From Corallococcus soli (GTDB lineage: Bacteria; Myxococcota; Myxococcia; Myxococcales; Myxococcaceae): 64,000 nt of DNA. Below are positions 1 through 64,000 of this stretch, piece by piece. A program made the translations under genes and the position numbers. The DNA is taken from NCBI RefSeq assembly GCF_014930455.1, contig NZ_JAAIYO010000011.1:186001-250000 (forward strand), written 5' to 3'. The notes below the pieces were generated by a model that was not told where the DNA came from, made no database searches, and worked only from the letters and a program-made list of their open reading frames with translations. Each line of letters starts with the position of its first letter. Within the stretch, counting starts at the first letter, position 1.

Positions 1-899
1 ACACGCTGGTGGGCAGGTGCCTGGATGCGGGCATCAACTTCTTCGACACCGCGAACGTGTACTCGAACGGCCTGTCGGAGGAGCTGCTGGGCAAGGCGCT
101 CGCGCCGAAGCGCTCCCAGGTGGTGCTGGCCACCAAGGTGCGCGGCCGCATGGGCCCGGGCATGAACGAGGTGGGCCTGTCGCGCTACCACATCCTCGAC
201 TCCGTGCACGCGAGCCTGAAGCGCCTGGGCACCGACCACATCGACCTGCTGCAGATCCACGGCTACGACGTGGCCACCCCGCTGGATGAGACGCTGCGCG
301 CGCTGGACGACCTGGTGCGCGACGGCAAGGTGCGCTACCTGGGCGCGTCCAACCTGGCCGCGTGGCAGCTCATGAAGGCGCTGGGCCTGAGCGACAGCCG
401 CAACCAGGCCCGCTTCGAATCGCTCCAGGCCTACTACTCCATCGCCGGCCGCGACCTGGAGCGGGAGGTGGTGCCGCTGCTCAAGGACCAGGGCGTGGGC
501 CTGATGGTGTGGAGCCCGCTGGCCGGCGGCTTCCTGTCCGGCAAGTTCCGCCGCGACTCGCAGGGCCCCGAGGGCTCCCGCCGCGCCGCCTTCGACTTCC
601 CGCCCGTGGACCGCGAGCGCGCGTACAACGCCATTGACGTGATGGACGTCATCGCGAAGGAGCAGGAGGCCTCCGTGGCCCGCGTGGCGCTCGCGTGGCT
701 GTTGCACCAGCCGCACGTCACCACCGTCATCCTCGGGGCCAAGACGCAGGCCCAGTTGGAGGACAACCTGGCCGCGTCGGAGCTGCGCCTCACCCCCGCT
801 CAGTTGGAGAAGCTGGACGCCGTCTCCAGGCTCCCCCCCGAGTACCCGGGCTGGATGGTGGAGCGTCAGAACGCGGACCGCTTCCCCCCGGCCCGCTGA
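1..899 (+). CDS. Aldo/keto reductase, 5'-truncated by window edge
   Basis: NAD(P)H-dependent aldo/keto reductase, probably cytosolic, substrate unknown. The frame is open from the first bases of the window (codons before the first GTG at 9 read T-L-V), so the N terminus lies upstream. The usual catalytic tetrad is visible: Asp and Tyr in INFFDTANVYSNG, Lys in VVLATKV, His in LLQIHGYD. Later family signatures are VRYLGASNLAAWQ, MVWSPLAGGFLSGK and the C-terminal cofactor-phosphate region TTVILGAKTQAQLEDNL. About 297 residues are present, close to a complete AKR (about 330). The family call is firm; the subfamily (AKR11/12/13-like, general stress or sugar-aldehyde reductase) is a guess. The gene ends at TGA 897-899 and is followed by a 450-bp gap. 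Confidence 0.93.
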   Translation, partial: TLVGRCLDAGINFFDTANVYSNGLSEELLGKALAPKRSQVVLATKVRGRMGPGMNEVGLSRYHILDSVHASLKRLGTDHIDLLQIHGYDVATPLDETLRALDDLVRDGKVRYLGASNLAAWQLMKALGLSDSRNQARFESLQAYYSIAGRDLEREVVPLLKDQGVGLMVWSPLAGGFLSGKFRRDSQGPEGSRRAAFDFPPVDRERAYNAIDVMDVIAKEQEASVARVALAWLLHQPHVTTVILGAKTQAQLEDNLAASELRLTPAQLEKLDAVSRLPPEYPGWMVERQNADRFPPAR

Positions 900-1351
900 G
901 CCCATTCCACTCGCAGTCCCATCCATGCGGACTTTTTCAAACGCGCTGGATGGACCCGACCTGCTGCATGCGTCCGGGAGGGGTGCCGCCGGGATGTCCG
1001 CGCCTCCACGGACAGTCCGGGATGGCGAGCATCCACGGAGTCAGGGCCCGGGGCTCCAGGTGCGGTGAAAGACACGGAGGGTGTTTGGGATTGGGACGGA
1101 CTCCCGATATCTTGGGGATTGTGAAGCGCTCGGTGAACCCGGGCGTGGTCCACGGTGCCCACGCGCCTGCCTGGCAACACCCCCGTGTGGTCGGGGTCGC
1201 GTGGAAGGAGTGCGGTCGCCCGGATGACCTTGGAGGTCCGGTGCGCGGCGGCTTCGTTGCTTCGTGGGGGGCCTGTCCGGGCCCCGGGGATTCCCCGGGG
1301 CCCGGGTAACCTTTCCTCCCTGGGAAGGGAGGGGCGCCTGCCTGGACTGCC
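900..1351. other. Intergenic gap between convergent genes
   Basis: 452 bp between the aldo/keto reductase (+) and the head-GIN gene (-). Open frames here are short and lack family motifs or good ribosome sites. The only clear structure is the palindrome at 1277-1305. I see no gene. Confidence 0.6.
1277..1305. terminator. GC-rich perfect hairpin, candidate terminator
   Basis: Two 14-base arms (1277-1290 and 1292-1305) are exact reverse complements around a single central T, giving a perfect 29-base palindrome of almost pure G and C. It lies 47 bp past the stop of the minus-strand head-GIN gene and 380 bp past the aldo/keto reductase. There is no T-run on either side, so a classic intrinsic terminator is not proven. 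It may instead stabilise mRNA 3' ends. Confidence 0.5.
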
Positions 1352-2080
1352 TCAGCGCTTGGAGTCGATGCGGGAGCCGCCGCTGACTTCGAGCTTGGAG
1401 TTCTGGGGGCGCACGGACAGGCTGATGACGCTGCCGCCGGACGCCTCGCCGGAGACGCTGCTGGGGGCATCCGCCTCCACGATGGCGCCGCCGCTCGCGT
1501 CCACGTCCAGGCTCTTCACGCCCTGGAGCTCGCGGGCATGGAGCTGGGAGCCGCCGCTGACCTCGGCGTCCACATGCTCCGCGCGGCCGATGAGCGTCAC
1601 CTGGGCGCCGCCGCTGGCCTCCGCGTCCACCTTCTTCGCGTCCACGCCGCGCACGGTGATTTCGGCGCCGCCGCTGGCCTCGGCCTCGAACTCGTCCGCC
1701 GCGGTGGCTTCGGCCTCCATGTGGCTGCCGCCGCTGGCCTCCACCTGGTCGATGCGGGGCGAGGACACGATGAGGCGCACCCGGCCGTTCAGGCCACCCC
1801 AGAGCCCCTTGCGTTCGATCCGCGTGGTGAGGATGCCGTCCTCCACGACCAGCCGGATGCGGGACAGGGACTCGGCGGGGCCTTCCAGGCGGACGGACTT
1901 GGGGCCCACCTTCACCTGGGCGTGCATGCCGTGGCCCACGGAGACGCCGTGGAAGTCCTCCACCTGGCGCGTCTCACCGGTGCCTTGGCTGGGAGGGGTC
2001 TTGGCGTCCTCCGCGTGGGCGGTACAGGCGGCGGTGGAGAGGCAGCAGGCGACGAGCACGGACAGCGGGGCGATCCTCAT
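1352..2080 (-). CDS. Head-GIN (DUF2807) domain exported protein
   Basis: Predicted 242-residue exported protein of unknown function in the head-GIN/DUF2807 (putative autotransporter adhesin-like) family. The N terminus MRIAPLSVLVACCLSTAAC is a signal sequence, possibly lipoprotein-type, although TAAC is a weak lipobox. The body is a right-handed beta-solenoid pattern in which EASGGA/EVSGGS recurs about every 18-20 residues at least seven times. An upstream in-frame ATG (2122) exists, but the ATG at 2080 has GGAG eight bases upstream and starts the signal peptide, so it was chosen. Monocistronic, with the hairpin at 1277-1305 downstream. Known members bind or scaffold at the envelope, but no reaction can be assigned. 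Confidence 0.8.
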   Translation of the reverse strand: MRIAPLSVLVACCLSTAACTAHAEDAKTPPSQGTGETRQVEDFHGVSVGHGMHAQVKVGPKSVRLEGPAESLSRIRLVVEDGILTTRIERKGLWGGLNGRVRLIVSSPRIDQVEASGGSHMEAEATAADEFEAEASGGAEITVRGVDAKKVDAEASGGAQVTLIGRAEHVDAEVSGGSQLHARELQGVKSLDVDASGGAIVEADAPSSVSGEASGGSVISLSVRPQNSKLEVSGGSRIDSKR

Positions 2081-2200
2081 GGTCGGCTCCAGACAGACGT
2101 GGCGCGGGACGCAGGAGCACATCCCGGCGGGATGCCCCAGGTACGCGGGAGCCGGCGGGTGATTGCGTGCCCGTGACGGGACGCCTCGGGGGCGCCCCTG

Positions 2201-5170
<2,970 letters not shown>

Positions 5171-5360
5171 CGAAGGGGGCCGACTCTACACCCGTGGAGG
5201 GAGGGTCGCGAAAGGCCCGGACCCCGGTTTCTGGGCGGATGCCAGGACTTGCGGGGATGAAGCCTCCGTCCGGATGAAGACCGGTTTTCCCCGGCGCGTC
5301 AGGTGAGTGTCCGGCACCGGGGGCTGTGCACAGGAAGGGCGGAGCCAGCGGAGGGGCCGC

Positions 5361-5936
5361 TCACGGGTTCGTGAAGGAGGAGGGCAACAGCGCGCGGACC
5401 TCACCGGCGAAGACCGGGACGCTGCGAGCCAATCCGTCCAGGAGCTTCATCAGGGAGATGGGTGGATTGCGCAGGGCCTCGGCCTGGGCCCTGAGCATTT
5501 CCAGCACCGTCTCCGGAGCCTGGCTGAGCAGGTGTTGAAGGAAGGTGTCAGGCGCCTGGGCCTGGAGGGTCGCGGGCAGGTGTTTCTGCCTGAAGTCACG
5601 CAGGTTGCTCGTGACGAGGGTCTGGGCACCGACATGCACGGCGGCGGCGAGGACGTGCCGGTCCTTCTCCGAGTTGGTCATGGAGGCGATGAGTCCTTCG
5701 TGGCCCGTCACCATGGCTTCGGGAAAGGCGGCCTTCATGGCGGCCACGCGCCGGGTGGCCTTCTCCTCCGAAAGGCCGAGTGCCTTGACGAGGTTGCGAC
5801 GGGTCTCTTCGAGGATGAGCTCCGTCCAGTGAATCTGGATGAGGCCCTCATGGGCCGCGCTCAGCAACGTGTCGCAGACCGAGAGGGGAATCAGGACGTT
5901 CGCATCGAGGACGACCGGGAACGGGGCATGAATCAC
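5361..5936 (-). CDS. PIN-domain protein, VapC-like toxin candidate
   Basis: Predicted PIN-fold ribonuclease of 191 residues. The first acidic motif is VVLDANVLIP near the N terminus. Further conserved acidic positions fit SNSEKDRHVLAAAVHVGAQTLVTSNLRDF, where the ...KDRHVLAAA...LVTSNLRDF pattern is typical of PIN proteins. The start is GTG at 5936 with only a weak upstream GAG, so expression may rely on coupling to the HTH gene ending 24 bp upstream. It is longer than a standard VapC (about 130 residues) and belongs to the larger PIN_3-like group that pairs with excisionase-type HTH genes. Toxicity is inferred from this pairing, not shown. Confidence 0.85.
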   Translation of the reverse strand: MIHAPFPVVLDANVLIPLSVCDTLLSAAHEGLIQIHWTELILEETRRNLVKALGLSEEKATRRVAAMKAAFPEAMVTGHEGLIASMTNSEKDRHVLAAAVHVGAQTLVTSNLRDFRQKHLPATLQAQAPDTFLQHLLSQAPETVLEMLRAQAEALRNPPISLMKLLDGLARSVPVFAGEVRALLPSSFTNP

Positions 5937-5960
5937 GGAAGGCAGGGCCTCGCGTTCTCT

Positions 5961-6452
5961 TCATTCGAGTTCGGGATAGCCCCCGGCGTCCTGACTCTCC
6001 CGCATCATCGCGTCGAGCCGGGCGCGGCGGTCGGACTTCTGTCGCGAGCGATATTCGAGGACGTCCTTGCTGTACACGCGCCGGTGGGTGCCCGTGCGGT
6101 GGAAGGGAATCCGACCCTCGTCGAGCAGTTGCACCAGGTACTGCCGTGACACGTTGAGCAGGTTCGCGGCCTGCTGGGTCGTGAGCTCCTTGTGGACGGG
6201 AACCACGGTGACCGCATCACCCGACGCGAGGATGGCCAGCAGTTGCTGCATCAGCGTCAGCACATCCGTCGGCAGGGGCACGGATTCATGGTTGGGGCCC
6301 AGCAGTGAGAAGAGCGGATGTCCGCCCCCCTTCTCGCTCAGCTCCCGGGTGATGAGCTGCGCCAGCTTCCGCACCTGCTCCAACGACACGTCACTGGCGG
6401 CCACGGGCTCCGAGGCACGAGGCGGAAGGGCATCAGCGGTCGGTGAAGTCAT
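5961..6452 (-). CDS. Excisionase-family HTH protein, antitoxin candidate
   Basis: 163-residue DNA-binding protein. The C-terminal half holds a MerR/excisionase-type winged HTH (about residues 90-145): LTTQQAANLLNVSRQYLVQL, then GRIPFHRTGTHRRVYSKDVLEY. The N-terminal half is helical and could contact the PIN partner. It starts at ATG 6452 with a strong GAGGAGG eight to ten bases upstream and ends 24 bp before the PIN gene, so the two form an antitoxin-first operon. By analogy with other HTH/PIN modules it should neutralise the PIN protein and autorepress its promoter in the roughly 180 bp shared with the divergent exonuclease gene. Confidence 0.85.
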   Translation of the reverse strand: MTSPTADALPPRASEPVAASDVSLEQVRKLAQLITRELSEKGGGHPLFSLLGPNHESVPLPTDVLTLMQQLLAILASGDAVTVVPVHKELTTQQAANLLNVSRQYLVQLLDEGRIPFHRTGTHRRVYSKDVLEYRSRQKSDRRARLDAMMRESQDAGGYPELE

Positions 6453-6635
6453 GGGTGCCTCCTCGGCCGGCCAGTTCCAGGCCAGGGGAAATCATGTCCA
6501 CATTCGACGCAAACGCAAGTGATGCCAGGAGGATATGCTAAGGTATGGAACCTGGAAATGCCGCAACTCCAACCTGGAGGAGAAGAATCCCCGGGCCTCC
6601 CGTCCGTCCTGGAGGTGGGTTACGACGGCGGCGAC

Positions 6636-8531
6636 ATGGACACCTCCGCCTCCCCGCGCACCGTCACCGGCCGCGTCGACGTGCATCCCCGTGGTTTCGG
6701 CTTCCTCACCGTGCAGAAGCCCGGTGCCCCCGAGGTGCTGTCCGCGTTCATCACGCCCCCGGACCTGAACCCCCTCTTCGCGGGCGACATCGTCTCCGCC
6801 ACCGTGACGGCCTCCGCCGAAGGCCGGTGGACCGCGTCCGGCCTGTCGCTCGTGGAGCGCTCGCGCACCGTCGTCTACGGCGAGGTGGTGTCACGCCGGG
6901 GCGCCTTCTTCCTGCGCATCGACAAGGAGGTCTCCAACACCGAGTGGCCCCTGGACCCGGGCACCACCCCCATCCAGGCCAATGACGCTGTCGTCGCCCG
7001 CATCGCGGACGGCAAGGTCGTGCTGCTCTACAAACTGGAGCCCGGCGCCGACCGCTCCCTGGAGCGCGTCATCGCCCGCCACGGCCTGCACCGCGACTTC
7101 CCCCAGGAGGTCGTCGCCGAGGCCCTCCGCGCCCGGGAAGTCCCCCACGCCCTGGGCACCCGCCGCGACCTGCGCGCCATCCCCACCGTCACCGTGGACG
7201 CGCCCTCCACCCGCGACATCGACGACGCCATCTCCGTGCTGCCCGCGGGCCCTGACGGCGCCGTGCGCCTGCTCGTGTCCATCGCGGACGTGGGCGAGTC
7301 CGTGAAGGAGGGCAGCGCCCTGGACCTGGAGGCCCGCGCCCGCGCCACCAGCGTGTACCTGGCCGGCCGCGTGCTCCCCATGCTCCCGGAGGAGCTGTCC
7401 TCGCACTGGCTCAGCCTCGTGCCCGACCAGGAGCGCCACTGCCTCACCGTGGAGCTGCGAATCGACCCCGACGGCCGCGTCACCTCCGCGGACGTCTATG
7501 AGAGCCTCATCCGCTCCTGGGCCCGGCTGAACTACGACGAGGTCGCGGAGTTCCTGGACGACGGCACCGTGTCCCCCGCCATGGAGTCCGTGCGCGAGGC
7601 CATGCCCTGGTTCCGGCTGGCGGCGGCCCGCCTCGCCGTGTCCCGCGCGGCCCGGGGCGGCATGGTGATGTCCCGCGACGAGGCGCGCTTCACCTTCGAC
7701 ACCGCCACCGGCGCCGTGTCCGGCCTCGCCGGGGAGAAGGACACCTCCGCGCACGGGATGATCGAGCGCTTCATGGTCGCCGCCAACGAGGCCATGGCCA
7801 TGTGGCTGATGACGCGCGGCGTGCCCACCGTGTTCCGCGTGCACGAACAGCCCGACCCGCAGCGCGTGGCGGACGTGAACGCGTTCGCGCTGCACTCGGG
7901 GTTCGCGGCCGGCTTCGGCGCACAGCTGACGCCCCTGGCCCTGGCCGCGTTCGACCGGCAGATCTCCGGCGCGAAGGCGGAGCCCGCGCTGCGCTCCGTG
8001 CTGCGCCGCTCACTGGGCCCGTCCCGCTACACCGTGAAGCCCGGCCCGCACTTCGGCCTGGCCGCGCCCCTGTACCTGCACTTCACGTCCCCCATCCGCC
8101 GGTACGCGGACCTCGCCGTGCACCGGCTCATCAAGGCGTACCTCCAGGGCCGCCGTGACTTCGTGCACGAGGACCCGGAGGTCGAGCTGCTCGCCCAGCA
8201 CATCAACCTGCGCGCCCGCTCCGCCAACCGCGCGGAGGTGGACCGCCACCACGAGCTGGAGGCCCGCTTCATGGCCACCCGCATCGGGCAGCAGTTCCCG
8301 GCGCGCATCGTGCGTGTGAAGCCCTTTGGCCTCGTCACGCAACTGGATGGCATGTGGGTGGAGGGCATGGTGCCCGCGGACGGCCTCGCCGGCGGCCCCT
8401 ACCGCCCCGACGCGCGCGAGCTGTCCATGGTGGGCGCCACGCGGACCTTCACCGTGGGCATGCCGGTGAAGGTCAAGGTCGTCTCCACCGACGAACAGCT
8501 GGGCCGCGTGGAGTTCTCCCTGGTGGAGTGA
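6636..8531 (+). CDS. RNase II/R-family 3'-5' exoribonuclease (RNB domain)
   Basis: About 631 residues. An N-terminal OB/cold-shock-like region (GRVDVHPRGFGFLTVQ) is followed by the RNB catalytic domain (about 175-500), with VTVDAPSTRDIDDAISV carrying the metal-binding acidic residues and FTSPIRRYADLAVHRL near its end. An S1 RNA-binding domain (about 553-630; ARIVRVKPFGLVTQLDG) closes the protein. It should degrade RNA processively in the cytosol. It is shorter than E. coli RNase R (813) and lacks its long N- and C-terminal extensions, nearer RNase II in size. The start is uncertain: ATG 6636 opens the conserved region but has no close Shine-Dalgarno; in-frame starts at 6519, 6522 and 6558 are possible. 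Confidence 0.92.
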   Translation: MDTSASPRTVTGRVDVHPRGFGFLTVQKPGAPEVLSAFITPPDLNPLFAGDIVSATVTASAEGRWTASGLSLVERSRTVVYGEVVSRRGAFFLRIDKEVSNTEWPLDPGTTPIQANDAVVARIADGKVVLLYKLEPGADRSLERVIARHGLHRDFPQEVVAEALRAREVPHALGTRRDLRAIPTVTVDAPSTRDIDDAISVLPAGPDGAVRLLVSIADVGESVKEGSALDLEARARATSVYLAGRVLPMLPEELSSHWLSLVPDQERHCLTVELRIDPDGRVTSADVYESLIRSWARLNYDEVAEFLDDGTVSPAMESVREAMPWFRLAAARLAVSRAARGGMVMSRDEARFTFDTATGAVSGLAGEKDTSAHGMIERFMVAANEAMAMWLMTRGVPTVFRVHEQPDPQRVADVNAFALHSGFAAGFGAQLTPLALAAFDRQISGAKAEPALRSVLRRSLGPSRYTVKPGPHFGLAAPLYLHFTSPIRRYADLAVHRLIKAYLQGRRDFVHEDPEVELLAQHINLRARSANRAEVDRHHELEARFMATRIGQQFPARIVRVKPFGLVTQLDGMWVEGMVPADGLAGGPYRPDARELSMVGATRTFTVGMPVKVKVVSTDEQLGRVEFSLVE

Positions 8532-8547
8532 CTTCGGTGGGGTGACT

Positions 8548-9288
8548 TCAGCCCGCCAGCGGCAGGCCCTCCGTGGACTCCAGGAGGGCCTTCCCGCGCA
8601 CCCATCCGAGCAGCCCGCTGGACGACTTCACCAGGTACCAGACGTCGTCCCGGTCGCCCTTCGCCGGGATGCTCGCGGCCAGCACCTGCACCTTGGACCC
8701 CTGCGCGGTGTGGGCCACCACCGCGGCGCCGGTGCGGGCCTGCGCCAGCGGGAAGGACTTCTTCACCGTGGCCTCCACGCCCACCGCGTACAGCTCCTGC
8801 GGCACGCGGTTCAGCTTCCACGCCTTGCGGTCCAGCGCGTACTTCTCCCGCCGGTGCCAGAAGCCCATCCACGTATCGACCAGGACGATGCCGTTGCCCT
8901 TCGCCTCCGTGAGGGCCCGCACGTCACCCAGCGCCTTCACGCCCCTGCCGTCGTAGCCGTAGAGGAAGAAGCGGTGGTCGTCGTCCACGTCGCCCACGGA
9001 GTGCACGAGCAGCTCCTTCCACGTGTCGCCCGTGTCCAGGTCCACCACCGTGAAGCCGCTCACCTCGTTGCCGGCCGCGTTGCCCTGCAGCGTGGTGGCG
9101 CCGACCTTCAGCGTGAACTTCCCGTCGGCGCCCGGCGTCAGCGACACCGCTTCGGGCTTGCCGTCACCATCCAGGTCCACGCTGGAGGACTTCACGGGCG
9201 CGTCATTCGTCGCCCCGGGCTGGGCTCCGGCGGGAGCGGCGGCGAGCAGCACGGCGGAGGACAGCACGGCCAGCAGGGACGTCTTCAC
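8548..9288 (-). CDS. Exported repeat/SH3-like protein
   Basis: 246-residue exported protein of unknown function. GTG 9288 begins the signal peptide VKTSLLAVLSSAVLLAAAPAGA, with GAGGT eight bases upstream; a longer in-frame start at 9324 is less likely. After cleavage the sequence VDLDGDGKPEAVSLTPG is an FG-GAP/VCBS-type calcium-loop motif, followed by a second DxDxG-like stretch (VDLDTGDTWKELLVHSVGDVDDDH). The C-terminal third (TAQGSKVQVLAASIPAKG ... YLVKSSSGLLGWVRG) looks like a bacterial SH3 domain. Probably periplasmic or surface-located. Convergent with the exonuclease gene (16 bp between stops). Confidence 0.75.
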   Translation of the reverse strand: MKTSLLAVLSSAVLLAAAPAGAQPGATNDAPVKSSSVDLDGDGKPEAVSLTPGADGKFTLKVGATTLQGNAAGNEVSGFTVVDLDTGDTWKELLVHSVGDVDDDHRFFLYGYDGRGVKALGDVRALTEAKGNGIVLVDTWMGFWHRREKYALDRKAWKLNRVPQELYAVGVEATVKKSFPLAQARTGAAVVAHTAQGSKVQVLAASIPAKGDRDDVWYLVKSSSGLLGWVRGKALLESTEGLPLAG

Positions 9289-9372
9289 GGGAGCAGGACC
9301 TCGGTGGGGCAGGGCTTGGGGCACTCGGAGGAGGACAGGCTAGCTGCCCGGCCATGGACCCGACACCGGCTT

Positions 9373-9861
9373 TCACCCCGAATGGCGGAAGCGCCCCCGG
9401 AAGTGCCGGTCCAGGAAGGCCTCCGCCTGCGTCAGCGCCTCGCGGGCCTCCGGTGACAACGCGGCCGCCTCCGCCCGCGCCCTGCGCATCATCGAAGCCG
9501 GAGCCGCCGCCACGCCGCCCTCCGGCGGGGGCAGCGAGCGCGCCACCGCCTCCACCCGCGCGTGCGCGGCGTCCACCACCCCCTTCGCCTCGTCCAGGGA
9601 CACCTCCCCTTCAGCGAGCGCGTTCAGGAGCTGGCAGCGGTAGCGGCGGCAGGCCTCCGGACGATCCGTATAAGCGGTGCAACACCGGCCGTTCAGCGCC
9701 GCGCATGGCTGGGGCAGCACCACGGCGCCGTCTTCTCGGGTGGTGAGAGGCAACCCACGTTGGCCCAGCGCCCCCGACTCATGGGGTTGGAGCGGCACCT
9801 GGGTGAAGAGGGTGCCGTCACAGCACATGCCGCAGTGGAGGCAGAGGGTGGACAGGGGCAT
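9373..9861 (-). CDS. YkgJ-family cysteine-cluster protein
   Basis: 162-residue cytosolic protein with the YkgJ/Fe-S-oxidoreductase-like cysteine pattern: LCLHCGMCCDG at the N terminus, then QPCAALNGRCCTAYTDRPEACRRYRC. The eight or so conserved Cys residues probably ligate zinc or an Fe-S cluster. The C-terminal part is an Ala/Glu-rich helical tail. ATG 9861 was preferred because it directly precedes the Cys motif; an in-frame start at 9918 would add 19 residues. Family function is not established, and neighbours give no clue. Confidence 0.85.
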   Translation of the reverse strand: MPLSTLCLHCGMCCDGTLFTQVPLQPHESGALGQRGLPLTTREDGAVVLPQPCAALNGRCCTAYTDRPEACRRYRCQLLNALAEGEVSLDEAKGVVDAAHARVEAVARSLPPPEGGVAAAPASMMRRARAEAAALSPEAREALTQAEAFLDRHFRGRFRHSG

Positions 9862-10281
9862 GGCGAGGAATCCAGATAACCGCTCCGAGGGGCGCGAGTC
9901 ATCCCGGACGTGTTTCACCGTGTCTCAGCCCCCCGAGGCCGGAGACGTCCCACCACCTGACATGCGACATGCCCGGATCGCACTGAGTGCTGGGATGACC
10001 CGCTTTTCGTGGGTAGCGCGCGACCCGAGGATGGGACATGCGTGCACCCGTCTTGGAAGGCCATGCGTCTGTCCGTGGAAGGATTTCTCCATTCGTGAGA
10101 AGCGACTCGAAGACAATCCGAAGGCTGCTTGCCGATGCGGCCCGAAGGTCTGAGTGCAAGCAGGGTGAATCGTCTCCACTCTGTGGGAATCCGAGTTCCC
10201 CGGGTCGCCCGTAACTGGGGAGAGCACAGTTTCTTCGGACGTCGTAGGATCATGCCTCGTAGGACATCGAGGGAGCCCCCA
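9862..10281. other. 420-bp intergenic region between divergent genes
   Basis: Lies between the YkgJ gene (-) and the PilZ gene (+) and must hold both promoters. Its right part (about 10080-10280) is noticeably less GC-rich than the coding DNA. I could not assign -35/-10 boxes with confidence and see no gene. Confidence 0.5.
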
Positions 10282-12321
10282 ATGCACACGGACACTCAAG
10301 ACGCGCCGGCTGGCCGCGAGACCCTTCTCGGATATCGGGTGGGGACGGAGTTGAGCGCGGCGGCGTCGTTCGGAGCGGACTTCTCGCCTGGGCGTCTGGT
10401 GCAGCTGTCCCTGGAGCACCTCACGCTCCACCTGGAGTCACGCACCGTGCCCCGCAAGGGACAGGCCGCGTCCGTGGTGGTGGGTGAGGGCGAACGCTGG
10501 GCCACCGCGCTGGACGCGGAGGTGATTGGCGTCAACGACGCGCGGCCGGAGGTGAGCCTGCGCTTCGTCGCGCCGCCGCTGGACGCGGGCCGCCGCATCG
10601 TGGGGCTCCTGGAGTCGCTGCGCGACAACGGCCTGCTGCTCACGCCGGAGACGCGGCCGGTGTGGCGTGAGCAGATCGACCGCGCGGACCGCGTGGCGCG
10701 CATCTGTGAAGCGCTCGCCTCGCGCCAGGCCCGCGGCGTGCTGCGCACCCAGGACGGCCAGCGCGTGGAGGTCACCGCGTCCTTCTTCGAGCCCCTCCAG
10801 GACATGTTCGGCTGGCGCCTGCACGGCGCGCTCCCCCCCGGCCCCTTCACGGTGGAGGCCTTCGGCTACAGCAGCGTGGTGCACCTGCAGGGCGAGGCCG
10901 CGCGCGTGGAGGGTGAGCTGCTGGTGATGCCGGTGCCCACGTCCATCGTGCGCTTCCGCCACCGCTGGCTGCGCCGCACGCAGGCGAGCCCGTCCTGCAC
11001 GCTGGACTTCGACCACCCGCTCTGGCCGCAGGTGCACGTCAGCCGCGGCCTGCTGGATGTCTCCTATGAGGGCCTGTCCTTCCTCACCGAGCCCGGCGAG
11101 GACCTGATGTACCCGGGCCTGCGCCTGCCGGTGGTGGAGGTGGCGCTGGAGGGCCACGCGCCGGTGCGCCTGCGCGCGGAGGTGCGCAACATCTCCAGCA
11201 CGCCCAACGGCCGCCGCTGCGGCGTGTGCGTCCGTCCGCTGGACGCGGAAGGGGCCCGGGCGTGGCGCGCGCTGGTGGAGGCGCAGGCCCACCCGACGAC
11301 GAAGGTGGAGGGCGACTGGAACGACTCCACCTGGAAGCTCTTCGAGCGCTCCGGCTACTTCCGCCTGCCGGGCAAGGAGCCGGAGAAGTTCACCAGCCTG
11401 CGCGAACAGTTCGAGCAGACGCAGGACAAGCTCCAGGAGCAGCCCCGGCTGGGCTACCGCGTGGTGCGCCCCGCGGACGACGGCGTGGAAGCGACGCTGT
11501 CCGTGCTCAAGCCCTACGCGGGCAGCTGGATGGCGCACCAGCTGGCCCGGCACCAGCCCGTTAACAGCCGCTCCACCGCGCGCGAAGCGCTGCGCGACAT
11601 CTACCTGCGCGGCTACGAGCCCACGCAGGCGGACCCGGAGGTGAAGTGGTTCTTCGCCTACTGCGAGGCGAACGTGCGCTGGGTGCGCTACACCAAGTTC
11701 GACTTCGCCACCTGGTACGCGCACACCGGCCAGACGTGCCTGGTGCCCTTCCGCCTGATGGAGGGCGAGGTGGACGGCACCTGGACCGCGCCCGCCGGCA
11801 TCCAGTTGGACGCGCCCACCGCGGAGGAGCGCGCGCGCTTCTTCACGCAGGTGGCCACCACCCGCCCGGAGGCCTACCGCGAGGCGCTGGACCTGGTGCC
11901 GGAGCGCTTCGACCTGAGCGCCATGCGCACCGGCTGGGGTGAAGCCGGGCTGTCCCGCGAGCGGGAGCTGGTGGTGGCCCGTCACGAGGGCCGCGCCGTC
12001 GCGCTGGCGGTGTTCGAGTCCGCGCAGCCGGGCCTCAACCTCTTCAACGTGCTGGACGGCGTGCGCCTGGTGCCCCTGGAGGACGACGCGCGCCCGGAGG
12101 TGCAGGACGCGTTCGTGGCGCTGCTGGGCCGCGCGGCGGAGTGGTACCGCGCGCGCGACCGCAAGGTGTTCGTCCACTACGTGGAGGGCGCGTGCGTGGA
12201 GTACGCGGAGCGCGCGTCGCTGGCGGACCTGGGCGAGGGCAAGCTGTGGGTGATGTCCGCCCGACTGCTCCCGGAGTTCCTGGAGCACCTGTGCGAGTCC
12301 ACCACGCCTCGCGCCGCCTGA
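10282..12321 (+). CDS. PilZ-domain protein, large, C-terminal region unassigned
   Basis: 679 residues. The start is ATG 10282 with GAGGGAG upstream; the frame is open further 5' (to 10129) but without family sequence. The central region (about 220-335) is PilZ-like: an Arg-containing stretch RFRHRWLRR followed by SRGLLDVSYEGLSFL, matching the D/NxSxxG c-di-GMP-binding signature, and later LRAEVRNISS. The C-terminal 300 residues (YRVVRPADDGVEATLSVLKP, then WFFAYCEANVRWVRYTKFDF) are conserved-looking but I do not recognise them; acyltransferase-like folds are one possibility. Likely a cytosolic c-di-GMP effector. It stands alone, convergent with the NYN gene. Confidence 0.72.
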   Translation: MHTDTQDAPAGRETLLGYRVGTELSAAASFGADFSPGRLVQLSLEHLTLHLESRTVPRKGQAASVVVGEGERWATALDAEVIGVNDARPEVSLRFVAPPLDAGRRIVGLLESLRDNGLLLTPETRPVWREQIDRADRVARICEALASRQARGVLRTQDGQRVEVTASFFEPLQDMFGWRLHGALPPGPFTVEAFGYSSVVHLQGEAARVEGELLVMPVPTSIVRFRHRWLRRTQASPSCTLDFDHPLWPQVHVSRGLLDVSYEGLSFLTEPGEDLMYPGLRLPVVEVALEGHAPVRLRAEVRNISSTPNGRRCGVCVRPLDAEGARAWRALVEAQAHPTTKVEGDWNDSTWKLFERSGYFRLPGKEPEKFTSLREQFEQTQDKLQEQPRLGYRVVRPADDGVEATLSVLKPYAGSWMAHQLARHQPVNSRSTAREALRDIYLRGYEPTQADPEVKWFFAYCEANVRWVRYTKFDFATWYAHTGQTCLVPFRLMEGEVDGTWTAPAGIQLDAPTAEERARFFTQVATTRPEAYREALDLVPERFDLSAMRTGWGEAGLSRERELVVARHEGRAVALAVFESAQPGLNLFNVLDGVRLVPLEDDARPEVQDAFVALLGRAAEWYRARDRKVFVHYVEGACVEYAERASLADLGEGKLWVMSARLLPEFLEHLCESTTPRAA

Positions 12322-12326
12322 TGCAT

Positions 12327-12362
12327 GCCCGCGCGCGGGCCGGGTGCTCCCCGGGCCCGCGG
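12327..12362. terminator. GC-rich inverted repeats between convergent genes
   Basis: The 52-bp space between the stops of the PilZ gene (+) and the NYN gene (-) contains a 14-base palindrome (12327-12340) overlapping an imperfect larger stem formed by the GC runs up to about 12360. The position fits a shared bidirectional terminator, but there is no T-run. Confidence 0.4.
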
Positions 12363-12373
12363 CGGTGCGCGAC

Positions 12374-13360
12374 CTAGAGGCCTTCGTCGTCCGGGTCCGG
12401 GTAGGACTCCAGCTCCTCGTCCTCTTCCTCCACCGGCGTCGGGGCCTTGGCGCCCTTGCCCTTGCCACCCTTGCCTTCGTGGGGCGCGGCCGGCAGGTCC
12501 GTGTCCGGGCTCACGACGTAGCCCTGACGGCCCTGCTGGATGCGGCGCAACAGGCCCTCCTGCTCCAGCGCCTCCAGCAGGCGCGCGAAGGTGGAGAAGC
12601 CGTGGTCGCGCTCGTCGAAGTCGGGCTCCTTGCGGACGATGGTCTCCTTGATGAGGGACGGGTTGAGCGGGCCCGTGGCGCGGCGCAGCAGGCTCTGCAC
12701 GACCTCGCGGGCGATGGCCGGCACCTCCGCCTTGTTCTTGCCGCCCTTGCCCTCGTGGCCCTCCTTGCCGGAGGACTCGGCCTTGTGGCCCTTGCCCTCG
12801 TCCTTGTGGCCCTTGCCGCCGCGCTTGCCGCGGCCCTCGTCCTTGTCGCCCTTGCCCTTGCCGCCGTGGTCCTTGTCCTTCCCACCGTGCGACTTGGGCC
12901 GCATGTAGATGAACTGGTCGCAGGCGTTCACGAACATGCGGGAGCTGGCCTCCTTCACCGCCAGCCCGATGACGGTGCGGCCGTTCTCACGCAGCTTGTA
13001 CGCCAGCGGGCAGAAGTCGCTGTCGCCAGAGCCGATGACGAAGGTGTCGATCTGCTCGCGCGCGTAGCACAGCTCCAGCGCGTCGATGACCAGGCGCATG
13101 TCCGCGCTGTTCTTGCCGGCGCGGGTGGAGGGGGGCACGTCCACCAGCTCCACGCCCACGTCGTGCAGGCGCACCTTCGCGTCCGCGAAGCGCGACCAGT
13201 CGCAGTAGGCGCGGCGGAAGACGACCTTGCCCTGCTCCAGCAGCTGGTCCAGCGCGGGCTGGAGGTCGAAGTTGTTGGAGCTGATGCCGGTGTTGGTGAC
13301 CAGGTTCTCGAAGTCGATGAAGAGGGCGATGCGGTGCTGCTCGTCGGTGCGTCCAGCCAA
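12374..13360 (-). CDS. NYN-domain putative RNase with LOTUS/OST-HTH domain
   Basis: 328 residues, predicted cytosolic ribonuclease. N-terminal NYN (PIN-like, LabA/DUF88) domain at about 8-155 with its acidic active-site residues: Asp16 in LFIDFENL, Asp87 in NSADMRLVIDAL, and Asp113/115 in GSGDSDFCPLAYKL. Then a 60-residue low-complexity linker rich in Gly, Lys, His, Asp and Glu (about 156-215). An OST-HTH/LOTUS RNA-binding domain follows (about 220-290; REVVQSLLRRATGPLNPSLI ... GFSTFARLLEALEQEGLL). The C terminus is acidic. The start is TTG 13360 with GAGG six bases upstream. NYN plus LOTUS fusions are known in bacteria and eukaryotes; the target RNA is unknown. Confidence 0.88.
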   Translation of the reverse strand: MAGRTDEQHRIALFIDFENLVTNTGISSNNFDLQPALDQLLEQGKVVFRRAYCDWSRFADAKVRLHDVGVELVDVPPSTRAGKNSADMRLVIDALELCYAREQIDTFVIGSGDSDFCPLAYKLRENGRTVIGLAVKEASSRMFVNACDQFIYMRPKSHGGKDKDHGGKGKGDKDEGRGKRGGKGHKDEGKGHKAESSGKEGHEGKGGKNKAEVPAIAREVVQSLLRRATGPLNPSLIKETIVRKEPDFDERDHGFSTFARLLEALEQEGLLRRIQQGRQGYVVSPDTDLPAAPHEGKGGKGKGAKAPTPVEEEDEELESYPDPDDEGL

Positions 13361-13573
13361 GGGTGCCTCGTATTCTTGCCGCGCTCACGCGGCGGGAGAA
13401 GGACAGACAGGGGGGCAATCCGCGAGGGGTTGTCGGCCCGTGCGCGCTCCACCCTACGGTGTTGCCGCTACCACGGGTACGGCCCGTGTTCCGCCGCTGA
13501 ACATTCAGCGCCTCCCACCCTACGTTCAGGTGTGAGCCAGGGGGCAGTGCCCCCAAGGCACGGAGGTATGACG

Positions 13574-14035
13574 ATGATGCGCAGATTCCCCAGAGGATGG
13601 CGAGCAGTGCTGTTGAGCGCGCCGATGCTCGGCCTGCTGCTGATGCCCGGACCGGGTCAGGCACGCGAACCCAACGTGGGCAAGACCCAGGACCTGGGCT
13701 CGCACGACCAGACCGAACGGGCCAGCACCAGCCCCGCCAACGTGGTGGGCACCGTCCCGGACACCAGCCCCTCGCGACTCACCCAGAACCACTCGGTGCG
13801 GCAAATCACTCCCGACGAGGAGCGGATGCGCCAGGTGACGGGGCCGGTGGTGAAGCAGGACGGGCTGACCCTCTACGTGCGGGAGGAGGGGGCGGGGCCG
13901 GTGGTGCCGCTCGACATGAGCGCGCTCGAAATCACCCGGCTGCCGCGGGAGGGCCAGCAGGTCGTGGCCCTGTACCAGGTGGAGGGAGAGACGAACAACG
14001 TGGCCCTGTCCCTCCAGGGCGAGAAGATGGAATAG
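13574..14035 (+). CDS. Small exported protein, unknown function
   Basis: 153 residues. Signal peptide MMRRFPRGWRAVLLSAPMLGLLLMPGPGQA, then a soluble, polar domain (VRQITPDEERMRQVTGPVVK, LYVREEGAGPVVPLDMSALE). Three in-frame ATGs lie at 13568, 13574 and 13577. GGAGG at 13562-13566 is best spaced for 13574. The C-terminal part (DGLTLYVREE, LPREGQQVVALYQVEGETNN) looks like a small beta-barrel, perhaps OB-like. Convergent with the ABC substrate-binding gene, with only 3 bp between stops. No function assigned. Confidence 0.75.
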   Translation: MMRRFPRGWRAVLLSAPMLGLLLMPGPGQAREPNVGKTQDLGSHDQTERASTSPANVVGTVPDTSPSRLTQNHSVRQITPDEERMRQVTGPVVKQDGLTLYVREEGAGPVVPLDMSALEITRLPREGQQVVALYQVEGETNNVALSLQGEKME

Positions 14036-14038
14036 CGC

Positions 14039-15049
14039 TCAGTGCGGCTTCGCGCCGCGCACCTCGTCCAGCACGCTCAGGTCCACGAGCCCGGCGATGT
14101 CGTCGCTGGGAATGTAGCCCAGCGCCTTCGCGTGACGGGCGGACGTGGCGAGCGCGGCGGGCACCGGGTCCAGCGAGGGCTCCAGGCGGGAGAACGCGTC
14201 CTGGAGCACGGGCGCCGGCAGGGGCTTGCGGGTGAGCTGGCCGAAGGCGGCGTTGGCGGACGTGGCGAAGGCGGCCGGGTCCGCGCTCCAACGCTCGGTG
14301 AGCCGGACGTGCGTGCGCAGGAGCGCGGCGATGCGCGGGCGCTGCGTCTCCAGCACCTTCTTCGTCGTCACCACCACGGTGGACGGGAAGCGCTTGCCCG
14401 GCCACAGGTCGCGCTCGTCCACCAGGATGTGACCGCCCCCTTCGGCGAGCATGCGCGCGCCCCAGGGCTCCGGCACCCACGCCCCTTCAATGGCGCCCTG
14501 GAGGTACTGGCCCAGGATGTCCGGGTTGCTGATGGGAATCACCTGCACGTCGCCGTCCGCGTCCGTGGCGATGCTGAGCTTCTGGGCCTTGAGCCAGGTG
14601 CGCAGGGCGATGTCCTGGGTGTTGCCCAGTTGGGGCGTCGCCAGCTTCTTGCCCTTGAGCTCCGCGGCCGTCTTCACGTTCTTCACCACCAGCACCGCGC
14701 CGCCATTCACCGCGCCCGCGATGATGCGCAGCTCCCGGCCGGCCTTCAGGTACGTGTTGATGGCGGGGCCGGGCCCCACGTAGGCCACGTCCACGGAGCC
14801 CGCGACCAGCGCCTCCATGGCGGCGGGCCCGGCGTTGAACTGGCGCACCTCCAGGCGGCCCGTGCCGGGCTGTGACGCGAACAGCCCCTCGGAGTTCGCC
14901 ACCAGGGCCTGGGCGTGCGTGATGTTGGGGAAGAAGGCCACGCGCAGGGGAGCGTCGGCGCCCGTGGGCGTGTCGCGCTTGCAGGAGGCGACGCAGGTCA
15001 GGAGGGCGCAGAGCAGGAGCAGGCGGTTCAGCGGACGCACGGAAGGCAT
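14039..15049 (-). CDS. ABC transporter substrate-binding lipoprotein (SsuA/TauA/NMT1-like)
   Basis: 336 residues. A signal peptide ends in a lipobox (LLTCVASC), so a lipoprotein that hands ligand to the importer encoded just upstream. The periplasmic-binding fold of the NMT1/SsuA group is evident: LRVAFFPNITHAQALVANSEG, VDVAYVGPGPAINTYLKAG, KLATPQLGNTQDIALRTWL, QGAIEGAWVPEPWGARML. Ligands of this family are sulfonates, taurine, nitrate or pyrimidine precursors; the sequence does not decide between them. It is the last gene of the operon ATPase-permease-binding protein. The start at 15049 fits the signal peptide; the frame opens at 15070. Confidence 0.9.
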   Translation of the reverse strand: MPSVRPLNRLLLLCALLTCVASCKRDTPTGADAPLRVAFFPNITHAQALVANSEGLFASQPGTGRLEVRQFNAGPAAMEALVAGSVDVAYVGPGPAINTYLKAGRELRIIAGAVNGGAVLVVKNVKTAAELKGKKLATPQLGNTQDIALRTWLKAQKLSIATDADGDVQVIPISNPDILGQYLQGAIEGAWVPEPWGARMLAEGGGHILVDERDLWPGKRFPSTVVVTTKKVLETQRPRIAALLRTHVRLTERWSADPAAFATSANAAFGQLTRKPLPAPVLQDAFSRLEPSLDPVPAALATSARHAKALGYIPSDDIAGLVDLSVLDEVRGAKPH

Positions 15050-15130
15050 TGCCGCCACGCTAGGGGACAAGCCGCGCTTGTTATCAATGCCCCTGGGGGT
15101 GAAGCGTCATGGGGCGCACACGCCCGCGCC

Positions 15131-15892
15131 TCACCCCGGCGCCGTCAGTCCCCACCGTCGCCGCAGCCGCGTCTCCACCGTCTGGAAGAGGACGCGGTCC
15201 ACCGTGATGCCGATGAAGATGATGGCCAGCATCACCGCCATCACCTGCGCCACGTCCATCAATTCGCGGCCCATGGTGAGCAGCTGTCCCAGCCCGCCGG
15301 AGACGAAGAGCAGCTCGCCCGCGAGCAGCGCGCGCCACGCGAAGCTCCACCCCAGCTTGAGGCCGGTGACGATGCCGGGCAGGGCGCCGGGCAGGAGCAC
15401 GCCGAAGTAGAAGCGCGGGCCGCGCACGCCCAGCGTCCGGGCCACGCGCGACAGCTGCGGATCCAGGCCGTTGACCGCGTCCTCGGTGGCGATGGAGATG
15501 CCCAGCACGCTGCCCATCACCACCACGAAGAGGATGGCGCTGTCGTTGAGGCCGAACCACAAGAGGGCCAGCGGCAGCCAGCAGATGGAGGGCAGCGCCT
15601 GCAGGCCCATCACCACGGGCTTCACCGCGTTGCGGAAGAAGGCGGTCCGGGCGATGAGCAGCCCCAGCGGCACGCCGATGGCCACCGACATGAAGTAGGC
15701 GCGCAGCAGCCGCCCCATCGAGCGCGCGGTGGCGCCGCCCATCCGCCCGTCGCGCACCATGGCGACGAGCGTCTGCATCACCTCCAGGGGGCCGGGGAAC
15801 AGGTGCCGGGTCCACACGCCCGAGCGGGCCAGGCCTTCCCAGAGGGCGAACAGCAACACCACCATTCCCAGCTTCTGCGTCCACTTCAGCAT
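15131..15892 (-). CDS. ABC transporter permease (SsuC/TauC-like)
   Basis: 253-residue inner-membrane permease with about six transmembrane helices (first: LGMVVLLFALWEGLARSGV). The binding-protein-dependent transport signature region is ALPGIVTGLKLGWSFAWRALLAGE, which contains the EAA-loop equivalent that docks the ATPase. Earlier family features are PLGLLIARTAFFRNAVKPV and LQALPSICWLPLALLWFGLN. It starts 10 bp after the ATPase gene, so it is co-transcribed and partner to both flanking genes. Confidence 0.92.
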   Translation of the reverse strand: MLKWTQKLGMVVLLFALWEGLARSGVWTRHLFPGPLEVMQTLVAMVRDGRMGGATARSMGRLLRAYFMSVAIGVPLGLLIARTAFFRNAVKPVVMGLQALPSICWLPLALLWFGLNDSAILFVVVMGSVLGISIATEDAVNGLDPQLSRVARTLGVRGPRFYFGVLLPGALPGIVTGLKLGWSFAWRALLAGELLFVSGGLGQLLTMGRELMDVAQVMAVMLAIIFIGITVDRVLFQTVETRLRRRWGLTAPG

Positions 15893-15902
15893 GGCGGGGT
15901 CC

Positions 15903-16838
15903 TCACCGTCCGGTCACGACACTGGGGCGCGGCAGGCTGGAGGGCGTCTGCGTGCGGGGGTGCAGGGGCTCCACCCGCCGGGCTTCCAGCGCGGGGCCCT
16001 CCACCGCGCGCAGCCGGTGGCGGATGTCGCGGGCCATCGCGTCCAGCGACGGGTCCTCCAGCGAGCGCGGCATGGGCAGGTGGATCTCCAGGTCCTCCAC
16101 CACGCGCCCGGGGCGGGGCGCCATCAGCACCACGCGGGTGCCCAGCATCAGGGCCTCCTGCACGTCGTGGGTGACGAACACCACCGTCTTGCCGGAGCGC
16201 AGCCAGATGGCCTGCAACATCTCCTGCATGTGCACGCGCGTCTGGGCGTCCAGCGCGCCGAAGGGTTCGTCCATCAGCAGCACGGTGGGGTCCACCGCGA
16301 GCGCGCGGGCCAGGCTGGCGCGCATCTTCATGCCGCCGGACAGCTCATGCGGCAGCGAGTCCGCGAAGCCCTCCAGGCGCACGCGCTGGATGAAGGTGTC
16401 GGCGCGCTCGCGGCGCTCGGAGCGGGGCACGCCCCGGGCGCCGAGCGCGAACGTGATGTTGCCGCGCACGGTGAGCCACGGGAACAGCGCGGCCTCCTGG
16501 AACATCAGGAGCCGGTCCGGCCCGGGGCCCTGGATGGACCTGCCGTCGATGGACACCGTGCCGCCGGTGGGCGCCACGTGCCCCGCGAGCGCGTAGAGCA
16601 GGGTGGACTTGCCGCAGCCGGAGGGGCCCAGCAGGCAGACGAACTCCCCCGAGCGGACGTTGAGGTTCACGTCCTGGAGCGCGACGACCTTGTTGGAGAA
16701 GCGGTGACCCAGTTGGGCAATGGAGATCTTCGCCCGGTCCGCTTTCACGTTCGCGGGCCGCAACAGCCGGGGAGCCACCTTGCGCAGGCCACGCAACCGC
16801 TCGATGAGGCGTCGCACCATTGTCCACAAGCTATGCAT
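15903..16838 (-). CDS. ABC transporter ATPase (SsuB/TauB-like)
   Basis: About 311 residues. Walker A GPSGCGKST, Q-loop LMFQEAALFPW, signature LSGGMKMRASLARAL, Walker B VLLMDEPFGALD and switch His (FVTHDVQEAL) are all present, so it should hydrolyse ATP to power import through the adjacent permease. It has a basic N-terminal extension of about 35 residues (RRLIERLRGLRKVAPRLLRP) before the ATPase core. The start is not certain: ATG 16838 was chosen over 16820 and 16889; none has a strong Shine-Dalgarno. First gene of the three-gene import operon. Confidence 0.93.
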   Translation of the reverse strand: MHSLWTMVRRLIERLRGLRKVAPRLLRPANVKADRAKISIAQLGHRFSNKVVALQDVNLNVRSGEFVCLLGPSGCGKSTLLYALAGHVAPTGGTVSIDGRSIQGPGPDRLLMFQEAALFPWLTVRGNITFALGARGVPRSERRERADTFIQRVRLEGFADSLPHELSGGMKMRASLARALAVDPTVLLMDEPFGALDAQTRVHMQEMLQAIWLRSGKTVVFVTHDVQEALMLGTRVVLMAPRPGRVVEDLEIHLPMPRSLEDPSLDAMARDIRHRLRAVEGPALEARRVEPLHPRTQTPSSLPRPSVVTGR

Positions 16839-16949
16839 CTGCCCCGGAGTCGCACAGGCTCGGACTGGGAGCAGCCAGGCACCATTCACTGGAGGACACG
16901 CGCCGCGGGCCGCCGCCTGGCGGGCCGCTTCCGGAGGAGGAGCGCGCCG

Positions 16950-17492
16950 CTAGCGGGCCGCCGCGCGTTCGGCCTTGCGGTGCGCCAGGGTGCGGGAGAA
17001 GAGCCAGAGGCTCAGGGCGAGCACCGCCAGGCCCACGCCGGTGAAGGCCCCGCCCACGCGCAGCGACGCCCTCCGGTCGTCCCGGAACACCATGAGGCTG
17101 TCCGTGCGGGGGCCCGCCAGGTAGCGCTGGACGGTGTCCGCGAAGGCGGTGGCCTCCGCCTCGTCCTGCGTCCATTGGAAGGCGAGCGGCTGGTTGCCGG
17201 ACGTCGTCTCCAACTGGGGCCGGAAGATGGGCGCCGCGCCGCTGCGCCGGCTGCGGCTGCGCTCCACCCCCACGCGGAGGATGTCCCCGGGCGCGTAGCG
17301 GCCGACCTCCTCCTCGCCCAGCCAACTGGAACGGGTGAGGACGCAGGGCGCCCGGGGTTCGCACCGCAGGTCCATGCGGGCCATCTGGCGGAGGAAGAAC
17401 ACCCCCAGCACCAGGAAGGGCAGGGCGAGCAGCAGGAAGGCCGTGGCACCGATGGCGGTGGCGCGACTGCGACGGTAGGGGAGCGCACGCAC
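16950..17492 (-). CDS. Two-TM membrane protein, unknown function
   Basis: 180 residues. A basic N terminus leads into a first transmembrane helix (ATAFLLLALPFLVLGVFFLRQM). A soluble domain of about 100 residues follows, with two Cys (LRCEPRAPCVLTRSSW) and a polar segment, then a second helix (VGGAFTGVGLAVLALSLWLFSRTL) and a basic tail. This DUF3592-like layout is seen in many bacteria, but the match is by topology only. The start is GTG 17492 with no clear Shine-Dalgarno. It lies 111 bp upstream of the ABC operon on the same strand, but no functional link is evident. Confidence 0.7.
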   Translation of the reverse strand: MRALPYRRSRATAIGATAFLLLALPFLVLGVFFLRQMARMDLRCEPRAPCVLTRSSWLGEEEVGRYAPGDILRVGVERSRSRRSGAAPIFRPQLETTSGNQPLAFQWTQDEAEATAFADTVQRYLAGPRTDSLMVFRDDRRASLRVGGAFTGVGLAVLALSLWLFSRTLAHRKAERAAAR

Positions 17493-17717
17493 GGCATGCG
17501 TCTATAGACCCGTGGGTCGCCGGGGGGCAGTGCTTTCGCGCGCCCGCAAGTGTCGTCCTCCGGGCAGGCAGGCGGCGGGGGGTGTTCAGCGCCGGGGCCC
17601 TCCGGGACGCGTGGCGCGGAAGGCCGGGACGGGGCAATGGCACTTGCGACATGGGTCGGGGGTCCGCACCCCTTGTCCTGGGACGTCGCACCCTTGTCCC
17701 GGAGGAGTCAGCCGCCC

Positions 17718-18815
17718 ATGAAGGCCGTGGCCATCACGTTCCCCTCGCGCGAGGTGCGCGTCGTCGACATCCCGGAGCCGCGCCTGCACTCGCCCACCGA
17801 GGTGAAGGTGCGCACGTTGGAGGTGGGTGTCTGCGGCACGGACCAGGACATCCTGAAGGGCCACCACGGCGCGGCGCCGAAGGGCGAGGACCACCTCATC
17901 CCGGGCCACGAGTGCGTGGGCGAGGTGGTGGAGGTGGGCGCGCACGTCCAGGGCCTGAAGGCCGGGGACCTGGTGGTGCCGCGCGTGCGCCGGCCGTGTC
18001 CGCACACGCGCTGCCCGGCGTGCCGCCATGGCCACCCGGACTTCTGCGTGACGGGCGACTACACGGAGCGCGGCATCCAGGGCGCGCACGGCTTCTGCGC
18101 GGAGTTCTTCGTGGAGGACGCGGCGTACCTGCACCGCGTGGACGACGCGCTGCGCGGCGTGGCGGTGCTCACCGAGCCGCTCACCATCGCGGAGAAGGGC
18201 CTGCGCGAGGTGGCGCACATCCAGACGCGGCTGCCGTGGAAGACGTCCCCGGGCAAGGCGCTGGTGCTGGGCGCGGGGCCGGTGGCGCAGCTGGGCGCGA
18301 TGCTGCTGATGCGCGCGGGCTATGAGACGACGGCGTATTCGCGCAGCCCCAAGCCCAACGAGAAGGCCGCCGCGACGGAGGCCATGGGCGTTCCATACGT
18401 GTCCTCCAAGGAGGTCACGGTGGAGGATTTGAAGAAGCGGTTGGGTGGCGGCGTGGACGTCATCTACGAGGCGACGGGGGCGTCCAAGGTGGCCTTCGAT
18501 TCGCTCAAGGTGCTGGAGGAGAACGGCGTGCTCATCTTCACCGGGGTGCCCGGGCGCGAGGAGCCGCTGGAACTGCACGGCGACGAGGTGCTGGGGCAAC
18601 TGGTGCTGGGCAACCGGGTGATGTTCGGCACGGTGAACGCGTCGGACGGGGACTTCAGCGCGGCGCTGGAGGACCTGGCGCGCTTCCGCGCCCGCTGGCC
18701 CGGGAGGCTGGAGGCGCTCATCACCCAGCGCCACCCACCGTCGGAGTTCGCGAAGGTGGTGGAGTCGAAGGGCGGCATCAAGCACGTCATCACTTTCCAG
18801 GAGCATGCCCGGTGA
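17718..18815 (+). CDS. Zn-dependent MDR dehydrogenase, glucose 1-dehydrogenase type
   Basis: 365-residue medium-chain dehydrogenase. Catalytic zinc site residues are Cys39 (VGVCGTDQD) and the GHE motif at 63-65. A structural zinc site with four Cys is at about 94, 99, 102 and 110 ([17 protein letters not shown]). The Rossmann motif is [17 protein letters not shown]. The GxHxPxxxDxLIPGHE region and the C-terminal part resemble archaeal-type glucose 1-dehydrogenases, giving NAD(P)-linked oxidation of glucose to gluconolactone as the likely reaction. ATG 17718 has GGAGGAG ten bases upstream. Its TGA overlaps the GTG start of the GH15 gene, implying translational coupling. Confidence 0.88.
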
Positions 18816-20662
18816 ATCGCAACGTGGACCTGAAGGGCGGCGTCGCCATCGAGGACCATGGCGTCATCGGAGACCTGCGCACCGTGGCGCTGGTGGGCCA
18901 CGAGGGCACCATCGACTGGCTGTGCTACCCGCACTTCGACAGCCCCAGCCTCTTCGCGGCGCTGGTGGACCCGGAGAAGGGCGGGTACTGGCGCGTGTCG
19001 CCGGAGCCGGACGGGGTGCTGAAGCGCCAGTTCTACTGGCCGGACACCAACGTGCTGGTGACGCGCTTCTACACGTCGGACGGCGTGGGGGAGCTCATTG
19101 ACCTGATGCCCCTGGGCAAGGGCGCGAGGTCGGAGGGGCGGGAGGTGCTGCGCCGCGTCCGCGTGGTGCGCGGGCACATGGCCTTCCGCATGGAGTGCTT
19201 CCCGGCGTTCAACTACGCCCGGGACGAACACGAGACGCACGTCGTGAGCGGCGGCGCGGCCTTCGTGTCCAAGGACCTGAGCATGCAGCTGGTGACGCCG
19301 GCGAAGCTGAAGCAGGAGGGCCGGGGCGTCGTCGCGAACTTCACGCTGCAGGAGAGCGAGTCCATGGTCTTCACCCTGCGCGAGGGCGGGGTGGAGGGCT
19401 GCCACCTGCACCTGCACACGCACGACTCCGCGGAGAAGCTCTTCCGGGACACGGTGGACTACTGGCGGCACTGGTTGTCCAAGTGCAAGTACACCGGGCG
19501 CTGGCGGGAGATGGTGCAGCGCTCGGCGCTGGCCCTGAAGCTGATGACCTTCGAGCCGTCGGGCGCCATCGTCGCGGCGCCGACGTGCAGCCTGCCGGAG
19601 TCCCCGGGGGGCACGCGCAACTGGGACTACCGCTACTGCTGGCTCAGGGACGCGGCCTTCACCGTCTACGCGTTCATGCGCATCGGGTTCGACGAGGAGG
19701 CCGCCGCGTTCATGCGCTGGGTGGAGGCACGGTGCGCGGAGTCCGGGGACGGGCCGCTGCCCCTGATGTTCTGCCTGGATGGCAGCCCGGTGCCGAAGGA
19801 GGAGGAGCTGCTTCACCTGTCCGGCTACGGCGGCGCGAAGCCGGTGCGCATTGGCAACCTGGCCGCGCACCAGCTCCAACTGGACATCTACGGGGAGCTG
19901 ATGGACTCCGTGTACCTGTCCAACAAGTACGCGGCGCCCATCTCCTATGACTTCTGGCGGCACCTGCGCCGGCTGGTGGACTGGGTCTGCGAGAACTGGC
20001 ACATGGCGGACGAGGGCATCTGGGAGATCCGCGGCTCGCGCCGGCACTTCGTCTATTCGAAGCTGATGTGCTGGGTGGCGGTGGACCGGGCCATCCGGCT
20101 GGCGGACAAGCGCAGCCTGCCCGCGGATCGCGCGAAGTGGCTGACCGTGCGCGACGCCATCTTCGAGGAAATCATGGAGAAGGGCTGGTGCGCGGAGAAG
20201 GGCGCCTTCATCCAGGCCTACGGGCATGAGGCGCTGGACGCGGCGAACCTCCTGATGCCGCTGGTGTTCTTCCTGTCGCCGGTGGATCCGCGGATGCTCT
20301 CCACCCTGGACCTCATCCGCAAGCCGCCGCGCGAGGGCGGCCTGACGTCCGACGGGCTGGTGTTCCGCTACGAGGCGGACGAGAAGCTGGATGGCATTGA
20401 AGGCAGCGAAGGCACCTTCAACCTGTGCAGCTTCTGGCTGGTGGAGGCCATGACGCGCGCGAGCGCGGCCCGGCCGGACCTGCTGGACGAGGCGCGGCTC
20501 ATCTTCGAGCGCATGCAGGGCTACGCGAACCACCTGGGGCTCTACGCGGAGCAGACGGGCATGTCCGGCGAGGCGCTGGGGAACTTCCCGCAGGCGCTCA
20601 CGCACCTGTCGCTCATCAGCGCCGCGTACAACCTGGACCGGACGCTGGGACGCCACGATTGA
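18812..20662 (+). CDS. GH15 glycoside hydrolase (glucoamylase/trehalase-like)
   Basis: 616 residues. The N-terminal beta-sandwich start is characteristic of the family ([20 protein letters not shown], then [20 protein letters not shown]). The (alpha/alpha)6 barrel follows, with [20 protein letters not shown], the probable catalytic acid in [18 protein letters not shown] and the probable base region [15 protein letters not shown]. No signal peptide, so cytosolic. Substrate would be trehalose or maltose/alpha-glucans; bacterial enzymes of this type are often trehalases. The GTG start is fused to the stop of the glucose-dehydrogenase gene, suggesting that released glucose is oxidised next. Confidence 0.92.
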
Positions 20663-20680
20663 GAGGGGGAGGCTGGTAGA

Positions 20681-21838
20681 GTGCCGGCACCCGCCATGTC
20701 CGACCTGTACCCGCTGCTGTTCCGCATCGCCGTGAAGGCGGATGCCCATTACGACGAGCTCAGCCGCCGCGTGCGCAAGGGGCTGGGGATCGCCCCGCCG
20801 CTGCGCATCCTGCCGTACCGGGGCTATGGCACCCCGGAGCGCGTGGTCATCAAGGCGCGCGTGCTGGAGGAGCGCAAGGTGAAGCCCTCGCGCCAGCGGC
20901 ACACGCTCTTGAGCAGCGCGGTGGCGTCGTACAAGCGCTACATGACGCGCGAAATCTCCAGCGCGCACGTGGCGGTGCGCTGGGGGGACAAGCACTGGGA
21001 GGGCACGACGGACGAGGAGGGCTTCCTGGAGCTGTGGGTGCCGCCGCCGTCGGGGGTGCGCTCCGGCTGGCACATGGTGGAGCTGGAGCTGCTGTCGCCG
21101 GATCCGGACGGGGTCTCGCGCGTGTCGGCGCCGGTGCGGGTGGCGGGGGCGAGCGCGGAGCTGGGCGTCATCAGCGACATCGACGACACGGTCATCGCCA
21201 CGGGGGTGACGGATGTGCTCAAGCGCGCGTGGGCGCTGTTCCTCACGGAGCATCGGGTGCGGCTGCCATTCCCGGGCGTGGATGCCTTCTACGCGGCGCT
21301 CCAGGCGGGCGCGAGCGGCACGGCGGACAACCCCATCTTCTACGTGTCCAGCAGCCCGTGGAACCTCTACGAGCACCTGGACGAGTTCCTGGCCACGCAC
21401 CGCATCCCCATCGGTCCGCTGCTCTTGCGCGACTGGGGCCTGTCGCGCCACGGCTTCGCGCCGGGCGGGGGACACGGGCACAAGCTGGACAAGATTCGCG
21501 GCGTGCTGGAGACGCTGTCGCACCTGCCGTTCGTGTTGATTGGGGACAGCGGGCAGGAGGACGCGGAGCACTACCGCACCATCGTGCGCGAGTTCCCCGG
21601 CCGCATCCGCTGCGTCTACATCCGCAACGTGCCGGGGCGCTCCAGCCGCGCGATGGAGATGGCCACCATCGCGGAGGACATCCGCGCGGGGGGCAGCGAG
21701 CTGGTGGTGGTGGACGACACGGTGGCCGCCGCCAGGCACGCGGCCCGGGCCGGGTGGATCCGCTGGGAAGAGGTGCCGGAGGTGGAGGCGCACCGCCGCG
21801 AGGACGCCGCCCGGGGTGCATTGGGCGAGCGGGGCTGA
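20681..21838 (+). CDS. App1-like phosphatidate phosphatase domain protein (DUF2183)
   Basis: 385 residues. The HAD-like catalytic motif is SDIDDTVIATGVTDVL (DxDxT/V), followed by FYVSSSPWNLYEHLDEFL, KLDKIRGVLETL and FVLIGDSGQEDAEHY, the set typical of the App1/DUF2183 family related to yeast phosphatidate phosphatase App1. The N-terminal half (LRILPYRGYGTPERVVIKAR) is a beta-rich domain. No signal peptide. GTG 20681 is preceded by a GGGGGAGG run at 8-base spacing and preferred over ATG 20696. It follows the GH15 gene by 18 bp and is probably in the same transcript, though the biochemical link is unclear. Confidence 0.87.
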   Translation: MPAPAMSDLYPLLFRIAVKADAHYDELSRRVRKGLGIAPPLRILPYRGYGTPERVVIKARVLEERKVKPSRQRHTLLSSAVASYKRYMTREISSAHVAVRWGDKHWEGTTDEEGFLELWVPPPSGVRSGWHMVELELLSPDPDGVSRVSAPVRVAGASAELGVISDIDDTVIATGVTDVLKRAWALFLTEHRVRLPFPGVDAFYAALQAGASGTADNPIFYVSSSPWNLYEHLDEFLATHRIPIGPLLLRDWGLSRHGFAPGGGHGHKLDKIRGVLETLSHLPFVLIGDSGQEDAEHYRTIVREFPGRIRCVYIRNVPGRSSRAMEMATIAEDIRAGGSELVVVDDTVAAARHAARAGWIRWEEVPEVEAHRREDAARGALGERG

Positions 21839-21979
21839 AGATTTCCAGCCGCCGCGTGCGGCTTCGCGTCACGGCGGGGTGACGCGGGGGTTGTTGCTTG
21901 AGGGTGGGGACGGGGGTGTGGCAGAGCGGGGGCTCCCGCTTCACCGCTCCTCCCCGTCTCACCGCTCAAGGATGTGACC

Positions 21980-22561
21980 ATGCTTCGACACCGGGTGCAG
22001 TTGTCCGTGCTGGCTTCCGCGCTGTGGTTGGGTGCCTGCAACGCAGCGCCTCCGCCCACGGAGCCGACGCCGACGCCAGAGGCCACGCAGTCCGTGCGCT
22101 CGGTGGAGTCGCGGCTGAGCCAGATTGAGCTGGAGTACGAGGGCCCGACGGCGCTGCTCGAAGCCGACATGGAGGCGGGCAACGAGGAATGCGACACGTA
22201 CAACAACTGGTGCGACGGCACGCTGGACGTCTACAGCTTCCCGTGGACGTCCACGCAGGCGCCCACGCTGGCGGACGCGGTGGAGTCGGTGTTCGCGCTG
22301 CGCCAGGACGACCGCATCCCGTTCCGGTTCCAGGGCAACGTGCCGTTCAGCACGATGTCGCAGCAGCTCTTCTTCTTCGACGCGTTGGATCCGCACCTGT
22401 TGACGGAGCTGGGCAACGGCACGGAGCAGGTGCAGGTGGCCTACTACTACGCGTCGTACCTGGTGGCCGCGGGCGCGCATGACTGGAACCACCTGTTCAT
22501 CGTGCTGTTCCCCCAGTCGCACCGCGTGGCCGTGTTCAACCTCGTGAACCACGAGACCTGA
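21980..22561 (+). CDS. Lipoprotein, unknown function
   Basis: 193 residues. Signal peptide with lipobox LWLGAC, then a Pro/Thr linker (PPPTEPTPTPEATQ), then a globular domain with two Cys (EECDTYNNWCDGTLDVYSFPW) and aromatic-rich strands (VAYYYASYLVAAGAHDWNHLF). AAGGA at 21968 fits ATG 21980 better than the alternative GTG at 21974. Convergent with ppk1, sharing a hairpin that covers both stop codons. No family recognised; likely exposed in the envelope. Confidence 0.75.
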   Translation: MLRHRVQLSVLASALWLGACNAAPPPTEPTPTPEATQSVRSVESRLSQIELEYEGPTALLEADMEAGNEECDTYNNWCDGTLDVYSFPWTSTQAPTLADAVESVFALRQDDRIPFRFQGNVPFSTMSQQLFFFDALDPHLLTELGNGTEQVQVAYYYASYLVAAGAHDWNHLFIVLFPQSHRVAVFNLVNHET

Positions 22562-22579
22562 GCCGTCAGCGGCGGCTCA
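22559..22579. terminator. Hairpin spanning both stop codons of convergent genes
   Basis: TGAGCCG (22559-22565) and CGGCTCA (22573-22579) are exact reverse complements with a 7-base loop. The left arm begins with the TGA of the lipoprotein gene, and the right arm ends with the TGA (read on -) of ppk1. It could serve as a bidirectional terminator; there is no T-run. Confidence 0.45.
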
Positions 22580-24748
22580 CGCCACCGGACGGCCGCTCTG
22601 CATGTGGACCATCCGGATGGCGCGCTCCATCAGCTCGCCCTGGGCGGAGCGCTTGTCCCCGGTGGCCGGCGGGATGCGCCGGCGCCAGGTTCCGTCCGAG
22701 GCCAGCTCCCAGGAGCCGCTGGTGTCCATCATGCAGCGCTCCACCACGTCGCGCACCTGGGCGCTCAACGACGGCTCCTCCACGGGCGCCAGGATCTCCA
22801 CGCGGTGGTCCAGGTTGCGCGGCATCATGTCCGCGGACCCGATGTAGCACCGCGACGTCGCGCCCCGTTCAAACGAATAGATGCGCGGGTGCTCCAGGAA
22901 GCGGCCCAGGTTGGACACCACGCGGATGTGCTCGGACACGCCGGGCACCCCGGGCCTGAGGCAGCAGATGCCGCGCACGTTGAGTTCCACCTTCACCCCC
23001 GCGCGGGACGCGTCGTACAGCGCGCGGATGATGCCGGGGTCCACCAGCGCGTTCATCTTCATCAGGATGCGCGACGGGGTCTCCGGCGTGTGCGCGGCGA
23101 GGGTCTTGCGGATCTCCTCCATCAGGCCCTCGCGCATGGTGAGCGGCGCCACCAGCAGCTTGCGGAAGGAGCGCGGCCGGCCAAAGCCCGTCAGGAAGTT
23201 GAAGACGTCCGCCACGTCCGCGCCAATGTCCGGGTCCGTGGTGAACAGGCCCAGGTCCGTGTAGAGCCGCGCCGTCTTCGGGTTGTAGTTGCCCGTGCCG
23301 ATGTGCACGTAGTGCCGCACCCGCTCGCCCTCGCGCCGCACGATGAGGATGGCCTTCGCGTGCGTCTTCAGGCTGGGAATCCCATACACGACGTGCACGC
23401 CCGCCTCTTCCAGCGCGTTCGCCCAGCGGATGTTGGTGCGCTCGTCGAAGCGGGCCTTCAGCTCCACCATGCACACGGCCTGCTTGCCCTGCTCCGTCGC
23501 GCGGATGAGCGCGGGCACCAGGGGGGAGCTGTCCGACGTGCGGTACACCGTCTGCTTCAGCGCCAGCACGTCCGGGTCCTCCACCGCCTCGCTCACGAAG
23601 CGCTCCACCGACGTGGTGAAGGATTCGTAGGGGTGGTGCACCAGCAGGTCCCCCCGGCGCATCGCGGACATCACCGTGCCCCCGCCCTCCGGGGACTCGC
23701 TGTCCGTGCGCAGCCGCGCCTGCGTCACCGGCGTCCACGGCGGGTCCCGCTGCTCCGTGAAGCCCGGCGTCATGGCCAGCGACATCACGTCCGCCAGGTC
23801 CAGCAGGCCGTGCTCCTCGTACACCTGGCGGGGCTCCAGCGTCAGCGCCTCCACCAGCGGCTCCAGCAGCTTCGCGCTCATGCCCGCCTGCACCTCCAGG
23901 CGGATGACGTCCCCGAAGCGGCGCTGGCTGAGCTCCGTCTCCACCGCCTTGAGCAGGTCCTCCGCGTCCTCGGACACGGTGAAGTCCGCGTCGCGCGTCA
24001 CGCGGAACAGGCTCCAGTTGAGCACCTCCATCCCGGGGAACAGGTCCCCCAGGTGCTGCGCGATGATCTCCTCCAGCGGCACGAAGAACGAACCCGCGCC
24101 GCCCTTGAGCGGCACGAAGCGCGGCAATATCTCCTTGGGCACCTTCACCCGCGCCACGCTCTCCTCCTCCGCCACCGGGTCGCGCAGCAGCACCGCGAGG
24201 CTCAGCGACAGGTTGGAGATGTACGGGAAGTGCCGCCCCAGCCCGATGGCCAGCGGCGTGAGCACCGGGAAGATCTGCTCGCGGAAGCGCTGGTCCACCT
24301 GCGCGCGCTGGTCCGCGTCCAGCTCCTTCATGGAGAGGATGCGCAGGCCCTTCTCCGACAGCGCGGGGCGGAGCACCTTCTCGAAGCAGTCCGCGTGGCG
24401 GCGGCCCTGCTCCAGGATGCCCGTGTGCAGCTTGTCCAGCGTGTGGCCCGGGGACGCGCCGTCCGGCACCAGCCGCCCCACGCGCGCGGCGATCTGCTCG
24501 TGCAGGCGCGCCACGCGAATCATGAAGAACTCGTCCAGGTTGCGCGCGTAGATGGAGATGAACTTCAGCCGCTCCATGAGCTGCACTTCCGGCGACTCGG
24601 CCAGCTGCAACACCCGGTCGTTGAACGCGAGCCACGACAGCTCACGGTTGAAGAACAGGTCGCTGTCCGTCACCTCCGTCCCGGGGGGCACCGCGTCCCG
24701 CTCCACGGACTTCTGGGTGACGCCCTTCGCGGCGGCGCGCTTCGCCAT
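22577..24748 (-). CDS. ppk1: Polyphosphate kinase 1
   Basis: 723 residues, the usual PPK1 length. It reversibly polymerises ATP gamma-phosphate into polyphosphate. The N-terminal domain opens with FFNRELSWLAFNDRVLQLAE, followed by LKFISIYARNLDEFFMIRVA. The phosphotransfer domain contains VELKARFDERTNIRWANALE and the phospho-His region HIGTGNYNPKTARLYTDLGL. The second PLD-like half has RCYIGSADMMPRNLDHRVEI. ATG 24748 has GAGGAG upstream; the frame is open to 24949 without conserved sequence. It stands alone, divergent from the BamE-like gene. In myxobacteria polyphosphate metabolism affects stress survival and development. Confidence 0.97.
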   Translation of the reverse strand: MAKRAAAKGVTQKSVERDAVPPGTEVTDSDLFFNRELSWLAFNDRVLQLAESPEVQLMERLKFISIYARNLDEFFMIRVARLHEQIAARVGRLVPDGASPGHTLDKLHTGILEQGRRHADCFEKVLRPALSEKGLRILSMKELDADQRAQVDQRFREQIFPVLTPLAIGLGRHFPYISNLSLSLAVLLRDPVAEEESVARVKVPKEILPRFVPLKGGAGSFFVPLEEIIAQHLGDLFPGMEVLNWSLFRVTRDADFTVSEDAEDLLKAVETELSQRRFGDVIRLEVQAGMSAKLLEPLVEALTLEPRQVYEEHGLLDLADVMSLAMTPGFTEQRDPPWTPVTQARLRTDSESPEGGGTVMSAMRRGDLLVHHPYESFTTSVERFVSEAVEDPDVLALKQTVYRTSDSSPLVPALIRATEQGKQAVCMVELKARFDERTNIRWANALEEAGVHVVYGIPSLKTHAKAILIVRREGERVRHYVHIGTGNYNPKTARLYTDLGLFTTDPDIGADVADVFNFLTGFGRPRSFRKLLVAPLTMREGLMEEIRKTLAAHTPETPSRILMKMNALVDPGIIRALYDASRAGVKVELNVRGICCLRPGVPGVSEHIRVVSNLGRFLEHPRIYSFERGATSRCYIGSADMMPRNLDHRVEILAPVEEPSLSAQVRDVVERCMMDTSGSWELASDGTWRRRIPPATGDKRSAQGELMERAIRMVHMQSGRPVA

Positions 24749-24958
24749 GACGTGTGACTCCTCGAGCAGACCCGCACTCAGGATGTGCCCTCTAGCAGCC
24801 CCGAACCGTTCCGATTGTGAACTCGCACGCCTGGAATGGCACCAGACGTCCTGACGTATCCCACCCTGGCTGACGTTGTCGGCGGCCGGTGGGGCGGGGG
24901 CGGGGTGGACTTTCCTGCATCCCTTGCATCCCGGGAGCGCGGACGGCATTCAGGAGGG

Positions 24959-25450
24959 GTGAGCGTTCCTGACAGCCCCCTGCGAGTCATCCCCGGCGAT
25001 GCCCCGGCGGACACGTCCCCGGATGCCCTCTTCTCCGCCTTCCGCGAAGGCAGCCAGAAGAAGCACGGCCGCTTCAGCTTCACCTGGTTCGTGGCGGCCG
25101 CGGTGCCCCTGTTCCTGGCGGTGGGCTTCTTCTTCCTGTGGCGCAACCACGGCACCACCTTCTCCGTCATCACGCCGCACGGCATCAAGGTGGTGAAGGC
25201 GGGCATGTCCAGCCAGGAGGTGAAGGGCCTGCTGGGCTATCCGCTCACGCTCCAGAAGCAGGGCGCCCAGGACTGCTACCGCTACGGCCGGCCCAACTTC
25301 CGCAACGACGTCTTCGTCGTCTACTCCGTCTGCTACGAGGAGGGGCAGGTGCGCGACGTGCTCGCCCACCAGTACTCCGCCTGGCAGGTGGACCCGTCCG
25401 GCGCCTTCATCGCGCCGGGGCAGGGCACGCCGGCACCCGTCCAGGAGTAG
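24959..25450 (+). CDS. Membrane protein with BamE/SmpA-like domain
   Basis: About 163 residues. A polar N terminus is followed by one transmembrane helix (WFVAAAVPLFLAVGFFFLW), then a periplasmic domain. Its VVKAGMSSQEVKGLLGYPLT has the helix-turn pattern of SmpA/OmlA (BamE-like) domains, then an aromatic beta region (YRYGRPNFRNDVFVVYSVCY). Unlike real BamE it has no lipobox and is membrane-anchored. The start is weakly supported: GTG 24959 directly abuts an AGGAGGG run, so spacing is too tight; the frame is open from 24836. Function unknown; the domain is also found outside BAM complexes. Confidence 0.65.
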   Translation: MSVPDSPLRVIPGDAPADTSPDALFSAFREGSQKKHGRFSFTWFVAAAVPLFLAVGFFFLWRNHGTTFSVITPHGIKVVKAGMSSQEVKGLLGYPLTLQKQGAQDCYRYGRPNFRNDVFVVYSVCYEEGQVRDVLAHQYSAWQVDPSGAFIAPGQGTPAPVQE

Positions 25451-25482
25451 GGCAGGCCTTCGAGAGAGAGCGGCTCTTCGCG

Positions 25483-25516
25483 CCCCATCCAATCCTTTAT
25501 AAAGGATTAGATGGGG
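25483..25516. promoter_or_regulatory. Palindrome O1, HipB-type operator candidate
   Basis: Two 17-base arms (25483-25499 and 25500-25516) pair with a single mismatch (25509). The core is AATCC, eight bases, GGATT (25491-25508). E. coli HipB operators read TATCC-N8-GGATA, so half-sites, orientation and spacing match, with only the outermost base changed on each side. It lies about 80 bp before the hipA-like start, and I infer it is the autorepression site for the hip genes. Confidence 0.75.
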
Positions 25517-25544
25517 TCCAGTGGGCCCAATAAATATGGTTTAA

Positions 25545-25558
25545 CGGATTAAAATCCG
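25545..25558. promoter_or_regulatory. Inverted half-site pair between the operators
   Basis: CGGATTAAAATCCG is a palindrome using the same half-site words as O1 and O2 but in outward order (GGATT then AATCC, two bases between). Its centre is 52 bp from the centre of O1 and 32 bp from O2, near five and three helical turns. It may be an accessory site; TAAAAT inside it could equally be a -10 element. Confidence 0.45.
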
Positions 25559-25570
25559 CTGTTCGAGCAA

Positions 25571-25596
25571 ATCCAATCCTTTATAAAGGATTGGAT
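25571..25596. promoter_or_regulatory. Palindrome O2, overlapping the hipA start codon
   Basis: Perfect 26-base palindrome (arms 25571-25583 and 25584-25596) with the core AATCC-N8-GGATT at 25575-25592, the same word as O1. Its centre is exactly 84 bp from that of O1, about eight helical turns, so bound dimers would sit on the same face of DNA. The last two bases of the right arm are the A and T of the hipA-like ATG (25595). A repressor here would block initiation directly. Confidence 0.78.
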
Positions 25597-26881
25597 GGAG
25601 CTCCACCTCCAGGCGCTGATTGACGGGACGTGGCAGCGGGCGGCCCTGCTCGAGTTCTCCTCGGTGACGGGGGGGCGACGCGGCGGATGCACCTTCGAGT
25701 ACGAGCACGATTACCTGGTTCGGTGGATCGCCGATCCGCCACCGCTTGCCGCGGCGAGCCTCAATCTCCCGGTCGAGTTTGGCCCCAGGGTCTGGCGCCG
25801 TTGGCCAGCATTCCTGGATGACCTGCAACCGATGGGGAGTGCCCGTCGCTGGTGGCTGCGTCGGCTGAACCTCGTTGATGCGTCGGCGAGTGACTTCGAA
25901 ATCCTGCGGTGCGGCACGATCGCGCCGGTCGGTAATCTCCGAATCGAAGAGGCGGTTCCCGCGAAGAAGGAACATCCCAAGCGGTTCCCGCGCCAGTCCG
26001 TCATCGACCGCGAGCACGCCTTCATCGAGTACGCCGCGGACGCCGGCGCGCAGGTCGGAGGCGCGACGGGTGCCGGTGGCGATTCGCCGAAGCTCCTGCT
26101 CCGCTGCGACGACGCGGAGCAGGTGTGGATTGACGTCTGGCAGGATGACCTCGCCTGTCCAGATCGACACTACCTCGTCAAGTTCGCGCGCAGCCGCAGC
26201 GAGCGCGACCGAAACATCCTTCGTTCAGAGTACGTGTATTACAAGGCGCTCGCGGCGATCGGTGTCGAGACCATTCCGCAAGACGGGCTCGCGCTCCACG
26301 AAGGCCCCTCAGGCCCGAGCCTCTGGCTTCCCCGCTTTGATGTCGCGCGCCGGGACGGCCGTGAAATCCGGTACGGACTCGAGTCCCTCTATTCGCTGCT
26401 CAAGGCGGAGCCTGGCTCCTTCCAGAAGCATCAAGCCGCATTGAGCGCACTGCGCGGCGGCGTCCCCGCGTCGGATTGGCCGGCCGTGCGGCTCGAATAC
26501 CTGAAACGAGACCTGCTGAATCTTGTGTTCGGCAATTCGGACAACCACTGCAGGAACATCGCCGTGCTCAAGACGGACAGCACCGTCCGCCTCGCGCCCA
26601 TCTTCGACTTCGCACCGATGAAGATGGACCTCGAAGGGATTACCCGCACCACGACGTGGGAAGGGTACGAAGCCGGCGGAAGCGTTGACTGGGCTGGGCT
26701 TCTTCGAAGCTTCGGCCCAGATGAGGCGTCGTTGCACGAAGGCCTTCATGACCTTGCCTTGCGCCTTCGGAATCTCCCCGAGTTGCTCGCGGACCTCGGG
26801 CTGCCAGATGAAACGCTAGGCTTCGCGGCCATTGATTTCCCCGGAACCGAGAAGCGCCTCCGCGCATGGGGCCTTCTATGA
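25595..26881 (+). CDS. HipA-family Ser/Thr kinase (toxin-like)
   Basis: 428 residues. HipA toxins phosphorylate glutamyl-tRNA synthetase or other targets and cause dormancy. Recognisable parts are a Gly-rich loop GATGAGGDSPKLLLR (the GGxRPK-type variant of the phosphate loop), ATP-binding HYLVKFARS, a core helix RSEYVYYKALAAIGVE, LWLPRFDV, the catalytic FGNSDNHCRNIAVL (Asp/Asn pair) and the metal-binding LAPIFDFAPM. All needed residues appear intact. ATG 25595 lies within operator O2; AAGGA is four bases upstream. The gene ends in ATGA with the hipB-like gene. DNA here is visibly less GC-biased at third positions than its neighbours, suggesting transfer. Substrate unknown. Confidence 0.85.
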   Translation: MELHLQALIDGTWQRAALLEFSSVTGGRRGGCTFEYEHDYLVRWIADPPPLAAASLNLPVEFGPRVWRRWPAFLDDLQPMGSARRWWLRRLNLVDASASDFEILRCGTIAPVGNLRIEEAVPAKKEHPKRFPRQSVIDREHAFIEYAADAGAQVGGATGAGGDSPKLLLRCDDAEQVWIDVWQDDLACPDRHYLVKFARSRSERDRNILRSEYVYYKALAAIGVETIPQDGLALHEGPSGPSLWLPRFDVARRDGREIRYGLESLYSLLKAEPGSFQKHQAALSALRGGVPASDWPAVRLEYLKRDLLNLVFGNSDNHCRNIAVLKTDSTVRLAPIFDFAPMKMDLEGITRTTTWEGYEAGGSVDWAGLLRSFGPDEASLHEGLHDLALRLRNLPELLADLGLPDETLGFAAIDFPGTEKRLRAWGLL

Positions 26882-27270
26882 AGCGCGCGGACGTCGCCCG
26901 GCTGACCGCGCTCGAACGCAAGGCGCTGCTGGAAGAGCTCGCTGCCATGGTCGCCACCGGAGAATTGGGCCTGGGGGACGCCGCGCGCATCCTCCGCAGC
27001 GCGATGCTGGGGATGGACCGGAAGACCTTCGCGCAAGCGATGAAGCTCTCTACGAGCGTCATCGCGAAACTCGAAGACGATCCGAACGCGAATCCGACGC
27101 TCGAGACGCTCAACAAGGTCTTCGCGCCGTTCGGTGGAAAGGTCGCGTTGTCGTTTCCCCACCTCGAAGAGGCACCGCCGCTCGACGATGCAGGGAAGCA
27201 ACGGCGAGAAATGCTCCACGCCGCGCTCGCGAAGAGCAGGCGGCAGCGGCGGCGCTCGACGGAGTCGTAA
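26878..27270 (+). CDS. HipB-like Xre-family HTH antitoxin
   Basis: 130 residues. ATG 26878 overlaps the hipA-like TGA (ATGA), so translation is coupled. The N-terminal half is helical (VARLTALERKALLEELAAMV); the Xre-type HTH is at about 55-100: MDRKTFAQAMKLSTSVIAKLE, then NPTLETLNKVFAPFGGKVAL. The C terminus is basic. It should bind the operators at 25483-25596 and inhibit the kinase. The order toxin-then-antitoxin is reversed from E. coli hipBA, where the antitoxin comes first. It is longer than E. coli HipB (88 residues), with an added N-terminal arm. Confidence 0.83.
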   Translation: MKRADVARLTALERKALLEELAAMVATGELGLGDAARILRSAMLGMDRKTFAQAMKLSTSVIAKLEDDPNANPTLETLNKVFAPFGGKVALSFPHLEEAPPLDDAGKQRREMLHAALAKSRRQRRRSTES

Positions 27271-27390
27271 GACCGGCCACGGACCGCCCATGACAGCGGT
27301 GACCCGCGGGCTCGGCGGGATGCGCCGCCTCGCGCGCGGCCTTGGGCACCCAGCGCAGGAGGGCGGCCTGGAGGTCGCTGTCCCGCTGCG

Positions 27391-29553
27391 TCAGGGGTTG
27401 GCGTCGGGTCCGGACACGTCCGTGATGTGGAGCGTGTAGCGGATGGGGGTGTCCTGCTCCGGGTGGGCCATGCCGTCCACCACCACCAGCACCGTCTGCC
27501 CCTGGGCGAGCGGGAGCTCCACCTTCGGAGCGTTCTTCCGGGTGGGGCGTGGGTGGGAGGCGCAGCCCAGCTCCGTGCCCCTGCAGCCGGTGAGGACGTA
27601 CAGGGCGTTGCCGGCGGCGGCCTGGCCGTCGTCGGGCGCCGTGTCGAAGCGGTAGGTGCCGGCGCGGGGCGCCGTCCACAGGTGGGCCCGGTCCTGCTGG
27701 AGGAGCGCGCCGCAGGTGCCCTGGAAGCCGTCGCCGGAGCGGGCCGTCTCCCCCTGGAAGGTGACGGGCAGCGCGCTGCCCAGGTCGTGGTGCGCGCAGC
27801 CCGGGCCCTTGCAGCCGGGCTCCTCGCGGCACTCGGTGTCCGCGCAATCCACCCAGCGGTCACCGTCGTTGTCCATGTTGTCGAAGCAGGCGCCGGCCTC
27901 GCTGGGGCGAAGCGCGTCGATGTGCAGCTCGAAGTACCCCTGGGTGAACGCCCCGCCGGCCTCCGCGTCCACCGTCACCAGCACCTGCTGGCCCTCTGTC
28001 AGCGCCACCGCGACCCGCGCGCCGCCGCCGTAGCTGATGCCGTCCGTGGCGCACGCCAGCTCCTGGCCGCCGCAGCCGCCCCCGTACACGGCGATGACCG
28101 AGCGCACCGCCGAGCGGGCCGTGTCGAAGGTGAAGGTGCCCGTCCGGGGCGCCGTCCACAGGTAGCCCCGGTCCGGGGACCCCGCCCCCCCGCACGAGGC
28201 CGCGTGGTCGTCGTTGGCCTCCACGGTGGAGCCCTTCACCGTCACCGGCAGCGCGCTGCCCAGGTCCCGGTCCGCGCACACCGGCTCGGACGTGGCGCAC
28301 ACGCCGGGCACGCCCGTGCCGCCGCACGTCTCCGGCGCGGTGCAGCTCCCGCAGGCCAGGGTGCCGCCGCAGCCGTCCGCCACCGCCCCGCACGTCTTGC
28401 CGAGCAGGCCGCAGGAGGCCGGCCGGCACGCGGGCCCGCCGCACACGTTGGCCACGCCACCCCCGCCGCACGTCGTGCCCGGGCCACACGCGCCGCACGC
28501 GAGCGTCCCGCCGCAGCCGTCCGCCACCTGCCCGCAGTCCTTGCCCAGTGAAGCGCAGGTGGCCGGGGTGCACGGGGCCTGGCCGCACACGTTGGGCACG
28601 CCCGTGCCGCCGCAGGTCTGGGGCGCGGCGCAGGCGCCGCACTCCAGCACCGCGCCGCAGCCGTCGGACACGCGGCCGCAGTTCACGCCCAGGGCCTCGC
28701 AGGTGGTGGGCACGCAGGTGCCGGGGCCGCAGACGTTGGCCCGTCCCGCGCCGCCGCACGTCGCCTCCGGCCCGCAGGCGCCGCACTCCAGGACGCCGCC
28801 GCAGCCGTCCAGCACCTCGCCGCAGTCCCGTCCCAGCACGGCGCAGGTGGCGGCCAGGCAGGTGGCCTGGCCGCACACGTTGGCCACGCCGGCCGCGCCG
28901 CAGGCGAGCCCCGGCCCGCAGGCGCCGCACTCCAGGACGCCGCCGCAGCCGTCCGCCACCGTGCCGCAGTCCTTGCCCAGTGAAGCGCAGGTGGCCGGGG
29001 TGCACGCGGCGTGGCCGCACACGTTGGCGGCGCCGCCTCCGCCGCACGTCTCGTCCGGCCCGCAAGCGCCGCACTCCAGGACGCCTCCGCAGCCGTCCGC
29101 CACCTGCCCGCAGTCCTTGCCCAGGGCCGCGCAGGTGGTGGCGACACAGGGGGGCGGCCCGCAGACGTGGGGCACGCCGCTTCCCCCACAGACCTCCGGG
29201 GCTGAGCACGCGCCGCACTCCAGGACGCCGCCACAGCCATCCGGGGTGGGGCCGCAGTTGGCGCCCAGGGCCTCACAGGTGCCGGGCACGCAGGGCGCGG
29301 GGCCGCAGACGTTGGGCACGCCGCCCCCGCCGCAGGCCTCCCCTTCCGCGCACGGGCCGCAGTGCAGCGTGCCGCCACAGCCGTCCACGGCGATGCCGCA
29401 GTCCAGGCCCTGGGATTCGCACGTCATGGGCTGGCAGAAGGTCGTGGAGGGCAGCAGCCGGAAGGACGTGTCGTAGGGCTGCTGCGTGGGGCCGCAGGCC
29501 ACCCCCACGACGAGCAGCGCCACCCACCAGCCTCCACCGCGTCCGCTCCCCAT
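27391..29553 (-). CDS. Lipoprotein with eight Cys-rich repeats and two beta-sandwich domains
   Basis: 720 residues, surface lipoprotein by its VVGVACGP lipobox. Residues from about 40 to 425 are eight tandem repeats of 48 residues, each with eight Cys (pattern C-x4-C-x6-C-x6-C-x5-C-x2-C-x5-C-x8-C, e.g. CTPATCASLGKDCGQVADGC). Two PPC-like beta-sandwich domains follow (each starting DLGSALPVT and containing YLWTAPRTGTFTFDTA or HLWTAPRAGTYRFDTA). They are separated by a Cys/Asp motif FDNMDNDGDRWVDCADTEC, a calcium-binding-type loop common in myxobacterial surface proteins. Probably disulfide-stabilised, adhesive or protective outside the cell. Start ATG 29553. No enzymatic motif seen. Confidence 0.85.
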   Translation of the reverse strand: MGSGRGGGWWVALLVVGVACGPTQQPYDTSFRLLPSTTFCQPMTCESQGLDCGIAVDGCGGTLHCGPCAEGEACGGGGVPNVCGPAPCVPGTCEALGANCGPTPDGCGGVLECGACSAPEVCGGSGVPHVCGPPPCVATTCAALGKDCGQVADGCGGVLECGACGPDETCGGGGAANVCGHAACTPATCASLGKDCGTVADGCGGVLECGACGPGLACGAAGVANVCGQATCLAATCAVLGRDCGEVLDGCGGVLECGACGPEATCGGAGRANVCGPGTCVPTTCEALGVNCGRVSDGCGAVLECGACAAPQTCGGTGVPNVCGQAPCTPATCASLGKDCGQVADGCGGTLACGACGPGTTCGGGGVANVCGGPACRPASCGLLGKTCGAVADGCGGTLACGSCTAPETCGGTGVPGVCATSEPVCADRDLGSALPVTVKGSTVEANDDHAASCGGAGSPDRGYLWTAPRTGTFTFDTARSAVRSVIAVYGGGCGGQELACATDGISYGGGARVAVALTEGQQVLVTVDAEAGGAFTQGYFELHIDALRPSEAGACFDNMDNDGDRWVDCADTECREEPGCKGPGCAHHDLGSALPVTFQGETARSGDGFQGTCGALLQQDRAHLWTAPRAGTYRFDTAPDDGQAAAGNALYVLTGCRGTELGCASHPRPTRKNAPKVELPLAQGQTVLVVVDGMAHPEQDTPIRYTLHITDVSGPDANP
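27980..29440 (-). repeat. 144-bp tandem coding repeats (Cys-rich domain)
   Basis: Approximate span of eight head-to-tail in-frame units of 144 bp in the lipoprotein gene (the repeat block itself lies at about 28270-29435). Units 3, 4 and 7 share long nearly identical stretches, for example the segment encoding CASLGKDCG occurs in units 4 and 7, showing recent duplication or gene conversion within the array. Confidence 0.7.
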
Positions 29554-29663
29554 GCTCCCGCCCCGCCACCCGTGAAGTCCCTGGGCCAGGGTGGGGGTGC
29601 GGCGGGTCCCCGCGAAGCGGTGGCAAGCCCCGAAGGGCCGCCAGGGGTTGGAAAGGCGTCACT

Positions 29664-29688
29664 GCCCCACCCCGCCGGGCGGTGGGGC
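29664..29688. other. GC hairpin in the divergent promoter region
   Basis: GCCCCACC (29664-29671) and GGTGGGGC (29681-29688) form an 8-bp stem with a 9-base loop in the 260 bp between the Cys-repeat lipoprotein (-) and the sensor kinase (+). It may be in the 5' leader of the kinase mRNA. Function unknown. Confidence 0.35.
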
Positions 29689-29812
29689 GCACACTGGCGG
29701 ACACCGGACAGGCCGGCGAGGGGGGTGGGCGCGGCGCGGCGAAGTCCCCACCGTGAACGGACGCGGGCGCGAAGTGGGGGCAGAGGTCGCGTCCGACGGG
29801 GAAGGGACACCC

Positions 29813-32083
29813 ATGGCACGTCCCAGGCGCTTCGGACAGACGACCGGCTGGGGATTGGGGGCGAGCCTCCTGGTGGCGCTCGTGCTGGCGGCGGTGGCCG
29901 TGGCAGCGGTGCTGACGACGCGCGCCGTCTCCGATGCGCGGGTGATGGAGCGCTCCGTGGATCTGCTCGAAGTGGAGCAGCTGGGGCGGGCCTTCAGCGA
30001 CAAGGTGTCCCTGGCCAACAGCGCGCTGCTGGCGGGCGGGCGCTCCCTGTCGCAGGACACGGCGCTGCCCCGGCAGCGCTTCCTGGACACCACCGAGCGG
30101 CTGCGAGAGCGCCTGACGGAGCCGGGGGACCGGGCGCTGGTGGACGCGGTGTGGAGGGCCGAGCAGGAGCACGAGGCGGCCCTGCGGGCCCTGCGCTCCC
30201 CGGGCTCGCCGGGCTCCTTCGACGAGGAGCAGGAGGGGGCCCGCGCGCGCCTGGCCCAGGCCCATGCCCGGGTGCGCGAGGCCCAGGCCCAGTTGGAGAA
30301 GCAGGTGCAGGCGCGGCTGCGCGCGGACAACGAGGCGGCGGTGGAGGCGGACCAGCGGGAGCTCGTCTTGCTGCTGCTGGCGTCGCTCCTGGGGTTGGGC
30401 GTCGCGGCGGCGCTCGCGTGGGTGCTGCACCGCCGGCTGCACCCGCTCAAGCGCGAGGCGCTGGCCAGCGCGAACCGCTTCCAGGCCCTGGTGGAGGGCG
30501 TGCGCGACTACGCCCTGGTGCTGCTGGACGCGCGCGGCCGGGTGGCCAGCTGGAACCCGGGCGCCGAACGCATCAAGGGCTGGAGTGAGGCGGAGATTTT
30601 GGGCCGCCCGGCCTCCACCTTCTACACGTCCGAGGAGGCGGCGGCGGGCCACGCCGAGCGCGACCTGTCGCGGGCGCTGAAGGACGGGCGGCTGCGCTCG
30701 GAGGGCTGGCGGCAGCGCAAGGACGGCTCGCGCTTCTGGGCGGAGGTGGCCCTCACCGCGCTGCGCGACGAGGACGGCGCGCCGCAGGGCTACGCGGTGG
30801 TGACGCGCGACATCACCGAACAGCGGCGCTCGGAGCGGATGCAGGAGCTGCTCGCGGAGGCCGGCCGCGTCTTTCACCAGTCGCTGGACCCGGACCTGAC
30901 GGTGGCGGAGCTGGCCCGGCTGCTGGTGCCGGAGGTGGCGGATGGCTGCATCCTCTACCTGCTGACGCCCGCGGGGGAGCTGCGTCCCCGGGCCGTCACC
31001 CACGTGCGGCCCGAACGCGAGGAGAGCCTGTGGGAGTCCTTGCGGCGCTTTCCCCCGCGCGTGGGCATGCCCCCCGCCATCTGGTCCGTGATGCGCAGCG
31101 GGCGCTCGCGCCTGGATGAGAACGTGGCCATCGGTGACCTGGCGGACTCCGCGGAGAGCCCCGAACACCGGGTGCTCATTGAACGCATCGGCATCGGCTC
31201 CTCGCTGGTGGTGCCCTTGCGCGCGGGCAGCCAGACGCTGGGCGTGTTCGTGTTGATGACGGCCCGGGGCCACCGCAGCTTCACGCAGACGGACCGGGTG
31301 CTGGTGGAGGAGCTGGCCGGCCGCGCGGCGCTGGCCCTGGACAACACGCGGCTGTTGCGCGAAGCGCGCGAGGCGGTGGAGCTCATCGCCGTCACCGCGC
31401 ACGACCTGGGCAATCCCTTGCAAGCACTGCAATTGCTGCTGAACAAGGTGCAGCGGGCGCAGGCGTCAGGCCAGGAAGAGGGGGTGCGACAGGGATTGGT
31501 GGCGGCGCACGGCCAGGCGCAGCGGCTGGGGCAATTGCTGCACGACCTGCTGGACCTGTCGCGGCTGTCCTCCGGCAAGCGGCTGCTGGACGCGGCGCCC
31601 ATGGACCTGGGGGAGCTGGCGCGCGAGGTGGTGGACCGCTTCGCGGAGAGCGCCGCGCAGGCCGGGTGCGAAATCACGCTGGAGGTGGAGGGCGGGCAGG
31701 TGGGCCAGTGGGACCGGATCCGCCTGGACCGGGTGGTGACGAACCTCATCTCCAACGCCCTGAAGTTCGGCCGGGGCCACCCGGTGTGGGTGCGGGTGTC
31801 GGCGCTGGACGCGGAGCACGCGCGGCTGACGGTGCGCGACGAGGGCGTGGGCATCGCGCCGGAGGCCCAGCGCCGCGTCTTCGAGCGCTTCGAGCGCGAG
31901 CTCTCCGCGAAGGCGGAGGCGGGCTACGGGCTGGGGCTCTACATCGTGCGCCAGCTGGTGGAGGCGCACGGAGGCACCATCCGCCTGGAAAGCGTGCCGG
32001 GGCAGGGCGCCACCTTCACCGTGGACCTGCCGCGCACGCCCGCGCTCGTGGATGCGGCGGTGGAGCCCGTCATGCTCCAGTGA
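29813..32083 (+). CDS. Sensor histidine kinase (CHASE3-like, PAS, GAF)
   Basis: 756 residues, inner membrane. TM1 at about 14-34, a helical periplasmic sensor of about 145 residues (CHASE3-like), TM2 at about 182-205, PAS (about 220-340; ARGRVASWNPGAERIKGWSE), GAF (about 350-505), then a HisKA box with the phospho-His in VTAHDLGNPLQALQ (about 527), a variant of the usual HExRxP. The HATPase domain follows (about 626-745) with VVTNLISNALKF, VRDEGVGIAP and GYGLGLYIVRQLVEAHGG. ATG 29813 is preceded by GAAGGG. No response regulator is adjacent, so it is an orphan kinase; the signal is unknown. Confidence 0.92.
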   Translation: MARPRRFGQTTGWGLGASLLVALVLAAVAVAAVLTTRAVSDARVMERSVDLLEVEQLGRAFSDKVSLANSALLAGGRSLSQDTALPRQRFLDTTERLRERLTEPGDRALVDAVWRAEQEHEAALRALRSPGSPGSFDEEQEGARARLAQAHARVREAQAQLEKQVQARLRADNEAAVEADQRELVLLLLASLLGLGVAAALAWVLHRRLHPLKREALASANRFQALVEGVRDYALVLLDARGRVASWNPGAERIKGWSEAEILGRPASTFYTSEEAAAGHAERDLSRALKDGRLRSEGWRQRKDGSRFWAEVALTALRDEDGAPQGYAVVTRDITEQRRSERMQELLAEAGRVFHQSLDPDLTVAELARLLVPEVADGCILYLLTPAGELRPRAVTHVRPEREESLWESLRRFPPRVGMPPAIWSVMRSGRSRLDENVAIGDLADSAESPEHRVLIERIGIGSSLVVPLRAGSQTLGVFVLMTARGHRSFTQTDRVLVEELAGRAALALDNTRLLREAREAVELIAVTAHDLGNPLQALQLLLNKVQRAQASGQEEGVRQGLVAAHGQAQRLGQLLHDLLDLSRLSSGKRLLDAAPMDLGELAREVVDRFAESAAQAGCEITLEVEGGQVGQWDRIRLDRVVTNLISNALKFGRGHPVWVRVSALDAEHARLTVRDEGVGIAPEAQRRVFERFERELSAKAEAGYGLGLYIVRQLVEAHGGTIRLESVPGQGATFTVDLPRTPALVDAAVEPVMLQ

Positions 32084-32096
32084 CGCCGCGCCGTCC

Positions 32097-32996
32097 TCAC
32101 AGGTGCAGCGAGGGCACCGGGGGGACCAGGCCTGGCTGGATGGGGAAGTCCAGGGGGAGCTTCTCGCGCTCCTCCAGGCGCTCGAACTCCAGCGAGTCGT
32201 GCGCGCAGAACACCGTCACCTGTTCGCCGTGGCGCTGCACCAGCTCCCGCAGGCGGCGCAGGTTGTACCAGCGCATCCAGCCGTCCTTCTGCATCAGCTT
32301 CTGGTAGGCGCGCAGCCCCACGGTGCACCGGTAGCGGTCCAGGTCCATCTCCCCGTGGTGGAAGTACGCGTCGCCCGCGTGCAGCAGCCACCCTTCGCCC
32401 GTGTCGATGGCCACGCCCGCGTGGCCCAGCGTGTGGCCCGTCAGCGGCACCAGGAGGATTTCGGGCGGCAGGCCGGACAGCTCCCGCACGCAGTCGAAGC
32501 CGAACCAGTCTTCGCCCCGGCGCGCGGAGTAGGTCTCCCAGCGCTTGTCCAGCGACCACTGCTGGGGGCGGAAGCGCGCGCGGTCCAGCCAGGTGCGCTG
32601 CGCGCTGGCCACGCGGTACTCCTCCGCCAGCAGGTGCACGCGCGCGTGGGGGAAGTCGTCCAGGCCGCCAGCGTGGTCGAAGTCCAGGTGCGTGAGGATG
32701 ATGTCGCGCACGTCGCTGGCCTGGAAGCCCAGCCGCTCGACCTGGCGGATGGCGGTGGACTCCTCCACCAGGGCGGGCCGGCACAGCACGTCGCGGAACA
32801 GGCCGTTGAGCCGCACGCGCGGTTCATACACGTCATTGAGGCCGAAGCCGGTGTCCACCAGCACCAGACCGCGGGCCGTCTCCACCAGCAGGCAGTGACA
32901 GGTGAGCGCCGCCGGGCCGGTGAAGCCGCGCCGTCCGTCCATGAGCCGCCCGCCGGGCGGACACATCGTGGTGCAGTTCAGGTGGTGGATGCGCAT
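32097..32996 (-). CDS. MBL-fold metallohydrolase (lactonase-like)
   Basis: 299 residues. Metal-binding motif ILTHLDFDHAGGL (HxDxDH, the lactonase-type first position being Asp rather than His), further ligands in LTGHTLGHAGVAI and LLHAGDAYFH, and a C-terminal VFCAHDSLEF. This set fits the AHL-lactonase/glyoxalase-II-like branch of the MBL superfamily, so a lactone or thioester hydrolase is plausible, but quorum quenching cannot be claimed. ATG 32996 with GGGAG six bases upstream. Cytosolic, single gene, convergent with the sensor kinase (13 bp between stops). Confidence 0.88.
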   Translation of the reverse strand: MRIHHLNCTTMCPPGGRLMDGRRGFTGPAALTCHCLLVETARGLVLVDTGFGLNDVYEPRVRLNGLFRDVLCRPALVEESTAIRQVERLGFQASDVRDIILTHLDFDHAGGLDDFPHARVHLLAEEYRVASAQRTWLDRARFRPQQWSLDKRWETYSARRGEDWFGFDCVRELSGLPPEILLVPLTGHTLGHAGVAIDTGEGWLLHAGDAYFHHGEMDLDRYRCTVGLRAYQKLMQKDGWMRWYNLRRLRELVQRHGEQVTVFCAHDSLEFERLEEREKLPLDFPIQPGLVPPVPSLHL

Positions 32997-33170
32997 GGCG
33001 GCTCCCGCTCCTCGTTGGCCGTGGCGGACTCCAGCACCCCAGCAAGCCGAGCCCGTGGGGACCGCCCGTCGTTCGTTCAGGGCAAAAGTGCGCCGTGGCC
33101 CCGCTGGGAGGAATCACCCTGCCCGTGAAGGGCCGGGGGCTCGCCTGCCCGTCGGGGAGGGGGCCTGCCT

Positions 33171-33641
33171 TCAGGGCGGTGGGGACTGGCCCGCGTCCTC
33201 GTGGTGCGTGGGCGCGGACACCAGCACCAGCGCTTCGGAGGCGGTGACGGAGCGGTGCTCCACGCCGCGCGGGACGATGAGCAGCTCGCCTGCTTCCAGG
33301 TCCACGGAGCGCTCGCGCAGCTCCACGCGCAGGTGGCCCCGGGTGACGAAGAACAGCGCGTCACCGGTGGCGTGCTGGCACCAGGGGCCGTTGCCCGTCA
33401 GGCGCACCAGGTGCACCGGCTGTCCATGGAGCATGCCCACGGGCCGGGGCGTGTCGGGGCCGGACAGGTGGGTGAAGGCGTGCGCCAGGTTCACCTTCTC
33501 CAGCGGGGGCGGCGGGGTGCCCGCGTCGTCGGCGGTGGGAGTCCGCGCTTCGGCGGGGACGGCCACGGTGCCGCGGCGGCGTGAGTCCCAGCGGGGAGGA
33601 CGGCCCCCGATGGGGGGCGAGGTCCGGGTTGGCGTGCTCAT
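33171..33641 (-). CDS. Cupin-domain protein
   Basis: 156 residues. An N-terminal disordered 40-50 residues, rich in Pro and Arg, precede a single conserved cupin barrel: WCQHATGDALFFVTRGHLRVEL and VDLEAGELLIVPRGVEHRSVTA. The pattern H-x2-GDALFFVTRG and PRGVEHR matches cupin motifs 1 and 2, although motif 1 has fewer His than metal-binding enzymes, so metal binding is uncertain. The ATG at 33641 (AAGGAG twelve bases upstream) was chosen over a longer open frame to 33911. Could be a mannose-6-phosphate-isomerase-like or sensory cupin; no context to decide. Confidence 0.8.
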   Translation of the reverse strand: MSTPTRTSPPIGGRPPRWDSRRRGTVAVPAEARTPTADDAGTPPPPLEKVNLAHAFTHLSGPDTPRPVGMLHGQPVHLVRLTGNGPWCQHATGDALFFVTRGHLRVELRERSVDLEAGELLIVPRGVEHRSVTASEALVLVSAPTHHEDAGQSPPP

Positions 33642-34010
33642 GCGGACAGGGTCTCCTTGGGGGGAGGCAAGCACACCCCCTGATGGATTGTGTGTCTTTC
33701 CCCGGCGGCCGGACCGGTGTTTCGCATCCGGGTGGAAGGCCGGGTCCGGTATCCGACGGATGCGGGCATACGATAGGGTTTGCGGTCGCCATGTGCATTC
33801 CCCGCCGGTCCCACTGTCCGACAACCCGGGCCGTGACGTGTGGTGAAGGACGGTCGCGCCCCTGGCTTGGGACGCCCCGTGAAACACCCGGTGATTCTCC
33901 CGGTGCTCCACGCCTCACGTCTTGAAGCCAGGCTTCCGGGGAACGCCTTCCATGCTCCCCATGTCCCGCTGGGGGCCCGCCAGCTTCCAGCGGGGGCGGC
34001 CAGGGCGCCG
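33642..34010. other. 369-bp intergenic region
   Basis: Between the cupin gene and the downstream end of the next minus-strand lipoprotein gene. It contains an 8-bp inverted repeat (33723-33730 with 33757-33764) that would lie in the cupin gene's leader. No gene is convincing; a 78-codon plus-strand frame at 33922 overlaps the lipoprotein gene and looks like its shadow. Confidence 0.5.
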
Positions 34011-34622
34011 CTACGGCCTGGTGGAGGACGGGGGCGCCGGCTCCGTCACCGTCACCGGCCCCTCGTGCACCACCGTGCGGGTCCCGTGGTCCAGCGTGAC
34101 GACCCGCAGCGTGTACGTGCCCGGCGGCAGGCGCACCGCTGTCTTCACCGTGGAGTGACACATGCACCGGCAGGACTTGCCGGACAGCGTCCGTGTCACC
34201 GTCACGGTGCCGTCCTTCAGGTACGAATCCACCTGCGCCGTCAGGCAGCACTCGTGGTCCAGCGGCTGCTCCACCAGCAACCCCGCCGCGGTGGAGCGCG
34301 TCGTCACCGGCGAGGCGTCCGTCAGCGAGCCCACGCCCGTCGTCGCCGGGAAGCGCGTGTCGCTGTCCTCGGACGGCGTTGGTTGGGCCAGACAGCCGTC
34401 GAACGAGGACCGCGATGCTCCCGGCTCGGGCGGGGGCACCAGCGCTCCGCCCCGCCCCACCACGGGAGCCCGGGTGTGTGTCACCGCCGCCCGCGCGGAG
34501 GACGCCCGGCCCTGCCGCCGCGCCTGCGGCGCACCGGGGGAGAACGACGGCGGTGACGCATCCTCCGGATTCCCACACCCCACCCACAGCAAGCCCAGAC
34601 ACATCCAGCGCCGCAGGCGCAT
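34011..34622 (-). CDS. Lipoprotein, unknown function
   Basis: About 203 residues. Signal peptide MRLRRWMCLGLLWVGC gives a lipobox, then a Ser/Pro/Ala-rich stretch and a small beta domain. That domain contains a Cys cluster (DHECCLTAQVDSYLKDG, GKSCRCMCHSTVKTAV) and an Ig-like strand pattern (LPPGTYTLRVVTLDHGTRTV). The CRCMCH motif and paired Cys could form disulfides or bind metal. Start uncertain (34622 or 34604); upstream codons to 34811 are Arg/Gly-rich and unlikely. No family recognised. Confidence 0.65.
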   Translation of the reverse strand: MRLRRWMCLGLLWVGCGNPEDASPPSFSPGAPQARRQGRASSARAAVTHTRAPVVGRGGALVPPPEPGASRSSFDGCLAQPTPSEDSDTRFPATTGVGSLTDASPVTTRSTAAGLLVEQPLDHECCLTAQVDSYLKDGTVTVTRTLSGKSCRCMCHSTVKTAVRLPPGTYTLRVVTLDHGTRTVVHEGPVTVTEPAPPSSTRP

Positions 34623-34887
34623 GGCCGCGTCGCTGCGTGCGTGGCGTCCTCCGCCGCGCCTTCCCGGGCCTCGTCGACGCGCACCGTCCGCCCCCACTGC
34701 CTTCCCGCCCATGTCCTGCCCCCGGCGTGGCGTGGACCGCCGCCCCGCGTCGGCTGAGATGCGCAGGCCCCGCGTGGAAGGGAATCCCTCCCCTCCGCCG
34801 GGGCCGGACACTGTCTGGGATTGGGGAACCCGGCGAGCACCGCCAGCAGCGCGGCGACGGGATGTTGTTGGAGTCGCCCCGCGGAGT

Positions 34888-37335
34888 TCAGGCGCCTTCC
34901 AGCATCCGCCGCACGCGGGCCACCAGGACGTCCATGGCCACGGGCTTGGTCACCATCTCCATGCCCGGCAGGAGGAAGCCCGAGGCCTGGGCCGCCGCCT
35001 GCGCGTGGCCCGTCATGAGGAGCACCCTGAGGTCCGGGCGCCGCCGCCGCGCGACCTCCGCCAACTGGCGTCCGTCCATGCCCCCCGGCAACCCGATGTC
35101 CGTCACCAGCAGGTCCACGTGCGCCACGTCCTCCAGGACGCGCAGGGCGGCCGGGCCGTCCTCCGCCTCCCGCACCCGGTAGCCCCACTCCTGGAGCACC
35201 TCCAGGATGAGCGCGCGCACCACCGGTTCGTCCTCCACCAGCACCACCACCTCGCCGCCCCGGGCGCGGTGCTCCTCGCCCAGGCCCTGCGCGAGCGCGG
35301 GCTCCCGGGTGGCGGTGTCCAGGGTGCGCGGCAGGAGCAGCGACACCGTGGTGCCCTGGCCGGGCGTGCTCTCGATGCGCGCGGTGCCCTCGGACTGGCG
35401 CGCGAAGCCGTAGATCATCGACAGGCCCAGGCCCGTGCCCTGGCCCTGCGGCTTGGTGGTGAAGAAGGGCTCGAACGCTCGCGCGATGACCTCCGGCGGC
35501 ATGCCCGTGCCCGAATCCGTGACGCTCAGGCGCACGTAGGCGCCGGGCGCCAGGTCGCCGCTCACGGGCGGCCCCACCTGGAGGTTCTGCGTCGCGATGT
35601 GCAGGTGGCCCCCGTCCGGCATCGCATCCCGCGCGTTGATGACCAGGTTGAGGATGGCGCTCTCCAACTGGTTCGGGTCGCACAGCGTCGTCCACGGCGA
35701 CGGCGTGAGCTCCAGCTCCAGCCGGATGTTCTCCCCCAGCGTGCGGCGCAGCAGGTCCTCCATGGAGCGCACCCGCTGGTTGACGTCCGTGGGCCGGGGA
35801 TCCAACGGCTGCCTGCGGGCGAAGGCCAGCAGGCGGTGCGTGAGCGCCGCGGCCCGGTGCGCGGAGGCCTTCGCCCCGGTGATGAAGCGGCCCAGCTCGT
35901 CCGTGCGGCCCTGGCTGACGCGCTTCTGCACCAGATCCAGCGAGCCGATGATGCCCTGGAGCAGGTTGTTGAAGTCGTGCGCGATGCCGCCCGTGAGCTG
36001 CCCCACCGCCTCCATCTTCTGTGACTGCCGCAGGGCCTCCTCGGCCTGCCGCAGCGCCTGGCCGGCTTCGCGCTCCTGGGTGATGTCGCGCGCCACCGCG
36101 TGGATGAGGCCCTCGGCCGGCACCGCCGTCCAGTCCAGCACCCGCCAGCCGCCATCCCGGCACCGGTAGCGGTTCTGGAACGCGAGCAGGGTGCGGCCCT
36201 GGTTGAGCTGGTGGGCCTTCTCGATGGTGGCCGGGAGGTCCTCCGGATGGACGAAGTCCGTCAGCGTCCGGCCCACCATCTCCGCCTCGGTCCAGCCGAG
36301 GATGCGCGTGGCGGAGGGGTTCACCGTGATGATGGTGCCGTCGTACGCGCACACCATCATCAGCTCCTGCGACAGCCGCCACAGCCGGTCATGCTCCGCC
36401 GTCCGCGCGCTCAGCTGCTGCTCCAGCCGCGCGGTGAGCACCTGGAGGGCGGCCTCGGCGCGCTTCTGTTCGGTCACGTCGTAGACGACGCCCGGCAGCC
36501 GCCGGACGCCTTCGCGTGGGGCCTCGCCCCGGCGGGCAATCCAGCGCTCCTCGCCGGTGTCGTCCCGGCGCACGCGGTACTCAATGGGCTCCAGCGCGCT
36601 GCCGGCCACCACCCCCTCGAGGGTGCGGACCCGGGGCCGGTCGTCCGGGTGCAGGCGGGCGAGGAGCTCCTGGAGCATGTACGACGGCCGCGCCGGCATG
36701 CCCCAGATGCGGCAGAACTCCTCCGACGTGAAGACCGTCTGCGTCTCCCGGTCCAGCTCGAAGACGCCCACGCCCCCAGCCCGCTGCGCCAGGCGCAGCG
36801 TGGCCAGGGCGTCCTCCTTCTCCCGCTCCGCGCGCTTGCGCGCCGTCGTCTCCAGTGGCGCGCAGAACACCCCGGAGATGACGCCCGCGTCGTCCCGCAC
36901 CGGCACGTAGGAGAACGTGAACCAGACCTCCTCCGGGTAGCCCTGGCGCGTGACGGTGAGCGGCAGGTCCTCGAAGGAGACGGTCTCCCCGGAGAGCGTG
37001 CGCTTCATCAGCGGCTCCAACTGCGGCCAGATGTCCGGCCAGATGCGCGAACAGGGCCGGGCGAGCGCCGGGTGCTGCGCGCCGATGAAGGGACGGTACG
37101 CGTCGTTGTAGAGGTAGCAGAGTTCCTGCCCCCACAGCACGAACATGGGCGTGGTGGCGTCCAGCAGCAGCCGCACCATCGTGCGCAGCGATTGGGGCCA
37201 GGCGGACGGCGGAGGCAGGGGGGTGGACGACCAGTCCAGCCGTCGCATCCGCTCCCCCAGCTCCCCGCCACCCGCGAGGAACGACAGGGCCGCGGCGGAG
37301 ACAGATGTCGGTGCGTCGCTCAAGGCGAAACCCAT
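34888..37335 (-). CDS. Hybrid sensor histidine kinase/response regulator, cytosolic
   Basis: 815 residues without transmembrane helices. Three PAS domains at about 25-165 ([20 protein letters not shown]), 190-310 and 340-450 ([20 protein letters not shown]), HisKA with phospho-His in [16 protein letters not shown] (about 457), HATPase (about 540-680; [20 protein letters not shown] and [15 protein letters not shown]) and a receiver domain (about 700-812) with acceptor Asp near 745 ([14 protein letters not shown]). An orphan hybrid kinase; its output partner is not nearby. The architecture parallels that of the 1247-residue kinase at 53.6 kb, suggesting paralogy. Confidence 0.93.
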
Positions 37336-37429
37336 ACCAGCCGTCCGGGGTGATTGCCATCAACGACAGGGCCCGCTCCCACGGCAGGGAAGCGGGCCCC
37401 AGGGGCTCACGGGAGGGCAGGCGCTCTGC

Positions 37430-38890
37430 TCAGCGCACCCAGTTCACGTTGCTGTACGCCTTCGTTCCATCCGCGCGCTCGGTGTTCGTGAGCGGCGCGT
37501 AGACGCGCGTGGAGATGGTGTTGGCCGCGGTGTCGATCTCCACCAGCCGCGTCGGGTTCGTCGTGCCGTCGTGGAACGTGTTGAGCATCTGGTAGATGGT
37601 GTTGCCGTGGACGCCGGTGTCCGTGCGGTAGGCGGCGTTGCCCACGTGGCCGGAGAAGACGAAGCGCACGTTGGCGTACTGCTTGATGAGGTTGTCGAAG
37701 ACGTACTGGGGGCTGTTGTTGCCGTAGCCGCCGTTGCCCTGCTCGATGCCGCCGCTGCCGTTGAGGTGCGAGTGGGTGATGAAGATGACGTTGTGCTGGG
37801 GGAACTGCGCCAGCACCGTCTTCGCCCAGTTCACGGAGTTCGTGCGCGCCCACAGCTCCAGGTTCACGACCAGCCAGTTCAGGCCGCCCGCGCTGAACGT
37901 GTGATAGGCGTTGTCACACTTGCCCGTTTCGAACACGCCGCCCAGCGCCTTGAAGCGCGACAGCGGGAAGTACGTGTTGAAGGTGGTGGTGTTGCGCAGG
38001 TTGGCGTTGACGTTGCCCGGGCACGCGCTGCCGCTCTGGCACACCGCCGCCGTGTCGTGGTTGCCCAGGGCGATGGCGTAGGGAATCTGGGCGTTGTCCA
38101 GGACCGCGAAGGAGTCGCTGGCGCGCTGGTAGTGGATGTGGTCCGGCGTGTCCCAGTCCATCAGGTCCCCGGTGTGCATCACGAAGCGGATGTCCTGCGC
38201 CGTCTTGTTGTCGGCGATCCACTGCATGCGGTGGGTCAGCCGGGCGGGCTGGTAGACCGTCTCCTGCTGCGTGTCGGGGATGACGACGAAGGTGAACTTC
38301 GTGTCCACGGGCTGCGCGGTGGTGGGCGCCGCGTAGAACTTGATGCCCTGGTTCGTCCAGCCCGCGGCGGTGAGGCTGTCGCGCTCCGCCTGGGTGACGG
38401 CGTGGCGGTGCTTCTGCAGCGTCGTGTTGTTGAAGCGGTAGACGGGGATGAGGCACGCCTCCGCCGTCTTGGAGGCGTAGAAGCCCACGCCCTCGTCGGT
38501 GGTGTAGCCGGAGGCCATGAGGCTCGTGCGCTCGGCGGCGTCAATGGTGACGAGGTGCTCGTTCTTGCCCGGGCTGTAGAGGCGGTAGACGGGCGACAGG
38601 CCGGTGCCGGTGGACTTCGCGCCCTTGAAGGGCGTGCCCCGGTCGTCCGTGAAGCCGTACGTCGTGCCCGCGTTGGTGGCCTCCGTGGGGTTCGTCGTGA
38701 GCAGGCTGGAGCCGTTGGACGGCCGCACGCGCATGTACACGGGCGCGTTGAGCGCCGCGCAGTCCAGCGCCGCCGTCGTGCTCCCCACCTCCTCCACGGA
38801 GGATGGCTGCGCTTCGGGTGCTTCGCCCGGGCCACAGGCGGACAGCACGCCGGCCAGGGCCAGGGAGGCAATGATGGAAGTGGGCTTCAA
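37430..38890 (-). CDS. Lipoprotein metallophosphoesterase with DUF5648 repeats
   Basis: 486 residues. The start is TTG 38890 with GGAGA seven bases upstream; lipobox VLSAC follows. The N-terminal third has DUF5648-type repeats (YRLYSPGKNEHLVTIDAAER and YRFNNTTLQKHRHAVTQAER). The C-terminal two thirds is a calcineurin-like phosphoesterase: FVVIPDTQQ (first metal Asp), MHTGDLMDWD, ALGNHDTA, FITHSHLNG and VFSGHVGNA give the metal-binding residues. It would act outside the cytoplasm, perhaps as a phosphatase or nucleotidase. The last His motif is present, so it should be active. Single gene. Confidence 0.9.
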   Translation of the reverse strand: MKPTSIIASLALAGVLSACGPGEAPEAQPSSVEEVGSTTAALDCAALNAPVYMRVRPSNGSSLLTTNPTEATNAGTTYGFTDDRGTPFKGAKSTGTGLSPVYRLYSPGKNEHLVTIDAAERTSLMASGYTTDEGVGFYASKTAEACLIPVYRFNNTTLQKHRHAVTQAERDSLTAAGWTNQGIKFYAAPTTAQPVDTKFTFVVIPDTQQETVYQPARLTHRMQWIADNKTAQDIRFVMHTGDLMDWDTPDHIHYQRASDSFAVLDNAQIPYAIALGNHDTAAVCQSGSACPGNVNANLRNTTTFNTYFPLSRFKALGGVFETGKCDNAYHTFSAGGLNWLVVNLELWARTNSVNWAKTVLAQFPQHNVIFITHSHLNGSGGIEQGNGGYGNNSPQYVFDNLIKQYANVRFVFSGHVGNAAYRTDTGVHGNTIYQMLNTFHDGTTNPTRLVEIDTAANTISTRVYAPLTNTERADGTKAYSNVNWVR

Positions 38891-39076
38891 GGTGTCTTCT
38901 CCGTGGAGGCCTCGTCCGAGGCCGTCCGGTGTCGTCGGTGATGTCTGGTTGTGCGGATTAAAATCGTATTACAAGGACGCGCATAGCATTGACGGACCGG
39001 CCGGGAAAGACCCCTGTTGAGGAACGTCGCATGTATCACAGGGCGGAGGACGGCCTCCGCGCAGGGGAGCGCCGCG

Positions 39077-40441
39077 ATGGAGGCACGCAGGGCCGGGGTG
39101 TGGATGTTGTTGTTCGTGCTGTGCACGGGCTGCGCGGGGGGCCCCACGGTGCGGCTGCGGACCGCCGGTGGTGGGCCGGTGCGAACCCATGCGCCCCGGG
39201 CCTGGGATGGGCGTGTTCCCATCAGCGCGCGGGACTTCGAGGCGGCGCTGTCACGGTTGGCGTTGGAGGTGCCGCTGACGGTGCGCCCTTCGCGAACAGG
39301 GCGGGTGGTGCGCGCGAAGGCTGGCGAGGGGGCGTTCCTGGACCAGGGGCTCGGGTTCCTGCTGCGCGACCGGTATGGGAAGTGGTGCCGGGCGCATGAG
39401 GCTCCCGTGGATTGTCTGTCCTTGCTGGAGGACGGTGCCGGCTTCAGTGAGCTGGACCGGCTGACGTTCGCCGTGGGCATGTCCCTGGATCCGTTGCGAG
39501 AGAGCCTGGCGGATGCGGTGGACGACACGCTCAATCCGTCCTTCTTCGTGGCCGTGGTGGCGGGGGCGGTGACGTCGTGGGTGGTCCTGGCCGCCGCGCC
39601 GGACCCGGTGTTCACGAAAGCGGCGGCGGTGCTGGCCGCCGTGTTCCTGGCGTACCTGGGGATTGAGTCGTTCCTCACGGTGGTGCGGGCGTGCGGGGCG
39701 CTGAAGGACGCGACGGACCGGGCCACGACGTTCCAGGAGTTGGAGGAAGCGGGGGAGGCGTTCGGCCGGACGCTGGGGCCGCAGGTGGCGCGGCTCTTCG
39801 TGCTCGCGGTGACGGTGCTGGTGAGTCACGGCGTGACGCTGGGGATGTCGTCGGCGCTCACGTTGCTGCCGGGGTACTCGGAGGCCGCGATGCTGGGGGC
39901 GTCGCAGGCGGGCTTCCGGCTGGCGGTGGTGCAGGAGGTGAGCGAGGTGGCGGTGGTGGGCGGGGAGGTGGTGGTGACGCTCGCATCCACGGCGGTGGCG
40001 ATGGCCGCGATGGGACCTCCCGCGGCGGGTGGACCGCCTTCAGCAGGAGGGCCCGGGAAGTGGGTCCAGGTGGAGGAGTCGATGTCCGAGCGAGCCCGGG
40101 CGTATCAAGAGCAGGTGACGGGAGCCCCGAGGGGGGCCGCGTACCGGCTCCGGAACGGAGACTCGCAGGTGGACTTCGACGGCTTCGACCCGAAGGAGGA
40201 ACTGCTGCTGGAGGCGAAGGGGCCGGGTTATGAGAAGTTCATCAAGGACGACATGGAGATGAAGGACTTCTTCAAGGGCTTCAGAAAGATGCTCGAACAG
40301 GCCCAACGTCAATCCGATATCTCAGAGGGTAGGCGCATCCGCTGGATGGTCGCGGAGAAGCGATTCGCGGATATCCTCCGGAAAGCCTTCGAGACCAGCA
40401 GGTTCCCGATAGAGGTCGTGCATGTCCCTCCGGTCCCTTGA
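39077..40441 (+). CDS. SitA-like lipoprotein polymorphic toxin, Tox-REase-5-like C terminus
   Basis: 454 residues. Signal peptide with lipobox VLCTGC; a middle region with strongly hydrophobic segments (about 155-205 and 230-290); then a Gly/Pro hinge (GPPAAGGPPSAGG) and a C-terminal domain of about 105 residues. In it, DSQVDFDGFDPKEELLLEAK carries the D...ExK core of restriction-endonuclease-fold nucleases (Tox-REase-5-like). Lipoprotein delivery plus a variable nuclease tip is the layout of Myxococcus SitA toxins, which pass between kin by outer-membrane exchange. The next gene encodes an Imm52-like protein. ATG 39077 follows GGGGAG. The SitA assignment is inference; nuclease type is predicted. 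Confidence 0.8.
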   Translation: MEARRAGVWMLLFVLCTGCAGGPTVRLRTAGGGPVRTHAPRAWDGRVPISARDFEAALSRLALEVPLTVRPSRTGRVVRAKAGEGAFLDQGLGFLLRDRYGKWCRAHEAPVDCLSLLEDGAGFSELDRLTFAVGMSLDPLRESLADAVDDTLNPSFFVAVVAGAVTSWVVLAAAPDPVFTKAAAVLAAVFLAYLGIESFLTVVRACGALKDATDRATTFQELEEAGEAFGRTLGPQVARLFVLAVTVLVSHGVTLGMSSALTLLPGYSEAAMLGASQAGFRLAVVQEVSEVAVVGGEVVVTLASTAVAMAAMGPPAAGGPPSAGGPGKWVQVEESMSERARAYQEQVTGAPRGAAYRLRNGDSQVDFDGFDPKEELLLEAKGPGYEKFIKDDMEMKDFFKGFRKMLEQAQRQSDISEGRRIRWMVAEKRFADILRKAFETSRFPIEVVHVPPVP

Positions 40442-40455
40442 GGAACTTTCGAGCC

Positions 40456-41178
40456 ATGAGTGAAACGTACTACGCGGGCTGTTACTGGCTGGCCCGGCCA
40501 GAGCCCGTCGAAGCCTGCGCCCAACGCCTGGTGACCTTCCTCCGCGACCTGGAGCCCTTGGATTCCATATGGAATCGCTGGCATCAAGCAGCGGCAAACT
40601 TCGAGAAGGCTCGAAAGCGTCAGGTGAAACTGGACAGCGCCACCCTCGAAAAGCTCATGCGGAGCAAGGCCCACCGCTTCCTCGACAGGTCCAGCTTCTG
40701 GCTCTGGGCAGGCGAGAACGAGGATGAAACTTCAGGCGTCCATGGCAACTGCGGCGGTTCCTCCAAGCATGCGGGCTCCGTCTGCATCCTCACCCTTGGC
40801 AATCTGGGGGGCATCGCGGAGCGCGTCCTGACCGCCCCCCTCCTGACCGCCGTGGTGCGCGCCATGGCGCTCGCGTGGGAGCCGGAGTTCGGCATCGTCA
40901 CCTCCCACGAACATCGGGAACTCGTGGCGCCGCAGACAGGAGCTGACGCCGGGACGTTCGTCGGCTGGGTCATGTACTTCGCTGACTTTCGTGGCCCCGT
41001 GCCGCCGCTGCCCGCCTCCGTCCAGGTGGAGCACCTGCCGGGGCGGGGCACGCTCATCACCCTCACGCAGGAGAAGTTCACCGTCTCCAATCCAGAGCAC
41101 GTCGCCCTGGCCGCCGATGTCCAGGTGCGCCTCCAGGACGCGGGGCTGCTCCGGCCCCTGCGCCCCTGGGGCACCTGA
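40456..41178 (+). CDS. Imm52-like immunity protein
   Basis: 240 residues, no signal peptide, so cytosolic. It starts 14 bp after the toxin stop, with GAGGA eleven bases upstream of ATG 40456. The N-terminal YYAGCYWLARPEPVEACAQR, the middle VRAMALAWEPEFGIVTSHEH and the later VEHLPGRGTLITLTQEKFTV fit the immunity-52 family, which in myxobacteria often follows Tox-REase-5 toxins. It should bind and block the nuclease tip in producer and sibling cells. An alternative TTG start at 40438 overlaps the toxin stop. Function is inferred from family and position. Confidence 0.8.
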   Translation: MSETYYAGCYWLARPEPVEACAQRLVTFLRDLEPLDSIWNRWHQAAANFEKARKRQVKLDSATLEKLMRSKAHRFLDRSSFWLWAGENEDETSGVHGNCGGSSKHAGSVCILTLGNLGGIAERVLTAPLLTAVVRAMALAWEPEFGIVTSHEHRELVAPQTGADAGTFVGWVMYFADFRGPVPPLPASVQVEHLPGRGTLITLTQEKFTVSNPEHVALAADVQVRLQDAGLLRPLRPWGT

Positions 41179-41186
41179 AGAGCGCT

Positions 41187-41252
41187 TCAATCCATGCCGT
41201 GGCGGACCGCTTCGATGTTGTTGCCGTCGGGGTCGAGCACGAGGGCTCCCGT
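41187..41252 (-). pseudogene. C-terminal remnant of a VOC/glyoxalase-family gene
   Basis: Read on the minus strand this stretch encodes GALVLDPDGNNIEAVRHGMD followed by a stop (TGA at 41189-41187). That is the typical last strand of VOC-superfamily (glyoxalase/dioxygenase) proteins, where DPDGNNIE carries the final metal-ligand Glu. No upstream part of such a gene is present, since the PilZ gene ends at 41255 in another frame. It looks like the 3' scar of a deleted gene at this rearranged junction next to the toxin/immunity pair. Confidence 0.7.
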
Positions 41253-41254
41253 CC

Positions 41255-42202
41255 TCAGTCCGGGTAGAACATGGGGTCGCGCGTGGCGACGAACGACGAG
41301 ATGGCGTGCGCCACCTCTGGCGGCAGGGCGGTGAACTGCACGCCCACGCCGGGCATCAGCTCCGGGGTGCGGTCGTTGCCGTCGCGGGCCCAGCGCACCA
41401 CGCCGTTCACCGTGAGGGGCCGGCCACCGGGCAGGGTGAAGTCCAGGTCCACCGTCGTGCCGCGCGGCACCGCCTCCACCGTGGCGATGAAGATGCCGCC
41501 CTCGCTGATGTCCATGGAGAAGCCAGTGAAGAAGTTGGAGTCGCTGCGCATGTCGATGGCCGTGTGCATCCGCACCCGGCCATTGCTGCGCGCCTCGTCC
41601 TTCGCGGGCGGGAGCGGGAGCCTGGGCCCCGGCTTGTCGGAGCGGGTCGGCGTCTCGTCGCGGGACGACTTCGCCCGGGCGGGCGTCATCGCGGGGGGCC
41701 GGGCCAGCTCCTCGGTCCGGGCCTCGGCTTCGGCGCGGGCCCTGGCCTCGGCTTCGGCGCGGGCCCTGGCGGCGGCCTCCACGCGCTTCAAGTCGGCTTC
41801 GGCGTCCGTCAGCGCCTTGACCACCCGGGCGGCGTCCTCCTGGTGCAGGCGCAGCGAGGACTGGAGGTCCAGCCCGGCCTGACGGCGGGTGTCGAGGGCG
41901 GCCTCGCGCGCCTCCAGGGCCTTCTCGCGCAGCTGCTCCATGTCCGGGGTCAGCGCGGGGGACTCGGTGTCCTCCAGGCGCACGGCCCACTGGGACAGGC
42001 GGGAGTCCCCGGCGCTCTCCGGGCGGGCCAGGGCCTGGCGCACGCGGTCGAGCCGCTCGGTGAGGGCCTGGGCATCGGCGGCGGCGCGGGCCACCTGCTC
42101 GGCGAGCCGCTCCTCCAGCCGGGCCATGTCGGACTCGGCGCGAGCCAGCTCGGCCTCTCTGGAAGGCGGAGGTGTCCGGGGGGAGGGGGGCAGGGGACTC
42201 AT
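41255..42202 (-). CDS. Coiled-coil PilZ-domain protein
   Basis: 315 residues. The N-terminal two thirds are a charged coiled coil rich in Ala, Glu and Arg (ARAESDMARLEERLAEQVAR ... AEAEARARAEAEARTEELAR). A Pro/Arg linker follows, then a C-terminal PilZ domain of the myxobacterial paralogous type (about 210-310; FFTGFSMDISEGGIFIAT, then VNGVVRWARD). The DISEGG signature fits D/NxSxxG, but the RxxxR arm at its start is degenerate (RVRMHTAIDM), so c-di-GMP binding is uncertain. GGAG precedes ATG 42202. Cytosolic, likely motility or surface signalling. Confidence 0.87.
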   Translation of the reverse strand: MSPLPPSPRTPPPSREAELARAESDMARLEERLAEQVARAAADAQALTERLDRVRQALARPESAGDSRLSQWAVRLEDTESPALTPDMEQLREKALEAREAALDTRRQAGLDLQSSLRLHQEDAARVVKALTDAEADLKRVEAAARARAEAEARARAEAEARTEELARPPAMTPARAKSSRDETPTRSDKPGPRLPLPPAKDEARSNGRVRMHTAIDMRSDSNFFTGFSMDISEGGIFIATVEAVPRGTTVDLDFTLPGGRPLTVNGVVRWARDGNDRTPELMPGVGVQFTALPPEVAHAISSFVATRDPMFYPD

Positions 42203-42275
42203 CGGTGGGGCTCCAGGCGGGCTTCCACTCTACCGCCGCCGGGGCTCCCCCACGAGCCCCCACCGTTCCGCAGGG

Positions 42276-43631
42276 TCAGTCCGCGCCCTTGATGCAGGCC
42301 ACCGGCTTGAGGCGGTGGGCCACCCGGGCGAGTCCGGCCTGCTCCACCGTCTCCAGCACGTCGTCCAGGTTCTTGTAGCAGGGCCCGGACTCGTCCAGCG
42401 GGGTGACGCGGGTGTTGAGCAGGATGCCGGCCTCCTTCATGCGCCGGTCGGTCTCCTCCTGCTGGAGCTGCCGGCGCGCGGCGGCGCGGGACAGCCGCCG
42501 GCCGGAGCCGTGGTTCACGGAGTAGATAGACTTCTCCGCGCCGGGTTCGGCGAAGAGGATGGCGCTGCCCGTCTCCATGGACCCGGGGATGAGGATGGGG
42601 TGGCCGGTGGCCTCCCACACGGTGCCCTTGAGGGCGGGGTGGCCGCCGGGGAAGGCGCGGGTGGCCCCCTTGCGGGCGACGAACTTCCCGGCCTCGCGCT
42701 GGATGAGGTTGTGGGAGATTTCGTAGTAGATGCTCGCGGTGCCGCCGAACACGTCCTCCAGGGCGCCGCACACGGCCTCGCCGATGAGCAGCCGGTTGGC
42801 CACGGCGAAGTTGGCCGCCATGTTGTGCAGGTTCCAGTAGTCGCGGCCCAGGGCGCTGTCCGCGTCCAGCCAGATGAGGTCCTCGCTGCGGCTCTTGAGG
42901 CCCAGGTGCGCCGCGCCCTCCACGAAGAAGTGCTTGGCGATGTTCCACCCGAAGCCGCGGCTGCCGGTGTGGAGCATCACCCAGACGCGGCCCTCTTCAT
43001 CCACCTGCATCTCGGTGAAGTGGTTGCCGCCGCCCAGGCTGCCCAACTGCCCGCGCTTGTCGTAGGCGCGCACGGGGATGTCCACCCCGGTGTCCTCCAC
43101 GGGGATGAAGTCGCGCTCGGTGACGGAGTGGCCCCGGCCCAGGGCCTTGGCGCCGTGGCGGAGGACCTCCTTGACGGTGCTCTCGTTGAGCTTGCGCTGC
43201 TTGCTGGCCCGCTTGGCGCCCACGCCCACGGCGATGCGTTCCGTGACTTCGTCGATCCACTGGCGGCGCTTCGCGGGGTCCGCCACGTCCTCCACCTTGA
43301 GGGAGGTCTGGAGCTGGACCATGCCGCAGCCGATGTCGTACCCGGCGGCGGTGGGCAGCAGGACGCCGTCGGTCTCCACGATGGTGCCAATGGGGACGCC
43401 GTAGCCCACGTGACAGTCGGGGGTGATGGCGACGCGGGTGACGCCGGGGAAGGTGGCGGCGTTGACCACCTGGTCGAAGACGGCGTCTTCCAGACCGGTG
43501 GACTCCGGGGTGCCTTCTCCCCAGAGGAGCTTGTCGGAGAGGAACAGGTCCGCGTGCACGCGCATGGTCTTCGTGCGTGGCAGGACGTAGTGGCCCTCGG
43601 CGACCTTTTCCAGGTGTTGCTTCCAGCTCAT
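42276..43631 (-). CDS. rtcB: RtcB-family RNA ligase
   Basis: 451 residues. GTP-dependent RNA ligase joining 2',3'-cyclic phosphate (3'-phosphate) and 5'-OH ends, used in RNA repair. Conserved features: TPDCHVGYGVPIGTIVETDG, the Cys/Asp metal site AAGYDIGCGMVQLQ, GGGNHFTEMQVDEEGRVWVM, HTGSRGFGWNIAKHF, and the guanylation His region YSVNHGSGRRLSRAAARR. Length is near the usual 400-480. No RtcA or RtcR-type regulator and no archease lies nearby, so it is a stand-alone gene. ATG 43631 was taken as start; the Shine-Dalgarno is weak. Confidence 0.95.
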   Translation of the reverse strand: MSWKQHLEKVAEGHYVLPRTKTMRVHADLFLSDKLLWGEGTPESTGLEDAVFDQVVNAATFPGVTRVAITPDCHVGYGVPIGTIVETDGVLLPTAAGYDIGCGMVQLQTSLKVEDVADPAKRRQWIDEVTERIAVGVGAKRASKQRKLNESTVKEVLRHGAKALGRGHSVTERDFIPVEDTGVDIPVRAYDKRGQLGSLGGGNHFTEMQVDEEGRVWVMLHTGSRGFGWNIAKHFFVEGAAHLGLKSRSEDLIWLDADSALGRDYWNLHNMAANFAVANRLLIGEAVCGALEDVFGGTASIYYEISHNLIQREAGKFVARKGATRAFPGGHPALKGTVWEATGHPILIPGSMETGSAILFAEPGAEKSIYSVNHGSGRRLSRAAARRQLQQEETDRRMKEAGILLNTRVTPLDESGPCYKNLDDVLETVEQAGLARVAHRLKPVACIKGAD

Positions 43632-43869
43632 GGCGTGTGACCCCAGGTGGGTGAACCCGCGGCAGGGACGAAGTTTTCCCTCTTACCTGACGGGAGGTGG
43701 GGTTTCCGACATCTGGATGGCTGCCTGCCTGGTGTGGAGGGCGGGGGGAAGGTCCGTGGAGGACGGGCCCGCCGGGCGTGAGTGCACTGATCGGCAGTCG
43801 GACAAGCCTGGGGCTTGCGGTGGTGGATCGGCATTCCCATTTCTCTGACGAGCATCAAGGGGGTGGGCG

Positions 43870-44151
43870 ATGGGGTTTCTGACTGGGGTGGTGCTGGCGG
43901 TGGCGTTGCAGGCGGGGCCGGTGGAGATGAGCGCGGGCCCGGTGTTCAACCCGGCGCTGTGCGCGAAGAAGCGGGTGGATCCGTGTGGCTGCCATCACGT
44001 CTACGGCATCCGGCACTGCCACCAGAGCCGCAAGAGCAACCACTGCGAGGCGCAGGTCCGCGCCACCGAGCCGGAAGAGGCGCACGAGGCGGAGGCCGCG
44101 AGCACGCCAGTGCAGAGCCTCATCGACCCGAAGAAGTCCGTGTCGATGTAG
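43870..44151 (+). CDS. Small exported Cys/His-rich protein
   Basis: 93 residues. A short signal-like N terminus (MGFLTGVVLAVALQA) precedes a mature peptide with six Cys and several His packed into 30 residues (LCAKKRVDPCGCHHVYGIRH, then CHQSRKSNHC). This could form disulfides or bind metal, and a charged C terminus follows. The start has a good AAGGGGGTG just upstream. I recognise no family. It lies between rtcB and the IS66 element. A real small gene is likely because of the ribosome site, signal peptide and Cys spacing. Confidence 0.65.
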   Translation: MGFLTGVVLAVALQAGPVEMSAGPVFNPALCAKKRVDPCGCHHVYGIRHCHQSRKSNHCEAQVRATEPEEAHEAEAASTPVQSLIDPKKSVSM

Positions 44152-44360
44152 GGCGCTGAGGCCGGCCTCTCGTCAGGGGCCTGCTACGGTCACCTCGGTG
44201 AACCGCGGCCCGGTCATGCCCTCCAAGGCCACGGTTCAACCCCAGGTCTGGAACACGCTGCGGTGAGGAGCGCGAGCCGCAAGGGACTCCACCACCGTGG
44301 CGACATGCGAAGTCCTCCTGGGAGCATGTCCGCTCTCAAGAAGACCCCATGAGCTGGGTT

Positions 44361-45935
44361 GTGATTGCGTAAGCGTTCACGGGGTGGAGCTCGCCTGATG
44401 GGTCAGTGAGGCAGCGAACGGTGGGGCCCACCACGCTCGACGTGGGCTGGGGACGGATTAGAAATACTGGGACGTGGCCATGCCCGACCCGAGAGATGCG
44501 CGTATCGCGGAGCTGGAGCGACTGCTGAGCGCGGCGCTCGCGCGAATCGAGCAGCAGGACGCTCGCATCGCGGAGTTGGAGGCGCGGCTGCGGAGCACCT
44601 CGCGTAACTCCTCGAAGCCTCCGTCCTCGGACCCACCCGGTACGCCGCCCAGCAAGTCGGAGCCGACGGGGCGCAAGCCCGGAGGCCAGCCCGGCCACAA
44701 GGGCCGCAAGCGCGAGCTGCTGCCGCCGGAGAAGGTGACGCAGGTGGTGGCGGTGCCCGCGCCGGAGCGTTGCACGGGCTGCACCGGGCTCCTGTTGCGA
44801 CTGGAGAGCACGCCTCCCGCACGAATCCACCAGGTGGTGGAGTTGCCGCGCATCGTGCCCGAGGTGAAGCAGTACGAGTTGCACGCGGGCTGGTGCGCCG
44901 GCTGCGACACCTGGCGCTGCGCACCGCTGCCGGCGGGAGTGCCCGAGGGCAACTTCGGTCCGCGCCTGACAAGCTTCATCGCCCTTTGCACCGGGCGCTT
45001 CCGCCTGTCCAAGCGACGGGTGCAGGAGTTGCTGCAGGACGTGCTGGGCGTGGAGCTGGCGCTCGGCAGCGTCAGCAACCTCGAGCAGGCGGTGAGCAGC
45101 GCTCTGGCGGCGCCGGTAGACGAGGCACGCGCGTATGTGCGGACGCAGCCGGCCGTGCATCAGGATGAAACCGGGTGGTGGCAAAAGCATGCCAGGGCTT
45201 GGCTGTGGGTGGCCAGCACCGCGACCGTGGCCGTCTTCCTCATCGTCAAGAGTCGCGGCAAGGACGTCGCCCAGGCGATGCTGGGCAAGGGCTTTCAAGG
45301 AACGCTCATCTCTGACAGGTGGTGTGCCTACAACTGGGTGCACGCCCTCAGGAGGCAGGTCTGCTGGGCCCATCTGGTGCGCGAGTTCGAGGGATTCGTC
45401 GAGCGCGGCGGGGAGGCGAAACGGCTGGGAGCGTTGCTGCTGGCCGAAGTCTTCGTCCTCTTCGAATGGTGGCACCTGGCACGCGATGGGCTGCTGTCGC
45501 GCGCCACCTTCCAGCGCAAGATGCGACCGCTGATGCGAGAGATGGAGCGGCTCCTGGCGGAGGCCGCGGACGTGTGCCCGAAGAAGGTGGCCGGCACCGC
45601 CAGGGAAATCCTCAAGCTCAAGGACGCCCTCTGGACGTTCGTCTATACCGAAGGCGTCGAACCCACCAACAACCTCGCCGAGAGGGACCTGCGCCATGCA
45701 GTCATCTGGCGAAAGACGAGCTTTGGCACCCAGAGCGAGGACGGCAGCCGCTTCGTCGAGCGTATCCTCACGGCCGTGATGACCCTCCGCAAGCAGGAGC
45801 GCAACGTGCTCGACGCTCTCACGGCGTCCCTCGAAGCCCATCTCCACGGCCCCCCCGCACCCTCGCTCCTGCCCGGCACATAATCTCAGCTCACGCTCGC
45901 GGCCTTCGGCCCCCCGTGAACGCTTACGTGATTGC
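44361..45935. mobile_element. IS66-family insertion sequence with perfect 8-bp target duplication
   Basis: The element itself spans 44369-45927 (1559 bp). Its ends are perfect 16-base inverted repeats, GTAAGCGTTCACGGGG at 44369-44384 and CCCCGTGAACGCTTAC at 45912-45927. They are flanked by identical 8-bp direct repeats GTGATTGC at 44361-44368 and 45928-45935, the target-site duplication length typical of IS66. It carries a single transposase gene without the accessory tnpA/tnpB genes, as in the ISBst12-type subgroup. Intact ends and duplication indicate a recent insertion, into intergenic DNA. Confidence 0.95.
44474..45883 (+). CDS. IS66-family transposase (TnpC/DDE)
   Basis: 469 residues. 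An N-terminal coiled coil (ARIAELERLLSAALARIEQQ), a Ser/Pro/Lys-rich stretch with SSKPPSSDPPGT, a zinc-finger-like region with CxxC pairs (ERCTGCTG, WCAGCDTW), then the DDE catalytic core. The core includes VHQDETGWW (first Asp), LISDRWCAYNWV (second Asp) and GVEPTNNLAERDLRHAV (catalytic Glu region), followed by an IS66 C-terminal segment. Everything needed for activity appears present with no frameshift. Translation may start at 44474 (GTG) or 44480 (ATG). It belongs to the mobile element described separately. Confidence 0.95.
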   Translation: MAMPDPRDARIAELERLLSAALARIEQQDARIAELEARLRSTSRNSSKPPSSDPPGTPPSKSEPTGRKPGGQPGHKGRKRELLPPEKVTQVVAVPAPERCTGCTGLLLRLESTPPARIHQVVELPRIVPEVKQYELHAGWCAGCDTWRCAPLPAGVPEGNFGPRLTSFIALCTGRFRLSKRRVQELLQDVLGVELALGSVSNLEQAVSSALAAPVDEARAYVRTQPAVHQDETGWWQKHARAWLWVASTATVAVFLIVKSRGKDVAQAMLGKGFQGTLISDRWCAYNWVHALRRQVCWAHLVREFEGFVERGGEAKRLGALLLAEVFVLFEWWHLARDGLLSRATFQRKMRPLMREMERLLAEAADVCPKKVAGTAREILKLKDALWTFVYTEGVEPTNNLAERDLRHAVIWRKTSFGTQSEDGSRFVERILTAVMTLRKQERNVLDALTASLEAHLHGPPAPSLLPGT

Positions 45936-46007
45936 AAGCGCCCACGCGCGCCAATGCCCGGCCCCTCCCGCTGGGCGCGTGGCGTTGTCGTGGCTGGAGC
46001 GCACCCC

Positions 46008-47558
46008 TCAAGGGGCCGTGGCCGCGTCTCCAGGCAGTGCTTCCGAACGGCTCACCTGCAGGTCGCTGTCCGAGCGGATGATGACCCAGCGCGCCTGGGG
46101 CGACACGCGCAGGGCCACCACGTTCGGCGCCAGGCGCCGCATCTCCGGCCGGTAGGGCAGCGTGGCCAGGGGCGGCATCGTCAGCGATGACGCGTGCGGG
46201 TGCCCGAGCTGGGAGCGCGGCAGGGGCGCGGGAGGCGGCGGCGTTGGCAGGGCCTCCGGCGCACGGTTCAGCAACGCGATGACCTTCACGGTGGGCCGCT
46301 CCGGCGGCAGCTCGGACCTCGACACGGGCGTGAGGGCGGTGGGCGCCACGACACCCGCGGGCGTCTGGGGCAGCGCGGGCAGGGCCAGCAGCGCACCGGG
46401 CAGGGCCTTCTGCGACGCGGCCTGGGCTGACGGTGAAGAAGCCGGAGCCGTGGACCGCTGCGCGCCATCCATGCCCTGGGACCGCGCCAGGGGCGTGACC
46501 TGCACTGGAGCGATTCGCGGAACCGGACCGGCGATCGCGAACGAGGACGGGCCCTGCACCGGAGCACCCCGCGGAGCCGGACCGGGGCTCTGGGGCCGAG
46601 CCGAGGGAGAGCCCTGCACCGGCGCACCGTGCGGGACCGGAGCAGGGGAGGGCGCCCGACCCGCATTCACGGCCGGCGTCGCACCCTGCACCTGCGCATC
46701 GTGCGGCGCCGGAGCGGAGCGCTGCGCGGGATTCACGGCCGGCGTCGCGCCCTGCACCTGCGCGGCTGGCGGAACCGGACCGGGTGTCGGTGCCCGGGCG
46801 GGCGTCGCGATGCCCGGGCCCCGCGCGCCCTGAACGGGTGTCGGTGCCTGGGTGTGATCACCCGCGGCGATCCGCGACAGGGAGCGCGCGAGGAGCTCCG
46901 TGGCCGTCTCCGGCCCCCGCGCGGGAGTGGTGGCCGGCGCGACGGGGCGGTGATGCGGGAGCAGGGCCTCACGTCCCGGACCCGAGCCGAGCCCCGGCAT
47001 CCGCCCGGGCCCCGTGCTCCGCGTCCCGGAGGCCGTCATGGGCGTGATGGGCGGCGCGGCGGGGAGGCCCCCGGAAGGGTTCGCTTCCTGCGCGGCGTTG
47101 AGCACGAAGGCCGGAGGCGGGGGCGGGGGCATGCTCCGCATATGCCCCGGCGGGGGCGTGGGGGGCAGCCGGTCGAAGAAGTCACCCGTGGAGGGGCAGG
47201 CCTGTTCGTCCTCCAGCAACGTCGAGATGACCTCGCCCTGGCCCAGCCGCACCACGTCCATCTGAAGGACCGGATCGCGCGGATCCAACTCCAGCGCCGC
47301 CTTCAGCGCCCCCCGCGCGCGAGCGGCGCAACCCAATAGCATCAGTATCGTCGCTGCATCCCGGTACGCGGTGATGGCCTGGGCCCGCTGCCCGGCGCGC
47401 CGGCACGCTTCCGCGAGCCGCACGCGCACGTTCGCGTCATGCGGCAACAACCTCACGAGCTGCGAGTACGTCTCCACGCACTGCGAATACCTGCCCCGCT
47501 GGTACAGGGCGTGGGCGGTTTCCTTCAACTCCCGCAGCTTCTTCTCGCGCTCGCTCAT
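46008..47558 (-). CDS. TPR protein with long Pro/Ala-rich repeats
   Basis: 516 residues. The N-terminal 100 residues hold two to three tetratricopeptide repeats (ETAHALYQRGRYSQCVETYS, LAEACRRAGQRAQAITAYRD, LKAALELDPRDPVLQMDVVR). The next 300 residues are low-complexity Pro/Ala/Gly with a recurring APVQGATPAVN-type phrase. A short C-terminal segment near the end is more ordered (RLAPNVVALRVSPQARWVII). It is probably a cytosolic scaffold. I do not recognise the family; similar proteins in myxobacteria are unassigned. The stop lies only 73 bp after the IS66 element, on the opposite strand. Confidence 0.75.
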   Translation of the reverse strand: MSEREKKLRELKETAHALYQRGRYSQCVETYSQLVRLLPHDANVRVRLAEACRRAGQRAQAITAYRDAATILMLLGCAARARGALKAALELDPRDPVLQMDVVRLGQGEVISTLLEDEQACPSTGDFFDRLPPTPPPGHMRSMPPPPPPAFVLNAAQEANPSGGLPAAPPITPMTASGTRSTGPGRMPGLGSGPGREALLPHHRPVAPATTPARGPETATELLARSLSRIAAGDHTQAPTPVQGARGPGIATPARAPTPGPVPPAAQVQGATPAVNPAQRSAPAPHDAQVQGATPAVNAGRAPSPAPVPHGAPVQGSPSARPQSPGPAPRGAPVQGPSSFAIAGPVPRIAPVQVTPLARSQGMDGAQRSTAPASSPSAQAASQKALPGALLALPALPQTPAGVVAPTALTPVSRSELPPERPTVKVIALLNRAPEALPTPPPPAPLPRSQLGHPHASSLTMPPLATLPYRPEMRRLAPNVVALRVSPQARWVIIRSDSDLQVSRSEALPGDAATAP

Positions 47559-47900
47559 GGAAGGCCCCTGCGTCCGTGCTGCTTCCTTGAGCTAGCAGGC
47601 TGCGTGCCGAGCGCCCTTGACGCGCGGTCCCGTTCACTGGCGCGCCCCCACCGCGACCCGGGACCGGCAGGCCTGTCCACCACCCGGCGGCCCCCAAGGC
47701 GACGCGCCGTGCTCCCGTGCACGCTGTCCAATGCAAGACGCCGCAGCGACCCTGTAGAAATGGGAACGACGCTGTAACAACGACAGTGCCGCATTCCGCG
47801 TTATCAGCGAATGGCGTGACACCTTCGCGACGTCGGATGCGCACGCATGCGACGCTGGGGCTCCTGTGGAGTCCACCGGAAACACCTGAAAGGTCACACC
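47559..47900. other. 342-bp intergenic region between divergent genes
   Basis: It separates the TPR gene (-) from the pilus-N-domain lipoprotein (+) and should hold both promoters. The part from about 47740 to 47820 is less GC-rich. I see no repeats or gene here, and no sigma-54-type GG-N10-GC site that I trust. Confidence 0.5.
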
Positions 47901-48251
47901 ATGTCCTCCCGTTTCGCGGTCCTGGCGTTGGGAACCCTGCTGTCGGCGTGCATCCCCATGGGCGCGCGCGAGCCATCCCAGGCGACCAAGGCGTCGGCGA
48001 AGAAGGTGGCCCAGCGGAAGGTGGACGCGCCGCCCGCCGACGAGACGCTCACGTTGAAGAAGGGCGCGAAGCGCACGCTGACGGTGACGGGCCTGAGCCG
48101 CGTGGCGCTGGGCGATCCGACCATCGCGAACGTGGAGACGAAGGGCGCGGACGTCGTGGAGCTCTCCGGCCTGGCGCCAGGGGTCACCACGCTCATCACC
48201 TGGGACGCGGCGGGCAAGCGCCGCACGTACCGCATTGAAGTGGGCGGCTAG
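47901..48251 (+). CDS. Lipoprotein with pilus-assembly N-terminal (secretin N0-like) domain
   Basis: 116 residues. Signal peptide MSSRFAVLALGTLLSAC gives a lipobox. The mature part (TLTLKKGAKRTLTVTGLSRV, ALGDPTIANVETKGADVVEL, then GLAPGVTTLITWDAAGKRRT) matches the pilus-formation N-terminal (CpaC/RcpA N-domain) family. That domain usually precedes a secretin; here it is alone. The start ATG 47901 follows a weak AAAGG. It could be a stand-alone outer-membrane anchoring module. Single gene, convergent with the thioesterase pair (13 bp apart). Confidence 0.82.
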   Translation: MSSRFAVLALGTLLSACIPMGAREPSQATKASAKKVAQRKVDAPPADETLTLKKGAKRTLTVTGLSRVALGDPTIANVETKGADVVELSGLAPGVTTLITWDAAGKRRTYRIEVGG

Positions 48252-48264
48252 CGGCCCGCCCCGC

Positions 48265-48717
48265 TCACGGCTCCGACAGCAGGAACAGCGCGTGCGAGCT
48301 GGCGATGGGGCGGGTGCGGTCGTCCTGCCAGGCCTCCACGCGCACGTTGGCCACGCGCCGTCCCTGCCGGGTGATGAAGGCGCGCGCGAAGGTGTCCTGC
48401 GCCTTGCCCGAGCGCAGGAAGTCCACGGTGCTGGAGATGACCTTGGGCACGCGCCCGGTGTCCGTCTGGAGCAGCAATTCGAAGATGGCGGAGGACTCCA
48501 GGAGCGCGCCCAGGGCGCCGCCATGCAGCGCGGGCAGGATGCTGTTGCCAATGAGGTGCGGCGCGTACCGCATGCGGCAGAGCATCTCCCCGGCGAGGTT
48601 CTCCACGCCAATGCCCATGAAGCGCGTGTAGGGGATGGCGTCGGTGAGGCGGTGGTATTCGCGCGACTGGCGCACCGTGCGCACCAGGTCGGCGAGCGGG
48701 AGGGGGGAAGGGGTCAT
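48265..48717 (-). CDS. PaaI-family hotdog thioesterase (second of tandem pair)
   Basis: 150 residues, a single hotdog domain. YTRFMGIGVENLAGEMLCRM, then LPALHGGALGALLESSAIFE (the H-G-G region with the catalytic acidic residue position) and VDFLRSGKAQDTFARAFITR. It should hydrolyse a CoA or ACP thioester in the cytosol; substrate unknown. The start ATG 48717 lies only 5 bp after the stop of the upstream thioesterase gene, so the two are co-translated. The two differ in sequence but share the fold, suggesting an old duplication, possibly a heteromeric enzyme. Confidence 0.88.
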   Translation of the reverse strand: MTPSPLPLADLVRTVRQSREYHRLTDAIPYTRFMGIGVENLAGEMLCRMRYAPHLIGNSILPALHGGALGALLESSAIFELLLQTDTGRVPKVISSTVDFLRSGKAQDTFARAFITRQGRRVANVRVEAWQDDRTRPIASSHALFLLSEP

Positions 48718-48722
48718 GGCGC

Positions 48723-49172
48723 TCAGTCCTCCATCCGCATGAAGGTGCCCTGCGAGGAGGCCACCGGCATCGCCGGGTCGCCCTGGTGCACCAGCGCGCG
48801 CACGAAGGCGATGAGGCGGGTGACCTTGTAGCACTCGGCGTGCGCGGTCAGCTCCAGGCCGGGCCGTGCGGGGCGCAGGTAGTCGATGCGCAGGTCCAGG
48901 GTGACGATGGCGGCGAAGGCGCTCAGCCGCGCGAACACCGCCGCGCCACACGTCGCGTCGATGAGCGTCGTCACCGCGCCGCCCGCGATGACCCCCGTCT
49001 CCGGGTTGCCCACCAGGACGTCCGCGTAGGGCATCACCACCGTCGCGTCCGTGGCGCCCACGTCCACGAGCCGCAGCCCGAGCGCGTGGTTGTGGGGCAC
49101 CGCCTCGGTGAACAGCACGGAGAGCTGCTCCTGCCGTCCCGCCTTGTCCGTTGGAAGCGTGAAGTCCGACAT
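48723..49172 (-). CDS. PaaI-family hotdog thioesterase (first of tandem pair)
   Basis: 149 residues. The core is VPHNHALGLRLVDVGATDAT, ETGVIAGGAVTTLIDATCGA (equivalent of the helix with the catalytic Asp) and IVTLDLRIDYLRPARPGLEL, which is the standard PaaI/YiiD pattern. Cytosolic acyl-CoA thioesterase, specificity unknown. ATG 49172 starts the recognisable domain; the longer open frame upstream overlaps the divergent amidohydrolase gene and was rejected. It is the first gene of the pair with the thioesterase at 48265-48717. Confidence 0.9.
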   Translation of the reverse strand: MSDFTLPTDKAGRQEQLSVLFTEAVPHNHALGLRLVDVGATDATVVMPYADVLVGNPETGVIAGGAVTTLIDATCGAAVFARLSAFAAIVTLDLRIDYLRPARPGLELTAHAECYKVTRLIAFVRALVHQGDPAMPVASSQGTFMRMED

Positions 49173-49293
49173 GGCCGTCAGCGATAGCAGATTCGAATGC
49201 GCGATGGGGCGTGCCTTCGGGACTGCGCGCCACGGCTGGCCGGTTAGGCTGCCGCGCCTTTCACCTTCTGCCTTCTTGAAGAGGACTCCACCG

Positions 49294-52200
49294 GTGAACC
49301 GACTGACCTCCGCCCTCTGCTTCGCGCTGCTGGTGCCGGGCCTGCTCCTGGCCGCGCAGCCCCTGCCCCGGCCCGCGGGTGCCGCCGTCCCGCAGCCGAA
49401 GGGTGAAGCCCCCCAGGAGCCGCCCCCGCCGCCCGCGCCCAGGGACACCGCGCGCGACGCCGCCCGGGCGAGCGAGGGAGACGGTGGCACCCTGGCTCCC
49501 GTCGCGGCCACCGAGGCGCCGGACGCGAAGAAGGACGCCTGGAGCGTGGACGCGCCCCCGGGCGCGACCGCCACGCAGGTGCCCATCGACGTGCGCGAGG
49601 GCACGTGGATGAACGTGGACGTGAGCCCGCGCGGGGACGAGCTCGTCTTCGACCTGCTGGGGGACGTGTACGTGCTGCCGCTGACGGGCGGGGAGGCGCG
49701 TCCGCTGACGTCCGGCGCGTCCTGGGACATGCAGCCGCGCTACAGCCCGGACGGGAAGTCCATCGCGTTCACGAGCGACCGCGGCGGCGGCGACAACCTC
49801 TGGGTGATGAACCGGGACGGCTCCGACCCGAAGCCGGTGACGCAGGAGAAGTTCCGCCTGCTCAACAGCCCGGCGTGGAGCCCGGACGGACAGTTCCTGG
49901 TGGGGCGCAAGCACTTCACCGGCCGGCGCTCGCTGGGCGCGGGCGAGGTGTGGATGTACCACCGCGCGGGCGGTGAGGGCGTGAAGCTCACCGAGCGCGT
50001 CAGCGACCAGAAGGACCTGGGCGAGCCCGCGTTCTCCCCCGACGGCCGCTACGTCTACTTCAGCCAGGACGTCACGCCGGGGAAGGCTTTCGAATACGAC
50101 AAGGATCCGAACAAGGAGATCTACGCCATCCAGCGGCTGGACCTGGAGACGAAGGAGGTGGAGCCCTTCGTCACAGGCCCGGGCGGCTCCATCCGGCCCA
50201 CGCCGTCGCCGGACGGCAAGCAGCTGGCGTTCGTGCGGCGGGTGCGCGCGAAGAGCGTGCTGTACGTGGCGGACGTGGCGTCCGGGGCGGAGCGGCCGCT
50301 GTACGACGGGCTCGACCGGGACATGCAGGAGACGTGGGCCATCCACGGCGTGACGCCGGTGATGGCGTGGACGCCGGACAACAAGGCGCTGGTGTTCTGG
50401 GCGGGCGGGAAGCTGCACCGCATCGACGTGGCGACGAAGAAGGTGTCGCCCATCCCCTTCCACGTGAAGGGGACGCGCACGGTGTTCCAGCCGGTGCGCA
50501 GCTCCCGGGCGGTGGCGCCGGAGCGCTTCAACGTGAAGATGCTGCGCTGGATGCAGGTGTCACCGGATGGCAAGCGCGTGGTGTACCAGGCGCTGGGCCG
50601 GCTCTATGTGAAGGAGCTGCCGTCGGGCACGCCGCGCCGGCTGACGCGGCAGAACGAGCACCTGGAGTTCTTCCCGTCGTTCTCCCGGGACGGGCGCTCC
50701 ATCGTCTACACGACGTGGGACGACGACCGGCTGGGCGCGGTGCGCATCGTGGCGGCGACGGGCGGGGAGGGGCGCGTGGTGACGGCGCAGCCGGGCTACT
50801 TCGTGGAGCCCGCGCTGAGCCCGGATGGGAAGTGGGTGGTGTACCGGGCCACGGGGGATGGCTACCTGATGCCGGGCACGTGGAGCCGGGAGACGGGCCT
50901 GTTCGCGGTGGCGTCAGCGGGCGGTGGCGTGTCGCGCAAGCTGACGCGGGCCGGGGAGCAGCCGCACTTCGGCGCGAAGTCCGACCGCGTGTACTTCCTG
51001 CACGTGGAGTCGAAGGAGGCGGAGGACGTCCGCACGCTCCGGAGCGTCTCACTGGATGGGGGCGAGGAGCGCACGCACCTGAAGAGCGCGGGGGCGTTGG
51101 AGCTGCGGGTGTCGCCCGACGACCGGTGGGTGGCCTTCCGCGAGGACTTCAACGCCTACGTGACGCCCTTCGTGCGGGGCTCCAAGGAGGTGCAGGTGGG
51201 GCCGGGCGCCAAGGCGATGCCGGTGACGCAGGTGAGCCGTGACGCGGGGGAGTACCTGCACTGGTCCGGGAGCGGCTCCCGCATGTCGCTGCACTGGGCG
51301 CTGGGGCCGAAGCTGTTCACGCGGGCGCTGAAGGACGCGTTCACGTTCCTGGACGGCTCTCCGAAGACGGTGGCGCCGCCCTCCGCGGAGGGCGTGGACG
51401 TGTCGTTCACGTCGAAGTCGGACGTGCCGGAGGGGACGCTGGCGCTGGTGGGTGGGCGCATCGTCACGATGAAGGGCGACGAGGTGCTGGAGGAGGGCGT
51501 GGTGGTGGTGAAGGGCCACCGCATCGTCGCGGTGGGGCCGGTGGGGAAGGTGGCGGTGCCGGCGGGGGCGAAGGTGGTGGACGTGAAGGGCAAGACGCTG
51601 ATGCCGGGCCTGGTGGACGTGCACTGGCACGGGCGCATGGGCGTGGACGGGCTGATGCCGGAGCAGAGCTGGGTGCAGGCGGCGTCGCTGGCGTTCGGGG
51701 TGACGACGCTGCACGACCCGTCGAACAACTCGGAGACCATCTTCGCCGCGAGCGAGCTGGGCAAGGCGGGGATGCTGGTGTCGCCGCGCATCCACTCCAC
51801 GGGCACCATCCTGTACGGGGCGGCGAGCGCGGGGGCGCGCGTGGAGATCGACTCGCTGGACGACGCGCGCCGGCACCTGCGGCGGATGCAGGCGCTGGGT
51901 GGCTTCAGCGTGAAGAGCTACAACCAGCCCCGGCGGGACCAGCGGCAGAAGGTGCTCCAGGCGGCGCGCGAGCTGGGGATGCTGGTGGTGCCGGAGGGCG
52001 GCTCGCTGCTCCAGCACAACCTGACGATGGTGGTGGACGGGCACACGGGCGTGGAGCACTCGCTGCCGGTGGCGCGCATCTACGACGACGTGCGCCAGCT
52101 CTGGAAGGCCACGCGCGTGGGCTACACGCCGACGCTGGGCGTGTCCTACGGCGGGCTGATGGGGGAGAACTACTGGTACCAGAAGACGAACGTCTGGGAG

Positions 52201-52728
52201 GACACGCGCCTGTTGTCCTTCGTGCCCCGGCGCGTGGTGGATGAGCGGTCCCGGCGCCGGGTGATGGTGCCGGACGAGGAGTTCAACCACCAGAACGTGG
52301 CCCGCGTGGCGAAGGAGCTGAACGACCTGGGCGTGAGCGTGCAACTGGGCGCGCACGGGCAGCGTGAGGGCCTGGCCGCGCACTGGGAGCTGGCGATGTT
52401 CGTCCAGGGCGGCATGACGCCGATGCAGGCGCTGCGCGCGGGCACGCTGAGTGGGGCGCGCTACCTGGGGATGGACGCGGATTTGGGCTCGCTGGAGGGT
52501 GGGAAGCTGGCGGACCTGGTGGTGTTGGACAAGAACCCGCTGGAGGACATCTCCCACAGCCGCACGGTGCGCTACACGATGGTGAACGGGCGCCTGTACG
52601 ACGCGAACACGCTGAACGAGGTGGGCACGCGGCAGCGCACGCGCGCGAAGTTCTTCTTCGAGAAGGACGGCAACGAGGGGTGGAGCCCGAAGGCCTCCAC
52701 GCATGCCAACGAGCAGGCATGCGATTAG
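49294..52728 (+). CDS. Exported TolB-like propeller fused to amidohydrolase
   Basis: 1144 residues. GTG 49294 begins the signal peptide VNRLTSALCFALLVPGLLLA with GAGGA upstream. Residues of about 95-700 are TolB/PD40-type beta-propeller repeats (LRYSPDGKSIAFTSDRGGGD style: QPRYSPDGKSIAFTSD, NSPAWSPDGQFLV, EPAFSPDGRYVYFS). From about 715 an amidohydrolase domain follows: LALVGGRIVTMKGDEVLEEG, the first metal pair in LVDVHWHGRMG (HxH near 774), later VEHSLPVARIYDD and SVQLGAHGQREGLAAHWELA. The fusion is seen in secreted metal-dependent hydrolases (imidazolonepropionase/dipeptidase-like). Substrate unknown, periplasmic. Confidence 0.92.
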   Translation: MNRLTSALCFALLVPGLLLAAQPLPRPAGAAVPQPKGEAPQEPPPPPAPRDTARDAARASEGDGGTLAPVAATEAPDAKKDAWSVDAPPGATATQVPIDVREGTWMNVDVSPRGDELVFDLLGDVYVLPLTGGEARPLTSGASWDMQPRYSPDGKSIAFTSDRGGGDNLWVMNRDGSDPKPVTQEKFRLLNSPAWSPDGQFLVGRKHFTGRRSLGAGEVWMYHRAGGEGVKLTERVSDQKDLGEPAFSPDGRYVYFSQDVTPGKAFEYDKDPNKEIYAIQRLDLETKEVEPFVTGPGGSIRPTPSPDGKQLAFVRRVRAKSVLYVADVASGAERPLYDGLDRDMQETWAIHGVTPVMAWTPDNKALVFWAGGKLHRIDVATKKVSPIPFHVKGTRTVFQPVRSSRAVAPERFNVKMLRWMQVSPDGKRVVYQALGRLYVKELPSGTPRRLTRQNEHLEFFPSFSRDGRSIVYTTWDDDRLGAVRIVAATGGEGRVVTAQPGYFVEPALSPDGKWVVYRATGDGYLMPGTWSRETGLFAVASAGGGVSRKLTRAGEQPHFGAKSDRVYFLHVESKEAEDVRTLRSVSLDGGEERTHLKSAGALELRVSPDDRWVAFREDFNAYVTPFVRGSKEVQVGPGAKAMPVTQVSRDAGEYLHWSGSGSRMSLHWALGPKLFTRALKDAFTFLDGSPKTVAPPSAEGVDVSFTSKSDVPEGTLALVGGRIVTMKGDEVLEEGVVVVKGHRIVAVGPVGKVAVPAGAKVVDVKGKTLMPGLVDVHWHGRMGVDGLMPEQSWVQAASLAFGVTTLHDPSNNSETIFAASELGKAGMLVSPRIHSTGTILYGAASAGARVEIDSLDDARRHLRRMQALGGFSVKSYNQPRRDQRQKVLQAARELGMLVVPEGGSLLQHNLTMVVDGHTGVEHSLPVARIYDDVRQLWKATRVGYTPTLGVSYGGLMGENYWYQKTNVWEDTRLLSFVPRRVVDERSRRRVMVPDEEFNHQNVARVAKELNDLGVSVQLGAHGQREGLAAHWELAMFVQGGMTPMQALRAGTLSGARYLGMDADLGSLEGGKLADLVVLDKNPLEDISHSRTVRYTMVNGRLYDANTLNEVGTRQRTRAKFFFEKDGNEGWSPKASTHANEQACD

Positions 52729-53162
52729 GCGTCGTGCTGTGGATGTGTTTCGGTGCCGTGGGCTGCACGCTGGGCCCACGGCAGTTCCCGCAGCTGCGGC
52801 AATCCACGGGGATGGGCCCGGGGCCCGGGCCGGGCTGCGTCAGCACGCTGGATTGCCAATGCAAGGACGGGGTGGTGGCGGCCTGTGAGCAGCTCGCAAC
52901 CGCGCCCCGTCCCCGGATGCCGCCTCCGTTGCCCCCGCCCGGGGCCGCGGAGGAGGCGCGCGAGAAGGAGACCGAGCGGCGCCGGGACACCTGCGGCGAT
53001 GACTACGTTCGCTGCGTTGATGCGGGAGGGGGAGGTCTGCCCGGCCGGGTGGAGGGCGAAAGCCGGTGTGACTCCTGCCGGGCCTACTGCATGGCCCATG
53101 GCTTCTGGCCCACCTCCATCTACACCTGGAATGGGAGACCAATGAAATGCCCAGGAAAATGA
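52719..53162 (+). CDS. Small Cys-rich lipoprotein, possible toxin tip
   Basis: 147 residues. It starts inside the end of the amidohydrolase gene (ATG 52719, 10-bp overlap). Lipobox FGAVGC, a short linker, then a compact domain of which about 12 residues are Cys (CVSTLDCQCKDGVVAACEQL; DTCGDDYVRC; RCDSCRAYCMAHGFWP; MKCPGK at the end). Its final GFWP-x-I-Y-x-W segment resembles the conserved end of some small polymorphic-toxin domains. Together with the cytosolic partner gene coupled directly after it (ATGA), a lipoprotein-delivered toxin (SitA-like) is possible but unproven. Alternatively a structural disulfide-rich lipoprotein. Confidence 0.6.
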   Translation: MRLGVVLWMCFGAVGCTLGPRQFPQLRQSTGMGPGPGPGCVSTLDCQCKDGVVAACEQLATAPRPRMPPPLPPPGAAEEAREKETERRRDTCGDDYVRCVDAGGGGLPGRVEGESRCDSCRAYCMAHGFWPTSIYTWNGRPMKCPGK

Positions 53163-53602
53163 AAGAAGCCTTCGCGGATCCATCCCTGCACGACCCGCAC
53201 TGGCGTGCCTTCATCCTGGACATGGAGGGCATGAGCATGCCCGGGGACTGGCGACGCTTTCGCGCGGACCTCAGACGACTGGAGCGGCGCCATACAGGAC
53301 GGGTGCCAGCGGCGCCAATGCACCGCGCCATCGCGGAGGACGCATTCTTGTGTGCCGCGCATTGGGAGCAGACTCCACGCATCGTGCGCGGCGCGCTGCG
53401 TGCGTTGCTTCGATACCCGCTGCGGTTCGCGCTCTACTCCTTCGTGGCCGCGGAGTACTGGCGCTGGGCGTTCAAGGTCTCTCCCGACGACCTGCCCGCC
53501 GCCGAGGCCATGCTCGTGGAGGTCCGTGAGGCCCTGCCCACCCTGGATGAGCACGAGCGCTGGAACACGGAGGGCCTGCTGGCCTCCCTGAAGCGCCTCT
53601 GA
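53159..53602 (+). CDS. Small cytosolic protein coupled to the Cys-rich lipoprotein
   Basis: 147 residues, no signal peptide. ATG 53159 overlaps the stop of the lipoprotein gene (ATGA), with CAGGAAA just upstream; an in-frame ATG lies at 53147. Helical, with aromatic residues (DPHWRAFILDMEGMSMPGDW, PLRFALYSFVAAEYWRWAFK, LPTLDEHERWNTEGLL). I do not recognise the family. Position, size and localisation match an immunity protein for the upstream lipoprotein, which is the best guess. Convergent with the hybrid kinase gene, 3 bp between stops. Confidence 0.6.
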   Translation: MKEAFADPSLHDPHWRAFILDMEGMSMPGDWRRFRADLRRLERRHTGRVPAAPMHRAIAEDAFLCAAHWEQTPRIVRGALRALLRYPLRFALYSFVAAEYWRWAFKVSPDDLPAAEAMLVEVREALPTLDEHERWNTEGLLASLKRL

Positions 53603-53605
53603 CGC

Positions 53606-56600
53606 TCAGCGCGTCGCGGCCACCTGGGCCAGGGCCTGCTCAATCTCTGTCAGCGCGTAGGGCTTGGGCAGCACCACCACGCCCAGCCATTGCTGCGGGT
53701 CCCCATCCAGCGCCGCGCGCCCATGCCCGGAGGCGATGATGATGCGCATGGCGGGCTTTCGCAGCGCCACCTCGCGCGCCAGGTCCACGCCCGACATGCC
53801 CGGCAACGTCACGTCCGTGAACAACACGTCGAACGGACCCGCGGCCAGCGCCACCCGCGCCTCCTCCGCGCTCGCCACCGGCATCACCGCGTGCCCCAGC
53901 AGGCCCAGCAGCTCGCTCGCCGACGTGCGGACGTCCTCGTCGTCCTCCACCAGGAGCACGTGCATCCGCCGCGCGGACTCCTGCGTCGCCGACGACTCCT
54001 GACGCGGCGGCACCTCCGGCCGCGTCACCCTGGGCACCGGCGGCGTCAGCAGCCGCTGCTGGCGTTGATCCAACAGCGCCCGCACCTTGCGCGCCAGGTC
54101 CTCGCGCCGGTACGGCTTGCTCAACAGATGCACGCCCGCGTCCAACCGGCCGCCGTGCACGATGGCGTTCTCCGTGTACCCGGACGTGAAGAGCACCTCG
54201 ATGTCCGGCTGGAGCCGCCGGGCCTGCTTCGCCAGCTCCGGGCTTCGCAACGGCCCCGGCATCACCACGTCCGTGAAGAGCAGGTCCACCGCCACGCCGC
54301 TCTTCAGGATGGACAGCGCGCTCTGCCCGTCCACCGCGCGCAGCACCCGGTAGCCCAGCTCCGTCAGCAGCTCCACCACCGTCGCGCGCACGTCCGCGTC
54401 GTCCTCCACCGCCAGGATGGTCTCCTTGCCGCCCTCCACCGGCCCCGTCACCACCTCCGACACCGGCGCCTCCGCCTGGAAGGAGCGCGGCAGGTACACC
54501 TTCACCGTCGTGCCGTGCCCCAGCTCGCTGTAGAGCTTCACGTGGCCGCCGGACTGCTTCACGAAGCCATACACCATGCTCAGCCCCAGGCCCGTGCCCC
54601 GGCCCTCCGGCTTCGTGGTGAAGAAGGGCTCGAAGGCGCGCTCCATCACGTCCGGCGTCATGCCCCCGCCCGTGTCCGACACCGCCAGCCGCACGTACGG
54701 TCCGGCCAGCACCTCCGGGTGCTGCTGCGCGTAGTGGTCGTCCAGCGACGCGTTGCTCAGCTCCAGGGTCAGCTTCCCCTCGCCCCGCATCGCGTCGCGC
54801 GCGTTGATGGCCAGGTTCAGGATGACGTTCTCCAACTGGTGCGGATCCGCCAGCGTGTTCCACAGCCCGCCGCTGATGACCGTCTCCAGCTCCACGTCCT
54901 CGCCCAGCGCGCGGCGCAAGAGGTCGTCCATGCCCTGCACCAGCCGGCCCAGGCTCAGCGAGCGCGGCTCCAGCGGCTGCCGCCGCGAGAACGCCAGCAG
55001 CTGCGCCGACAGCCGCGCCCCTCGCTCCACCGCCCCCAGCGCCGTGCGCACCCGCTGCAACCCGCGCTCGTTGCCCGCCACGTCGCGCTGCAACAACTGG
55101 AGGTTGCCGCCGACGATCTGGAGCAGGTTGTTGAAGTCGTGCGCCACGCCCCCCGTCAGCTTGCCCACCGCCTCCATCTTCTGCGCCTGCCGCAGCTGCT
55201 CCTCCGCCTGCCGCTGCTCGGTGACGTCGCGCGCGGTGGCGTACACCACGCCGTCCTCCGGCACCGGCACCGCCATCCAGGAGAAGTGGCGATAGGCGCC
55301 GCTCCGCGTCCGGAAGGAGTTCTCGAAGCGCAGGGTCGGGCGGCCCTCGGCCAGGTGGCGGACCTCCTCCCGCGTCTTCTCCCGCGCCTCCGGTGGCTCC
55401 ATCCACTGGCTCGTGCGCCCGAGCAGCTCCTCCTCCGTCCACCCCAACGTCCGGGTCCAGGCCGGGTTGACGCTGAGGAAGCGGCCCTCCAGGTCCGCCA
55501 CCAGCAGCAGGTCCTGGGAGAGCCGCCACACGCGGTCCCGCTCCTGCGTGCGCTGCGCCACCCGCTGCTCCAGGGTCTCGTTGGCCTGCCGCAGGTCCGC
55601 CAGCGCCTTGAGCCGCGACAGCGTCGTCCACACGCGGTCGGCCACGTTGCGCGCCAGCTCGACTTCATCCTCCAGCCACTGGCGCGGCCGCACGTCGTGC
55701 AGGAACAGCACCGCCACGAACTGGCCGTGCTCCATCAGCGGGATGTTGAACAGCGCCCGGATGCCCACCTTCTCCAACGTGGCCGCCTGGGACGCCGTGC
55801 GCGGATCCAACCGCACGTCCGGGATGGCCACGACGTCGCCGCGCTGGAGGTCCTCCAGGAACACGCCGTAGTCGTGGAAGCGGTGCACGCCCTCCACGCG
55901 GGACACCTTCGGGTCGGACACCCAGTTGGGGTGCATCAGCACCAGCGCGTGCGCGGCGTCCACCGTGCCGTACCCCGCGCGGGGCACCCCCAGCAGGCGC
56001 CCCACCACCTCCATGGCCAGCTGCGCCGCGGCGTCCGGAGACGTCACCTCGCGCAGCCGGTCCGTCATCTCCAGCAACGCCGCCTGCCGCAGCTCCGCCC
56101 GCTTGCGCGCGTCGATGTCCACCAGCACGCCCGGAAAGCGCAGCGGCGCTCCCTGGGGCGAAAGCTGACAGTGGCCGCTCGCCTCCACCCAGCGGTAGAC
56201 GCCGTCCCAGCGGCGCACGCGGTACTCGGCGCGGAAGGCGCCCCCCGCCTTCAGGGCGCGCCCGATGATGGCCTCCACGCCCGCCCGGTCCTCCGGGTGC
56301 ATGGACGCCATGAAGACCTCCAGCGGCAGCCCGTCGCGCGCCTGCAGCGGGTTCAGCGAGAAGGCCCGCGCGAAGCGCTCGTCGGTGATGACGTTGTCGG
56401 CGGGCACGTCCCACACCCAGGTGCCAATCACCGCCTCGGTGTTCAGCGCCAGCTGCACGCGCTCGTTGGCCGCGCGCAGCGCGTCCTCCGCCAGACGCCG
56501 CTCGGTGATGTCCTGCGTGACGCCAATGAGCTGCACCGGCTGTCCCGCCGCGTCGTTCACGAACGACGCCCGCCGGGCAATCCAGCGCACCGCCCCGGTG

Positions 56601-57349
56601 TCCGGCCTGCGGATGCGGTACTCCACCGACAAGGCTGACTGTCCGGCGGCCCGCGAGCGCGCGTTGGACAGCCGGTGCCGGTCCTCCTCCAGCGCCATCG
56701 CCTCGATGACCTGCGCGGGCACGGTGTCCGTGCGCGGCAGGCCGTACAGGCGGCAGAACTCCGGCGTCACCGTCAGCAGGTTGGTGGCGATCTCCAGCGT
56801 GAAGACGCCAATGCCTCCCGCCTCCTGCGCCAGCCGGAGCTGTTCGCGCTTCACCCGCAGGCGCTCCTCGGCGTCCCGGCTCTGGGTGATGTCCCGCGAG
56901 ACGCAGATGGCGAAGCGGGGCTGGCCCTGCGCGTCCTTAGCCAGTGACACGTGGTCGTGCACCCAGACGACGCTGCCGTCCGGCCGCGGGTAGCGCTTCT
57001 CCAGGGTGAAGGACTCCCCCGTCTCCACCAGGTGCCGGAACAGGGAGTAACTCCGCTCCTGGTCCTCCGGGTGCGTCAGGGAGCGCAGGGTGCGCCCCAG
57101 CACGTCCTCGCGCGGGCGCCCCACCAGGTCGCAGAAGCGCTGGTTCACCAGCTCCAGCGTGCCCGTCAGGTCCGTCTGGGCGATGCCCACGCTGGCCTGC
57201 TGGAAGAGCCCCAGCAGGCGCTCGCGGTCGAACGCGGAGGGCGGCGTCGCGACCTCCGCGTCCTCCAACCCGGCCTCGCGCAGGCGGGCCCTCAAGCGCG
57301 CGACCTCCGCCCTCAGGGCCTGTTCGGTGTCGGAAGGAGGGACGCTCAT
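53606..57349 (-). CDS. Large hybrid sensor histidine kinase with two receiver domains
   Basis: 1247 residues, no transmembrane segment. Four PAS domains (about 45-165, 170-290, 300-410 and 600-720) and a GAF-like domain (about 420-575) lie ahead of the HisKA motif [16 protein letters not shown] (phospho-His about 736). HATPase at about 830-955 ([35 protein letters not shown]) is followed by two receivers, one with acceptor Asp near 1028 (VDLLFTDVVMPG) and one near 1178 (FDVLFTDVTLPGMSG). Such tandem receivers suggest phosphorelay to an unlinked partner. Its HisKA-HATPase-REC part resembles the hybrid kinase at 34.9 kb. Signal unknown. Confidence 0.94.
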   Translation of the reverse strand: MSVPPSDTEQALRAEVARLRARLREAGLEDAEVATPPSAFDRERLLGLFQQASVGIAQTDLTGTLELVNQRFCDLVGRPREDVLGRTLRSLTHPEDQERSYSLFRHLVETGESFTLEKRYPRPDGSVVWVHDHVSLAKDAQGQPRFAICVSRDITQSRDAEERLRVKREQLRLAQEAGGIGVFTLEIATNLLTVTPEFCRLYGLPRTDTVPAQVIEAMALEEDRHRLSNARSRAAGQSALSVEYRIRRPDTGAVRWIARRASFVNDAAGQPVQLIGVTQDITERRLAEDALRAANERVQLALNTEAVIGTWVWDVPADNVITDERFARAFSLNPLQARDGLPLEVFMASMHPEDRAGVEAIIGRALKAGGAFRAEYRVRRWDGVYRWVEASGHCQLSPQGAPLRFPGVLVDIDARKRAELRQAALLEMTDRLREVTSPDAAAQLAMEVVGRLLGVPRAGYGTVDAAHALVLMHPNWVSDPKVSRVEGVHRFHDYGVFLEDLQRGDVVAIPDVRLDPRTASQAATLEKVGIRALFNIPLMEHGQFVAVLFLHDVRPRQWLEDEVELARNVADRVWTTLSRLKALADLRQANETLEQRVAQRTQERDRVWRLSQDLLLVADLEGRFLSVNPAWTRTLGWTEEELLGRTSQWMEPPEAREKTREEVRHLAEGRPTLRFENSFRTRSGAYRHFSWMAVPVPEDGVVYATARDVTEQRQAEEQLRQAQKMEAVGKLTGGVAHDFNNLLQIVGGNLQLLQRDVAGNERGLQRVRTALGAVERGARLSAQLLAFSRRQPLEPRSLSLGRLVQGMDDLLRRALGEDVELETVISGGLWNTLADPHQLENVILNLAINARDAMRGEGKLTLELSNASLDDHYAQQHPEVLAGPYVRLAVSDTGGGMTPDVMERAFEPFFTTKPEGRGTGLGLSMVYGFVKQSGGHVKLYSELGHGTTVKVYLPRSFQAEAPVSEVVTGPVEGGKETILAVEDDADVRATVVELLTELGYRVLRAVDGQSALSILKSGVAVDLLFTDVVMPGPLRSPELAKQARRLQPDIEVLFTSGYTENAIVHGGRLDAGVHLLSKPYRREDLARKVRALLDQRQQRLLTPPVPRVTRPEVPPRQESSATQESARRMHVLLVEDDEDVRTSASELLGLLGHAVMPVASAEEARVALAAGPFDVLFTDVTLPGMSGVDLAREVALRKPAMRIIIASGHGRAALDGDPQQWLGVVVLPKPYALTEIEQALAQVAATR

Positions 57350-57435
57350 GGGTGGGGGGCCGGGGCGGGGGCGACCTTCGGCGGTCGGACTGTGGCCCGG
57401 TCCTCAGGGGGGGGCAACGGAGAATTCGAGCGGCT

Positions 57436-58425
57436 TCATTCCTGCGAAGTCGCCGCCTCCTCCGAAGGGTCCGCGCCCGTCCGCGCCCGGATGAACGCCC
57501 GGATGTGGGTGATGAGTGCCTCCTGACGGTGGACCAGGAATCCGGGTGCGTCGCCCCGCCGCAGGGCAGCCAGGGCTTCGGGCGTCAGGGCATGGCTGGG
57601 GAATACCGCGGGCGGCAGCGCTCCGGTGCGCACCAGCCCCAGCAACGTCACGCCCGGCGCGAGCACGGGGTGGAAGAGCTGGTTGGCCAGGGTGAGCAGC
57701 ATGGAGTCCCCCAGGCCGGGCGCCGTGGACAGGCCCGGGGGCGACGTGGGGAACAGCGGCAGGAACGCGACCGCGCCCTGGGCCTCCAGCAGGGGCCCGG
57801 GCTCCAGGACGTCGCCGGTGAGCAGGTGCCGGGGCCCGAGCGCCAGCAGCGCGTTGGCCTCCACCCGGTCCGCCACCGACGCGAGCCCCGCCATGCCGGG
57901 CTGGGAATAGCGCTCCCAGCCGCGAGGCGGCGGCGGCCCCACGCGGGAGAGCAGCGCGCGCACGGTCGCGTCCGCGTCCGGGGTGAGCAGGGCCAGGCTC
58001 GCGCGGGCCTCATCGTCGGGAAACGAACGCTCCGTGTCGAAGAGGGCGCGCTGCCACAGCCAGTGGGACAGCCCGGCGCGCACGTCGGCCGGGGGCTGGG
58101 GGTGCAGGTGGAAGAAGCGGCACAAGAGGGGCAGCACGTCCGGCCGCGGCAGGAGGCTCACGTGCGGGATGGCCGCGTCCTGGCGGAGGAAGTCGAAGGC
58201 GTGACCCACGGCGCGCGCCGTCTGTCCCAGGGCCTGGGCCCAGTCCTCCTCCGCGCCAAACTCCTCCCGGAAGTCCCGCGTGAAGTCCCGGCCCCGCACC
58301 GCGAGCAGCAACGCGAGCAGCGCTTCTTCCTCCATCCGCCCGAAATCACGGGTGGTCAGGTGCTCCGCCAAAGCCTCCAGGCTCTGGCAGGACGCGTCGG
58401 GTTGCCAGGGGGGGGCGGGTGTCAT
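57436..58425 (-). CDS. Conserved-looking protein, unknown function
   Basis: 329 residues. AGGAAG precedes ATG 58425; the open frame extends to 58584 without conserved sequence. No signal peptide. The N-terminal half is helical (LTTRDFGRMEEEALLALLLA ... VGHAFDFLRQDAAIPHVSLL), then PRPDVLPLLCRFFHLHPQPP and VRAGLSHWLWQRALF, resembling the C-terminal helical part of DUF262-type proteins, but the match is only by eye. Later there are LALGPRHLLTGDVLEPG and LFPTSPPGLSTAPGLGDSML. I do not assign a role. Neighbours are unrelated. Confidence 0.65.
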   Translation of the reverse strand: MTPAPPWQPDASCQSLEALAEHLTTRDFGRMEEEALLALLLAVRGRDFTRDFREEFGAEEDWAQALGQTARAVGHAFDFLRQDAAIPHVSLLPRPDVLPLLCRFFHLHPQPPADVRAGLSHWLWQRALFDTERSFPDDEARASLALLTPDADATVRALLSRVGPPPPRGWERYSQPGMAGLASVADRVEANALLALGPRHLLTGDVLEPGPLLEAQGAVAFLPLFPTSPPGLSTAPGLGDSMLLTLANQLFHPVLAPGVTLLGLVRTGALPPAVFPSHALTPEALAALRRGDAPGFLVHRQEALITHIRAFIRARTGADPSEEAATSQE

Positions 58426-58512
58426 GGGACTTCCTGCGTAGCGGAGACTGGAGGACACTCCCATGGGCCAGAGGTCGCAATGCTCACTTCGCGCCTTGAC
58501 GGTGCGAGGAAT

Positions 58513-58524
58513 TTCTTTAAAGAA
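58513..58524. other. AT-rich palindrome in divergent promoter region
   Basis: TTCTTTAAAGAA is a perfect 12-base palindrome in an otherwise GC-rich 280-bp space between the unknown gene (-) and the M28 peptidase (+). It may be an operator or part of a promoter; no further evidence. Confidence 0.35.
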
Positions 58525-58705
58525 TGCACGCACGTCCTCTTCTTCTTGGAAGATGGCGTATGTACCGGGCCTCGCGTTCCCCAACCGCGGAACCGGTGCG
58601 TGACGTCCCAGTTGAGCCCCGCGCGCCGCGTTCCCCCTCTCGGCGCGCGGTGGCCCCTGGGACTCCGGGCCTCCGCCTTCCTCTCAAGTATCCTCGAGGA
58701 TTTGC

Positions 58706-60220
58706 GTGTCCACCTCTGCCTTCGTCCTGCCCGTCTCGCTGGCCCTGCGACTGCTGACCTCCGCGGCGCCCGCTCCCCAGTCACCCGCCGCCGCGCCCAA
58801 CCCGCCCCAGGTGCCCAGGGCGCCGGCGACCGCTCCGGTGAAGACGCCCTCGCCGTCCGTCACCAAGGCCTTGAGCGCCGCGCAGCAGGCCACGGCGGCG
58901 CGGCTGATGGGGGCCGCGCTCACGGAGGGGCATGCGTACGCGCGGCTGGCGGAGCTGACGGATGGGATTGGCCCGCGCCTGTCGGGCTCCGACGGCGCGG
59001 AGGCCGCGGTGCAGTGGGCCCTGCGCGCGTTCAAGGCGGACGGGGTGAAGGCGTGGAAGGAGCCGGTGAAGGTGCCGCACTGGGTGCGCGGCGAGGAGCG
59101 CGGCGAAATCGTGGCCTCCGAGCGCACGCGCGGCCTGCCGCTGGCATTGCTGGCGCTGGGCGGCAGCGCGCCCACGCCGCCGGAGGGGCTCACCGCGGAG
59201 GTGGTGGAGGTGGGCTCGCTGGAGGAGCTGGCCGCGCTCGGTGACAAGGTGAAGGGGCGGATCGTCTTCTTCAACCACACCATGTCGGAGGCGGTGGACT
59301 ACGGCCGCTTCGCGGGGCTGCGCGGCCGGGGCCCGGCGGCGGCGGCGAAGCAGGGCGCGGTGGCCGCGCTGGTGCGCTCGCTGGCCACGGCGTCGTTGCG
59401 CACGCCGCACACGGGGTCCACGCGCTTCGACGAGGGCGGCCCCCGCCTGCCCGCGGCGTCGGTGTCGGTGGAGGACGCGCTGACGCTGCACCGGATGCTC
59501 CAGGGCGGGACGGTGAAGGTGCGGTTGGTGTTGGGGTGCTCGGAGCTGCCGGACGCGGACTCGTCCAACGTGGTGGCGGAGGTGCGGGGCCGGGAGAAGC
59601 CGGACGAGGTGGTGCTGCTGGGCGCGCACCTGGACTCGTGGGACGTGGGCACGGGCGCGCACGACGACGGCGCGGGCGTGGTGATGGTGATGGAGGCGGC
59701 GCGGCTCATCGCGAAGCTGCCCCAGGCGCCCCGGCGCACGGTGCGCGTGGTGCTGTTCATGAACGAGGAGAACGGCCTGCGCGGAGGCCGCGCGTACGCC
59801 CAGGCCCACGCGAAGGAGCTCTCCAAACACGTGGCCGCGCTGGAGATGGACTCGGGGGGCGGGCCGCCCCTGGGCGTCAGCGTGCACGCGGGCCCGGGCG
59901 GCGAGGACCTGCTGCGGCCGTGGCTGCCGCCGCTGGAGGGCGTGGGCGCGGCCACGTTCATGGTGGGCCACGCGACGGGCGCGGACCTGAGCCCCATGGA
60001 GCCCGCGCGCGTGCCCTTCGTGGGCGTGCGCGTGGACAGCAGCCGCTACTTCGACGTGCACCACTCCATGGCGGACACGCTGGACAAGGTGGATCCGCAA
60101 GACCTGGCGCGCAGCACCGCCGCGGTGGCGTGGGTGGCGTACGCGCTGGCGGAGGCGCCGGGCGTGCTCGCGCGTCCCACCGGGCCGGAGTCCGACGGCC
60201 CGCCGCCCGCGAGGAAGTAG
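58706..60220 (+). CDS. M28-family zinc aminopeptidase, exported
   Basis: 504 residues. GTG 58706 with GAGGA seven bases upstream. The N terminus has a moderately hydrophobic signal-like segment (VLPVSLALRLLTSAAPA) and a Pro/Ala linker. A PA-like inserted domain (around 120-280) precedes the M28 core with zinc ligands: GAHLDSWDVG, HDDGAGVVM, NEENGLRG, the EMDSGGG segment and DVHHSMADT. All five ligand positions appear kept, so it should be an active aminopeptidase, probably periplasmic or secreted, releasing N-terminal residues during predation or nutrient use. Convergent with the MFS gene, 7 bp apart. Confidence 0.92.
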   Translation: MSTSAFVLPVSLALRLLTSAAPAPQSPAAAPNPPQVPRAPATAPVKTPSPSVTKALSAAQQATAARLMGAALTEGHAYARLAELTDGIGPRLSGSDGAEAAVQWALRAFKADGVKAWKEPVKVPHWVRGEERGEIVASERTRGLPLALLALGGSAPTPPEGLTAEVVEVGSLEELAALGDKVKGRIVFFNHTMSEAVDYGRFAGLRGRGPAAAAKQGAVAALVRSLATASLRTPHTGSTRFDEGGPRLPAASVSVEDALTLHRMLQGGTVKVRLVLGCSELPDADSSNVVAEVRGREKPDEVVLLGAHLDSWDVGTGAHDDGAGVVMVMEAARLIAKLPQAPRRTVRVVLFMNEENGLRGGRAYAQAHAKELSKHVAALEMDSGGGPPLGVSVHAGPGGEDLLRPWLPPLEGVGAATFMVGHATGADLSPMEPARVPFVGVRVDSSRYFDVHHSMADTLDKVDPQDLARSTAAVAWVAYALAEAPGVLARPTGPESDGPPPARK

Positions 60221-60227
60221 GCGCCGG

Positions 60228-61997
60228 CTACTCCGCCACGGCCTGGCGGGGGCCCGCGTGCCTGGAGGGCATCTCCGGCAGCAGCAGCGTGACGAGCAGG
60301 GCCGCCAGCGCGACGAAGATGGCGAAGCGGTACACCGCCGTCGTCGCGCGGGTGAAGGACTCCTTGAGCGCGCGCTCCACCTGGTCCACGGTGGACAGCG
60401 CGCGGGCCTCGTTCGCGTCCAGCTTCGCGTGGGCGCGGGCCTCGGCGGTGCCCTGCAGGGACCGGGAGGCCTGCCGCCGCTCCTCCGCGAAGTCCCGCCG
60501 CAGCCTCGCCTTCACCTCCTCGGCCTGGAACGGGCCGCCCGCGGGAGCGCCCTCCTGGCCCACCAGGCCTCCGGGCGACGACGCCTGGAGCTCCTGGCGC
60601 ACGTCCTGGGGCAGCCCCTGCGTGGCCCGCGCGGTGCGCGTCGTCAGCTCCCGGCCCAGCGTGCCCGCGAACACGGTGCCCAAGAGCGCCACGCCCACCG
60701 TCATGCCCAGCTGCCGGAAGAACGTGGCCGCGGACGTGGCCACGCCGATGCGCTGGGGCGGCACCGCGTTCTGCACGGCCACGGTGTACAGCGGGATGGA
60801 CGGCCCCAGGCCCAGGCCCACGAGCACCATCTTCACCGTCACCTCGGCCTGGCTGGATTCGGGCGTCAGCGTGAAGGCCATGAGGGCGAAGCCCGCCATC
60901 AGGAACAGCAGCGAGCCCACCATCAGCGCCTTGTAGCGCCCCAGCCGCGACGCCAGCTGTCCGGACACCACGTTGCCCGCCACCACGCCCAGCGTCAGCG
61001 GCGTGAGCGTCAGGCCGGAGTGCGTGGCGGACAGCCCCACCACGTTCACCATGAACAGCGGCAGGAAGGTGACGGACGCGAGGAACACCGCGCCAATGGT
61101 GAACACCGCCGCGTTGCCCGCGGAGAACGCGCGCAGGCGGAACAGCGACGGGTCCAGCAGCGGCTCCTTGGCGCGGCGCTCCCGCCAGACGAAGAGGACC
61201 GCCGCCACCGCCGACAGCGCGAACAACCCGAGGATGGGCGCGGACCCCCACGCGAACCCGCCCGCCCGTGGCGCGGACGCCCCATGGCCCAGGCTGAGCG
61301 CGAGCAGCAGCGGCACCACCGCCACGGCCAGCGCCAGCGCGCCTGGCAGGTCCAGCCGCCCGCCCTGCGCGCCGTCGGGCTTGAGCGCGGGCATGCGCAG
61401 GAAGATGAGCGCCAGCGCCAGCGCGCCCACCGGCAGGTTGATGAAGAACACCCAGTGCCAGCCCAGCGTGTCGGTGATGAAGCCGCCCGCCAGCGGGCCA
61501 ATGACGCTGGACAGGCCGAACACCGCGCCGAACAGGCCCTGGTACTTGCCCCGGTCCCTGGGCGGGAACAGGTCCGCCACCACCGCCAGCGAGGCGGTGA
61601 AGAGCGCCGCGCTGCCCAGCCCCTGCACCGCGCGGCAGAGGATGAGGACGAGCGTGGAGCGGGCCGCGCCGCACAGGAAGCTCCCCGCGAGGAAGACGAG
61701 GATGCCCGCCACCAGCACCGCGCGCCGGCCCACCAGGTCCGACAGCTTGCCCCACACCGGCACCATCATCGTGGAGGCCACGAGGTACGCGGTGGTGAGC
61801 CACGGGTAGTGCTCCGGCGCGATGCCCAGGTCCGCCTGGATGGTGGGGCCCGCGGTGGCCACGATGGTCTGGTCCAGCGCGGCCAGCAGCAGGCCCAGCA
61901 GCGCCCCCGCCAGCGTGAACGCCTTCTGCGAGCGGCTGAACCGTTCGGACGCCGGGGCGGCAAGGGGATCCGGAGCGGTATCGGCGGTGTGGGCCAT
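60228..61997 (-). CDS. MFS transporter, DHA2 (EmrB/QacA) type
   Basis: 589 residues with about 14 transmembrane helices. Drug/proton antiporter motifs are visible: LDQTIVATAGPTIQ in the first helix, motif A-like VWGKLSDLVGRRAVLVAG, motif C-like GLSSVIGPLAGGFITDTLGW. A long cytosolic or periplasmic stretch near the C terminus (QGLPQDVRQELQASS ... VKARLRRDFAEERRQ) precedes the last helix. ATG 61997 begins the conserved part; no clear Shine-Dalgarno, and an in-frame ATG at 62024 is possible. Likely exports a drug or metabolite by proton exchange. No regulator adjacent. Confidence 0.93.
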   Translation of the reverse strand: MAHTADTAPDPLAAPASERFSRSQKAFTLAGALLGLLLAALDQTIVATAGPTIQADLGIAPEHYPWLTTAYLVASTMMVPVWGKLSDLVGRRAVLVAGILVFLAGSFLCGAARSTLVLILCRAVQGLGSAALFTASLAVVADLFPPRDRGKYQGLFGAVFGLSSVIGPLAGGFITDTLGWHWVFFINLPVGALALALIFLRMPALKPDGAQGGRLDLPGALALAVAVVPLLLALSLGHGASAPRAGGFAWGSAPILGLFALSAVAAVLFVWRERRAKEPLLDPSLFRLRAFSAGNAAVFTIGAVFLASVTFLPLFMVNVVGLSATHSGLTLTPLTLGVVAGNVVSGQLASRLGRYKALMVGSLLFLMAGFALMAFTLTPESSQAEVTVKMVLVGLGLGPSIPLYTVAVQNAVPPQRIGVATSAATFFRQLGMTVGVALLGTVFAGTLGRELTTRTARATQGLPQDVRQELQASSPGGLVGQEGAPAGGPFQAEEVKARLRRDFAEERRQASRSLQGTAEARAHAKLDANEARALSTVDQVERALKESFTRATTAVYRFAIFVALAALLVTLLLPEMPSRHAGPRQAVAE

Positions 61998-62256
61998 GGC
62001 GCGGGCACGCGCTCGCGCGTGCATCCGCGCGAATCTGGCGATGCCGGAGGAGGATGGCCACGCCCGCCTGCCCGGCTGCCCTCCATGCGGGGACGCAATC
62101 CGTACGGGGTGGGACGCGCGTGGACACCTCCAGCCGGCAAGCGTTGTTACCGCGCCGTGGGCGCCTCGCCCTATCCTCCCGCCGCTTTCATGACGCGGGC
62201 CCGCCGGACGCCAGGGGCCGCGTCCCGCCGAACACCGAAAAGGGGAGGAGTGCCGC

Positions 62257-64000
62257 ATGCGGATCCACGGAGTGCTGGCCTGTGCCGTGATGCTGTCGCT
62301 GGTGACGGGTTGCAAGGACGACCCGGCGCCCCGGCCCGACGCGGGGACCCCCGACGCCGGGAGCCCGGACGCGGGCGCGGAAGACGCGGGGAGTCCGGAC
62401 GGTGGCGGCACCGCCGGGCCCACCCTCTCCGAGACGCCCCGCTGGGAGGTGGCCGGCGACGGCCTGAACCCGAAGGAGTGCTTCGGCCGCTCCGTGGCGC
62501 TGGGGGACCTCAACGGCGATGGCCGCACGGACCTGCTGGTGCCCTATCCCGTCTGCAAGAGCCTGGCGACGGACCCGGGGCGCGTGGCCGTGTACGCGGG
62601 CGAGGCGCGCTACTTCTCCAAGGTGCCCGTCACCACGACGATGACGTGGGAGCACCCCAGCCCGCGCACCTCGGGCTACCGGCTGGTGGCGGCCACGGGC
62701 GACATCGACGGGGATGCCTACGCGGACGTGGTCCTGCAGGGCTACTACGGCGTCAGCGTCTTCAAGGGCGGGCCGGACCTGGCCCAGGTGCTGGCCCAGC
62801 CCCTGTTCCGCGTGCCGGCGGACTCCGCCACGCGCTTCACCTCCGCGCGCCTGCTGGACCTGGATGGCGACGGGAAGGACGACCTCGTCGTCACCACCGC
62901 CACCGGCGGCACGACCCTCTATCGCTCCACGCCCGACGTGGCGGAGCGCCCCTTCACCAACGTGCGCGTCTTCTCCGGTCACGTCACGCCCGCCGGAGAC
63001 ACCGACGGGGACGGGGCCCAGGACCTGCTGGTGACGCTCCTGGAGGGGCAGAACGCGGTGGGGTTGTTCCTGGGGTGCAAGGCGGACAGCGCGCGGGTGT
63101 GTGACGGCCCGCTGACGGTGGCGCCGGTGTGGAAGGGCTCGGCCGAAACGCTCCAGGCGCTGGGAGACCTCAACGGCGACGGCCGTCCGGAGCTGCTCGT
63201 GAGCCTGCGGGGCAGCCAGCGGCTGCACCTGTCCGACGCCGCGCTCCAGGGCTACTCGCCCACCGCCGCGTGGCAGATGATGGACGACGCGGCCTTCCCC
63301 CTCCTCGGGCAGAACGCCCTCTCCGTGGGGGACATGGTGGAGGGCGGCACGGGCCACGACTTCGTCATCTCCGCGCTGGGGCGCGCGTACCTCTTCCGCC
63401 CCACGGCGAATGTGTCCGGCCCGCTGGAGCCCGTGTGGGCGTGGCCTCGCACCAACCACCTGGATCCGCGCACGGCGCTGGGCTTCGTCCCCCCCATCCT
63501 GGCGAGCGCGGGCGACCTGGACGGGGACGGCCATGACGACCTGGTGGTGGGCCTGACGCCGGAGGCCGACGGCACGCGCTTCCCGGGCCGGGTGGTGGTG
63601 TTCGGCGGCGGCGCGGTGCCGGACTCGACCGGGCCCGCGCCCGCGCTGGCGCCCACGAAGACGTGCAACCTCCCGGTGGATCCGGTGAACGGCAAGCCGG
63701 ACCTGACGGTGGACCGGGACGTGCTCGCGCGCACGCTGTACGTGGAGCGCCGCACCTTCGCCCAGGACTCATGCGAGGTGCGCGAAGGCTGCGTGCCGCA
63801 GGGCGGCGAGCGGCGCCTGCTGCGCTTCAGCACCTCCATCATGAACATGGGCTCCGCGCCCGTGGTGGTGCCGTCGCCGCAGGAGCGGCCGGACCTCTTC
63901 GTCTACGACGAGTGCCACGGGCACGACCACCTGGTGAACTTCGCCGGCTACGCGCTGCGCGATGCCTCCGGGAAGGACGCCACGGTGGGCCGCAAGCAGG
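62257..64000 (+). CDS. FG-GAP/lysyl-oxidase lipoprotein, 3'-truncated by window edge
   Basis: At least 581 residues; the gene continues past the window. GGAGGAG precedes ATG 62257. Lipobox LVTGC, then a DAG/DAGSP linker (PDAGTPDAGSPDAG). Several FG-GAP/VCBS repeats follow (GDLNGDGRTDLLVPY, GDIDGDAYADVVLQG, LDLDGDGKDDLVVTT, GDLNGDGRPELLVSL, GDLDGDGHDDLVVG), a calcium-dependent beta-propeller. At the end begins a bacterial lysyl-oxidase domain: NMGSAPVVVP, then DECHGHDHLVNFAGYALRD with the copper-binding His cluster. Surface protein, perhaps cross-linking or oxidising. Enzymatic part incomplete here. Confidence 0.9.
   Translation, partial: MRIHGVLACAVMLSLVTGCKDDPAPRPDAGTPDAGSPDAGAEDAGSPDGGGTAGPTLSETPRWEVAGDGLNPKECFGRSVALGDLNGDGRTDLLVPYPVCKSLATDPGRVAVYAGEARYFSKVPVTTTMTWEHPSPRTSGYRLVAATGDIDGDAYADVVLQGYYGVSVFKGGPDLAQVLAQPLFRVPADSATRFTSARLLDLDGDGKDDLVVTTATGGTTLYRSTPDVAERPFTNVRVFSGHVTPAGDTDGDGAQDLLVTLLEGQNAVGLFLGCKADSARVCDGPLTVAPVWKGSAETLQALGDLNGDGRPELLVSLRGSQRLHLSDAALQGYSPTAAWQMMDDAAFPLLGQNALSVGDMVEGGTGHDFVISALGRAYLFRPTANVSGPLEPVWAWPRTNHLDPRTALGFVPPILASAGDLDGDGHDDLVVGLTPEADGTRFPGRVVVFGGGAVPDSTGPAPALAPTKTCNLPVDPVNGKPDLTVDRDVLARTLYVERRTFAQDSCEVREGCVPQGGERRLLRFSTSIMNMGSAPVVVPSPQERPDLFVYDECHGHDHLVNFAGYALRDASGKDATVGRKQ

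Follow-up and report, generated by a model that had tools for sequence, protein, structure and literature searches.

The antitoxin HipB of Escherichia coli recognizes the sequence TATCC-N8-GGATA (PMC3376134). Four such sites precede hipBA and, by the lag measure used below, they are spaced 28, 39 and 28 bp apart. In this classical arrangement the antitoxin gene comes first. In 2021 Gerdes et al. reported modules with the reversed order, hipAB and hipEB (PMC8262856). HipAB of Shewanella putrefaciens CN-32, encoded in genomic island GI21, is toxic in E. coli and is neutralized by HipB; its promoter is repressed 2.1-fold by HipB and 2.9-fold by HipA and HipB together (PMC8978831). On plasmids and in Myxococcota, toxin-first Hip modules occur widely, and in the open-licence papers searched we found no mapped operator for any of them.

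The locus analysed here lies in a 64,000-nucleotide stretch of Corallococcus soli DNA, which we call the window. A kinase gene is followed by a gene for a helix-turn-helix (HTH) protein and preceded by palindromes that resemble the E. coli HipB site. How should this resemblance be read? A first-pass annotation proposed that operator logic had been kept while the operon around it was rearranged. Comparison with related loci leads elsewhere. An operator spacing of about 42 bp, with one operator placed at the start codon, is conserved within the clade; the operator sequence is not. This puts right the idea that E. coli-like operators survived a local rearrangement of the operon. A fixed spacing combined with a changing site sequence separates the geometric part of repression from the sequence part, and its recurrence in distant relatives allows a clear test of self-regulation in this family. 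We found no earlier description of a phased array in the open-licence papers searched.

The gene pair and its clade

The upstream gene encodes a HipA-family kinase, and the HTH gene follows it with a 4-bp ATGA overlap, both as the first-pass annotation had it (Table 1). Several hallmarks of HipA-homologous kinases can be recognized: the HipA_C domain, the Gly-rich loop (VGGATGAGGDSPK), the NxDxHxxN motif (here the catalytic GNSDNHxRN) and the metal-binding Asp (in APxxDFAP). The three motifs are invariant across seven orthologues. The match to the HipA N-terminal domain falls just under its cut-off, and the predicted structure of the kinase is poor (pLDDT 56). E. coli Ser150, the autophosphorylation site next to the Gly-rich loop, aligns with Gly159; Thr158, adjacent to it, is invariant. 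Matches of the HTH protein are weak, lying under the Pfam cut-offs and, in Foldseek, at E > 0.2. It is distantly related to E. coli HipB (hhalign E 1.5e-4).

Table 1. Features of the module, in window coordinates except for the last row
Feature	Position	Strand	Basis and remarks
HipA-family Ser/Thr kinase (putative toxin), 428 aa	25595..26881	+	PF07804 7.2e-22, above cut-off
HipB-like XRE/HTH protein (putative antitoxin, autorepressor), 130 aa	26878..27270	+	weak HTH_3 and TIGR03070 matches
Operator 1 (distal), 34-bp palindrome with one mismatched pair	25483..25516	.	centre 25499.5; 18-bp core AATCCTTTATAAAGGATT at 25491-25508, exact AATCC-N8-GGATT
Operator 2 (middle), AATATGGTTTAACGGATT, degenerate left half	25533..25550	.	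centre 25541.5; AATAT-N8-GGATT
Operator 3 (start-proximal), perfect 26-bp palindrome	25571..25596	.	centre 25583.5; core 25575-25592, exact AATCC-N8-GGATT
Weak candidate promoter (TTAAAA, 17 bp, TCCAAT), between operators 2 and 3	25549..25577	+	inferred, low confidence
23-bp direct repeats in genome G007, locus L185	1028-1050 and 2863-2885		numbered after reversal

In a maximum-likelihood tree, 33 toxin-first kinases form one clade (support 96/99), separate from E. coli HipA, from the kinase of the host's own hipBA and from the YjjJ group. The clade spans Myxococcota and plasmids of Alpha-, Beta- and Gammaproteobacteria, and in 33 of 34 loci the gene directly downstream of the kinase, in the same orientation, encodes an HTH protein related to that of the window. 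A tblastn search returned 135 plasmid records with relatives (up to 43% identity), among them records from Ewingella, Rahnella, Acinetobacter, Agrobacterium, Rhizobium, Bradyrhizobium, Marinobacter and Variovorax; nearly always their annotated neighbourhoods show the kinase first and then the HTH gene. Because the toxin-first order runs throughout the clade, it is a property of the clade and not of a local rearrangement. The rearrangement proposed at first thus falls away, the more so as the order had been on record since 2021.

Judged from its primer-encoded termini only, the Shewanella pair appears to belong to this clade. The published cloning primers (PMC8978831) translate to (M)EQLTIQA and RWGLV-stop, which are the termini of the toxin-first kinases. 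The window kinase has termini of the same type, M-x-x-LT[LI]Q at the N terminus and R-x-WGL[LV] at the C terminus, the comparison being one of termini alone.

The 9.44-Mb host genome, whose nearest named relatives belong to the Myxococcaceae, encodes three other HipA homologues: a kinase of 666 aa, an antitoxin-first hipBA of the classical kind and a single gene resembling YjjJ (loci L083-L085, at G000:C7:464488, G000:C5:553513 and G000:C11:274964). A link to phages was rejected: no relative was found in the phages or viral contigs searched, and a PADLOC defence search gave no strong match. The neighbouring divergent gene encodes polyphosphate kinase (window 22577-24949, minus strand). Lon, to which polyphosphate binds, degrades HipB of E. 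coli (PMC3376134). The neighbourhood of the module is kept only in the closest species, so the juxtaposition is probably coincidence.

Operator spacing and operator sequence

Two AATCC-N8-GGATT palindromes 84 bp apart had drawn attention to this locus. Both are exact, and they form the cores of operators 1 and 3. Operator 3 reaches into the kinase start codon, as first described: it contains a Shine-Dalgarno-like AAAGGA (25585-25590) and the AT of the ATG at 25595. Between the two, the first-pass annotation had placed a third inverted pair, GGATT-AA-AATCC (25546-25557). We rejected this candidate on finding it absent in orthologues (GGATTAAGATTCG, GGATTAAAAAGCG and GGATTAAATGCCG). Comparison of the orthologue upstream regions identified operator 2 instead. 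With operator 2 at 25533-25550, the centre-to-centre distances are 42 and 42 bp and not 52 and 32 bp. Each equals four turns at 10.5 bp per turn, so that the placement of all operators on one face of the DNA stands with corrected distances.

The site is rare. Allowing up to one mismatch, AATCC-N8-GGATT has three matches in the window against 0.32 expected. Across the 9.44 Mb of the genome it occurs in three places, two of them at the hip module, and a backwards-read control gives none. The sole other exact site, C8:363826, was considered as a sign of a regulon beyond the module. It sits within what looks like an open reading frame and for that reason is probably a chance match.

Are these positions kept in relatives? 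Seven loci, which we call group A, were aligned at the kinase ATG: those of the window species, the metagenome-assembled genome PMG_225, A. violaceum, M. eversor, M. xanthus AM003, M. vastator and G044. Two pseudogene loci were left out of the operator comparison. Operators centred at -53.5 and -11.5 from the ATG are found in the same register in all seven. The middle operator, degenerate in the window, is in Archangium violaceum a near-perfect palindrome (AATCCGGTCCACCGGATT), equally far from the ATG. The distal operator lies at -95.5 in five of the seven (the window species, PMG_225, M. eversor, M. vastator and G044), is 1 bp further away in M. xanthus AM003 and has been lost in A. violaceum.

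The period extends beyond close relatives. In five more distant myxobacterial loci (group B) the palindromes differ in sequence from those of group A, and the self-similarity of the upstream region peaks at a lag of 42 bp in both groups (z 5.7 in group A and 4.5 in group B, against all other lags). A motif search in this divergent group returned recurrent sites at -89.5, -47.5 and -5.5, again 42 bp apart, with no single clean consensus. When the lag z is averaged over 34 loci of the clade, one sharp peak appears, at 42 bp. The best lag is 41-44 bp in 20 of the 34, counts that are not fully independent given the loci's shared ancestry, compared with 0, 3, 2 and 1 of 34 in four control regions of the same loci; a lag of 41-43 bp ranks within the top three of 54 in 26 of the 34 loci. 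In the other 14 loci the best lag lies outside 41-44 bp, and in some (Rleg, Burk, G194 and Polar) no array was detectable. The operator sequences themselves diverge, which argues against simple inheritance of sequence.

The sites read ATGAGT..ACTCAT in Rahnella, AACCATCATGATGGTT in Variovorax and ATCCATTGCAGTGGAT in Rhodovastum, with ACCC..GGGT types in rhizobia. Half-sites of the types ATGCA-, TACT-, ATGAGT-, ACCC- and AACC- are found among close relatives within the clade. The conserved site of the first reading is thereby lost, the half-site having changed repeatedly among the related loci searched, and the match to E. coli TATCC-N8-GGATA looks like one variant among many. Could the operator logic nevertheless descend from an ancestor shared with E. 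coli hipBA and have been kept through a reversal of gene order? The half-site does equal that of E. coli except for its outer base (PMC3376134), and the distant relationship of the two HTH proteins noted above would fit. Set against this, besides the variation among close relatives and the clade-wide toxin-first order, are the E. coli spacing of 28, 39 and 28 bp and a recognition helix in which HipB KQATISN aligns with STSVIAK. We regard such descent as very improbable.

The palindromes might also act as RNA. In this reading they are hairpins, of which the start-proximal one would mask the ribosome-binding site together with the start codon, so that control would be translational. For the two perfect palindromes the folding energies as RNA are about -22.6 and -21.0 kcal/mol, and a hairpin of the second would take in both AAAGGA and the ATG. 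In relatives, however, the arms are imperfect and shorter, yet the repeats still agree in their half-sites and the 42-bp lag persists. Transcription probably begins downstream of the distal copy; should it begin inside operator 3, the hairpin there cannot form. We consider RNA hairpins unlikely and treat the palindromes as DNA operators in what follows.

The most distant myxobacterial relative (L117, G194:C141) has a different upstream region. Its kinase start, at 2577, is preceded by a 9-bp tandem repeat, CGGATCAAT, with lags of 18, 27, 36 and 45 bp, and there is no 42-bp array.

Selection, decay and insertion

The kinase is under purifying selection, with dN/dS of 0.15-0.22 overall and 0.17-0.22 in comparisons that include the window gene. 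In five myxobacterial genomes the HTH gene has been kept and the kinase is broken, truncated or deleted (six copies: G011, G038, G044, G053 and, twice, G144). We saw no intact kinase without its HTH gene among the myxobacterial genomes. This asymmetry of retention is only suggestive, since the kinase, 3.3 times longer than the HTH gene, is the larger target; six of six would arise by chance with a probability of about 0.2.

Two of the decayed copies deserve description. In G053 (C19, locus L077, about 44895-45400) the kinase has been deleted down to its last codons. What is left is an orphan antitoxin, the HTH gene, together with an array of its own made up of three operator-like palindromes. 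The strict even-centre joint score missed this array, which is visible by eye with a spacing of about 41-43 bp. In G044 (L010/L081) an in-frame deletion has taken out kinase residues 267-317 and with them a portion of the catalytic loop; both the operators and the HTH gene are intact. The product is likely to be a catalytically dead toxin kept in frame.

Does the module then encode a toxin at all? It might instead be a relic, decayed or not toxic, whose HTH-regulated kinase serves signalling of another sort. Decay of the kinase in several relatives would suit such a reading, as would the absence of a Ser at the aligned autophosphorylation position. Intact kinases, however, keep all catalytic motifs and the low dN/dS given above, the Shewanella relative is toxic and can be neutralized (PMC8978831), and the distribution is patchy, plasmid-borne and insertional. 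A relic seems to us improbable, and we retain the reading of a toxin-antitoxin pair.

In two genomes of the same genus, G009 and G013, the site of the module is empty. In the sister genome G007 (L185, G007:C423, reversed) the module forms an insert of about 1.8 kb; the stop codon of the upstream gene immediately precedes it, and that of the antitoxin gene closes it. On either side lies an exact 23-bp direct repeat, CGCCCGCCCCCGTCCAGCCGTAG, identical to the last bases of the upstream gene. The insert contains the operators, the kinase and the antitoxin and nothing else; there is no recombinase. The window has the same left junction (25450/25451), and the right junction and about 2.6 kb beyond it have been lost.

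Promoter, mechanism and known systems

A scan for the sigma-70 consensus found no match in the window region. The weak candidate promoter in Table 1 recurs in the same register in five of the seven group-A loci. In 13 of the 18 proteobacterial members scanned, the -10 element of the best promoter lies between two operators, compared with about 7 expected from position. Typically the -35 element borders directly on the upstream operator, with the start point close to the middle of the downstream operator; examples are TTGAAT/TATAAT in Rhizobium and TTGTAA/TATTAT in Marinobacter.

Taken together, the sequence comparisons make it highly probable that the locus is a type II toxin-antitoxin module of a toxin-first Hip clade, repressed at its own promoter by the HTH antitoxin, by itself or together with the kinase, through a phased array. 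The sites, their spacing and its conservation, the clade, the gene order, the insertion and the survival of antitoxin genes beside decayed kinases can be read from the sequences directly; binding, repression, kinase activity, toxicity, promoter position and cooperativity are what we infer from these patterns. Functional evidence of a direct kind is that of the Shewanella pair, with its toxicity, neutralization and self-repression (PMC8978831). The upstream gene would produce a HipA-type Ser/Thr kinase, the putative toxin. The antitoxin, translationally coupled to it through ATGA, would dimerize on the palindromic operators. With the promoter probably between the middle and start-proximal operators, repressor at the middle operator would cover the -35 side, and repressor at the last would cover the transcription start, the ribosome-binding site and the start codon. 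Antitoxin, probably in complex with the kinase, would fill the array and shut the operon off. When free antitoxin falls, the array would empty and both proteins would be made again.

What fixes the distance at 42 bp? Promoter geometry alone, with repressors sitting over -35 and +1 and no role for helical phasing or contacts between complexes, is a serious candidate to which we give somewhat less than an even chance. The proteobacterial promoters mostly lie between two operators with the -35 next to the upstream operator, and the lags range over 41-44 bp, both as this account would have it. It fits less well with the sharpness of the peak at 42, with the additional upstream operator copies in Rahnella, A. 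towneri and LZH, and with the third operator of most group-A loci, which lies 42 bp further upstream, clear of the promoter. That the distal operator keeps the phase although it stands outside the promoter makes contacts between adjacent complexes a better explanation than promoter geometry alone. More tentatively, complexes of antitoxin and kinase might form a regular polymer on the array, phased at four turns. Contacts between neighbours would fix the 42-bp period, and selection would preserve the geometry from phylum to phylum, leaving the operator sequence and the recognition helix to drift in concert. We hold this polymer to be possible but doubtful; if it exists, each module would be insulated from the others (orthogonal) and yet mechanically identical to them.

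How does the module compare with described Hip systems? HipBST has three genes, with a separate HipS and a short HipT kinase; here there are two genes and the kinase has 428 residues. E. coli HipH (YjjJ) is the closest curated kinase model, matched below its cut-off (NF007297), and is the best profile match (hhalign E 1.3e-10). It differs in being a single gene with its own N-terminal HTH and no downstream antitoxin, whereas the window kinase lacks an N-terminal HTH and has a partner gene downstream. The Shewanella HipAB resembles the window module as a toxin-first pair of a 448-aa kinase and an HTH partner; its operators are unmapped in PMC8978831, where no phased array is described. In hipAB (within clades VI/VII) and hipEB (clade IX) of the Gerdes survey (PMC8262856), which includes no operator analysis, the kinase likewise comes first, with the HTH antitoxin downstream, and stands apart from classical HipA. 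With E. coli K-12 hipBA (clade I) the module shares a HipA-fold kinase, an HTH antitoxin and several palindromic operators with N8 cores and ATCC/GGAT half-sites. It differs in gene order, the antitoxin being upstream in E. coli, in spacing (42 and 42 bp here against 28, 39 and 28 bp) and in its kinase, which lies far from E. coli HipA in the tree.
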